In this document: positions 1 through 40,398 of the stretch, piece after piece | Numbering within the stretch: the first letter of the stretch is position 1 | How the letters are laid out: each line of letters starts with the position of its first letter | Assembly (NCBI GenBank): GCA_029266455.1 | Contig: JAQSWV010000023.1 | Coordinates: 1-40,398 of the forward strand | Reading direction: 5' to 3' | DNA length: 40,398 nt | DNA from: Nocardioidaceae bacterium | GTDB lineage: Bacteria > Actinomycetota > Actinomycetes > Propionibacteriales > Nocardioidaceae | Position numbers and translations under genes: made by a program | Notes under the pieces: model-generated | Told to the model about the DNA's origin: nothing | The model's input: only the letters and a program-made list of their open reading frames with translations | Databases searched by the model: none

Positions 1-64
1 CGTCCACCCTGAGACGGCCCTGAACGGCAGGTGTGACTTCCCCCAAGACCCGCGCCCCCGGTCA

Positions 65-298
65 ATCATCCGCGCCCCCCATGGATCATCCGCGCCCCCC
101 ATGGATCATCCGCGCACTACGGCGATCTGCGCTCTCACACGATTCGCCCCCCATGGATCATCCGCGCACTACGACGGTCCCTGCACAGGCTCGTACGGCC
201 GGTGCCCGGGTAGGGGATGGCGGGGGTGGTCGTCGCAGTGCGCGGATGATCGGGGGTTGGCGCGCCGGGGGCGTCGCAGTGCGCGGATGATCGGGGGT
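65..298. repeat. Intergenic repeat island with direct and inverted copies
   Basis: The first 327 bases hold no convincing gene; this is what they contain. A 20-bp unit starting CGCGCCCCCCATGG is repeated in tandem at 71-90 and 91-110, and a related copy ending in CATCCGCGCACTACG lies at about 145-172. Two identical 27-bp copies in the opposite orientation lie at 231-257 and 272-298 and carry AGTGCGCGGATGATC, the complement of the GATCATCCGCGCACT core. The island could fold into a long hairpin or be a remnant of a miniature repeat family. It lies downstream of the mprB-like gene, which is read on the minus strand. Open frames here are low-complexity Pro/Arg/Ser products of the repeats. Confidence 0.8.
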
Positions 299-327
299 GG
301 GGTGTGGTGGGGGTTGGGTGGGGTGGG
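293..327 (+). other. G-tract cluster, possible G-quadruplex
   Basis: Runs of three to five G separated by one to three bases fill this stretch and end at the base before the stop codon of the minus-strand kinase gene. The pattern fits a G-quadruplex motif on the plus strand; the kinase mRNA would carry the matching C-rich strand in its 3' region. Folding is inferred from the base pattern alone. Confidence 0.45.
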
Positions 328-1743
328 TCAGGCGGGGCGGCCGGGAAGGGTCAGCGTCAGCACGGCGCCGCCGTCGGTCGCATTGTCTGCGGACGCCGTC
401 CCCCCGTGCCGCTCGGCGGTGCGCCGGACGATGGCGAGTCCGAGCCCGGACCCGGGCAGCGTACGAGCCTCGACGGAGCGGTAGAAGCGGTCGAACACAT
501 GCGGCAGGTCCTGGGCGTCGATGCCCGGCCCGCGGTCGCGCACGGTCAGCCGTCCCGCGTGTAGCTCGACGTCGATCTGCCCGTCGGGCGGGCCCCACTT
601 GACGGCGTTGTCGAGCAGGTTGGTCACCGCTCGCTCGAGCATGCCCGGCTCCCCGATCACCAGCCAGGGCTCGATCTGCACGTTGAAGCGCGTGCCGACC
701 GGAGCGCGTCGACGCACTCGGGACACGGCCGCCTCGACCACCTCGGACAGGTCCACGGGCTGCGGGTTACGGCTGACCGGCTCGTCGCGGGCGAGCTCGA
801 CCAGGTCGCCGACCAGGGCGCTCAGCTCGTCGATCTGCGCGCGAACGTCGGCGAGCAGGTCGGTCCTGGCCTCGGGGGGCAGGCCGCCGGAGGCGTCGGC
901 CTGGGTCAGCAGCTCGAGGTTGGTGCGCAGGCTCGTCAGTGGGGTGCGCAGCTCGTGCCCGGCGTCGGCGACGAGCTGTGCCTGGATCCGTCGCGCGGCC
1001 TGCACCGAGCTCAGCATGGTGTTGAAAGCGGCCGTCAGCCGAGCCAGCTCGTCGTCCCCGCCGACCTCGATGGGGGTCAGGTCATCGGTTCTGGCGACGC
1101 GTTCGGCGGCTGCGGTGAGCCGGCGCACCGGCCGCAGCCCGTTCGTCGCGACCGCCCACCCGGCGACACCGGCGAGGATGATGCCCGCGATCCCCACCGC
1201 CCAGGCGATGACTGCCAGTCGTCGCAGACTGTCGTACGTGGGCTCCATGGACTGGGCCAGCACCAGGGCCTGACCCGGTCCCAGCGTCACGGCGGCGACC
1301 CGGTAACGCGTGCCGCCGATGCTGACCGTTCGCATCGACGACGTGGATGCGCCCCTCGCGACCGCGACCTCGGACTCGCCGACGTACTCGAGCACCGCCT
1401 CCTCGGGGTCGTTGCTGTGGATCTCGCCGCCGCTGATCACGGCGAAGCGCACGTCGGTGGCGGCGAGGGTCCACGAGGGGATGGGGATGTTCTCGGCATC
1501 GGCGAGTGCGTTGAGCTGAGCGGTGGTCTGCGCCCGCTCGCGCAGGGACTCGTCCAGGGAGGTCTGCAGCTCGCTGCGCAGGGTGAGATAGACGGCGACA
1601 CTGGCCACCGTCAGCGTCAGACCCACGGCCAGCGCGGTCAGGATCGAGATCCGCTTGGCGAGTGACACCCGTGAGGACAGCTGCGTCCTGCTCGGCAGGT
1701 GCCAGCTGTTGGCATTCGTGGTCGGCCGCGGGCCGTCGCTCAC
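328..1743 (-). CDS. Sensor histidine kinase, MprB-like
   Basis: Membrane histidine kinase of 471 residues, the probable partner of the response regulator directly upstream. A first membrane helix spans about residues 31-55, an extracellular sensor region follows to about 180, and a second helix lies near 186-209. Then come a HAMP linker, the dimerisation domain with phospho-acceptor His263 in the motif [12 protein letters not shown], and a HATPase domain with N-box LLDNAVKWG and G-boxes RDRGPGID and GSGLGLAIV. The GTG start at 1743 overlaps the regulator's stop (GTGA), so the two are probably translationally coupled; a longer reading into the regulator is unlikely. Domain order and the paired regulator resemble mycobacterial MprB, an envelope-stress sensor. 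The actual signal is not visible. Confidence 0.9.
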
Positions 1744-2429
1744 GGTGGCGTCTCGCGCAGTACGTAGCCGACGCCGCGCACGGTGTGCAGCAGCCGTGGC
1801 TCCCCCTCTGCCTCGGTCTTGCGCCGCAGGTAGCCGATGTAGACCTCGAGCGAGTTGGCCGTGGTGGGGAAGTCGTAGCCCCACACCTCTTCGAGGATGA
1901 ACGCCCGCTCGAGCACCCGGCGCGGTCGGCGCAGGAACAGCTCGAGCAGGGCGAACTCCGTCCGCGTCAGCGTCAGGAACCGGTCCCCGCGCTGCACCTC
2001 GCGAGTGGCGGTGTCCATGGACAGACCGCCGAAGGCCAGCACGGTGGGCTCGCTGTCGTCGGCGGCCCGGGAGGCCCGGCGGGTGAGCGCCCGCAGCCGG
2101 GCCAGCAGCTCCTCGAGCGCGAACGGCTTGGTGAGGTAGTCGTCTGCGCCGGCATCGAGACCATCGACCCGGTCTCCCACGGCGTCCCGTGCCGTCAGCA
2201 CCAGGATGGGCACCTCGTTGCCGGCCGCGCGCAGCGCCCGGGTGGCCTCCAGGCCGTCGAGCCGCGGCATCATCACGTCCATCACGATCGCGTCGGGTCG
2301 CGCGGCCGGCACCCGGGCCAACGCCTCCGCTCCGTCCGCGGCCACGTCGACGTCGTAGCCGTTGTACTGAAGAGAGCGGCGCAGGGAGTCGCGGACGGCA
2401 CGGTCGTCGTCGACCACCAGGATGCGCAT
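1740..2429 (-). CDS. OmpR-family response regulator, MprA-like
   Basis: DNA-binding response regulator of 229 residues. The N-terminal receiver domain begins [20 protein letters not shown], with phosphorylatable Asp51 in [11 protein letters not shown], Thr79 and Lys101. The C-terminal winged-helix domain contains the usual [18 protein letters not shown] stretch and ends [13 protein letters not shown]. The receiver is close to what I recall of mycobacterial MprA. The ATG at 2429 is chosen because the receiver fold begins at once; about 18 upstream in-frame residues look non-coding. It is transcribed with the overlapping kinase gene. The fructosamine-kinase-like gene ends 40 bp upstream on the same strand, so read-through is possible. 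DNA targets cannot be told from the sequence. Confidence 0.92.
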
Positions 2430-2469
2430 GCGGCCAGGCTGCCAGGTACTCCTGAAAACGCGCTGAGGA

Positions 2470-3354
2470 TCAGGCGTCGGCATGGCGCGGGGGGTTCAGC
2501 GCCGTCCTCGCGGCCGCGCCGGCCCGGCTCCCGTACGAGCCGCCGAAGGTCACCGCATGGACGAGCAGCGGGTGCAGCTGATGCAGGGCGACCCGCTCTC
2601 GCCACCCCGCGGACAGGGGCGCCGCCTCGTCGTAGGCCGCGAGGATGCGGCCGAGGTGTGGCGTGCCGAACAGCGCCAGCATGGCCAGGTCGGTCTCGCG
2701 GTGGCCGCCGTGCGCGGCCGGGTCGACGAGGTGCACCCGGCCGTCTGCTCCCCACAGCAGGTTGCCGGACCACAGGTCCCCGTGCAGTAGCGCCGGCGGC
2801 TCGTCCGCCCCGGCGAGCTGGTCGAGCCTCGACAGCACCTCGCTCACCGCGCTCGCGTCGACCGGGTCGATGGCGCTGCGGTCCTTGGCGGCTCGCAGGT
2901 ACGGTTCGACCCGCCGCCTGGCGTAGAACTCCGGCCACGTCGCGGCGGGCTGGTTCGGCAGCGGGATCGCTCCGATGTAGCCATCGCGCTCGGCGCCGAA
3001 GCCGTCGGCGCCGGCCCGGTGGGTGGCCGCCAGTGCGTGGCCGAAGCCCTCGGCCGCCTCGACGGTGGCCGGTGCGGTCTCGATCCAGGCCATGAGAAGG
3101 CAGTCGTCGTCGACCGCGAGCACCTCGGGCACCGGTGCTCCGCCCGCCTCGGCAAGCCATGTCAGCCCGTGGGCCTCGGTGGCGAAGAAGCCGGGCGGCG
3201 GGTGCGGCCGCGTCTTCATCAGTGCGCTGCCACCGTCGGCCATCCGTACCCGGGTGGCGGTGCAGCTGGAGCCGCCCGGCACTGCAGTGGTGGCCGCCAC
3301 CGGCCGGCCCAGCAGGTGCTCGGCGCGGGCTGCGATCGTGGGCATCCGCGCCAT
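2470..3354 (-). CDS. Fructosamine kinase / phosphotransferase family protein
   Basis: Protein of 294 residues in the fructosamine-3-kinase branch of the aminoglycoside phosphotransferase fold. The catalytic-loop motif [10 protein letters not shown] is at 191-200 with catalytic Asp193, and the metal-binding [15 protein letters not shown] segment follows at about 211-225. A nucleotide-binding Lys47 sits in ALMKTRPH. Family members phosphorylate ketosamines formed by protein glycation, so that the adduct falls off; some bacterial members prefer ribulosamines. ATG 3354 is used, but the ATG three codons on (3345) is also possible. It shares a strand with the two-component system without overlap, so a functional link is not implied. 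Cytosolic; family assignment firm, substrate unknown. Confidence 0.88.
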
Positions 3355-3490
3355 GGCGACCACCGTACTGCGCCGCCCCTGCGGGCCGGCGCGCCAGTCG
3401 CCGTCGTCGTGCCGGTCGGCGCGCCCGCCGACACGGCGCCGCAACCGCAGGGGCCCGGGCAGATACGAGCGGGGGTGGAGCCGCGGAGCG

Positions 3491-3871
3491 TCAGTCGTAG
3501 TCGAGCAGGCCGTTGAGCGCCATCCCGAGCAGCGAGATGACCAATCCGCCCCCCACCGCAGTCCAGAAGCCGTCCACCCGGAAGTCCAGCGCGAGTCCCT
3601 GGGCGATCTCGCTCGTGAGCAGGAGCATCAGCGCGTTCACGACGAGCAGGAACAGCCCCAGCGTGAGAATGATGAACGGCAGCGACAGCAGCTTGACGAT
3701 CGGCGTGATGATCGCGTTCACGACGCCGAACACTGCGGCGACGAGGATCAGCGTGAGCACGCGCTCGGACGTGTCCGCCCCGGGCTCACCCACCGTGATG
3801 CCGGCGAAAATCCAGGCGGCCACGGCCAGCGCTGCGGCGTTGAGGGCAACTCTCAGCAGGATCCGTTGCAC
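3491..3871 (-). CDS. Small membrane protein, phage-holin-4-2 (PF04020) family
   Basis: Protein of 126 residues made almost entirely of hydrophobic segments: about 5-25, 42-60, 65-90 and 100-122. The segment FGVVNAIITPIVKLLSLPF is typical of the PF04020 family found widely in bacterial chromosomes, usually not as a phage lysis gene. The GTG start gives VQRILLRVALNAAALAV; an in-frame GTG eight codons further upstream is less likely because it adds a charged non-membrane stub. No partner gene is evident. Its role is unknown; the holin name comes only from the family label. Confidence 0.82.
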   Translation of the reverse strand: MQRILLRVALNAAALAVAAWIFAGITVGEPGADTSERVLTLILVAAVFGVVNAIITPIVKLLSLPFIILTLGLFLLVVNALMLLLTSEIAQGLALDFRVDGFWTAVGGGLVISLLGMALNGLLDYD

Positions 3872-3916
3872 GCCGCCATCGTGCCAGGCCACCACCGTGC
3901 CGGGCGGGCGGCCGTC

Positions 3917-4594
3917 TCAGTCGGGCGCAGCCCGGTCCGCGGTGACGGCGTCGCGCATCGACTCCTCCGCGTCGGCCAGGTGCGCGCGGAGGGCGGCGAC
4001 CGCGGCCTCGGAGTCGCCGCTCTCGATGACGCGGACGAGGTCGCGGTGCTGCGACACCTGCTGCTCGGCGTTGCCGCGACGCCGGTCGACCCCCGCCAGC
4101 GCCAGCCGCAGCTCGCCGTTCAGTGCCGCGGCGGTGGTCAGCAGCCGGTTGCTGCCGGTCAGTCCGACCAGGGAGCGGTGTACGGCCAGGTGGGCCTCGG
4201 CCAGCGGTCCCGGGCCGGCGCCGGTGCGGGCGGCGGTCGCGTAGGCCTCCACTGCCTCGTGCACCGCCTGCTTCGCCTCGGCGACCGCGTGGGGCCACGC
4301 GCGGACGCCCGCCTCCTCCAGGGCCAGCCGCGCCGTGATGACGTCGTGCACGTCGCCCGGTTCGAGCGCGGCCACCACGACTCCCCGGTACGGGATCCGG
4401 TGCACCAGCCCCTCGGTCGCCAGCAGCCCCAGCGCCTCTCGCACGGTGCTGCGGGCGATGCCCAGCGAGTCGGCCAACGCCACCTCGCGCAGTGGTGTGC
4501 CGGGCTCCAGGTCGCCACCGAACAGCGCGCGCCGCAGCGCGTCGGCCGCACGGTCCACGGTCGACGACTGCTCGAGCTCGAGCGACTCGTACAT
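3917..4594 (-). CDS. GntR-family regulator, FadR/FCD subfamily
   Basis: Transcription factor of 225 residues. The N-terminal winged helix (about 12-75) includes the recognition region LADSLGIARSTVREALGLLA. The C-terminal all-helical FCD ligand-binding domain (about 90-215) has the metal/ligand residues expected of the class (Asp in VHDVITARLALE, His in AHLAVHRSL, His in VSQHRDLV). ATG 4594 is chosen because a GAAGGGGG ribosome-binding site sits just upstream; earlier in-frame starts would run over the operator. It is divergent from the DDAH-like gene and a perfect GntR-type palindrome lies between them, so it probably controls itself and that neighbour. The inducer is unknown. Confidence 0.9.
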   Translation of the reverse strand: MYESLELEQSSTVDRAADALRRALFGGDLEPGTPLREVALADSLGIARSTVREALGLLATEGLVHRIPYRGVVVAALEPGDVHDVITARLALEEAGVRAWPHAVAEAKQAVHEAVEAYATAARTGAGPGPLAEAHLAVHRSLVGLTGSNRLLTTAAALNGELRLALAGVDRRRGNAEQQVSQHRDLVRVIESGDSEAAVAALRAHLADAEESMRDAVTADRAAPD

Positions 4595-4662
4595 CCGGCC
4601 CCCTTCGGCGCCGCCTCGCTTGCCCGCAGCGGCTCGTCGGGGCATCATCTTCGCAGAGGACC

Positions 4663-4677
4663 GATTGTCGGACAATC
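4663..4677. promoter_or_regulatory. Candidate GntR/FCD operator
   Basis: GATTGTCGGACAATC is a perfect palindrome with 7-bp arms around one central base. Its core TTGTCGGACAA has the TTGT-n3-ACAA layout typical of sites for FCD-type GntR regulators. It lies 69 bp upstream of the divergent gntR start and 61 bp upstream of the DDAH-like start, where a regulator could act on both. Binding itself is inferred. Confidence 0.75.
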
Positions 4678-4737
4678 AGACGAACCTGGTTTGACATCGC
4701 GCTGGGTCCGGACGTCGACGATCTGCGGGAGGGCGGC

Positions 4738-5652
4738 ATGGGAGAACAGCTCCGCTGGGGGCGGCGGTACGCGATGGTGCGCCCCGACCACTTCCGCATC
4801 GACTACGCGATCAACCCGTACATGGATGTGCACGATCAACCCGATCCGCTCCGCGCCAGGGCGCAGTGGGAGGCACTGCGCGATGTCCTCGAGTCGCTCG
4901 GCGCGACGGTCGAGGTGCTGGACCAGCGCGCGGACGCTCCGGACATGGTCTACGCGATGAACCTGGGCTTCGCCTTCGGCGTGGCCGGCGACGCGGCGCA
5001 CGGCTCCGCACCGGGACACGGCCGGGTGGTGATGAGCCACATGCGGCACCCCGAGCGGCGTTCGGAGCGGCTCACGGCCGCACCCTGGTTCAGCGATCTG
5101 GGCTTCACGCCGGTCGACGTCGGCCGCGACGGAGTGGGCGGCTACCTGGAGGCTGGCGACGCGTTCTGCTGGCGTGACGAGGTGGTGGCGGGCTTCGGTC
5201 CGCGCAGCGACGAGCTGGGCCTCAAGGCGCTGGCCGCCGAGCTGGGAACGCGGGTACGCGGACTGCAGATCGTGCACCCCGGCATGTACCACCTCGACCT
5301 GGCGTTCTGCCCGCTCGACAGCACCCGCGCGATGGTGTGCCCCAGCGCCTTCGACCTGCCGGGCGCCCAGGCGCTGCTCGAGCTGGTGCCGGAGCCGCTG
5401 GTCCTCTCGGAGGCCGAGGCGCTGACGTTCTGCGCGAACTCTGTGGTGGTCGGCCGCACGGTGGTGATGCCTGCGTGCCCGGAGCGGGTACGCAGCCAGT
5501 TGCTGGCGTGGGGATTCGACGTGGTCGTCGTCGAGATGGACGAGCTGCACAAGGCAGGCGGTTCGATCCGCTGCCTCACCAATCCGCTCGACATCGTCGT
5601 GGGCCGCGATGTGCCGGCCGCACCCGGCGGCGAGCTGCAGATCGCCCGCTAG
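4738..5652 (+). CDS. Dimethylargininase / amidinotransferase-fold hydrolase
   Basis: Protein of 304 residues in the DDAH/arginine deiminase superfamily, which hydrolyses guanidino groups through a covalent cysteine intermediate. Visible features are the substrate-loop segment APDMVYAMNLGFAFGVAG, acidic residue Glu138 in YLEAGDAF, catalytic His185 in MYHLDLAFCPLD, and nucleophile Cys279 in GGSIRCLTNPLDI. The family converts methylated arginine to citrulline and methylamine; plain arginine or another guanidino compound is possible. ATG 4738 has a GGGAGGGC ribosome-binding site. A TTGACA hexamer lies at 4691-4696, beside the GntR operator, though I see no good -10 at normal spacing. The aminotransferase gene starts 9 bp after the stop, suggesting an operon. 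Confidence 0.85.
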   Translation: MGEQLRWGRRYAMVRPDHFRIDYAINPYMDVHDQPDPLRARAQWEALRDVLESLGATVEVLDQRADAPDMVYAMNLGFAFGVAGDAAHGSAPGHGRVVMSHMRHPERRSERLTAAPWFSDLGFTPVDVGRDGVGGYLEAGDAFCWRDEVVAGFGPRSDELGLKALAAELGTRVRGLQIVHPGMYHLDLAFCPLDSTRAMVCPSAFDLPGAQALLELVPEPLVLSEAEALTFCANSVVVGRTVVMPACPERVRSQLLAWGFDVVVVEMDELHKAGGSIRCLTNPLDIVVGRDVPAAPGGELQIAR

Positions 5653-5661
5653 CGTGCGGGC

Positions 5662-6753
5662 ATGACCGCGTCGAGACCGTCGGAGGGCCCGCGGCCCCGA
5701 GCCTCGCTCGACGCCATCGCGGCCTACACCCCCGGCCGGCCCGCGGTGGCGCGTACGGGTCAGACGACCTACAAGCTGTCCAGCAACGAGACGCCGCTGG
5801 GCCCGTTGCCCAGCGTGCGCGCCGTCCTGGCCGCCGAGGCCGACGTGGTCAACCGCTACCCGGACATGTCCTGCTCGGCCCTGTACGACGCGATCGCCAC
5901 CAGGTTCGGGGTCCCGGTGTCCCGGCTTGCAGCGGCGACCGGGTCGGTTGCCGTTCTCTACCACTTGGTGCAGGCGCTGTGCGACGCGGGGGACGAGGTG
6001 GTGCACGCCTGGCGGTCGTTCGAGGCGTACCCCATCGCGGTGGCGGCCTCCGACGCGCGCTCGGTCGGGGTCCCGCTCGGCCCGGGAGCCCGGCACGACC
6101 TCGAGGCGATGGCCGCAGCGATCACCGACCGCACCAGGATCGTGCTCGTCTGCACACCCAACAATCCGACTGGTCCCGCGGTGACTGCTGACGAGCTGGA
6201 CGCGTTCCTCGACCGGGTGCCCCAGCGGGTGCTCGTGGTCGTCGACGCGGCGTACCAGGAGTTCGTCACCGACCCCGCCGCGGCCGACGCGATGGCGATC
6301 CTCGGCCGGCCCAACGTGGCCGTGCTCCGGACGTTCTCCAAGGCGTACGGCCTGGCCGGGCTCCGGGTGGGTTTCGCGGTCGCGCCCGAGGAGGTCGCGA
6401 CCGCGGTACGCAAGGTGGCGCTGCCGTTCGGCGTGTCGGGTGTCGCGCAGGCCGCCGCCGTTGCGTCGCTGCAGCCGGCGGCCGAGGCGGAGCTGATGGC
6501 CAGGGTCACCCAGGTGGTGGCAGAGCGCGAGCGGGTGGTGGCCGGGCTACGAGCCGCCGGGTGGGACGTGCCCGACCCGCAGGGCAACTTCGTCTGGCTC
6601 CCGCTGGGCGACGAGGCGGTGCCCTTCGCGGAAGCGTGCGAGCGCGCAGGGGTCAGCGTGCGGGCGTTCGCGGGCGATGGCGTGCGGGTCACCGTCGCCG
6701 AACCGGTCGCAGGGGACCTGGTGCTTGGCGTCGCGCGCACCTGGGGTCGCTGA
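5662..6753 (+). CDS. HisC-like / aromatic (Pat-type) aminotransferase
   Basis: Class I/II PLP-dependent aminotransferase of 363 residues. PLP-site features are the N-terminal LSSNETPLGPLPSV motif, TPNNPTG at 165-171, the Asp/Tyr pair in VVVDAAYQEF, and Schiff-base Lys227 in TFSKAYGLAGLRVG. It belongs to the histidinol-phosphate aminotransferase group that in actinobacteria includes Pat, which acts on aromatic 2-oxo acids. No other his genes are present. It sits 9 bp after the DDAH-like gene and upstream of a branched-chain 2-oxoacid dehydrogenase operon, so supply of 2-oxo acids from amino acids is a sensible guess. Family certain, substrate not. Confidence 0.88.
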   Translation: MTASRPSEGPRPRASLDAIAAYTPGRPAVARTGQTTYKLSSNETPLGPLPSVRAVLAAEADVVNRYPDMSCSALYDAIATRFGVPVSRLAAATGSVAVLYHLVQALCDAGDEVVHAWRSFEAYPIAVAASDARSVGVPLGPGARHDLEAMAAAITDRTRIVLVCTPNNPTGPAVTADELDAFLDRVPQRVLVVVDAAYQEFVTDPAAADAMAILGRPNVAVLRTFSKAYGLAGLRVGFAVAPEEVATAVRKVALPFGVSGVAQAAAVASLQPAAEAELMARVTQVVAERERVVAGLRAAGWDVPDPQGNFVWLPLGDEAVPFAEACERAGVSVRAFAGDGVRVTVAEPVAGDLVLGVARTWGR

Positions 6754-6816
6754 CCCGGCTCGAGCGGGCCTGGTGCCCTGCGGGAGCCGGCAGGCCCCAT
6801 CGGTGCCCGCTGCGGC

Positions 6817-6861
6817 GGTACGCTGCCAGGACGCTGTGGCTCCCGCCGCGGCAGCGTTACC
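6817..6861 (+). terminator. Imperfect inverted repeat after the aminotransferase gene
   Basis: GGTACGCTGCC (6817-6827) is complementary to GGCAGCGTTACC (6850-6861) apart from one bulged T, with a loop of about 22 bases. It lies about 65 bp after the aminotransferase stop and could end that transcript. There is no U-tract, so termination is uncertain. Confidence 0.35.
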
Positions 6862-6884
6862 GTGACTGACGCACATCCCGTACC

Positions 6885-6933
6885 ACGGGCCGTGCAGCGG
6901 CGCGGCTCGCCGAAACCGTGGTGCACGGCCCGT
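6885..6933. promoter_or_regulatory. 12-bp inverted repeat upstream of the 2-oxoacid dehydrogenase operon
   Basis: ACGGGCCGTGCA (6885-6896) and its exact complement TGCACGGCCCGT (6922-6933) are separated by 25 bp. The pair lies 45-93 bp upstream of the E1 alpha start, where an operator or a leader hairpin would be expected. No regulator gene for the operon is adjacent. Confidence 0.45.
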
Positions 6934-6977
6934 CCCGGAGACCCTGACGGCCGGCCGGCACACCCGAAGGAGGCCTG

Positions 6978-8165
6978 GTGATCGACGCCGGAGCACTCTC
7001 GGCCCGCTTCGACACGGCACACGACCTCGTCCAGCTCATGACTCCCGAGGGCGAGCGGGTCGAGCACCCCGACTTCTCCTGCGAGCTCGACGACGAGCAG
7101 ATCAGGGCCATGTACCGCGACCTCGTGCTCGTCCGACGCATCGACACCGAGGCGACCGCCCTTCAGCGGCAGGGCGAGCTGGGCATCTGGGCGTCGTTGC
7201 TGGGGCAGGAGGCGGCGCAGATCGGCTCAGGGCGGGCGATGCGCCGCCAGGACTTCGCATTCCCGACCTACCGCGAGCACGGGGTCGCCTGGTGCCGCGG
7301 CGTCGACCCGCTGCGGCTCCTCGGCCTGTTCCGCGGCGTCGACCAGGGCGGCTGGGACCCTCGCGACGATGGCTTCGCGCTCTACACGATCGTGATCGGG
7401 GCGCAGACGCTGCACGCCACGGGCTACGCCATGGGCATGCAGCGGGACGGTTGCGTCGGCACCGGTGACGCCGAGCGCGACGCGGCGGTGATCGCCTACT
7501 TCGGCGACGGCGCCACCAGCCAGGGCGACGTCAACGAGGCCTTCATCTGGGCCAGCGTCTTCAACGCCCCGGTCGTGTTCTTCTGCCAGAACAACCAGTG
7601 GGCGATCTCCGAGCCGATCGAGCGCCAGACGCGCATCCCGCTGTTTCAGCGAGCGTTGGGGTTCGGGTTCCCCGGAGTACGGGTCGACGGCAACGACGTG
7701 CTGGCCTGCCACGCGGTCACCAGCGCGGCCTTGCAGCGTGCCCGGGACGGCAGTGGGCCGACCTTCGTCGAGGCCTACACCTACCGGATGGGCGCACACA
7801 CCACGTCGGACGACCCGACCCGCTACCGGCTGCACGACGACCTGGAGCACTGGAAGCTCAAGGACCCGATCGCCCGGGTGAAGGCGTACCTCGCCCGCGG
7901 CGGCGGCGCCGACGAGACGTACTTCGCCGAGGTGGAGGCCGAGTCGGACGACGTCGCGCGACGACTGCGGGAGCGGTGCCTGTCCATGCCCGACCCGGAC
8001 GTGCTCGACATCTTCGACCAGGTGTACGCAGACAAGACCCCCGAGCTGGTCCGCCAGCAGCAGGAGTACGCCGCCTACCTCGCCACGTTCGAGGACAGCG
8101 AGACCGGCTCCGGCACCGGGTCCGCGGTCGATGCGGACGGCGACCGGGAGGGGGCGCCGGCATGA
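6978..8165 (+). CDS. Branched-chain 2-oxoacid (or pyruvate) dehydrogenase E1 alpha
   Basis: Thiamine-diphosphate-dependent E1 alpha subunit, 395 residues. The TPP motif runs from GDG at 176-178 to NN at 205-206 with the standard spacing, and the phosphorylation-loop-like region YRMGAHTTSDDPTRYR follows. With E1 beta it decarboxylates 2-oxo acids and reductively acylates the E2 lipoyl arm. The GTG start at 6978 is supported by a GAAGGAGG site. The last codons overlap the E1 beta start (ATGA). Single E1 alpha/beta pairs with an E2 in actinobacteria are usually branched-chain 2-oxoacid dehydrogenases, but pyruvate cannot be excluded. No E3 gene is in the window, so a shared lipoamide dehydrogenase must serve it. 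Confidence 0.92.
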   Translation: MIDAGALSARFDTAHDLVQLMTPEGERVEHPDFSCELDDEQIRAMYRDLVLVRRIDTEATALQRQGELGIWASLLGQEAAQIGSGRAMRRQDFAFPTYREHGVAWCRGVDPLRLLGLFRGVDQGGWDPRDDGFALYTIVIGAQTLHATGYAMGMQRDGCVGTGDAERDAAVIAYFGDGATSQGDVNEAFIWASVFNAPVVFFCQNNQWAISEPIERQTRIPLFQRALGFGFPGVRVDGNDVLACHAVTSAALQRARDGSGPTFVEAYTYRMGAHTTSDDPTRYRLHDDLEHWKLKDPIARVKAYLARGGGADETYFAEVEAESDDVARRLRERCLSMPDPDVLDIFDQVYADKTPELVRQQQEYAAYLATFEDSETGSGTGSAVDADGDREGAPA

Positions 8166-9136
8166 CCCAGCTGACGCTCGCGAAGGCACTGACCCATGGT
8201 CTGCGGCGGGCGATGGACCTCGACGTGAAGGTGCTCGTGATGGGGGAGGACGTCGGCAAGCTGGGCGGCGTCTTCCGGGTGACCGACGGACTGCAGAAGG
8301 ACTTCGGCGAGGACCGGGTCATCGACACGCCGCTCGCCGAGTCGGGGATCATCGGCACCGCTGTCGGACTCGCCCTCCGGGGGTACCGGCCGGTCTGCGA
8401 GATCCAGTTCGACGGTTTCGTCTACCCCGCGTACGACCAGATCGTCAGTCAGGTGGCGAAGATGCGCTTTCGCAGCCAGGGCAGGCTGCCGATGCCCATC
8501 GTCATCCGGATCCCGTTCGGTGGCGGCATCGGCGCGGTCGAGCACCACAGCGAGTCACCCGAGGCGCAGTTCGCGCACACCGCGGGCCTCAAGGTCGTCG
8601 CGTGCTCCAACCCCTTCGACGCCTACTGGATGATCCAGCAGGCCGTCGCCTCCGACGACCCGGTCGTGTTCTTCGAGCCCAAGCGTCGCTACTGGGAGAA
8701 GGCGGAGGTCGACGAGGACGGCTCCCCGGACCCGCTGTTCAGCTCCCGCGTCGTGCGAGCCGGCACCGATGTGACCGTGCTGGCGTACGGGCCGATGGTC
8801 AAGACCGCGCAGGAGGCGGCCGTGGCCGCCGACGCGGAGGGTCGCTCACTGGAGGTGATCGATCTGCGCACTCTGTCGCCGCTCGACATGGACCCGGTGC
8901 TCGAGTCAGTGCGCAGGACCGGCCGCGTCGTGGTGGTCCACGAGGCGACGGTCAACCTCGGCATCGGGGCAGAGGTCGCGGCCCGCGTCAGCGAGGAGTG
9001 CTTCTACGCGCTCGAGGCTCCGGTGCTCCGGGTGGGGGCGTTCGACACGCCGTACCCCCCCAGCCGGATCGAAGAGGAGTACCTGCCCGACCTCGACCGG
9101 GTGCTCGACGCCGTCGACCGCGCCCTGGCGTACTGA
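8162..9136 (+). CDS. 2-oxoacid dehydrogenase E1 beta subunit
   Basis: E1 beta subunit of 324 residues. The N-terminal pyrimidine-binding domain starts LTLAKALTHGLRRAMDLD and contains MGEDVGKLGGVFRVTDGL, the TPLAESGIIGTAVG TPP contact and FGGGIGAVEHHSES. The C-terminal transketolase domain includes DVTVLAYGPMVKTA, LEVIDLRTLSPLD and the closing YPPSRIEEEYLP. It forms the alpha2beta2 heterotetramer with the product of the overlapping upstream gene. The start ATG overlaps the preceding stop by 4 bp and the E2 gene begins 17 bp after its stop, so the three form one operon. Confidence 0.93.
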   Translation: MTQLTLAKALTHGLRRAMDLDVKVLVMGEDVGKLGGVFRVTDGLQKDFGEDRVIDTPLAESGIIGTAVGLALRGYRPVCEIQFDGFVYPAYDQIVSQVAKMRFRSQGRLPMPIVIRIPFGGGIGAVEHHSESPEAQFAHTAGLKVVACSNPFDAYWMIQQAVASDDPVVFFEPKRRYWEKAEVDEDGSPDPLFSSRVVRAGTDVTVLAYGPMVKTAQEAAVAADAEGRSLEVIDLRTLSPLDMDPVLESVRRTGRVVVVHEATVNLGIGAEVAARVSEECFYALEAPVLRVGAFDTPYPPSRIEEEYLPDLDRVLDAVDRALAY

Positions 9137-9153
9137 CCGGGGGAAGGAGCAGC

Positions 9154-10641
9154 ATGAGCGACGCGCAGCAGTTCCGGCTGCCGGACGTGGGCGAGGGCCT
9201 CACCGAGGCCGAGGTCGTCAGCTGGCGGGTGCAGCCCGGGGACACCGTCGCGGTGAACGACGTGGTGGTCGAGATCGAGACGGCCAAGTCACTGGTCGAG
9301 CTGCCCTGCCCCTTCGCCGGCACGGTGACCGAGCTCCTGGTTCCCGAGGGCACGACGGTCGCCGTCGGGACGCCGCTGATCGAGGTGTCCAGCGGGGCTG
9401 CCGCCGAGGTCGACCCGGCGCGTGCGCCGGACGACGAGGCCCCCCCGGGTGACCAGGCGACCGCGACACCGCCCGAGTCAGGCGCCGTCGAGCCGGGGCT
9501 CATCGGCGGGGCGGCACCCGGTGGCCGCACGTCGGTGCTGGTCGGGTACGGCCCACGCACGACCGAGGCGAAACGCCGGCCGCGCAAGGCATCCGCGGTG
9601 CCACCGGCACCTGCCGCGGCCGCCGCGCAGCAGAGCGTGCAGTCGGCCTTCTCGACCGCCGCGGACAAGCCCCCCGAGACGGCGGTGGACGACGCCGACC
9701 CGGAGGCGGCAGCCGCGGATGAAGTCCGCGCCCGACAGCCCTCCACGGCTGCTGCTCCGGTACGAAGCCGGGCGCTCGCCAAGCCGCCGGTGCGCAAGCT
9801 GGCCAAGGATCTGGGCATCGACCTCGCCGCCGTGGCGCCCACCGGCGACGGCGGGATAGTCACGCGCGCCGACGTCGAGGCAGTCGCTGCCGGAGGCCCG
9901 GCGGCACCCGTCTCTCCCGGGACTGGTGCGGAGACCCGCATCGGCGAGGAGACCCGCGTTTCGGTGAAGGGCGTCCGCAAGCGGACCGCCGAGGCGATGG
10001 TGTCGAGCGCCTTCACCGCCCCCCACGTCACCGAGTGGGTCACCGTCGACGTGAGCCGCACCATGCGCCTGGTCCGCCGGCTGCGTCAGAACCGGGACTT
10101 CCGCGATGCCAAGGTGTCGCCGCTGCTGATCGTGGCCAAGGCGGTGTGCCTGGCCGTCCGACGCACGCCCGAGATGAACGCCAGCTGGGACGAGGCCGCT
10201 CAGGAGATCGTGCTCAAGCGCGACGTCAACCTGGGCATCGCCGCGGCCACGCCACGCGGTCTGCTCGTGCCCAACGTCAGGCGCGCCGACCAGATGGGCC
10301 TGCGAGAGCTGGCCGACGCGCTCAGCGAGCTCACCGCCACGGCACGCGACGGCCGTACCCAGCCGGCAGCCATGAGCGGTGGCACCTTCACGATCACCAA
10401 CGTCGGAGTCTTCGGCATCGACGCCGGTACCCCGATCCTCAACCCCGGCGAGACGGGGATCCTGTGCATCGGGGCCATCTCCAGGCGTCCGTGGGTGGTC
10501 GGCGACGAGGTCAGACCCCGCTGGGTCACCACTCTCGCCGTGAGCTTCGACCACCGGGTCGTCGACGGCCAGCAGGGCTCCCGCTTCCTCTCCGACGTCG
10601 CCGCGATCCTGCACGACCCCGCCTCCGCCCTGGCCCTCTGA
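9154..10641 (+). CDS. 2-oxoacid dehydrogenase E2 (dihydrolipoyl acyltransferase)
   Basis: E2 core protein of 495 residues with one lipoyl domain (1-80, lipoylated Lys45 in EIETAKSLVELP). A long Ala/Pro-rich linker is followed by a peripheral-subunit-binding domain at about 206-246 (KPPVRKLAKDLGIDLAAV) and the acyltransferase domain at about 260-495. The catalytic motif SFDHRVVDG lies near 464-472. It passes the acyl group from E1 to CoA. ATG 9154 follows a GGGGGAAGGAG site. A single lipoyl domain and this gene order favour the branched-chain complex; many actinobacterial pyruvate-complex E2 proteins have more lipoyl domains, which is family knowledge rather than proof. Confidence 0.93.
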   Translation: MSDAQQFRLPDVGEGLTEAEVVSWRVQPGDTVAVNDVVVEIETAKSLVELPCPFAGTVTELLVPEGTTVAVGTPLIEVSSGAAAEVDPARAPDDEAPPGDQATATPPESGAVEPGLIGGAAPGGRTSVLVGYGPRTTEAKRRPRKASAVPPAPAAAAAQQSVQSAFSTAADKPPETAVDDADPEAAAADEVRARQPSTAAAPVRSRALAKPPVRKLAKDLGIDLAAVAPTGDGGIVTRADVEAVAAGGPAAPVSPGTGAETRIGEETRVSVKGVRKRTAEAMVSSAFTAPHVTEWVTVDVSRTMRLVRRLRQNRDFRDAKVSPLLIVAKAVCLAVRRTPEMNASWDEAAQEIVLKRDVNLGIAAATPRGLLVPNVRRADQMGLRELADALSELTATARDGRTQPAAMSGGTFTITNVGVFGIDAGTPILNPGETGILCIGAISRRPWVVGDEVRPRWVTTLAVSFDHRVVDGQQGSRFLSDVAAILHDPASALAL

Positions 10642-10653
10642 CCGGGGCGTGGT

Positions 10654-10675
10654 TTTCGCAGGGTGGGCTGCGAAA
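10654..10675 (+). terminator. Hairpin after the E2 gene
   Basis: TTTCGCAG (10654-10661) pairs perfectly with CTGCGAAA (10668-10675) around a 6-base loop, 12 bp after the E2 stop codon. It is a plausible end of the dehydrogenase operon, though no U-tract follows. The right arm can also pair with CTTTCGC at 10715-10721, an alternative fold discussed in the findings. Confidence 0.5.
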
Positions 10676-10824
10676 GCTGCGCCTCCACAGCGCTGCAGCG
10701 CCCTGGTAGCGACACTTTCGCTGCACTAGTGGCAGGCGATCCGGCGCAGCAGCCGCCGTGGTGTACTCGACGCGCCGGTACGTGCTGGCACCCGAACCCG
10801 GGCGGGCAGCAACGGCCTGGGACC

Positions 10825-12135
10825 ATGGAGGTCGTGCGACGCAACGCCTGGACGGTCTACCTGGTTGCGCTGGCCGTGTACGTGCTCGCCGTGTTCCACC
10901 GGTCGTCGCTCGGGGTCGCCGGTATCGAGGCCATGGACCGGTTCGGGCTCTCCGCCGCCGCGCTGGCGACCTTCACCATGGTGCAGCTGCTGGTGTACGT
11001 GGCCATGCAGGTCCCGGTCGGCCTGCTGGTCGACCGCTTCGGCCCCCGGCGGCTGCTCCTGGCCGGCGTGAGCAGCATGACGGTCGGACAGCTCGGATTC
11101 GCCCTGGCCACGGACTACCCGGTGGCGCTGGGCGCCCGGCTGCTCGTGGGTGCGGGCGACGCCATGGTCTTCATCAGCGTGCTGCGCCTGGTGATCACGT
11201 GGTTCGCACCGCTGCGGGTGCCGCTCATGACCCAGCTCACCGGTGTGACCGGGCAGCTCGGCACCGTGGTGGCCGCCGTCCCGATGTTGTACGCGCTCGA
11301 CGCCCTCGGCTGGACCGCCACGTACCTCATCGGTGTCGGCGTCGGGGTCGTGCTCGGCATCGGCCTGCTCATCGTCGTTCGCGACAGCCCGGCGCAGACC
11401 AGCATGAGCGGCCCGGCCGTCTCGTTCCGGGAGGTCATGCACAACTTGCGGCTGGCCTGGGACGAGCCCGGCACAAGGCTCGGCCTGTGGACACACTTCA
11501 CCACACAGTTCGGAGCCACGGTGCTCGCGCTGCTGTGGGGCTACCCGTTCCTGGTACGGGGCGAGGGCCTGGACCAGGCGGCGGCGGGGCTGCTGCTCAC
11601 GCTGATCACCGTGGCCTCGATGGCCAGTGGGCCGGTGGTCGGCCAACTGGTCGCCACCCGGCCCTTCCACCGCTCGTCCATGGTGCTGGGCATCGTGGGC
11701 GCGATCGTGTTGGCCTGGACGGCGGTGCTGGCCTGGCCGGGTCCGGCGCCGATGTGGCTGCTCGTGCTGTTGGTGCTCGCGGTCGGTGTCGGAGGCCCCG
11801 CCTCGATCGTCGGCTTCGACTTCGCCCGGTCCTTCAACCCCGTCGAGCGGGTCGGCAGCGCCACCGGGATCGTCAACCAGGGGGGGTTCATCGCGAGCCT
11901 GACGGTGGTCGTGGCCATCGGCATCGTGCTCGACTGGCGCACCCCGGGCGGCGGTACGGCCTACACGCCCGACGCCTTCCGCTGGGCCATGTCGGTGCAG
12001 TACGTGCTGTGGGTCGTCGGCGGCCTGCAGATCTGGCGCTATCGCCGACTCGCCAGACGCAGGCTGGCGGCGACCGACCCGGAGGCGTACGCAGCGCTGC
12101 GGCGCCACGGCCCTGTGCTGAGTCGCGGCACCTAG
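10825..12135 (+). CDS. MFS transporter
   Basis: Major facilitator superfamily protein of 436 residues with about twelve membrane helices. The loop 2-3 signature is visible as GLLVDRFGPRRLLLAGVSS, helix 4 begins ARLLVGAGDAMVF, and a cytosolic loop divides the halves around REVMHNLRLAWDEPG. It should be a proton-coupled transporter in the cytoplasmic membrane; direction and substrate are not evident. ATG 10825 gives MEVVRRNAWTVYL directly before helix 1; an upstream reading would add a low-complexity stretch. The ribosome-binding site is weak. It stands alone between the dehydrogenase operon and a repeat tract and is convergent to the phytase-like gene. Confidence 0.87.
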   Translation: MEVVRRNAWTVYLVALAVYVLAVFHRSSLGVAGIEAMDRFGLSAAALATFTMVQLLVYVAMQVPVGLLVDRFGPRRLLLAGVSSMTVGQLGFALATDYPVALGARLLVGAGDAMVFISVLRLVITWFAPLRVPLMTQLTGVTGQLGTVVAAVPMLYALDALGWTATYLIGVGVGVVLGIGLLIVVRDSPAQTSMSGPAVSFREVMHNLRLAWDEPGTRLGLWTHFTTQFGATVLALLWGYPFLVRGEGLDQAAAGLLLTLITVASMASGPVVGQLVATRPFHRSSMVLGIVGAIVLAWTAVLAWPGPAPMWLLVLLVLAVGVGGPASIVGFDFARSFNPVERVGSATGIVNQGGFIASLTVVVAIGIVLDWRTPGGGTAYTPDAFRWAMSVQYVLWVVGGLQIWRYRRLARRRLAATDPEAYAALRRHGPVLSRGT

Positions 12136-12310
12136 CTCCGCCGCACCTGGCCCCGTCGCACCTGGCTCCGCCGCACCTGGCTCGCGGCGCCCAGTCCCGA
12201 ACCCGCGCTCCGCCGCACCTGGCTCCGCCGCACCTGGATCCGCGCACCTGGCTCCGCCGCACCTGGCTCGCGGCGCCATGTTCCGGACCCGCGCTCCGCC
12301 GCACCTGTCT
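12127..12310. repeat. Tandem CTCCGCCGCACCTGG-type repeats with hairpins
   Basis: A 15-bp unit CTCCGCCGCACCTGG and variants recurs about eight times between the convergent MFS and phytase-like genes, beginning just before the MFS stop. Within it a longer unit of about 57 bp occurs twice, starting at 12167 and 12253. Each long unit contains CGCCGC-ACCTGGCTC-GCGGCG, a 6-bp stem with 9-base loop (12169-12189 and 12255-12275). The hairpins could act as bidirectional terminators for the two converging genes. Frames through it read as Ala-Pro-Pro-His-Leu repeats and do not look like a protein. Confidence 0.8.
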
Positions 12311-12344
12311 CGCAGCGGGAAACGGCTCAGCGCCGCTGCACCCG

Positions 12345-13490
12345 TCAGCAGCCGACCGTGGTGCCGGTCTGCTCCGAGATGGCGTCGAGGACCTTGTCCC
12401 AGCCGGCGCCGGCCACGCTGCTGTCGTCCTCGATGGCGGCGAAGATGCCGTCCGGGTACTGCGGCGAGGACTGCTGGGTGCTGGCGATGCCGTCGGTGTT
12501 GGACACGAGGGCGCCGCCGGGGAGCCGGAGCCCGAAAGTGCCCAGGTACTCCCACGTCCGCCGGTCGAAGACCTCGTAGTCGTTACCCGCCTCCGCATCG
12601 TCGATCTGGTCGGACACGACGATCAGGCCGCCTCCGTCGTCCGGGCCGGAGGCCGGGCACGTGTACTCGGTGATGCCTTCGCCGTCGGAGTCGAAGATCG
12701 CGTTGTCGCCGAACACGGTCTCGCCGTCCCGGGTGTAGGTCGTGCCGTCGGGGGTGTACGCGTACACGCCGGTCCGGGTGTTCTCGTCGGGTACGTAGAG
12801 CACCTGGTCGTGGCTGTCACCCCACATGGCCTCCAGCCCCTTGGCCGGTGCGAACTGACCCACCTTCGCGCCGGTCGACGCATCGTGGATGTACACCAGC
12901 GTGTCGTCCGAGACGTAGAGCCGCTTGTCCCCGCGGGGCACAGTGATCAGCGCGAGGTTCGGCTCGAGCCCGTAGGTCACGCCGGACGAGATGGTCTTCT
13001 GGTGGGTCAGGTCGGGCAGCGAGAACACGCAGACGTTCGGGCTGAAGTTGGATGCCACGTACAGCAGGTCGGTCTCCTGGTCGACGAGCACCCCGTTGGT
13101 GGCGCTGTCGGCTCGGGCCTCGAGGCAGGGATGCGTCAGCGGCGTCTGCTCGTCGGCGTCCGCCGTATAGGGGTAGCTCCACACCTCGAGCAGGGAGCGG
13201 TCCTTCGACGTGACGAACATCTGCGAGTCCACCGGGTCCGGGGCCTCCCAGAAGGCGATGCTGTCGACGTTGTCGCCGGCGCCGGTGGCCACGTAGTCGG
13301 CGGTCGCCGTGACGGTGCCGCCGGACGCGGGGTCCGGATCGGCGTCGGGGCTGTCGTTGGTCGCCGTGGCGAGAAGGGCTGCTGCGATCACCAGCACCAG
13401 CACCGCCCCGACGGCGGCTGCCCGGGTGCTGACGTCGCTGTCGCGGCTCAGCGGGTTCCACGAGCGGCGGGTTCCCGGTGCGCCCGTCAT
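12345..13490 (-). CDS. Membrane-anchored beta-propeller, 3-phytase-like protein
   Basis: Protein of 381 residues. An N-terminal cytoplasmic stub is followed by one helix at about 24-44 (AAAVGAVLVLVIAAALLATA), which could be a signal anchor; there is no lipobox. The remainder is a beta-propeller of repeated strands (ADSATNGVLVDQETDLLYVA, DKRLYVSDDTLVYIHDAST). Its end, GGGLIVVSDQ...NDYEVFDRRTWEYLGTFGL...SNTDGIASTQQSSPQYPDGIFAAIED, resembles the last blade of calcium-dependent beta-propeller phytases, which release phosphate from phytate outside the cell. Acidic residues are plentiful but I cannot confirm the calcium sites. Its ATG overlaps the thioesterase stop (ATGA), an odd partnership. A phosphatase role is likely, the substrate open. 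Confidence 0.72.
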   Translation of the reverse strand: MTGAPGTRRSWNPLSRDSDVSTRAAAVGAVLVLVIAAALLATATNDSPDADPDPASGGTVTATADYVATGAGDNVDSIAFWEAPDPVDSQMFVTSKDRSLLEVWSYPYTADADEQTPLTHPCLEARADSATNGVLVDQETDLLYVASNFSPNVCVFSLPDLTHQKTISSGVTYGLEPNLALITVPRGDKRLYVSDDTLVYIHDASTGAKVGQFAPAKGLEAMWGDSHDQVLYVPDENTRTGVYAYTPDGTTYTRDGETVFGDNAIFDSDGEGITEYTCPASGPDDGGGLIVVSDQIDDAEAGNDYEVFDRRTWEYLGTFGLRLPGGALVSNTDGIASTQQSSPQYPDGIFAAIEDDSSVAGAGWDKVLDAISEQTGTTVGC

Positions 13491-14008
13491 GGCGTCGCGC
13501 TCGGCGGTTGTGCCAGTCCGGCGTACGTCTGGCGAACCGGCCGCACCGGGCCACCGACGGTGCGACTGGTCCCACGGAACTCGGCGACCACCCGCTCGGC
13601 GACGCGCACGGTGACGTCGTAGGTGCCCGTGCGTCCCGAGCGGGAGCGCTCGGTGGCGACCGCCGTCAGCTCGTCGCCCAGCCGGGCCGGCGTGAGATAG
13701 GTGATCGTGCAGCCGTAGGCCACCGTGCGCACGTCGTAGCCGTTGCAGGCGAAGGCGAACGCGGAGTCGGCCAGCAGGAAGACGAAGCCCCCGTGTGCGT
13801 TCCCGTGGCCGTTGACCATGTCGGCGCGCACCGTCATCTCGAGGGTCGCCGCACCGGGGCCGACGTCGACCAGGCGCATGCCGAGCTCCTGGCTGGCCCG
13901 GTCCTCGGCCCACATCGCGTCGGCGCAGGCGCGCGCCAGCTCGGACGGGTCGGTGATCGGGTCGAGAGCCGGGCCGGGTGACGGGTCAGCGGGCGGACCG
14001 TCGTTCAC
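13487..14008 (-). CDS. PaaI-like hotdog thioesterase
   Basis: Hotdog-fold acyl-CoA thioesterase of 173 residues. The motif NAHGGFVFLLADSAFAFACN at 70-89 carries the HGG oxyanion loop and catalytic Asp81, as in PaaI (phenylacetyl-CoA type) enzymes. The end of the fold is VAERVVAEFRGTSRTV. PaaI releases ring-hydroxylated phenylacetyl-CoA dead-end products to recycle CoA. GTG 14008 overlaps the upstream GNAT stop (GTGA), and its own stop overlaps the phytase-like start, so three genes are tightly coupled. paaN lies divergently about 700 bp away, which supports a phenylacetate connection. The first 20 residues are Pro/Asp-rich and probably disordered. Confidence 0.88.
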   Translation of the reverse strand: MNDGPPADPSPGPALDPITDPSELARACADAMWAEDRASQELGMRLVDVGPGAATLEMTVRADMVNGHGNAHGGFVFLLADSAFAFACNGYDVRTVAYGCTITYLTPARLGDELTAVATERSRSGRTGTYDVTVRVAERVVAEFRGTSRTVGGPVRPVRQTYAGLAQPPSATP

Positions 14009-14496
14009 CCCAGCTCCTTGACCAGCATCGAGCACGTCTTCCCGTTGGTCTGCAGCAGCCGGCCCACCTCGACGTAGCCGCGAGCAGCGTGGAACGCGAG
14101 CGAGGCCACGTTGGGCGGCTCCACGTACACCTCGCAGGCCAGCCGGTTCCGGACGCGCGCGCCGTCCTCGGCGGCGTCGTAGAGCAGACCGCCGATGCCC
14201 CGCCGCCGGTGGCTCGGCGCCACGACGATCCGATCGAGATAGTCGAAGTCCTGCAGCCGGTCGACGAACCATGCGTAGTTGCTGCTGTCGTAGTCGGTGC
14301 GGGGGCCGAAGACGAGAGCGAAGCCCGCCAGGGTGCCGTCGTCCTCGGCGACCAGCGCCTGGGCGGACATGCCCACCAGCCAGTGAAGGCGGTCGGCGTC
14401 GAGTGGGCCGACGCCGTCGAGGTTGGACTGGTTCAGGGCCAGCACCACTGCGGCGTCGCGCTCGTCGTACGGGCGCAGCCGCACTCCGTCAGTCAC
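14005..14496 (-). CDS. GNAT-family N-acetyltransferase
   Basis: Acetyltransferase of 163 residues with a GNAT fold: start VRLRPYDERDAAVVLALNQ, core strands ALVAEDDGTLAGFALVFGP, and acetyl-CoA motif IVVAPSHRRRGIGGLLYDAA, followed by EVYVEPPNVASLAFHAARGY. It would transfer an acetyl group to an amine; the substrate is unknown. GTG 14496 is chosen because the fold begins there. Upstream in-frame codons run through the C-rich spacer repeat and are rejected. It is the first gene of the overlapping thioesterase/phytase-like operon. Confidence 0.85.
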   Translation of the reverse strand: MTDGVRLRPYDERDAAVVLALNQSNLDGVGPLDADRLHWLVGMSAQALVAEDDGTLAGFALVFGPRTDYDSSNYAWFVDRLQDFDYLDRIVVAPSHRRRGIGGLLYDAAEDGARVRNRLACEVYVEPPNVASLAFHAARGYVEVGRLLQTNGKTCSMLVKELG

Positions 14497-14621
14497 CCGG
14501 CAGCGGGGCCGGGCTGGTAGTGCGTCCCACGCGTCGATCGTGCCGCGCCGGCTGCTCCCGGGCAAGCAGCGATCCCGACGCCGAAGCTCGGCCGCGTGGC
14601 AGGATGGCCCGATCCCGTGTC

Positions 14622-14696
14622 CGACCTCCCATCCGACCCCCCATCCGACCGACCCCCTCATCTTCGCCCGACCCCCTCATCCGACAGCGTGCGACG
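14622..14696. repeat. C-tract direct repeats upstream of paaN
   Basis: The block CCATCCGACC/CTCATC recurs four to five times with runs of three to six C. The complementary strand therefore has several G-tracts and could form a G-quadruplex. It lies 23 to about 97 bp upstream of the paaN start, in the spacer divergent from the GNAT operon, and so overlaps the expected promoter region. Confidence 0.65.
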
Positions 14697-14718
14697 ACGC
14701 CCGTGTCCGGAGGCTCGC

Positions 14719-16404
14719 ATGACCAGCACCGCCGCTTCAGCCGATCTGATCTCCCGCCATCACGACGCGCTGGAGCAAGCGCTGGCCGCGATCCGAAAGC
14801 GGTCGTACTTCTCGGCCTTCCCCGAGTCGCCGAGCCCGCGGGTCTACGGCGAGCACGCAGCAGGCGAGGGCCAGGCGGCCTTCGACGGGCTGCTCGGCCG
14901 GCCCTTCCCCCTGGAGACAGCGGGGGCTGACGGCTCAGTGGCGCAGGAGCGGTCCCCGTACGGCCCGGAGCTGGGCGTGGCCTACCCGCGCGTGACCACG
15001 GACGGCCTCGACGAGCTCCTGGGGGCGGCCAGGCGCGGCATGGGCCAGTGGCGCGACGCCGGCCCCGCCCTCCGGGTGGCGGTCTGCCAGGAGGTGCTGG
15101 CCCGCCTGCATGCGCGGATCTTCGAGCTGGCACACGCGGTGCAGCACACCAGCGGCCAGGCGTTCGTGATGGCGTTCCAGGCCGGTGGCGCGCATGCACT
15201 CGACCGAGCCCTCGAGGCGCTGGCGTACGCATACGACGAGATGACGAGGCACCCGGCGAGTGCGCTGTGGGAGAAGCCGGGCCGCGGTGAGCCGGTGCGG
15301 ATGGAGAAGACCTTCACCGTGGTGCCACGGGGAGTCGGTCTGGTCGTGGGCTGCCACACGTTCCCGACCTGGAACTCGTGGCCCGGTCTCTTCGCCTCTC
15401 TCGCATGCGGCAACCCGGTGGTGGTGAAACCGCACCCCGGGGCTGTGCTGCCACTGGCCCTCACGGTGCAGGTGGCGCGTGCGGTGCTCACCGAGACCGG
15501 CTTCGACGCCGACCTGGTCAGCCTGGCCGCCGAGGCAGAGGGTGAGGGGCTGGCTGCCGACCTGGCGCTGCGGCCGGAGGTGCGCCTGGTCGACTTCACC
15601 GGCTCGAACGCCTTCGGCGAGTGGCTGGAGCAGCACGCCACCCAGGCGGTCGTGTTCGCCGAGAAGGCAGGCGTCAACGCGGTGGTGCTCGACTCGACCG
15701 ACGACTTCGCCGGTATGTGCGCCAATCTCGCCTTCTCGTTCGCGCTGTACACCGGGCAGATGTGCACCGCCCCGCAGAACGTGTTCGTGCCCGACGCCGG
15801 CATCACCACCGACCAGGGGGTGAAGCGGCCGGAGGAGGTGGCCGCCGGAATCGGCGCTGCGCTCGACCGCTTGCTCGGCGACGACGCCAGGGCGGTCGAG
15901 GTGCTGGGGGCGGTCGTCGGCGACGCCGTGCTGTCCCGGCTCGACGCGGCGCCGGAACGTGGGCGGGTGCTGGTCGCGTCGCGGGCAGTGACCCACCCGT
16001 CGTGGCCCGACGCCCGGGTCCGCACGCCACTGCTGCTGGGCCTGTCGGTGGGCGACGACCAGATCTACGCGGCCGAGTGCTTCGGCCCGGTGGCGTACCT
16101 CGTCACGACCGGCTCGACCGCTGAGTCGCTGCAGACGTTCGTACGTACGGCGCTGGACTTCGGTGCCATGACCGCCTCGGTCTACTCGACCGATCCGGGC
16201 GTGCTGTCCGACGCGAGGGCTGCGGCCCTGGACGCCGGTGTCGCGCTCTCGGAGAACCTCACCGGCCCGGTGTTCGTCAACCAGTCGGCGGCGTTCAGCG
16301 ACTTCCACGGCACCGGTGCCAACCCGGCGGCCACCGCGTCATTCACCGACGGCGCCTTCGTGGCCCCACGCTTCCGTACCGTCCAGTCCCGGCGCCACTG
16401 CTGA
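14719..16404 (+). CDS. paaN: Phenylacetate degradation aldehyde dehydrogenase PaaN
   Basis: Aldehyde dehydrogenase-fold protein of 561 residues matching the PaaN family. ALDH features are Lys237 in VVVKPHPG, the general base region VFAEKAGVNAVVLDS with Glu315, catalytic Cys349 in LYTGQMCTAPQN, and AECFGPVAYLV near the end. In phenylacetate degradation this class oxidises the semialdehyde formed after hydrolytic ring opening of the CoA oxepin. ATG 14719 follows a CCGGAGGC site. It is divergent from a PaaI-like thioesterase operon; paaABCDE and paaK are absent from the window, so it would serve a pathway encoded elsewhere. Cytosolic; family assignment strong. Confidence 0.88.
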   Translation: MTSTAASADLISRHHDALEQALAAIRKRSYFSAFPESPSPRVYGEHAAGEGQAAFDGLLGRPFPLETAGADGSVAQERSPYGPELGVAYPRVTTDGLDELLGAARRGMGQWRDAGPALRVAVCQEVLARLHARIFELAHAVQHTSGQAFVMAFQAGGAHALDRALEALAYAYDEMTRHPASALWEKPGRGEPVRMEKTFTVVPRGVGLVVGCHTFPTWNSWPGLFASLACGNPVVVKPHPGAVLPLALTVQVARAVLTETGFDADLVSLAAEAEGEGLAADLALRPEVRLVDFTGSNAFGEWLEQHATQAVVFAEKAGVNAVVLDSTDDFAGMCANLAFSFALYTGQMCTAPQNVFVPDAGITTDQGVKRPEEVAAGIGAALDRLLGDDARAVEVLGAVVGDAVLSRLDAAPERGRVLVASRAVTHPSWPDARVRTPLLLGLSVGDDQIYAAECFGPVAYLVTTGSTAESLQTFVRTALDFGAMTASVYSTDPGVLSDARAAALDAGVALSENLTGPVFVNQSAAFSDFHGTGANPAATASFTDGAFVAPRFRTVQSRRHC

Positions 16405-16416
16405 CCATGGTGCACC

Positions 16417-16432
16417 GCCCGACAGCTCGGGC
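16417..16432. terminator. Hairpin between convergent genes
   Basis: GCCCGA-CAGC-TCGGGC is a perfect 6-bp stem with a 4-base loop, 12 bp after the paaN stop and 9 bp from the end of the converging DUF6458 gene. Position suits a bidirectional terminator; no U-tract is seen. Confidence 0.5.
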
Positions 16433-16441
16433 TCAGCACTC

Positions 16442-16651
16442 TCAGCGCTGGTCGTAGCGGCGCTCCTCGACGACGGCGGTCGTGCGGTTGCGCTGCGCCT
16501 GCATGAAGAACCCCAGCACGATGGAAAGGACGCCGCCGACGATGAGGATCCACCCGAGCACGTAGCCGTCGACGACCTCGAGGTTCACGTCCACGGCGAA
16601 CGCGAAGATAGCGCCCACCACAATGAGCAGAACGCCTATGCCAATACCCAT
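16442..16651 (-). CDS. DUF6458 small membrane protein
   Basis: Small protein of 69 residues with two membrane helices (about 4-20 and 28-50) separated by a short polar turn, then a charged tail ending EERRYDQR. The start MGIGIGVLLIVVGAIFAFAV and length are typical of the actinobacterial DUF6458 family, whose function is unknown. A GGGGAG ribosome-binding site lies 7 bp upstream of ATG 16651, and a TACCGT hexamer further up could be a -10 box. It stands alone, convergent with paaN. Confidence 0.82.
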   Translation of the reverse strand: MGIGIGVLLIVVGAIFAFAVDVNLEVVDGYVLGWILIVGGVLSIVLGFFMQAQRNRTTAVVEERRYDQR

Positions 16652-16851
16652 GTCGTACTCCCCGTTCTCGCCGCGGTGCCCGCAGCACTGGCCACGACGG
16701 TAGCGGAGTCGCGGCGGACTTCTGCGAATGATCGCGGTGAGCAGTGTCCTTCCACGACCGGAGTCCGAGACGTTCGCCGGAGACCGCGCTCTCGCTGCCG
16801 GCCCGATCTCGAGGTGGATTGCTCCGCAGCGGCGGATGCCGGCCCGGAGAG

Positions 16852-17787
16852 CTACGGGAAGCGCACGCCGGTGGCCTGCTCGCTGGCCTCCCACAGCTGA
16901 CTGGCCAGCACCGGGTCGCCGGCGGCGGCGCACATGCCGACCAGGCGGGGCCGACCGCGCAGCTCGAAGGGCCCGCTCGGGCCGACGTACGCGCCGCCCG
17001 GCAGGCCAGGCTGCGTGCCCGCCATCAGCAGCGGCCAGGCACCGTGCTCGGCCGACTGGGCGACCAGCCGGTTCAGTGCCGACATTGCCCGGGAGCCACC
17101 GGTGGCGCCGTCCATGGCGGGCCCGGCCTGCTGCAGGTTGGTGGCGGCGTAGCCCGGGTGCGCACCGACGCTGGTCAGGGCCAGCCCCGCCGCCATCGAC
17201 CGGCGCTGCAGCTCGAGCATGAACAGCAGGTTCGCGAGCTTGGACTCGGCGTACGAGCCCCACCGGCGGTACGGGCGGAAGTCGCGATCGGCCGTGAGGC
17301 TGCGTAGGTCGATGCCGCGGGCCATCCGGTGAGCGAATGACGACGTCACCACCACCCGCGCGCCGTGCGGTGTGGCCAGCAGCGTCGGCAGGACCAGGCA
17401 GCAGAAGGCGAAGTGCCCGAGATGGTTGGTACCGATCTGCAGCTCGAAGCCGTCCGCGGTGGTCCGCTCCGGCGTCGCCATCACACCCGCGTTGGCGAAG
17501 AGCAGGTCGATCGTCCCGTAGCTGTTCAGCACCTCGTCGGCCGCGCGCCGCACCTGCGAGAGGTCGGCCAGGTCGAGCCGCAGCACCCGGAGGTCGGCCG
17601 CGGGTACTGCTGCGCGGATGCCGGCGACACTGCCAGCCAACCGGTTCTCGTCGCGACCGGCGAGCACCACGGACGCGCCCCGGGCGACGAGCCCGAGCGC
17701 GACCTGCTGGCCCAGCCCGCTGCTGCCGCCCGTCACCAGTGCCCGCGACCCGCTGAGGTCGGGGATCTGCGCGATCGTCCAGCCCAC
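16852..17787 (-). CDS. Short-chain dehydrogenase/reductase
   Basis: Classical SDR of 311 residues. The cofactor motif TGGSSGLG is at 19-26, NAG at 99-101, the catalytic Ser at about 149 and the active-site pair Tyr179/Lys183 in YAESK. The Arg45 region (LAGRDENRL) suggests NADP(H). Length and layout match the retinol-dehydrogenase-like SDR group, for which bacterial substrates are rarely known. GTG 17787 has a GGGGGTGA site at good spacing. It is followed 200 bp later on the same strand by the DUF6458 gene. No pathway context. Confidence 0.88.
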   Translation of the reverse strand: MGWTIAQIPDLSGSRALVTGGSSGLGQQVALGLVARGASVVLAGRDENRLAGSVAGIRAAVPAADLRVLRLDLADLSQVRRAADEVLNSYGTIDLLFANAGVMATPERTTADGFELQIGTNHLGHFAFCCLVLPTLLATPHGARVVVTSSFAHRMARGIDLRSLTADRDFRPYRRWGSYAESKLANLLFMLELQRRSMAAGLALTSVGAHPGYAATNLQQAGPAMDGATGGSRAMSALNRLVAQSAEHGAWPLLMAGTQPGLPGGAYVGPSGPFELRGRPRLVGMCAAAGDPVLASQLWEASEQATGVRFP

Positions 17788-17841
17788 GGCTCACCCCCGG
17801 TCCGGCAGCGGAGGAGCACTGCGGTCACCACCGCCGGTCGG

Positions 17842-18414
17842 TCAAGGGTACGGCCTCCAGCCGCCGGCGATCTTGGCGACGAGGTCGTCGATCCGCCTGC
17901 GGCGTCCTTCGCCCTCGAGCTGGGACAGCCGGTGGATCACTGCGAAGCGGTTCTGCTTGTTGAACGCGGCGTACGCCGCCTGGGCAGCCGGCCGGGCCGC
18001 CAGCGCGGCGGTGAGGTCGGGTGGCTCGACGGCCGTCGACGGTGACGCGTATGCCTTGTCCCACCGGCCGTCGGCCTTGGCGGCCTCGACCTGCGCCAGC
18101 CCGCCGGGCTGCATGCGCCCCTCGGCGATCAGTCGCTCGGCGTGCGCACGGTTGATCTGCGACCACGGGCTGCGTCTGCGCCGGGGCGTGAAGCGCTGCT
18201 TGTACGTGTCGTCGTCGTGGCGTCGCGCCTGGCTGTCTATCCACCCGTGGCACAGCGCGACCTGCACGGCGTCGGCGTAGGAGACGGTGCGGACGGCGCC
18301 GTTCTTCTTGGCGATGCGCAGGTAGATGCCCGCGGAGTCGGGATGCTTCTGCAACCAGGCGTCGAAGGCGGCGGCGTCCTCGACGTGCAGGAGAGGCAGG
18401 TCGTCGTCAGCCAC
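17842..18414 (-). CDS. YdeI/OmpD-associated family protein
   Basis: Protein of 190 residues of the YdeI/OmdA family. Typical features are an N-terminal segment with GIYLRIAKKNGAVRTVSYADAV and the conserved ALCHGWIDSQARRHDDDTYKQRFTPRRRRSPWSQINR region, then a C-terminal helical part with AAYAAFNKQNRFAVIHRLSQ. Members have been linked to resistance against cationic antimicrobial peptides in enterobacteria, but the molecular role is unclear. GTG 18414 is the start; the cupin gene is divergent with 74 bp between. Confidence 0.85.
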   Translation of the reverse strand: MADDDLPLLHVEDAAAFDAWLQKHPDSAGIYLRIAKKNGAVRTVSYADAVQVALCHGWIDSQARRHDDDTYKQRFTPRRRRSPWSQINRAHAERLIAEGRMQPGGLAQVEAAKADGRWDKAYASPSTAVEPPDLTAALAARPAAQAAYAAFNKQNRFAVIHRLSQLEGEGRRRRIDDLVAKIAGGWRPYP

Positions 18415-18488
18415 CGGCCCAGTTGACCACGAGGCACCCCCAGCGGCGAGCGCTGTCTTGATCGGCCCGGACGGGGTACAGACAAGGC

Positions 18489-18980
18489 GTGTCAGATGAA
18501 CCCGTGGTGACCTGGCTCGGCGGTGCTCCTCTCGACGCCTGGGATGACGACCGGGGCCGGCTGGGCTTCGCCAGCCTGCTCAGTGCCGACCGCACCCCGA
18601 CAAGTGCGATGACGGCCGGAGTCGCCGTGCTGCGGCCGGGCGAGCGCCTGGAGCCGCACCGGCACGAGCCCGCGGAGGTCTACCTGATCCTCGAGGGCCG
18701 CGTCGAACTCACGCTCGGCGAAGCCGTCCACGAGCTGGACCAGGGGGCGGTGGTCTTCATTCCCGGGAACGTGACGCACGGTGTCCGCGCGCTCGGCGAC
18801 GTCACGGCGCGGGTCTTCTACGTGCTGGCCTGCGACTCCTTCGACGACATGCAGTACGACTTCAGCCCAGCGTCGAGTGGTGAACCGGCGTCTACGGCCG
18901 ACTCGGAGCTGGAGCCGTCGACGAGGAGCAGCGTGTCCGAGGTCTCACCCCCTGCGTCACTCACCGCGTCCGGCGGCTGA
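18489..18980 (+). CDS. Cupin-domain protein
   Basis: Protein of 163 residues with a single cupin barrel (about 40-115). Metal ligands are visible: His57, His59 and Glu63 in PHRHEPAEVYLILEG, and His97 in IPGNVTHGV. Tyr65 just after the Glu, and the C-terminal FYVLACDSFDDMQYDF, recall cupins related to DMSP lyases, but single-domain cupins are too diverse to assign a substrate. The last 30 residues are Ser/Glu/Ala-rich and likely disordered. GTG 18489 start; divergent from the YdeI-like gene. Confidence 0.8.
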   Translation: MSDEPVVTWLGGAPLDAWDDDRGRLGFASLLSADRTPTSAMTAGVAVLRPGERLEPHRHEPAEVYLILEGRVELTLGEAVHELDQGAVVFIPGNVTHGVRALGDVTARVFYVLACDSFDDMQYDFSPASSGEPASTADSELEPSTRSSVSEVSPPASLTASGG

Positions 18981-18991
18981 CCGCTCACTGG

Positions 18992-19189
18992 TAGCATCGG
19001 GACCAGCCCCGGCACGTTTCTTCGGTCTGCGACCGAACTTCTCATGCTGCTCGCGCCCGCCACCGGTCGGCTCCACGTGACCGCGAACCCGGGTGCGCCG
19101 CGTCCACCGGCTCGCCGGACCGCTGCCAGCGGATCCGGGTCGGACGCACCCGCTCGCACCACCGATGTGAACCCCTGGAGTTCCCCGAC
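18992..19189 (+). promoter_or_regulatory. Probable promoter and long structured leader of the helicase gene
   Basis: A TAGCAT hexamer at 18992-18997 fits an actinobacterial -10 box; no clear -35 is seen. If used, the helicase mRNA would have a leader of about 185 nt. It contains a perfect hairpin TTCGGT-CTGCG-ACCGAA (19021-19037) and the palindrome CCGCTG-C-CAGCGG (19120-19132). Long structured leaders are common in cold-responsive RNA helicase genes. This is inferred from layout. Confidence 0.45.
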
Positions 19190-20584
19190 GTGCCCGTCGC
19201 CGCTGCTGTGCTGCCCGACCCCGATGCCACCACCCCTGCCTCCGAACCGCAGTCCCCGCCCGACTCCGTCCGCAGGACCGGGACCGGCCCGGCTCCGACC
19301 TTTGCCGACCTCGGCGTGCCCGCCCCGCTCGTGAGCGTCCTCGCCCGGCAGCACATCACCGAGCCCACGCCGGTGCAGGCGTTGGTGATTCCGGACGCGC
19401 TGGCCGGCCGCGACGTGCTCGGGCGTGCGCGCACCGGCACCGGCAAGACGCTCGCCTTCGGGCTGCCCCTGCTGTCCCGTCTCGTCGGCGGTGAGCGCCG
19501 GCCGCGCACGCCCCGCGGCCTGATCGTGCTGCCCACCCGTGAGCTGGCCAACCAGGTGCGAGCCGCGCTCGAGCCGCTGGCCCACTCGCTGGACCTGAAG
19601 CTGGTCACCGTGTACGGCGGGACGCCGTACGACCGCCAGGTCAAGCGCCTGCGTCAGGGCATAGATCTCGTCGTCGCCACCCCGGGGCGGCTCGACGACC
19701 TCATTCGCCGTGGAGCCTGCCGGCTGGACGCGGTCGAAATGGTCGTCCTCGACGAGGCGGACCACCTGTGCGACCTCGGCTTCTACCCCGCCGTCGACGC
19801 GCTGCTCACCCAGACCCCGTCCGGCGGCCAGCGCATGCTGCTGTCGGCGACCCTCGACGGCGACGTCGACCGGCTGGTGCGCAAGCACCTGTCCGACGCC
19901 GTGCGTCACGACCTGCACCCGGGTGCCGACGCGCCCGTGCACATGGACCACCACGTGCTGGTCACCTCGCACACCACCCGGCCGCAGACCGCGGCGGCAC
20001 TCCTCAAGGCCAATCCGCGCTCGATGGTGTTCACCCGCACCCGTGACGGTGCCACCGAGCTGGCCCGCAGCCTCACCGAGGCCGGTGTTCCCGCGGTCGA
20101 CCTCCACGGCAACCTGAGCCAGCGTCTGCGGGAGCGCAATCTCCGCCAGTTCTCCAGTGGTCGCGCGGATGTGGTCGTCGCGACCGACGTCGCCGCGCGT
20201 GGCATCCACGTCGACGGCGTAGACCTGGTCGTGCACTACGACGTGCCTGACGAGGCCAAGTCCTTCCTGCACCGTTCCGGTCGCACCGCCAGAGCCGGCC
20301 GCATCGGCACGGTCGTCACCATGACCACCCCGCGGATGGTCGACCGCGTCGTGTCCATGCAGAAGTCCGCCGGGGTGCAGGCGCGACATCACGACGAGCG
20401 CACCGCGCCCCGCCCGATGACGGTCGGTGCGCTGGCGGAGTCAGGCACCAAGGCTCCCGCGGCGTCCGGGCGACGCCAGCCGTCGGGGTCCGGGGCACGG
20501 CCGTACCGGCGCAACGGCGGGGGCGGGCGGCCGGGTTCGTCCTCCGGCGGCTATCGCGGGAACCGTACGCAGCGCTGGTCGTAA
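19190..20584 (+). CDS. DEAD-box RNA helicase
   Basis: ATP-dependent RNA helicase of 464 residues. The Q-motif EPTPVQ is at 58-63, motif I ARTGTGKT at 80-87, motif Ia PTRELA, VVLDEADHL (DEAD 188-191), SAT at 219-221, and motifs IV-VI include VFTRTRDGATELA, ATDVAARGIHVDGVD and HRSGRTARAGR. The basic Gly/Arg-rich tail after about 420 is typical of RNA-binding extensions in RhlE/CsdA-type proteins. It would unwind RNA duplexes in ribosome assembly or mRNA turnover. GTG 19190 follows CTGGAG at a suitable distance. Upstream is a structured leader that could give temperature- or growth-dependent control. Confidence 0.92.
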   Translation: MPVAAAVLPDPDATTPASEPQSPPDSVRRTGTGPAPTFADLGVPAPLVSVLARQHITEPTPVQALVIPDALAGRDVLGRARTGTGKTLAFGLPLLSRLVGGERRPRTPRGLIVLPTRELANQVRAALEPLAHSLDLKLVTVYGGTPYDRQVKRLRQGIDLVVATPGRLDDLIRRGACRLDAVEMVVLDEADHLCDLGFYPAVDALLTQTPSGGQRMLLSATLDGDVDRLVRKHLSDAVRHDLHPGADAPVHMDHHVLVTSHTTRPQTAAALLKANPRSMVFTRTRDGATELARSLTEAGVPAVDLHGNLSQRLRERNLRQFSSGRADVVVATDVAARGIHVDGVDLVVHYDVPDEAKSFLHRSGRTARAGRIGTVVTMTTPRMVDRVVSMQKSAGVQARHHDERTAPRPMTVGALAESGTKAPAASGRRQPSGSGARPYRRNGGGGRPGSSSGGYRGNRTQRWS

Positions 20585-20659
20585 GGCCGCCGGCGGCGGG
20601 TGTGCGGTGTGGATCGCCGCGCTGACTTCTGGACGAGGGCTGCCGCGGAACCAGCCGCC

Positions 20660-22522
20660 TCAGAAGGCGCTTTCGTCGACGTCCATGACGGCGAGATCGG
20701 TTGCTTCGGCCACCTGTCTGTCGGCTGACAGCCCGGGCAGCACCGTTCGGGTGAAGAAGGATGCCGCCGCCACCTTGCCGTCGTAGAAGGCCCGGTCCGC
20801 GCCGGCTGCACCCTGGTCGAGGCGAGCTGTCGCCACCTCGGCCTGACGGAGCAGCAGCCACGCGCAGACCACGTCGCCCAGCGCCATCAACAGCCGGGTC
20901 GTGTTCAGGCCCGCGCGGTAGACGTTGCGGCGGTCGCCGCCGGTGAGACGCGGATCGGCCGCGGTCAGCTGCGCCGTCATCGCCGCCACGATGCCGAGCG
21001 CGTCGGCCAGTCCCCGGCCTAGCAGCCCTCGCTCGATCTTCAGCCGGCCGTTGCCGGCATCCGAGTCGACGAACTGCTGCACCACGCCGGACAGGTGGTC
21101 CAGTGCCACCGCGCCGTCCTTGACGATCTTGCGGAAGAACAGGTCCTGTCCCTGGATGGCCGTGGTCCCCTCGTACAGCGTGTCGATCTTCGCGTCGCGT
21201 ACGTACTGCTCCAGCGGGTAGTCCTGCAGGAACCCGGAGCCGCCCAGGGTCTGCAGCGACTCGGTCCCGAGCAGCACCCACGAGCGCTCCGAGCCGTAGC
21301 CCTTGACGATCGGCAGCAGCAGCTCGTTGACTCGCTCGGCCAGCAGGTCGCGCTCGCCGCGGGCGGCCGCTGTCGCCACCGTGTCCTGCCAGGAGGCGGT
21401 GTAGAGCACCAGCGCACGCAGGCCCTCGGCATAGGCCTTCTGGGTCATCAGCGACCTGCGGACGTCGGGGTGGGAGATGATGGTGACCCGGGGTGCGGTG
21501 CGGTCCGACGCGTGGGCGAGGTCCGCGCCCTGCACGCGGCTCTTGGCGTAGTCCAGCGCGTTGAGGTAGCCCGTCGACAACGTGGCGATGGCCTTGGTGC
21601 CGACCATCATCCGGGCGTTCTCGATCAGCTGGAACATCTGCGCGATGCCGTCGTGGACCTCACCGAGCAGCCATCCGCGGGCCGGCTCTCGCTCGCCGAG
21701 GGTGAGCTCGCACGTGGTCGAGACCTTGATGCCCAGCTTCTTCTCCAACGCGGTGACGTAGACCCCGTTGCGCGCGCCCGTCAGCTCGCCGGTCTCCAGG
21801 TCGAAGTGGTGCTTGGGGAGCAGGAAGAGACTCAGCCCCTTGGTACCCGGGCCGCCGACGCCCTCCACACCCACCGGGCGCGCCAGCACCAGGTGGACGA
21901 TGTTCTCGCTCAGGTCGTGATCGCCCGAGGTGATGAAGCGCTTCACCCCCTGTAGGTGCCAGCTGCCGTCCGGCTGCGGGAACGCCTTGGTGCGCCCGGC
22001 CCCGACATCGGATCCGGCGTCGGGCTCGGTGAGCACCATCGTCGATGTCCACTGGCGGTCGATCATGTGCTGGGCGATGCGTCGGTCTCGTTCGGTGCCG
22101 TTGCGGTAGACGACTCCGGCGAAGTGTGGGCCGCAGGCGTACAACCACACCGCCGGGTTGGCGCCGAGAACGAGCTCGGCCATGGCCCACAACAGGGACG
22201 GCGGCGCGGGTTGGCCGCCGAGTCCGGTCGGCACCTGCAGTCGCCACCACTCGGCATCCATCCACGTGGCGTAGCTCTGGGCGAAGGTCGCCGGCATCCG
22301 GACGCTGTGCGCGCCGGGGTCGAAGACCGGCGGCGTGCGGTCGGAGTCCGTGAACGACGCGGCGAGCTCAGTGCTGGCGAGCCGCTCGACCTCGGTCAGG
22401 ATCGTCCGGGCCGTGTCCACGTCCAGCTCGGCGAACGGGCCGGATCCGAGCACCTCGCCCCGCCCCAGCACCTCGAAGAGCAGAAACTCGATGTCGCGCA
22501 GGTTGCTCCGGTAGTGACCCAT
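20660..22522 (-). CDS. fadE5: Acyl-CoA dehydrogenase, FadE5-like
   Basis: Flavin-dependent acyl-CoA dehydrogenase of 620 residues, the long form. It begins [20 protein letters not shown] and includes [19 protein letters not shown] (FAD/substrate loop), [20 protein letters not shown] and catalytic-base candidate Glu451 in [15 protein letters not shown]. It closely matches what I recall of mycobacterial FadE5, which takes a wide range of acyl-CoA chain lengths in beta-oxidation. The ATG at 22522 has an AGGAG site at 22529-22533, and a 28-bp palindromic operator overlaps that site, so repression by a TetR-type regulator is likely. No thiolase or regulator gene is adjacent. Confidence 0.92.
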
Positions 22523-22531
22523 CCCCGGCTC

Positions 22532-22559
22532 CTAAGTTACTTACCAGTAAGTAACTTAG
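22532..22559. promoter_or_regulatory. 28-bp palindromic operator upstream of the fadE5-like gene
   Basis: CTAAGTTACTTAC (22532-22544) and GTAAGTAACTTAG (22547-22559) are perfect complements around a 2-base centre. The palindrome starts 10 bp upstream of the fadE5-like ATG and touches its ribosome-binding site, so a bound repressor would block transcription. Its core TTACTTAC...GTAAGTAA has the size and symmetry of TetR-family sites. TAnnnT hexamers inside it could serve as -10 boxes. It is strikingly AT-rich for this genome. Confidence 0.85.
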
Positions 22560-22595
22560 TATGCCCCACGCGTCCAGAAGTGTCGATCCGCACCT

Positions 22596-22710
22596 CCCAG
22601 GCGCCGATCCGCGACTTGTGCAGGTCCACCCTTCCCCACCCAGGCGTCGATCCGCGACTTGTGCAGGTCCGCCCTCCCCACCCAGGCGCCGATCCGCGAC
22701 TTGTGCAGGT
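22596..22710. repeat. Three direct repeats with core CGATCCGCGACTTGTGCAGG
   Basis: A 30-bp unit occurs at 22596-22625, 22639-22668 and 22681-22710 (periods 43 and 42 bp), differing at single bases, with similar CT-rich spacers between. A degenerate partial copy may precede it near 22579. An inverted copy lies at 23328-23358. The array fills the gap between the SRPBCC gene and the fadE5-like gene. No gene seen. Confidence 0.85.
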
Positions 22711-22769
22711 GAGATGACGCTGAGGCGCTCAATGCGGTCGGGCGACGGGATCTGGAAACCACGTCCCGG

Positions 22770-23216
22770 CTAGAGCCGGTCGAGATTGCGTTGGATGCCC
22801 TGCTGGGCTCCGTCCCCGAGCCGCTTGAATGGCAGGTTCAGCACCGGGAGGGAGAACAACGGGTCGAGCCGGCGGAGCATCCCGCGGAACTCCAGTTGAG
22901 CCACGTAGTGCACCCGGGTGCCCGACCCCTGCGGGGTCATGGTGATGGTGTCGGTGGCGGTCACCGACTCGTTCTCGCCACGCAGTTGGATGCGCGTGGG
23001 AGCGCTGCTCTCCACGACCGTGTAGACGAGCTGCGTCTCCCGGCCGAGGAACTTCGAGGTGTTGTGGTACTCGGTGCCGACCTCCCCGTTCCCGGTGCGG
23101 CGGACCGTACGGACGGTACCGGGGTCCCACTCGTTGGTGGTGGTGAAGTCGGAGAGGTAGGCCCACACGGCCTCGGGCGACGCGGTGGTCGTGATGGTGC
23201 GTTCGATGGTCGGCAT
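22770..23216 (-). CDS. SRPBCC / polyketide-cyclase-like protein
   Basis: Protein of 148 residues with the START-like SRPBCC fold: start MPTIERTITTTASPEAVWAY, then LSDFTTTNEWDPGTVRTVRR and a long C-terminal helix RGMLRRLDPLFSLPVLNLPF. Such proteins form a deep cavity for hydrophobic ligands; many actinobacterial single-domain members have no known ligand. It is flanked on both sides by copies of one repeat family in opposite orientation. ATG 23216. No operon partner; function unknown. Confidence 0.82.
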   Translation of the reverse strand: MPTIERTITTTASPEAVWAYLSDFTTTNEWDPGTVRTVRRTGNGEVGTEYHNTSKFLGRETQLVYTVVESSAPTRIQLRGENESVTATDTITMTPQGSGTRVHYVAQLEFRGMLRRLDPLFSLPVLNLPFKRLGDGAQQGIQRNLDRL

Positions 23217-23327
23217 GCCTCGACGCTACGTAGCGCGAACCGAGGCGCAACCGCAGCGCTGCTGTGCGACAACGGGTGCCTGGCCTCCCGCCCCTCAGGG
23301 TCGGCGCGCGACCTTCCATGCGAGATC

Positions 23328-23358
23328 CCTGCACAACTCGCGGATCGCCGGGGTGGGG
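23328..23358 (-). repeat. Inverted copy of the 22.6-kb repeat
   Basis: CCTGCACAACTCGCGGATCG and following bases are the complement of the 22596-22710 unit with a few changes. It lies between the PhzF-like and SRPBCC genes and runs into a G-tract. Confidence 0.75.
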
Positions 23359-23376
23359 GGGGGATTTGGGGCGGGG
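23350..23376 (+). other. Strong G-quadruplex candidate
   Basis: G-runs of 4, 9, 4 and 4 bases are separated by loops of 1, 4 and 1 bases, a pattern with high quadruplex potential. It lies just downstream of the PhzF-like gene (read on the other strand) and overlaps the end of the inverted repeat copy. Folding is predicted from pattern only. Confidence 0.55.
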
Positions 23377-23394
23377 ATTGGCGAGGCTGTCGGC

Positions 23395-24282
23395 TCAGCG
23401 GGCGGGCATCTGGGTGGCGGTCCCGGTGACGCGGACGCGGGGGTCATCGGCAGCCACGTCGACGACCAGGCGGCTGGGCCTGCCCATGTCCTGGCCCTGG
23501 AACACGGTGATCGTGGCAGGGGCACGGACCAGCCTGAGGTCACGCAGATAGCCGCCGAAGGCGGCGGCCGCCGCTCCAGTGGCCGGGTCCTCGACCACAC
23601 CGCCGGGGGGAAAGGGATCGCGCGCGTGAAAAACGGTCGGCGTCTCGGGGTAGACGAGGTGCAGCGTCGTCCAACCGCGCTCGCCCATCAGTGCCGCGAG
23701 GGCGTCGTAGTCGTAGTCGAGGGCACGGAGCCGGCCGCGGTCGTGCACGGTGAGGATCAGGTGGTCGTTGCCTGCGTTGGCCACGTGTGCCGGGTAGGCG
23801 GAGTCGAGGTCGTCCGCTGACCAGTGCAGCGTCGCGAGCGCAGCCCGCAGCTCGTCGGGCTCGGCAAGGCGCGAGCTCGTCGGGACGCTGGTCAGAGTGG
23901 CGAGGATGCCGGCGTCCGCCTCCGCGGTGCTGATCGGGACCTCCCCCGCCCGAGTGTCGAAGCGCAGCGGCCGAACGCCGTGACGTTCCGCGAGAGCCAC
24001 GGCCGTGGCGATCGTCGCGTGACCACAGAAGGCCACCTCGGCGAGCGGGCTGAAGTACCGCAGCGCAAAGGTGTCCGGATGTTCGGTCGGCGTGACGAAG
24101 GCGGTCTCGGAGAAGCCCAGGTCAGCCGCGATGGACAGCTGTTCGGCATCGCTCAACCCGCTGGCGTCCAGGACGACGCCAGCCGGATTGCCGCCCTCGC
24201 CGGAGTCGGTGAACGCGGCATACCGCAGGACAACCGGGGAGCCTGCGGTGCCGCGGGTGGGCACAGTCTCGGAAGACGTCAT
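23395..24282 (-). CDS. PhzF-family isomerase/epimerase-like protein
   Basis: Protein of 295 residues with the two-lobed PhzF fold. Family marks are GGNPAGVVLDASGLS, active-site Glu59 in LGFSETAFV, LRYFSPLAEVAFCGHATIATA and the C-terminal VEDPATGAAAAAFGGYLRD. The best-known member isomerises dihydro-hydroxyanthranilate in phenazine synthesis; most bacterial relatives have unknown substrates, and no phenazine genes are present. ATG 24282; divergent from the decayed hemerythrin gene. Function beyond the fold is not assignable. Confidence 0.87.
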   Translation of the reverse strand: MTSSETVPTRGTAGSPVVLRYAAFTDSGEGGNPAGVVLDASGLSDAEQLSIAADLGFSETAFVTPTEHPDTFALRYFSPLAEVAFCGHATIATAVALAERHGVRPLRFDTRAGEVPISTAEADAGILATLTSVPTSSRLAEPDELRAALATLHWSADDLDSAYPAHVANAGNDHLILTVHDRGRLRALDYDYDALAALMGERGWTTLHLVYPETPTVFHARDPFPPGGVVEDPATGAAAAAFGGYLRDLRLVRAPATITVFQGQDMGRPSRLVVDVAADDPRVRVTGTATQMPAR

Positions 24283-24321
24283 CAGGCAGCTCCAGACGCG
24301 CGGTGGGCGGCGGCGGCGCCG

Positions 24322-24719
24322 ATGCTATCCACGGGACTGCGGGAGCGACAGGCGAAGGACGCCCTCGTGCTGGGAGGGTTGGAAGCTCGGGCAGCGGGGT
24401 ACGGCACAAGCCTCTGTTTCGAGCACGACATCCTCGAGTCGTACGAGGAGCATCACGTGGCCGGCATGCTGTGCATGGAGCTCGCCATGATGGAGTCCAC
24501 CGACGAGCGGTTCGACGCCAAGATGACCGTGCTCATCGAGAGCGTCAGTCGCCACATCGACGAGGAGGAACAGGACTGGTTCCCCAGGTCCGGGCCGGTC
24601 TTGGTCGCAAGAAGCCGTCGGAGATCGGCGAGCGGATGCTCGAGATGAAGAAGGCAGCACCTCGTCGGCCCGCACAGCCGGGGGCGATCGAGAAGGTCGT
24701 CGACGCGGTTATCGCCTAG
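24322..24719 (+). pseudogene. Decayed hemerythrin (HHE) domain gene
   Basis: The stretch encodes ILESYEEHHVAGMLCMELAM, then DERFDAKMTVLIESVSRHID and EEEQDWFP in one frame, then QVRAGLGRKKPSEIGERMLE and KKAAPRRPAQPG in the next frame up to a TAG at 24717-24719. Together these make the second half of a bacterial hemerythrin-like protein. The shift near 24588-24600 is explained by one lost base (an expected FPKVR reads as FPRS). The N-terminal half, with the first iron ligands, is also missing: a short MLSTGLRERQAKDALVLGG stub joins directly to the second half. Oxygen/iron binding would be lost. It overlaps the converging DUF2243 gene by 4 bp. Confidence 0.75.
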
Positions 24720-25252
24720 GGCGAAGCGGGGCTGTTCCCGGCAACGGGCTGCTGCATGGCAGCCAGGCCGCGCGAGTGGACGGCCCAGCCGGTGACCACG
24801 AGGAGCGCACCGAACGCGAGAAAGCCGATGTCCCATGACAGCGGCGCACCGAGGTCGTCGCGCACGTGGTGGATGCCGAGCAACTGATGGTTGATGAGGC
24901 CTTCGACAAGGTTGAAGACGCCCCAGCCGATCACTACCAGGCCGAAGTGGAAACGCCAGCTGGGCGCACGACGGCCCTGTCGCCAGGACGCGATCGCCGT
25001 CACGGAGCCCGCGACGACGAACAACCAGGTCGCGACGTGGAAGAACCCGTCGGCCAGGGTGTTGACCTCCAGTCCCGCCACGGTCGTGACCGGGTAGTCC
25101 CCGACGTCGCTGACCATGTGATGCCACTGCAGGATCTGATGCAGCACGATGCCGTCGAGGAACCCTCCGAGTCCGAGTCCGTACAACAGGCCTGAGGCTC
25201 GGGAGGGCAGCCTCGCTGGCGAGCTGCTGGGGGCATCATCGTCGGCGGGCAC
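24716..25252 (-). CDS. DUF2243 membrane protein
   Basis: Protein of about 178 residues with roughly four membrane helices and the DUF2243 hallmarks LGGFLDGIVLHQILQWHHM and FHVATWLFVVAGSVTAIASW, followed by GWGVFNLVEGLINHQLLGIHHVR. Conserved His residues in helices 1 and 3 suggest metal or haem contacts, but the family has no known function. GTG 25252 is the nearest in-frame start before the first helix; the true start could be slightly different. Its stop overlaps the end of the hemerythrin remnant, and the GNAT gene is divergent. Confidence 0.75.
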   Translation of the reverse strand: MPADDDAPSSSPARLPSRASGLLYGLGLGGFLDGIVLHQILQWHHMVSDVGDYPVTTVAGLEVNTLADGFFHVATWLFVVAGSVTAIASWRQGRRAPSWRFHFGLVVIGWGVFNLVEGLINHQLLGIHHVRDDLGAPLSWDIGFLAFGALLVVTGWAVHSRGLAAMQQPVAGNSPASP

Positions 25253-25376
25253 CGCCGCCCAGTACCCCGGATGCTGCCCCCGACTCGGTTGCCACCTGGT
25301 CGCGGCCGTACGGCCGGGAGTCGCGTCACCGGCCGGAGGCCCCGCGCCGTGCCGCCGGGCGTGGTTACATCGGCGG

Positions 25377-25946
25377 ATGGCGGGGAGCGACAGTGTCGAC
25401 TGGACCGGTGACGTGCTCATCACCACGCCCCGACTACTGCTGCGGACCTTCCGCCTCGACGACCTTCCGGCGTACGCGGCGCTGAACGCGGACCCGGAGG
25501 TCACGCAGTACCTGGGCGGGGCGTTGTCCCGGACGGAGTCCGACGGAATCGCCGCCTGGGCACAGCAGCTCTGCCGCGCCGAGGGCATCGGCCTGCTGGC
25601 GGTGGAACGACGCGCGGACGGTGCCTTCCTGGGGATGTGTGGTCTGCACCACCTGTGCTGGTATCCCGACGACATCGAGCTCGGCTTCCGCCTGGGCCGC
25701 GAGCACTGGGGTCACGGGTACGCCACCGAGGCCGCGGGAGCCTGGCTCGCACACGGTTTCACCACGGTGGGGCTTCCTCGGGTCATCTCGGTCACAGATG
25801 TGCTCAACGCCCGCAGCATCGCCGTGATGCGGCGGCTCGGCATGGTGCACGATCATGAGGCCGACCTCGAGGAAGGGGTCGACACCTTCAGGGCGGTCGT
25901 GCACGCGATCACCATCGAGCAGTGGCGCGATCGCCGGCGCGAATAG
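25377..25946 (+). CDS. RimJ/RimL-type GNAT acetyltransferase
   Basis: Acetyltransferase of 189 residues of the RimJ/RimL subgroup: LITTPRLLLRTFRLDDLPAY at the start, NADPEVTQYLGG, GFRLGREHWGHGYATEAAGA as the acetyl-CoA motif, and NARSIAVMRRLGMVHDHEA near the end. It may acetylate a protein N-terminus or a small amine. ATG 25377 gives the fold start at once; a TTACAT box close upstream hints at a leaderless message. Divergent from the DUF2243 gene. Confidence 0.85.
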   Translation: MAGSDSVDWTGDVLITTPRLLLRTFRLDDLPAYAALNADPEVTQYLGGALSRTESDGIAAWAQQLCRAEGIGLLAVERRADGAFLGMCGLHHLCWYPDDIELGFRLGREHWGHGYATEAAGAWLAHGFTTVGLPRVISVTDVLNARSIAVMRRLGMVHDHEADLEEGVDTFRAVVHAITIEQWRDRRRE

Positions 25947-26090
25947 CCGCCCGGGGATCGAGAAGGGGCGCCGCCACGCTCTTGGTCGTGGTCCGCGCCT
26001 TTCGCTGGCAGCGGGTGTGGAGGGGGCTGGTGCGGGGGCCGCCCGTTCGGCTGCCCCCACACCGCTCGTCTCCTCGATCCGCCGCTCGGC

Positions 26091-26411
26091 TCACGCCGGC
26101 GCAGGCACTACCCCGGCCGCCGTCACTGAGGTGGGGGCCTCCAGGGTGTGGAACTCCTCGATCGACATGTCCGAGAGCGCGGGATTTGCGGTCATGGCCT
26201 CGAGCAGCGCAGTGGACCGGGACTGGTCTGCGTCGGCCTTGGACGCGAAGAGGTAGACGCCCCCGAAGGTGCGCCGGGCGTCGTCGACAAGCCAGAACTT
26301 GGCGTGCAGCCCGGGCCAGCCGGCGAACGCTTCAGCGATGCTCGCAGCCTGCTGCTCGTACGCCTCGGGGGAGATTCCGGCGAGGTGAAACTTGACGATG
26401 CGGATGTACAT
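26091..26411 (-). CDS. YdhR-like small monooxygenase-fold protein
   Basis: Small protein of 106 residues with a ferredoxin-like alpha/beta-barrel fold as in YdhR/ABM-type monooxygenases: MYIRIVKFHLAGISPEAYEQ, AFAGWPGLHAKFWLVDDA and GGVYLFASKADADQ. Its reaction is unknown. ATG 26411 has an AGGAG site 5 bp upstream. It is divergent from the large LuxR-type regulator, 178 bp away, and may be its target. Confidence 0.8.
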   Translation of the reverse strand: MYIRIVKFHLAGISPEAYEQQAASIAEAFAGWPGLHAKFWLVDDARRTFGGVYLFASKADADQSRSTALLEAMTANPALSDMSIEEFHTLEAPTSVTAAGVVPAPA

Positions 26412-26589
26412 GAGAACTCCTACGGGTGGTGGCGGAATCGCCATTGATGTGGCGACTGACGCCAACGTACGTTCGGCATTGCCGCGCTCTCGTCGGCCGA
26501 TCGCTCCATTTGTCCAGCGCGCGCCGTGGAGCGTCTGATCCATTGCAGGCGCCTTTTCGAGTGCGTTGCTGAGCGCTACCGTCCCTGGG

Positions 26590-28521
26590 GTGGAGCCGCG
26601 GGCGGTGCTGTTGGGTCGTCGCCTCACCCTGGCCGCCGAGCAGGACATGGTGGGACGTGCCCGCGAGCGGTCTCAGCTGACCGAGTGGCTGCAGCGGGGC
26701 GTCGGCCCTGCCGTCGTATTCGTCTCCGGACCGGGTGGTATCGGCAAGTCGATGACGGTCACTGCTGCTGTCGCGTCGACCGAGCAACGGGTGCTGGGCC
26801 TTGACGGGCACGAGCTCGAGCCGACCGCAGCCGGCTTCCTCGCGGCCCTCGGCGCCAGTCTTCGCACACCGGGGATCGAGTCGGCGGCGGACGCCGGCAA
26901 CGCTGTGGCCATTGCTGACATCGGCACAGTGGTCGTGGACGGCTTCGAACGCCTCAACCTGTTGGACGCATGGCTGCGTACGGAACTGCTGGTGGCCCTG
27001 CCCGCCGACGTGACCACGGTCCTCGTCGGGAGGCGACCGCCGAACGTCGCCTGGCGGACGGCTGCAGGGTGGAGGCGACTCATCGCGGAGCTCGTGATCG
27101 CACCGCTGGAGGAAGGCGATGCCAGGGCACTGGTCGAGCGTCGGCAGCTGCCTGCACGAACCGCTGAGCAGGTGCTGCGTTTCGGGCAGGGCCACCCTTT
27201 GGCACTGGAGCTCGCGGCTGAGGCCTTCACGCGTCATCCGAACCTTGAGCTGCGCGACGGTCCGCCGGCCGAGGTCGCCGAGGAGCTGTTCGAGGTGCTG
27301 CTCGATGACCTCGGCGACCGCGAGCGCCGTACCGTCGAGGCGGCGTCGGTTCTGCGGCGCGTCACCCAGCCGCTGCTCGCCGCCGTGCTGAGTGATGACG
27401 AACAGGGCGGTCTGCAGGAGGCCTGGCGGACGCTGCGCGAGCTGCCGTTCACGACGATGACCCATTCCGGCCTAGAGCTGCAGGCCGTGGCGCGTGCGGT
27501 GATCGCTGGCGGGTGCGAGATGCGCGACCCCTCCCGGGTGCAGAGACTGCGTAGGCAGGCCGCTGTGGCTGCGCTGCGCGACGCGAGCGACGGTCACAGC
27601 TGGGAGGCGACCGCCGACCTGCTCTATCTGGTCCAGAACCCGGTGATCAGGAACAGCTACGTCCCCCCAGGGGACCAGCAGCACCCGGTGGAGCAGGCCT
27701 CGGCCGACGACGTGGAAGACATCCTCGCCATCACCGAGCGTCATGATGGGCAGCCCGCCGTGACGGTCATCGAGGCATGGTGGCACTCGCACCCGGACGG
27801 CTTCGTCGTGGCGCGTGGCGAGGAGGGCGCGGTCACGGCCTACAGCCTGGTCGTGCGGCTCGGTGCCGTCGACCGGCGGCTCGCGGCTGTGGACCCCGTG
27901 CTGGCGGCCTTCATGGCCGACCTGGAAAACCGCCGGTTGGCGGACGGCCAGGAGGCCCTGCTGCACCGACGGGCATTGGGTCTGCGTCGCGGCGAGGACC
28001 CGTCTCCGGAGCTGGGCGCGATGGTGATCGACCTCAAGCGGCTGTACCTCGAGCTGCGTCCGCGACTGGCCAGGGTTCTTGCCGTTCTCAGCGACTGGCA
28101 CTCGGGTGGGCCGCGGGTGCGCACCATGGGCTTCGACCGGACCGGCCCGGAGGTGCGGATCGGTGCGAGGGCGTTCTACCCCTGCGCCCTGGACTTCGGT
28201 CCCGGCAGTGTGGACGGGTGGCTCTTTCGACACGTGCTCGTTGAGGCGGGCGCTGCAGAACCCGCTGGTCCCGGCGAGCATTCGCGCGTGCCGTTGCCCG
28301 CGCCCGGTGCAGAGCGGCCGTCGGTCGCCCGGCTGACGGCCAGGGAGCGCGAGGTGCTGGCGGTACTGGCCGATGGCCTGACGAACGTGGAGCTCGCTGA
28401 GCGGCTGTTCATCAGCGAGCGCACGGCCAACCGGCACCTCAGCAACATCTTCACCAAGCTCGGTGTACGCAACCGCACGGCCGCGGCGCGGGTCGCCATC
28501 GAGGCCGGACTGGCCGGATAG
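26590..28521 (+). CDS. ATPase-containing LuxR-family regulator
   Basis: Protein of about 643 residues. The N-terminal P-loop ATPase (Walker A GPGGIGKS at 47-54, Walker B-like TVVVDGFE near 103-112) is followed by helical domains and then a C-terminal LuxR-type HTH (about 582-643) with LTAREREVLAVLADGLTNVE and LFISERTANRHLSNIFTKLG. This layout resembles STAND/MalT-type regulators, which switch with nucleotide and an inducer. The start is uncertain: GTG 26590 is preferred; TTG 26566 and ATG 26647 are possible. It is divergent from the YdhR-like gene and convergent to the LysR gene. The central region (about 350-560) is unlike any domain I can name. Confidence 0.82.
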   Translation: MEPRAVLLGRRLTLAAEQDMVGRARERSQLTEWLQRGVGPAVVFVSGPGGIGKSMTVTAAVASTEQRVLGLDGHELEPTAAGFLAALGASLRTPGIESAADAGNAVAIADIGTVVVDGFERLNLLDAWLRTELLVALPADVTTVLVGRRPPNVAWRTAAGWRRLIAELVIAPLEEGDARALVERRQLPARTAEQVLRFGQGHPLALELAAEAFTRHPNLELRDGPPAEVAEELFEVLLDDLGDRERRTVEAASVLRRVTQPLLAAVLSDDEQGGLQEAWRTLRELPFTTMTHSGLELQAVARAVIAGGCEMRDPSRVQRLRRQAAVAALRDASDGHSWEATADLLYLVQNPVIRNSYVPPGDQQHPVEQASADDVEDILAITERHDGQPAVTVIEAWWHSHPDGFVVARGEEGAVTAYSLVVRLGAVDRRLAAVDPVLAAFMADLENRRLADGQEALLHRRALGLRRGEDPSPELGAMVIDLKRLYLELRPRLARVLAVLSDWHSGGPRVRTMGFDRTGPEVRIGARAFYPCALDFGPGSVDGWLFRHVLVEAGAAEPAGPGEHSRVPLPAPGAERPSVARLTAREREVLAVLADGLTNVELAERLFISERTANRHLSNIFTKLGVRNRTAAARVAIEAGLAG

Positions 28522-28577
28522 CCGCCGCTGACGTCGCGGACGACGACGCGGGGGCCGGGCCAAGACGATGCCCGACC

Positions 28578-29486
28578 TCACCAGGTCCGGTTCCTCGTCC
28601 TCTCCTCGAGCGTCGCGAGCGCGTCGGCGATGAGCGGCTGGCTGGCGCTGCCTCGCCGGATGCCGGTGAGGATGTGGCGTGACGGCGTGGGGTCGCCCCG
28701 CAACGGGACCCGGACGATGGGGTAGCCGCTCGGCAGGTGCGCCAGGCGCGGGATCAACGCGATGCCGAGCCCGGCGGCGACAAGGGCGGCCCCGGTGTCC
28801 CACTCGCTCGCGATGTGCGCCACGGCCGGGGTGAAGCCGGCAGCGGCGCAGGCCGTCTGCAGCAGCTGGTGGTACGGCCGACCGGGGCGGTCCATGATCC
28901 ACGACTCCTCGACCAGGGCGCCGAGCAGCACCGAGCGTTCCCCCGCCAGCCGATGGCTCTGCGGTACGAGCAGGTCGAGCGGGTCCTCGAGCAGGTAGCG
29001 CTGCTCGAAGCGGGGGTCGGTGGTCGGCGGCATGTTCGCGGTGGCGACGACGACCGCCACGTCCGCCTGGTCGGCGAGAAGGAGGTCGAAGCACTCCTCG
29101 GGGTCGGCCTCGATGATGCGCACGCGGCTGCGCGGGAACGTCGCATGGACGCTCGCGGCGACCCCCGGCAGGAGGGCTGCGGCGGCGGTGGAGAAGCCGC
29201 ACAGCCGCAGCGTGCCGATTCCCTCCCCGGCAGCTGTCGCGACCAGGCCGCGGATCTCCTCCCAGGTGCTGAACAGCTCGTCGGCGTGCTCCAGCAGCAC
29301 CCGGGCGGCCGGCGTGAGTCGAATCCGGCGCCCGTCCTGCACGACGAGGGTGACCCCGAGGTCCCTGCCGAAGGTGCGCAGCTGCTGGGAGACCGCTGAC
29401 GGGGCGTAGTGCAGAGCCTCCGCGGCGCCGGTGACCGTGCCGCAGGCCGCCACCATGCGCAGCACGTGGAGCCGGCGGTCAATCAT
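28578..29486 (-). CDS. LysR-family transcriptional regulator
   Basis: LysR-type regulator of 302 residues. The N-terminal HTH is at about 4-61 (RRLHVLRMVAACGTVTGAAE and LHYAPSAVSQQLRTFGRDLG), and the two-lobed substrate-binding domain follows from about 90 (GTLRLCGFSTAAAALLPGVA to PSRHILTGIRRGSAS). It starts 72 bp from the divergent demethylase gene, the classic LysR/target layout, so it probably controls the dgcA-gbcAB-like operon. Proteobacterial betaine operons instead use AraC-type GbdR. The coinducer could be a betaine or its product; this is inference. Confidence 0.9.
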   Translation of the reverse strand: MIDRRLHVLRMVAACGTVTGAAEALHYAPSAVSQQLRTFGRDLGVTLVVQDGRRIRLTPAARVLLEHADELFSTWEEIRGLVATAAGEGIGTLRLCGFSTAAAALLPGVAASVHATFPRSRVRIIEADPEECFDLLLADQADVAVVVATANMPPTTDPRFEQRYLLEDPLDLLVPQSHRLAGERSVLLGALVEESWIMDRPGRPYHQLLQTACAAAGFTPAVAHIASEWDTGAALVAAGLGIALIPRLAHLPSGYPIVRVPLRGDPTPSRHILTGIRRGSASQPLIADALATLEERTRNRTW

Positions 29487-29492
29487 GCAGGG

Positions 29493-29505
29493 ATTGTGCA
29501 CGAAT
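29493..29505. promoter_or_regulatory. Possible LysR binding site
   Basis: ATTGTGCACGAAT, with the inner palindrome GTGCAC and flanking ATT/AAT, lies in the 72-bp spacer between the divergent LysR and demethylase genes. The symmetry is imperfect and T-n11-A spacing is not exact, so this is only a candidate. Confidence 0.35.
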
Positions 29506-29558
29506 GCCGGCAGAATCCCGACCTGGTCATCGGTCTCGACCGACCCCATCCTGAGATC

Positions 29559-31598
29559 GTGCGCTCCGTCGACCCGCTCCTCGAGCCGTTCTCGCTCAAG
29601 CACCTGACGTTGCGCAACCGCGTGGTGAGCACGTCGCACGAGCCGGCCTACGCGGAGGACGGGTTGCCCAAGGAGCGCTACCGGCTCTACCACCTGGAGA
29701 AGGCGCTCGGCGGCGTCGGGCTCACCATGATCGGCGGGTCCGCCGTGGTGGCACGGGACAGTCCGCCGTCGTTCGGCAACCTGCTGCTCTACAAGGACGA
29801 GATCGTCCCGTGGCTGCGACGGCTGACCGATGACGTGCATGAGGCGGGCGCGGCGGTCATGTGCCAGGTCACCCACCTCGGCCGCCGCACCAGCAACTAC
29901 AGCGGCGACTGGCTGCCGCTGGTCTACGCGTCGCCGCTGCGCGAGCCTGCGCACCGCAGCTTCCCCAAGATCGCCGAGCCCTGGGACCTCGACCGCATCG
30001 TGGCCGACTACGTCTCCGCCGCCCAGCGCTGCGTGGCGGCCGGTCTGGACGGGATCGAGCTGGAGTCCTACGGCCACCTCCTCGACGGCTTCCTGTCGCC
30101 GGCGACGAACCAGCGCGACGACCACCTCGGCGGCGACCTCGAGGCCAGGATGGTGTTCCCGCGTCGCGTCGTGCGGGCCGTGCGAGCCGCAGTCGGGCCC
30201 GATTTCGTGGTCGGTATCAGGATGTCGATGGACGAGGACAGCTCCGACGGGCTCGGTCGCGACGAGGCGCTGGAGGCGCTGGCCCGGTACGTCGACGACG
30301 GCATCGACTTCCTCAGCGTCATCAAGGGGACGATCGAGAGCGACGCGACCCTGGCCCGGGTCATCCCCTCGATGGGGACGCCCTCGGCGCCCTTCCTCGA
30401 CTTCACCGGCGAGATCAAGCGTTCTGTCGGGATCCCGGTCATGCACGCCTCCCGCATCTCCGACGTCGCCACCGCTCGGCACGCCGTCCGCGACGGCCTG
30501 CTCGACCTGGTCGGGATGACGCGCCCGCAGATGGCCGACCCCCACCTGGTCAGCAAGGTGGCCGCCGGCGAGGAGGACCGGATTCGTCCCTGTGTCGGCG
30601 CAAACTACTGCCTCGACGCGATCTACCAGTCCGGCGACGCCAAGTGCATCCACAACGCGGCCACCGGTCGTGAGCGGACCCTGAGCCACGTGGTGGCGGC
30701 CGCGCCCGTACGACGCAAGGCCGTCGTGGTCGGCGCCGGCCCCGCCGGTCTGGAGGCGGCCCGGGTGCTCGGTGAGCGGGGTCACCAGGTGGTCGTGCTG
30801 GAGGCGGCCGACGTTCCCGGCGGGCAGGTGCGGCTTGCTGCTGCGGCAGTGCGGCGACGTGACCTGATGGGCATCGTCGACTGGCGCGTGTCCGAGGCGA
30901 AGCACTTCGGGGTCGAGTTCCACTACGGCGCCTTCGGCGACGAGCAGACCGTTCTGGCAGAGGAACCTGACGTCGTGGTGGTGGCGACGGGTGGGCTCCC
31001 CAACACCTCGTTCCTGCGCGAGGGTGCGCACCTGGTCAGCGACACCTGGGACGTGCTCTCCGGTGACGTGCACCCGCAGGGTCGCGTGCTGGTGTACGAC
31101 GACAACGGTGCGGAGCCGGCCCTCGATGCCGCCGAGATGCTGGCATCAAGGGCTGCCGCGGTCGAGCTGGTCACCCCGGAGCGGATGCTCGCACCCGACG
31201 TCGGCAGCATGAACTCGCCGGCGTACCTCCGGGCGTTCGAGGAGCACGACGTCACCGTCACGCTGGCCCGGCGGCTCACAGAGGTGCACCGGGGCGACGG
31301 CGGAGGACTGGTGGCGCTGCTGCGCAGCGACTACACCGACCTCGAGGTCGAGCGGCACGTCGACCACGTGGTCGTCGAGCACGGCACGCTGCCCAACGAC
31401 GAGCTGTATCTCGACCTGATGTCGCACTCGACCAACGGCGGCGCGGTCGACCACGCCGCGCTGCTCGCCGTGCGTCCGCAGTCGATCAGCACCAACCCCG
31501 ACGGGGGGTTCGCCCTCTACCGGATCGGTGACGCCGTCACCAGCCGCAACATCCACGCCGCTGTGTACGACGCGCTGCGTCTGTGCTCGGCGATCTGA
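29559..31598 (+). CDS. dgcA: Dimethylglycine demethylase-like (TMADH/DgcA family)
   Basis: Flavoprotein of 679 residues with an N-terminal FMN TIM barrel (about 1-340), a cluster region and a C-terminal dinucleotide-binding half starting VVVGAGPAGLEAARVLGERG at 391-410. Sequence such as HEPAYAEDGLPKERYRLYHL and VTHLGRRTSNYSGDWLPL resembles DgcA and related N-methyl demethylases (dimethylglycine to sarcosine). Iron-sulphur cysteines appear at 345, 351 and 363; the fourth position of the trimethylamine dehydrogenase set is Ala348. GTG 29559 is the best start although its ribosome-binding site is weak. The Rieske gene begins 26 bp after its stop. N-methylproline or stachydrine is an alternative substrate. 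Confidence 0.82.
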   Translation: MRSVDPLLEPFSLKHLTLRNRVVSTSHEPAYAEDGLPKERYRLYHLEKALGGVGLTMIGGSAVVARDSPPSFGNLLLYKDEIVPWLRRLTDDVHEAGAAVMCQVTHLGRRTSNYSGDWLPLVYASPLREPAHRSFPKIAEPWDLDRIVADYVSAAQRCVAAGLDGIELESYGHLLDGFLSPATNQRDDHLGGDLEARMVFPRRVVRAVRAAVGPDFVVGIRMSMDEDSSDGLGRDEALEALARYVDDGIDFLSVIKGTIESDATLARVIPSMGTPSAPFLDFTGEIKRSVGIPVMHASRISDVATARHAVRDGLLDLVGMTRPQMADPHLVSKVAAGEEDRIRPCVGANYCLDAIYQSGDAKCIHNAATGRERTLSHVVAAAPVRRKAVVVGAGPAGLEAARVLGERGHQVVVLEAADVPGGQVRLAAAAVRRRDLMGIVDWRVSEAKHFGVEFHYGAFGDEQTVLAEEPDVVVVATGGLPNTSFLREGAHLVSDTWDVLSGDVHPQGRVLVYDDNGAEPALDAAEMLASRAAAVELVTPERMLAPDVGSMNSPAYLRAFEEHDVTVTLARRLTEVHRGDGGGLVALLRSDYTDLEVERHVDHVVVEHGTLPNDELYLDLMSHSTNGGAVDHAALLAVRPQSISTNPDGGFALYRIGDAVTSRNIHAAVYDALRLCSAI

Positions 31599-31624
31599 TC
31601 CCCTTCCAGGACAAGGACATCGCG

Positions 31625-32893
31625 ATGACCTCGATAACCCTGCCGATGTCAGGTGGACTCGACCCGGCCACGCTGGTCGGACGGCGCGCCGGCGGTCACC
31701 CGTTGGAGTCGGCGTTCTACACCAGCCCGGCCATCTTCGACCTCGACAGAGACGCCGTCCTTGCGCGCACCTGGCTGTTCGTCGCCACCGAGGCGGAGCT
31801 CCGCGAGCCGGGCGACTACGTCACCGCCGACATCGCGTCGTACAGCGTGATCGTGCTTCGCGACGACGACGAGGTGGTGCGGGCACTGCACAACGTCTGC
31901 CGCCACCGAGGAGCGCGCATCCTCGCCGACCGGGCCGGCTCGGTCGGCAACATCGTGTGCGGCTACCACCAGTGGACGTACGCCACCGACGGCTCGCTGT
32001 TGCACGCCGGCGACCAGCCCGCCGGCTTCGACAAGAGCTGCTTCGGCCTCAGGCCAGTCCACGTCCGTGTGGTTGCCGGGCTGGTGTTCGTGTGCTTGGC
32101 CGACGAGCCACCCGCCGACTTCGACGACGTGGTCGCCACCGCGTCGCCGTACCTGCTGCCACACCAGCTCCACCGCACCAAGGTCGCGGCCCAGGTCGAC
32201 CTGGTCGAGGAGGCCAACTGGAAGCTGGTGATGGAGAACAACCGGGAGTGCTACCACTGCGAGGGGGGCCACCCCGAGCTGATCTGCACCTTCTTCCCGA
32301 CGTACGGCTACGCAGAGGACCAGATGCCGGCTCGGCTTCGGCCGGCACACGAGCGATATCTGCGCGCCGAGGCGGCGCTCGAGCAGGCCTGCGAGGAGCG
32401 GCGGCTCCCTTACCTGGCCGTCGAGGAGCTGGACGGCCGGGTGTCCGCGTTCCGGGTTCAGCGGGAAGCGCTGGACGGCGCCGGCGAGTCCTACACGATG
32501 GACGGCCGGGCGGCTTCTCGGCGGCTGCTCGGTGACCTCGACACTGCGCGGCTGGGCCGCGTGTCGCTGCACACGCAGCCGAACGCGTGGTTCCACGTCC
32601 TCGCCGACCACGCCGTGACCTTCAGCGCGCTGCCGCTGGCGGCCGACCGAACCCTGGTCAGAACGACCTGGCTGGTCCACGAGGACGCGGTCGAGGGCAC
32701 CGACTACGACCTCGACACTTTGACGCACGTATGGCGCGAGACCAACGAGCAGGACAGCGTCCTCTGTGCGCGCGCCCAGCTCGGGGTCAGCAGTCCTGGC
32801 TACGAGCCCGGCCCCTACGCCCCGAGCGAGTACCAGGTCGACGCCTTCACCACCTGGTACGTCGACCGGGTGAAGGAGTACCTCGCGCAATGA
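31625..32893 (+). CDS. gbcA: Rieske oxygenase, glycine betaine demethylase GbcA-like
   Basis: Ring-hydroxylase-type oxygenase subunit of 422 residues. The Rieske [2Fe-2S] ligands are Cys92/His94 in CRHRG and Cys112/His115 in CGYHQW. The catalytic iron site lies around His211 and His216 in ENNRECYHCEGGHPELI. The chain resembles GbcA, which removes one methyl of glycine betaine as formaldehyde to give dimethylglycine; stachydrine demethylases are close relatives. ATG 31625 is preceded by AAGGAC. The stop overlaps the reductase start (ATGA). Order demethylase-oxygenase-reductase forms a short pathway from betaine to sarcosine. Confidence 0.85.
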   Translation: MTSITLPMSGGLDPATLVGRRAGGHPLESAFYTSPAIFDLDRDAVLARTWLFVATEAELREPGDYVTADIASYSVIVLRDDDEVVRALHNVCRHRGARILADRAGSVGNIVCGYHQWTYATDGSLLHAGDQPAGFDKSCFGLRPVHVRVVAGLVFVCLADEPPADFDDVVATASPYLLPHQLHRTKVAAQVDLVEEANWKLVMENNRECYHCEGGHPELICTFFPTYGYAEDQMPARLRPAHERYLRAEAALEQACEERRLPYLAVEELDGRVSAFRVQREALDGAGESYTMDGRAASRRLLGDLDTARLGRVSLHTQPNAWFHVLADHAVTFSALPLAADRTLVRTTWLVHEDAVEGTDYDLDTLTHVWRETNEQDSVLCARAQLGVSSPGYEPGPYAPSEYQVDAFTTWYVDRVKEYLAQ

Positions 32894-33975
32894 CAACCCT
32901 GGTCTTCGGTCCATCCCCAGTCGAGGTCGCTCACGGCGAGCCGCGCGAGGAGCCCGACGGCACGCTGGTGTGCGCGGCGGTCCGTGACGTCACTCACGAC
33001 GTACGGAGCTTCGTGCTGCGGCCGGCCCAGCTCACGGCGTATGGGTTCCTGCCGGGGCAGCACCTCACGCTGACGGTGGACGTGGGTGGGCAGGTGCTCA
33101 GCCGCTGCTACACCATCGCGTCCTCGCCTTGCCGGCCCGACGAGCTGACGATCACCGTGAAACGCGTGCCCGGCGGACCGGTGTCGAACTGGCTGCACGA
33201 CCACCTGCGGCCCGGCGACGCCGTGGTCGTCGACGGTCCGCTCGGCAGCTTCAGCACCGCACACCACCCCGCCGAGCGGTATCTCTTCCTCTCCGCGGGA
33301 AGCGGGATCACGCCGCTGATGTCCATGCTGCGCACGATCCACGCAGCCGGCGAGCCGGTCGACGTGGTGTTCGTGCACCATGCCCGCACACCGGCCGACA
33401 TCATCTTCCGCGACGAGCTGCGAGTGATCGAGGCCGACCACCCGGGCGTCCGGGTGGTCGTCGTGTGCGAGGGCGACGCAGAGCACGAGCAGTGGACCGG
33501 CCCGCGTGGCCGGGTAGCGCTCCCGATGCTGCTCGGCGTCGCTCCGGATCTCGTCGACCGCGAGGTGTTCACGTGCGGCCCCGCACCGTACATGGAGGCG
33601 GTGCGGGGGCTGCTCACTCAGGCCGGCGCCGACCCGGACAGGTACCACGAGGAGTCGTTCGACCTCGCCCCACCTGCCGCGCCGGCCGCTCCGGCCCGGT
33701 CGTCCAGCGGCGCGACGTACATGGTCGAGCTGCGGCGGACCGGCCGCACGGTCGAGTGCGACGAGCACACCACGCTGCTGGCAGCCGCGGCACAGTCGGG
33801 CCTGAGCCTGCCTTCGTCATGCCAGGAGGGGATGTGCGGCACCTGCAAGACCACCTTGCTGTCAGGCCGCGTCGCGATGGAGCACGCCGGCGGCATCCGG
33901 CCCCGCGAGATCGCGCAGGACAAGATCCTGCTCTGCTGCTCGACGCCGTGCGACGACCTGGTCCTCGACGCTTGA
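32890..33975 (+). CDS. gbcB: Ferredoxin-reductase component, GbcB-like
   Basis: Electron-transfer protein of 361 residues: FAD domain (RCYTIAS at 72-78), NAD domain (SAGSGITPLMSMLRTIHAAG at 135-154, FTCGPAPYMEAVR), and a C-terminal plant-type [2Fe-2S] domain with CQEGMCGTC (Cys311, 316, 319) and the fourth ligand in LLCCSTP (349/350). It would pass NADH electrons to the Rieske oxygenase, as GbcB does for GbcA. Its start overlaps the oxygenase stop by 4 bp. It is convergent with the siderophore-interacting gene, 7 bp apart, with no visible terminator between. Confidence 0.88.
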   Translation: MTTLVFGPSPVEVAHGEPREEPDGTLVCAAVRDVTHDVRSFVLRPAQLTAYGFLPGQHLTLTVDVGGQVLSRCYTIASSPCRPDELTITVKRVPGGPVSNWLHDHLRPGDAVVVDGPLGSFSTAHHPAERYLFLSAGSGITPLMSMLRTIHAAGEPVDVVFVHHARTPADIIFRDELRVIEADHPGVRVVVVCEGDAEHEQWTGPRGRVALPMLLGVAPDLVDREVFTCGPAPYMEAVRGLLTQAGADPDRYHEESFDLAPPAAPAAPARSSSGATYMVELRRTGRTVECDEHTTLLAAAAQSGLSLPSSCQEGMCGTCKTTLLSGRVAMEHAGGIRPREIAQDKILLCCSTPCDDLVLDA

Positions 33976-33982
33976 CGGCGAG

Positions 33983-34945
33983 CTATCCCTCGGCCCGACC
34001 CTGGCGCCAATAGCCCATGAAGGCCACTCGCTCGCGCGAGATCCCATGATCTCCTATGAGGCTTCGTCGAATGTCGCGGACGACGGCTGCTTCCCCGGCG
34101 ACCCACGCATAGAACACTGACGCAGCGCTCGTGCCGGTGGGGGACTCGGGTTGCGGCGTCTCCCACATGATGTCGGAGTCGACATCGACCGGCGGCACAT
34201 CCGGCGCGCAGCACGCGTCCGGAGCGAGCCTCGCGACGATGCTCTCGACGGCAGTCTTCAGTCGCTCACCGCGAGGCCGGTCGTCACGGCTCAGGACGGT
34301 CACCGTCACGTCGCGCGGAGCCTTCAGCTCCTGGATGTCGGCAGCGGTGGGCACCTCGACGAGTGCATCACCGGTGTACTGGTCGGGGAGTGTCTCGAGA
34401 ATCGCTGCGATGGCCGGCGCGGCGGTCTCGTCGCCGGCGAGCAGGACCTGTACTTGTCGCCCGTCGCCAGCGGTCGGCGGTTTCCATTCCATGCCGGTCA
34501 CCTCGCCGTAGTGCCGATTCGGAGCGATGACAGTCAACCGATGACCCAGACGGGCGTTGGCGGCCCAGAGCGTGGCCGGACCGCCGCCTCCGTCGTCGTC
34601 CACGTGTATGACGAAGTCGATGTCGAGCTCGGGGACCGTCGCGGACAGCCGGGCAGAGCGAGCGGTGTAGGTACGTACGTGGCCGCGAAGGGACGGGTCG
34701 AGGGCAAGCCAGGCGCGATACCAGTCCGGCCGCGTCATGTCGACGTCAGCGAACGTTCGCCCTGGGCCGGCCGGGATGACGACCTTGACTCTGGTGTCCC
34801 GCGTTCCCAGCGAACCGCCGTCGTCCATGTCCATCAAGTCGGTGCCGCCGAGGGTGATCCTCGTGAAGTGGGGCGACAGTCGACGGACGGCCGTGACCTC
34901 GAGCTCGAACGGCAGGTACGAAGGGACGCTGGCAGTTCCGCTCAC
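33983..34945 (-). CDS. Siderophore-interacting FAD reductase (SIP family)
   Basis: Protein of 320 residues of the siderophore-interacting/ViuB group: LPFELEVTAVRRLSPHFTRI, FAD motif RTYTARS at 91-97, NAD(P) domain with LLAGDETAAPAIAAILETLP, and the C-terminal FYAWVAGEAAVVRDIRRSLI. It would reduce Fe(III) in imported siderophores inside the cell. GTG 34945 with an AGGAG site 10 bp upstream is preferred; earlier starts would run over the divergent promoter. It shares the iron box with the ABC transporter operon. Confidence 0.9.
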   Translation of the reverse strand: MSGTASVPSYLPFELEVTAVRRLSPHFTRITLGGTDLMDMDDGGSLGTRDTRVKVVIPAGPGRTFADVDMTRPDWYRAWLALDPSLRGHVRTYTARSARLSATVPELDIDFVIHVDDDGGGGPATLWAANARLGHRLTVIAPNRHYGEVTGMEWKPPTAGDGRQVQVLLAGDETAAPAIAAILETLPDQYTGDALVEVPTAADIQELKAPRDVTVTVLSRDDRPRGERLKTAVESIVARLAPDACCAPDVPPVDVDSDIMWETPQPESPTGTSAASVFYAWVAGEAAVVRDIRRSLIGDHGISRERVAFMGYWRQGRAEG

Positions 34946-34987
34946 GGGTGGCGATCTCCTGGAGGGGGGCGGCGAGGTGTGCTGTTT

Positions 34988-35005
34988 GTAGGTTAGCCTC
35001 ACCTT

Positions 35006-35006
<1 letters not shown>
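34988..35006. promoter_or_regulatory. IdeR/DtxR iron box and divergent promoter
   Basis: GTAGGTTAGCCTCACCTTA matches the 19-bp DtxR/IdeR consensus at 15 positions. It ends on the first base of the ABC ATPase start codon. TAGGTT at 34989-34994 is a possible -10 for that gene, which would make a leaderless or nearly leaderless message; TAACCT on the other strand could serve the divergent reductase gene. Iron-loaded IdeR would repress both directions. Confidence 0.82.
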
Positions 35007-35877
<871 letters not shown>

Positions 35878-35881
<4 letters not shown>

Positions 35882-36867
35882 GAGCCCAGCTTCTGCCGAT
35901 CCTCGCCCTCGCCGGCATGTTCGCGCTCGGCGCCTGCGGTACCAGCCAGCCGTCTGCTGACGACGACGCCGCTGCGGCCGACCCGCAGCCGATCACGCTG
36001 ACCGACGCCGCGGACCGGACCGTGGAGCTGGACGCGCCTGCCGACCGGGTCGTCGTCCTGGAGTGGCAGCAGGTCGAGGACGTCCTGACCCTCGGCGTCG
36101 AGCCCGTCGGTGTCGCCGATGTGGAGGGCTACAACACCTGGGACACCGCCGAGGAGCTGGACCCGGACACCACGGACGTGGGCGCCCGCGGCGAGCCCAA
36201 CATGGACGCGGTCTTCTCCACCAACCCCGACCTGGTCATCGTCGAGTTCGAGCGTGGCTCGCCGCTGATCAGGCAGCTGGAGAAGTACGACGTACCGGTG
36301 TTGGTGACCAAGGGCGCCGACGCCGAGGACCCGATCGCCAACATGAAGGCCACCTTCACCCTGATCGCGCAGGCACTGGGAAAGGAGGACAAGGCGAGCG
36401 AGGTCCTCGACGCCTTCGACGCCCACCTCGCCGACGCCCGGCAGACCATCGCCGACGCCGACCTGGAGACCACCGAGTTCGCCTTCATCGACGCCTATCT
36501 CGACGGCTCCAACGTCTCCATCCGCCCGTTCGGTCAGGGGTCGTTGGTCGGTGAGCTGGGTGAGGCGATCGGTCTGACCAACGTCTGGAAGGGAGACGTC
36601 GACGAGGCGTATGGCCTCGGCACCACCGATGTCGAGGGGCTGACGGCCATCGGTGACGCGCACCTGTTCTTCACCTCCACCGACGCCCTGACCGACGCGG
36701 CCGGCTACGAGCCATGGATGCCGGCCCTGGAGCAGAACGCCATCTGGAGGAACGCGGCGTTCGTCGAGGCGGACCGGGTCCACCCGTTCCCGAGCGGGGT
36801 CTGGACCTTCGGTGGACCGGGCTCCAGCCAGCAGGTCGTCGACGCGTTCGTGGATGCCCTGACCTGA
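35878..36867 (+). CDS. Iron-siderophore substrate-binding lipoprotein
   Basis: Periplasmic-binding-type lipoprotein of 329 residues with a lipobox ending LGAC (Cys20). The FecB/FhuD-type fold includes ITLTDAADRTVELDAPADRV at the start, DAVFSTNPDLVIVEFERGS, the long linker helix MKATFTLIAQALGKEDKASE and a C-terminal lobe ending SSQQVVDAFVDAL. It captures ferric siderophore outside the membrane and docks on the permease. ATG 35878 overlaps the ATPase stop. The siderophore type cannot be read from sequence. Confidence 0.9.
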
Positions 36868-36868
36868 C

Positions 36869-38971
36869 GTGTCCCTTCTCGACGACACCCGTCGCACCAC
36901 GGACCCGGACGTCTCGCAGGAGGCGACCGGGGTTCGCGGCGCGCTGGGCGCCACCGCGGCAGTGGCGACCACGGGGGTGCTCGTCGTCGCCGTCGCAACC
37001 TGGCATCTCACCCAGGGCACGTCCGCGGTCGACGCGGACGACTTGATACGCCTGGCCCTGGGCAGCGGTGATCAGCACGTGCTGGATGTCCTCACCGCCT
37101 CGCGCCTCCCCCGCATGCTCGCGGGACTCGCCGTCGGTGTGGCCCTGGGTGCGGCCGGTGCGCTCTTCCAGTCCTTGGCCCGCAACAACCTGGCGGCACC
37201 CGACACCCTGGCCGTCAACGCCGGCGCCTACTTCGTGATCGTGTTGGTCACCGCTCTGGGCATCACCCTTCCCGTCCTGGGTGAAGGGCTGTTGGCCTTC
37301 ACCGGCGGCCTCGCAGCGGCGACCGCCGTACTTCTGCTCGGCGGAGGCGGCGGGTCGACCACCCGGCTCATCTTGGCCGGGTCCGCGTTGACCCTGGCTC
37401 TGGCTGCAGCCACAGCGGCGTTGCTGCTGCTCTTCGACCAGGAGACCGTCGGCCTCTATGCCTGGGGCAGCGGCAGCCTCACTCAGCTCGACCTGTCCGC
37501 AGTACGCCGCATGGGACCCGTGATACTGCTGGCGCTGGCAGCCGGCATGCTGCTCGCCCGGCGGCTCGACCTTCTGACCCTCGGGGACGACAGCGCACGG
37601 GTGCTCGGCGTGCACGTCCTGCGGACCCGGGTGCTCGGCACCGGGATTGCCGTCATCCTCGCCTCCGCCGCGGTGACCCTGGCCGGCCCGATCGGATTCG
37701 TCGGCCTCTGCGCGCCCGCCGGCGTCCGGCTCCTGGTCCGCGCGATCCCCGCGGTGGCCCGGCACCGGATCCTGGTGCCGCTGTCGGCCCTGGCCGGTGC
37801 CCTCATCGTCCTGCTCGCCGACATCGTGATGCGGCTGGCCTTTGGCCCCGAGGCCGCCCTCGCCGTCCCCACCGGCGTCGCCACCACGCTGCTCGGCGCG
37901 TTTGTTCTGGTCCTCCTCGCACGCCGCGCAGGAGACGCCGGCCCGCTTCGACAACCCCCGGCGGCACGCACCGCGGGCGCAGGCCAGTCACCGGCCCGGC
38001 GCATCGCGGTCATCGCCGCTCTGCTCGCGCTGCTGGGCGCTACTGCGCTTCTCGGCGTGATGGCCGGCTACACCTGGCTCCGCACCGGCGATCTGCTGGT
38101 CTGGGCGCGCGGCGATGCCATCGCTGTCGTGCGGTTCGCGATGGACGAGCGTGCACCCCGGGTCGCGGCGGCCCTGCTCGCCGGCGCAGCCCTCGCCCTG
38201 TCGGGCACCGTGGTGCAGGCCGTCTGCCGCAACCCGCTGGCTGAGCCCGGGCTGCTGGGCATCACCGGCGGTGCGGGTGTCGCCGCGGTCCTGGTCGTCA
38301 CCACGAGCGGCGCGGCCGCCTCCACCGCGTCGATCGCGGTCGCCGCGGGGATCGGGGCACTGCTGGCCTTCGCCCTTGTCTACGGTCTCTCCTGGCGAGG
38401 AGGGCTCGACTCGGACCGGCTGGTCCTGGTCGGGATCGGGGTGTGGTTCGGCACCACCGCCCTCACCACCCTCCTCATCGTCCGGGCCAACCCCTGGGAC
38501 ACGCCCCGGATCTTCACCTGGCTCTCGGGGTCGACCTACGACCGCAGCTGGGCACAGGTTCTCCCCGTACTCATCGCGCTTCTCGTGGCCCTCCCGCTGG
38601 CGTGGGCAGCACACCGGGAGCTCGACCTGCTCGCCGTCGACGACGACACGCCCCGCGTGGTCGGCATCAGACTCGAACGGCTTCGCCTGGTGGTGCTGCT
38701 GGCCGCCGCACTGCTTGCCTCCACCGCTGTCTCCGCCGTGGGCGTGGTCGGCTTCGTCGGCCTGGTCGCCCCACATGCCGCACGCGCCCTCATGTCGAGC
38801 CGGCACGTGTATGTCGTACCCGTCGCGGTTCTGCTCGGATCCGTCCTGCTGAGCCTCGCCGACACCCTGGGTCGCTCCGTCCTCGCCCCAGCCCAGGTCC
38901 CCGCCGGGCTCGTGGTCGCGCTCATCGGTGCGCCGTACTTTCTGTACCTCCTGTACCGCTCACGTGCCTGA
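36869..38971 (+). CDS. Fused double FecCD iron-siderophore permease
   Basis: Membrane protein of 700 residues holding two FecCD permease domains in one chain, as in FhuB. The first contains GVALGAAGALFQSLARNNLA and the second GAALALSGTVVQAVCRNPLA, the conserved family segment in each. Each half has about ten helices, joined near residues 350-370 by a polar linker (RQPPAARTAGAGQSPARR). Separate permease subunits are more usual for actinobacterial siderophore systems. GTG 36869 overlaps no stop but lies 1 bp after the lipoprotein gene, so the genes form one operon. Confidence 0.9.
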   Translation: MSLLDDTRRTTDPDVSQEATGVRGALGATAAVATTGVLVVAVATWHLTQGTSAVDADDLIRLALGSGDQHVLDVLTASRLPRMLAGLAVGVALGAAGALFQSLARNNLAAPDTLAVNAGAYFVIVLVTALGITLPVLGEGLLAFTGGLAAATAVLLLGGGGGSTTRLILAGSALTLALAAATAALLLLFDQETVGLYAWGSGSLTQLDLSAVRRMGPVILLALAAGMLLARRLDLLTLGDDSARVLGVHVLRTRVLGTGIAVILASAAVTLAGPIGFVGLCAPAGVRLLVRAIPAVARHRILVPLSALAGALIVLLADIVMRLAFGPEAALAVPTGVATTLLGAFVLVLLARRAGDAGPLRQPPAARTAGAGQSPARRIAVIAALLALLGATALLGVMAGYTWLRTGDLLVWARGDAIAVVRFAMDERAPRVAAALLAGAALALSGTVVQAVCRNPLAEPGLLGITGGAGVAAVLVVTTSGAAASTASIAVAAGIGALLAFALVYGLSWRGGLDSDRLVLVGIGVWFGTTALTTLLIVRANPWDTPRIFTWLSGSTYDRSWAQVLPVLIALLVALPLAWAAHRELDLLAVDDDTPRVVGIRLERLRLVVLLAAALLASTAVSAVGVVGFVGLVAPHAARALMSSRHVYVVPVAVLLGSVLLSLADTLGRSVLAPAQVPAGLVVALIGAPYFLYLLYRSRA

Positions 38972-38974
38972 GCC

Positions 38975-38996
38975 CGGCTCGCCGCCCACCGAGCCG
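38975..38996 (+). terminator. Hairpin after the siderophore transporter operon
   Basis: CGGCTCG (38975-38981) pairs with CGAGCCG (38990-38996) around an 8-base loop, 3 bp after the permease stop. It is a good place for the operon to end; no U-run follows. Confidence 0.55.
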
Positions 38997-39049
38997 CACG
39001 CGTTCCGGCTCGACAGTCCCGTGCGCCACGTCTGGCAGGCTTGCCGTCG

Positions 39050-39817
39050 ATGACCTCCGCTCCCGACGCCGACTGGAGACTGGTGGCCGTCCTCGTCATT
39101 CTGGTCGTGGTCGCCGCCTCGACGTCACGACTGGCGGGCCTGGACGTCGACCGCGATCAGGTCACGGCCGCCACCCGCGCCGTCGTCCAACTGGCCGTCG
39201 TGGCCCTCGTCATCGCAGCCGTCATGGAATCGCTGTGGTGGTCGGTGGCGTTCGTGGGCCTGATGTTCGCGGTTGCGACCGCCACGTCGCAGCGACGGAT
39301 CGGCGCGCCGGTCTCTCAGTTCCTCTGGGTGGGCCTTGCTGTCGCAGCGGGGGCCGCTCCGGTCATCGTGCTCTGCCTGGGCTCAGGCGTGGTCCCGCTC
39401 ACGGGGGCGGGCGTCATACCGATCGCGGGGATCGTCATCGGCGGAGCAATGACCGCCAGCACGCTGACAGGACGCCGAGCCTTCGACGAACTACGCGCGC
39501 ACCCTGGCGCCTACGAAGCGGCCCTGTCCCTGGGCTTCTCCTCCGCGCATGCTGCCGCACTGGTCATCCAGCCCACCGCCCGCGAAGCACTCACCCCAGG
39601 CCTCGACCAGACCCGTACGGTCGGACTGGTGACGCTTCCTGGCGCGTTCGTCGGCGTGCTGCTCGGCGGCGGCACCGCTCTGCAAGCCGGCGCGGCCCAG
39701 GTGCTGGTTCTCATCGGTCTTCTGGCGGCTCAGGCGATCACCGGCGCTGCCCTGCTCCGACTCATCGCCACAGCAAAGGTGGTGCGGCGAGATCTGCACG
39801 CCATCTTCCCTCGCTGA
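39050..39817 (+). CDS. FetB/UPF0014-family permease
   Basis: Membrane protein of 255 residues of the UPF0014 family with about seven helices; landmarks are AATRAVVQLAVVALVIAAVM, GVIPIAGIVIGGAMTASTLT and LGFSSAHAAALVIQPTAREA. The Escherichia coli member FetB works with ATPase FetA in iron export. No fetA-like ATPase is adjacent, so the partner must lie elsewhere or the gene acts alone. ATG 39050 has a poor ribosome-binding site; TTG 39041 is possible. It follows the siderophore operon after a terminator-like hairpin. Confidence 0.82.
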   Translation: MTSAPDADWRLVAVLVILVVVAASTSRLAGLDVDRDQVTAATRAVVQLAVVALVIAAVMESLWWSVAFVGLMFAVATATSQRRIGAPVSQFLWVGLAVAAGAAPVIVLCLGSGVVPLTGAGVIPIAGIVIGGAMTASTLTGRRAFDELRAHPGAYEAALSLGFSSAHAAALVIQPTAREALTPGLDQTRTVGLVTLPGAFVGVLLGGGTALQAGAAQVLVLIGLLAAQAITGAALLRLIATAKVVRRDLHAIFPR

Positions 39818-39880
39818 CGCTGGCGTCCGGGTGCACATCCGGCGCGGATAGCCTGTCCCCAGACCGGTGAGGGAGAATGG

Positions 39881-40398
39881 ATGAACGACAGGTTCGCACG
39901 CGAGGTGTCGCGCTTCAGCGCGGCCGCCGTCGGCGTGCTCGGCGTCTTCGGGGCAGGGATGTTCGTCTCCGCACGTGACCTCCCCCCGGTCCCACAGCTG
40001 CGCGAGCTCAAAGACACCTACGGATCCCTCCTCGGGTCCGACGAGGAGTGGTGGACAACACCGTCGCAGGGTGGCGACCCCGTGCAGACACTGCTCCCCG
40101 ACGAGGTCGAGCCCGGCCTGCTTCTCGTCTCCACCGCGCAGCCGGACGAGATGCTCGTCAAGATCATGGACCGCGACGGAGATGTCGTCCACTCCTGGAC
40201 CCCCGATTTCGACGAGGTCTGGCCCGAGGGCTACCGGGACTTCCCGCCACGCGTTGCTACGGCCGACCACGTCTACGGCCTCGAGCTGCTGCCGGACGGC
40301 TCGATCGTCGCCAACTTCGCCCAACAGAGCACCTTCCGCATGGATGTGTGTGGCGACGTCGTGTGGCGGTTGCCGAATCTCGGGCACCACTCCGTCGG
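39881..40398 (+). CDS. Arylsulfotransferase-like protein (5' part, cut by window end)
   Basis: The open frame from ATG 39881 runs off the right edge after 172 residues. An N-terminal hydrophobic segment (about 11-30, FSAAAVGVLGVFGAGMFVSA) is followed by LLLVSTAQPDEMLVKIMDRD and DGDVVHSW, then VYGLELLPDGSIVANFAQQ and GDVVWRLPNLGHHSV. These match the propeller repeats of arylsulfate sulfotransferase (ASST)-family proteins. A GGGAGAA site precedes the start and TAGCCT (39849-39854) may be a -10 box. Bacterial members with a signal anchor act outside the membrane. The catalytic His region is beyond the window. Confidence 0.7.
   Translation, partial: MNDRFAREVSRFSAAAVGVLGVFGAGMFVSARDLPPVPQLRELKDTYGSLLGSDEEWWTTPSQGGDPVQTLLPDEVEPGLLLVSTAQPDEMLVKIMDRDGDVVHSWTPDFDEVWPEGYRDFPPRVATADHVYGLELLPDGSIVANFAQQSTFRMDVCGDVVWRLPNLGHHSV

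Follow-up and report, generated by a model that had tools for sequence, protein, structure and literature searches.

The closest described relatives of the locus analysed here are TetR-type FasR systems that control lipid synthesis in Mycobacterium tuberculosis and Corynebacterium glutamicum. According to the accessible parts of PMC7382501, M. tuberculosis FasR is an activator that binds three inverted repeats before fas-acpS, its binding is disrupted by acyl-CoA of C16 or longer, and the FasR-DNA crystal used a 25-mer. C. glutamicum FasR is described as a repressor that acts on accBC, accD1 and the genes of fatty acid synthesis. Streptomyces FasR (SCO2386), which belongs to a different protein family, is presented in a partly accessible source as the activator of a fatty acid synthesis operon. 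For the mycobacterial lipid-sensing regulators MadR and MftR, the accessible source text gives the motifs TCTGTGxxxxxxxGT and T-N2-GGCA-N5-TGCC-N2-A, respectively. A 28-bp operator bound by two dimers is known from the QacR type of regulation.

The window considered here is the whole analysed stretch of 40,398 nucleotides from a Nocardioidaceae bacterium (assembly GCA_029266455.1, contig JAQSWV010000023.1). Based on sequence comparisons, we propose that a 28-bp palindrome within it is quite likely the operator by which a TetR regulator of the FasR type, whose gene lies outside the window (C64), would repress the gene of a FadE5-like acyl-CoA dehydrogenase, and that operators of this kind very probably precede its counterparts in many further Actinobacteria. 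The features concerned are the following.

20660 to 22522, minus strand: FadE5-like acyl-CoA dehydrogenase of 620 aa, the proposed regulated gene (Pfam)
22529 to 22533, minus strand: AGGAG of the Shine-Dalgarno kind, separated from the ATG by 6 bases and sharing 2 bp with the palindrome (read from the sequence)
22532 to 22559, no strand: 28-bp palindrome, the proposed doubled FasR-type operator (sequence and shuffles)
22536 to 22551, minus strand: Box B, CTTACTGGTAAGTAAC, 18.4 bits, offset from Box A by 4 bp (matrix from orthologue sites)
22540 to 22555, minus strand: Box A, GTTACTTACTGGTAAG, 17.5 bits (matrix from orthologue sites)
22558 to 22563, minus strand: predicted -10 hexamer CATACT, sharing 2 bp with the upstream end of the palindrome (consensus match)
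22581 to 22586, minus strand: predicted -35 hexamer TCGACA, with a 17-bp spacer to the -10 hexamer (consensus match)

The dehydrogenase gene matches three acyl-CoA dehydrogenase Pfam families above their cut-offs; the name FadE5-like is that of the initial annotation, and we adopt it as an assumption. As that annotation had it, the palindrome is perfect, with 13-bp arms around a 2-bp centre (CTAAGTTACTTAC-CA-GTAAGTAACTTAG), it is unusually AT-rich (G+C content of 0.32 compared with 0.71 for the window) and it lies close to the start codon, although the distance given as 10 bp is in fact the 9 bases 22523-22531, which separate it from the ATG at 22522. No other perfect inverted repeat in the window with arms of at least 10 bp and a loop of up to 8 bases has arms as long, and arms of at least 13 bp were seen once among 30 first-order Markov copies of the window. 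Allowing up to three mismatches, the core TTACTTAC-N2-GTAAGTAA occurs once in the window, compared with none in 100 shuffles, and at this tolerance no second copy of the full core was found in the draft genome of 3.43 Mb, in which the pattern and its backwards control each gave one place. The 18-base core with up to two mismatches was likewise not enriched among 58 relatives, in which it was found in 10 places versus 10 for the reversed control, and it is present at the dehydrogenase gene in four of these 58.

Several other repeats lie in the window. A perfect, G+C-rich inverted repeat at 33435-33460 has 11-bp arms that enclose a 4-base loop, and 12124-12317 is occupied by tandem repeats that overlap one another and have periods of 15, 42 and 86 bases, the shortest unit being CGCCGCACCTGGCTC. 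Just upstream of the predicted promoter, a tandem array at 22596-22710 (period 42, 2.7 copies) contains three exact copies of GATCCGCGACTTGTGCAGG, and an inverted copy with one mismatch is present at 23328-23346. In the same genome the GATCCGCGACTTGTGCAGG core recurs three times in locus L105 and twice in L112, which suggests that it is a dispersed repeat there.

What is conserved before the dehydrogenase gene is a shorter pseudo-palindrome, GTTACY-NRYN-RGTAAC, which is found in nearly all of the 80 orthologue upstreams listed. These represent the 80 best matches of a longer list, all from named actinobacterial genomes and with 61-72% identity over their best segments, from genera that include Streptomyces, Actinomadura, Micromonospora, Jiangella, Kribbella, Nocardioides and Aeromicrobium. 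The motif is the consensus of a symmetric matrix that was built from 107 sites, namely these 80 upstreams and 29 others with L024 and L036 excluded. A box of at least 12 bits lies no more than 200 bp upstream of the gene in 78 of the 80 listed orthologues compared with 11 of 723,617 16-mers elsewhere in the same loci, and it is this contrast with the background, rather than the score itself, that is the evidence, since the upstreams trained the matrix. The two listed upstreams lacking such a box are those of Rhodococcus (L024) and Nocardia (L036). In addition, a box of at least 5 bits is present in all 29 order-level loci besides the window, which were fetched from 80 matched genomes and are part of the training set.

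Many of these upstreams contain more than one box. Two or more of 5 bits are found in 64 of the 80 listed upstreams, mostly 24-26 bp apart, and 19 of the 29 order-level loci have two, with a spacing of 23-25 bp in 16 of them and of 13 bp in three (L229, L246 and L250, where the second box is weak at 6.2-6.8 bits). In the window the two boxes are only 4 bp apart and score 17.5 and 18.4 bits; the palindrome can be read as a merged pair. A similar overlapping pair is present in three genomes of the same family (L006, L008 and L009/L010), in which the second box is weaker, at 8.9-10.5 bits. The long palindrome itself is not repeated among the two best palindromes listed for each of the 80 orthologue upstreams, and only L031 has a palindrome of the box type there, with 8-bp arms.

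The regulator that would read this site does not appear to be dedicated to it. The initial annotation had assumed a dedicated repressor and noted that none is encoded nearby. The latter holds, as none of the 15 TetR_N matches of the genome is on the window contig, while a single dedicated repressor is probably to be abandoned, given that a relaxed form of the box also precedes a second acyl-CoA dehydrogenase gene and lipid genes of relatives. With up to one mismatch, TTACYNRYNRGTAA has a sole own-genome place outside the window, G000:C86:23674, with a matrix score of 12.2 and located 30 bp before this second dehydrogenase gene, which shows 73-74% identity to five genes of family f4, all of them box-bearing. 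The search gave three true matches compared with five for the reversed control, and hence the C86 site counts for its gene and its conserved counterparts and not for its rarity. Taken literally, the genome search suggested with the initial annotation finds no second copy of the full core, and a further copy is found for the shorter box. When searched with up to two mismatches, GTTACTNNNNAGTAAC gave nine own-genome places, two in the window and seven elsewhere, versus eight for the control; no lipid gene was seen after the seven, several of which are inside called genes, the genes at these places being mostly untyped.

The wider set of 69 box loci in relatives and in the own genome was returned by pattern searches and is not a random sample, and the 10 genomes that gave 38 forward places and 4 control places were chosen for having shown several sites earlier. 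Among the 69, the site precedes an orthologue of the window gene in 14 (three of which are the window itself), is at or before other acyl-CoA dehydrogenase genes in eight, and precedes genes of the ETF (electron-transfer flavoprotein) type in six, one of them typed; gene typing left out L149, L150 and L160. The box also precedes genes for a DUF4442 protein in L142, a fatty-acid desaturase in L148 and an Fe-S protein in L152, as well as ill-fitting ones in relatives, including those for a LigD-type primase, GAPDH and a solute-binding protein; genes for an alcohol dehydrogenase and others occur too. A strong box lies upstream of a typed gene for an HlyIII-family membrane protein at L063:8147 and L070:8854, and similarly placed boxes of at least 12 bits are found in L069, L073, L075, L080, L081 and L084, whose genes are untyped, making the HlyIII-family gene a possible further member of the regulon. 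At L031:5110 and L090:6559 a 17.7-bit box is flanked by a histidine-phosphatase gene and by a small one, typed as DUF6458 in L031.

A fatty-acid regulator of the TetR type had been the initial guess, and the evidence now supports it and points to a homologue of FasR encoded outside the window at G000:C64:29056-29703 (L100). Against the NCBIfam FasR model NF053731, L100 gives an E value of 2e-72 and 243 bits, which is under the curated cut-off of 330, and its best matches of solved structure are 6o6p (E 7.7e-51) and 6o6n, both M. tuberculosis FasR. A 13-residue HTH stretch, RAGVSKPVLYQHF, which we take to be the recognition helix region, is identical in L100 and in PDB 6o6p/6o6n. Of 107 genomes of the order, 80 have FasR together with the dehydrogenase, 26 have neither and one (G037) is discordant, with FasR in 81 and the dehydrogenase in 80 of the 107, although the Fisher p-value overstates this match because few independent events underlie it, the listed shared absences all being in family f2. 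FasR was also found in all 25 named genomes picked from those of the 80 listed orthologues.

The same operator might be read by another regulator, either another TetR protein or a FasR-like paralogue such as L102, which we regard as unlikely. In the 13-residue HTH stretch L102 agrees at 9 positions, and among solved structures it too matches FasR best; the phyletic profiles covered two of the 15 TetR genes and no other regulator class. L102 is present in 70 of the 107 order genomes but was not found (E 1e-40) in 37 of the 80 that hold the dehydrogenase, on which phyletic grounds it was rejected, and the boxes of the fas promoters and of the FasR crystal oligonucleotide (see below) point to FasR itself. 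As for the lipid-sensing regulators mentioned above, the MadR letters TCTGTG are absent from both strands of the palindrome, as are GGCA and TGCC of the MftR motif from the palindrome.

TetR genes that adjoin box sites were also considered. Those at L002, L004 and L005 reach only 31-34 bits on the FasR model and are taken to be local systems; L003 contains a TetR-like fragment, and the TetR of L126 scores 46 bits on the same model. The TetR gene of L159 is located just downstream of a box and was set aside, the box being, by eye, within a long inverted repeat that resembles a terminator. No good box was found at the fasR locus of the genome itself, where the best has 4 mismatches within 1.5 kb. 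Thirty FasR loci were compared, 25 from f3 genomes (all of genus g28) and five from f1 including the own genome. In 23 of the 25 f3 loci (among L198-L224; examples also include L131 and L138), GTTAC-N6-GTAAC with 1-2 mismatches precedes the FasR match by 1.06-1.46 kb, the exceptions being L207 with 3 mismatches and L205 with 4, and the five f1 loci have it at best with 3-4 mismatches. This f3 palindrome is not counted as a sign of fasR autoregulation, as a gene intervenes in the loci examined and the palindrome and the box do not agree in their inner letters. It may belong to a different regulator, and in L131 it precedes a gene with a LigD primase-polymerase domain.

A further link between the box and FasR, the preferred regulator, is the M. 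tuberculosis crystal 25-mer, which holds two box windows that score 7.6 and 5.3 bits and are 13 bp apart, the spacing seen also in L229, L246 and L250. Of 20,000 shuffles, 0.31% attain the best score, as do 0.345% of random 25-mers, and none of 100,000 shuffles attains both scores together. The FAS-I domain PF08354 was looked for in fourteen genomes and is present in five of them; it was not found in the genome of the window. On the matrix derived from the dehydrogenase promoters, fas, the known M. tuberculosis target of FasR, has in Rhodococcus a 16.7-bit box 34 bp before the frame opens, and in Nocardia one of 14.7 bits at 225 bp, with weaker ones of 5.8 and 3.1 bits nearer to the gene. These are the same two genomes that lack the dehydrogenase box, and hence, in the genomes seen, the box is on either fas or the dehydrogenase gene, a comparison that comprises two mycolate genomes (Nocardia and Rhodococcus) and no dehydrogenase promoter of Mycobacterium. 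The promoter regions of the other three of the five FAS-I genes (L295-L297, two of them from Aeromicrobium) have no box, and in L296 an 8.2-bit match is located about 3.4 kb from fas. For the palindrome itself, no control of fatty acid synthesis is seen, within a scope that took in FAS-I and not FAS-II or acc promoters, and we call the operator FasR-type and a variant in its target because the gene is that of an acyl-CoA dehydrogenase and the genome is without the FAS-I domain.

The position of the operator suggests how it would act. A promoter scan of 22400-22900 gave one candidate, TCGACA-17-CATACT on the minus strand, compared with a shuffle mean of 0.1, and -10-like hexamers (CATACT, CATAAT and AATAAT) are found immediately upstream of the box in the relatives L006, L008 and L009/L010. 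A promoter-like pair and a box are both present in 12 of 81 upstreams scanned and overlap in 10 of the 12, versus 5.0 expected from random placement. A protein bound to the site would mask the -10 hexamer, the expected start and the ribosome-binding region. We infer binding by the C64 FasR, repression and an acyl-CoA signal. The palindrome would be a merged pair of FasR boxes set 4 bp apart, forming an operator that reaches from the -10 hexamer to the ribosome-binding site and includes the point where transcription is expected to start. Without fatty acids, one or more FasR dimers would sit on the promoter and silence the gene, and when long-chain acyl-CoA, the kind of substrate that the enzyme uses, binds to FasR the protein would be released, such that an early step of beta-oxidation is induced by its own substrate. 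At a 4-bp offset, the boxes might be used by one dimer that chooses between two registers or by two dimers on different faces.

The direction of regulation rests on this position, since FasR is an activator in M. tuberculosis and a repressor in C. glutamicum. Activation by FasR at this operator, as described for fas-acpS of M. tuberculosis in the accessible text of PMC7382501, appears distinctly improbable, as the site is on the -10 hexamer and the expected start and not upstream of the -35 hexamer, the overlap of promoter and box is twice that expected, and the partly available account of C. glutamicum FasR is that of a repressor. That the palindrome is an RNA element, a terminator hairpin or a chance repeat is very improbable, for although a 13-bp stem could form in the 5' leader and such arms did arise once among the Markov copies, the scan found no terminator-like site (shuffle mean of 0.3), it is the box and not a long hairpin that is conserved (the 8-bp arms of L031 being the only case among the two best palindromes listed for each of the 80 orthologues), and its presence in 78 of those 80 argues against chance.

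With repression by FasR as proposed here, fatty-acid degradation would gain a candidate regulator with its operator in Streptomyces, Micromonospora, Actinomadura, Nocardioides and their relatives, and the proposal leads to the prediction that a regulator studied for its role in M. tuberculosis lipid synthesis has another main target elsewhere. We lean toward a broader interpretation, in which FasR, known from M. tuberculosis and C. glutamicum as the controller of synthesis, is a degradation regulator in many other actinobacteria, with its box on the fadE5-type promoter but in Rhodococcus and Nocardia on fas instead; its main target would have switched in evolution, and the lineage of the window would have fused separate boxes into a palindrome with a 4-bp offset. 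A literature search, to which most subscription journals were closed, gave no link between a TetR-type FasR and a fadE5-type promoter, and none is made in the accessible parts of PMC9301340, PMC8728441, PMC8872791, PMC7382501, PMC6460773, PMC8790568, PMC7324645, PMC5539140 and PMC7807495. FasR operators of lipid synthesis are already known, and what appears to be new here is the target and the box geometry of a putative operator of this type.

Among the closest described systems is the fas-acpS operator of M. tuberculosis and its regulator FasR (Rv3208). The likeness lies in the two TACY-N4-RGTA-like boxes of the crystal oligonucleotide, in the identical 13-residue HTH stretch and in a regulator of the TetR type, for which the sensing of long-chain acyl-CoA is the M. 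tuberculosis case as given in the accessible part of the publication. The two differ in that the target there is synthesis while here it would be beta-oxidation in a genome with no FAS-I domain found, in that the boxes are 13 bp apart there and 4 bp apart here, and in direction, as the position of the site here suggests repression whereas activation is reported for M. tuberculosis FasR. C. glutamicum FasR and fasO are similar in involving a TetR-type FasR that represses lipid genes, a likeness drawn from the available description and not from the fasO motif, but the targets there are accBC, accD1 and fatty acid synthesis. MadR and MftR are also acyl-CoA-responsive TetR regulators of mycobacteria, although the core letters of both motifs are absent from the palindrome. 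Finally, the palindrome resembles an operator of the QacR type in its overlapping symmetric half-sites, which might take two dimers, although the regulator and the ligand are different.
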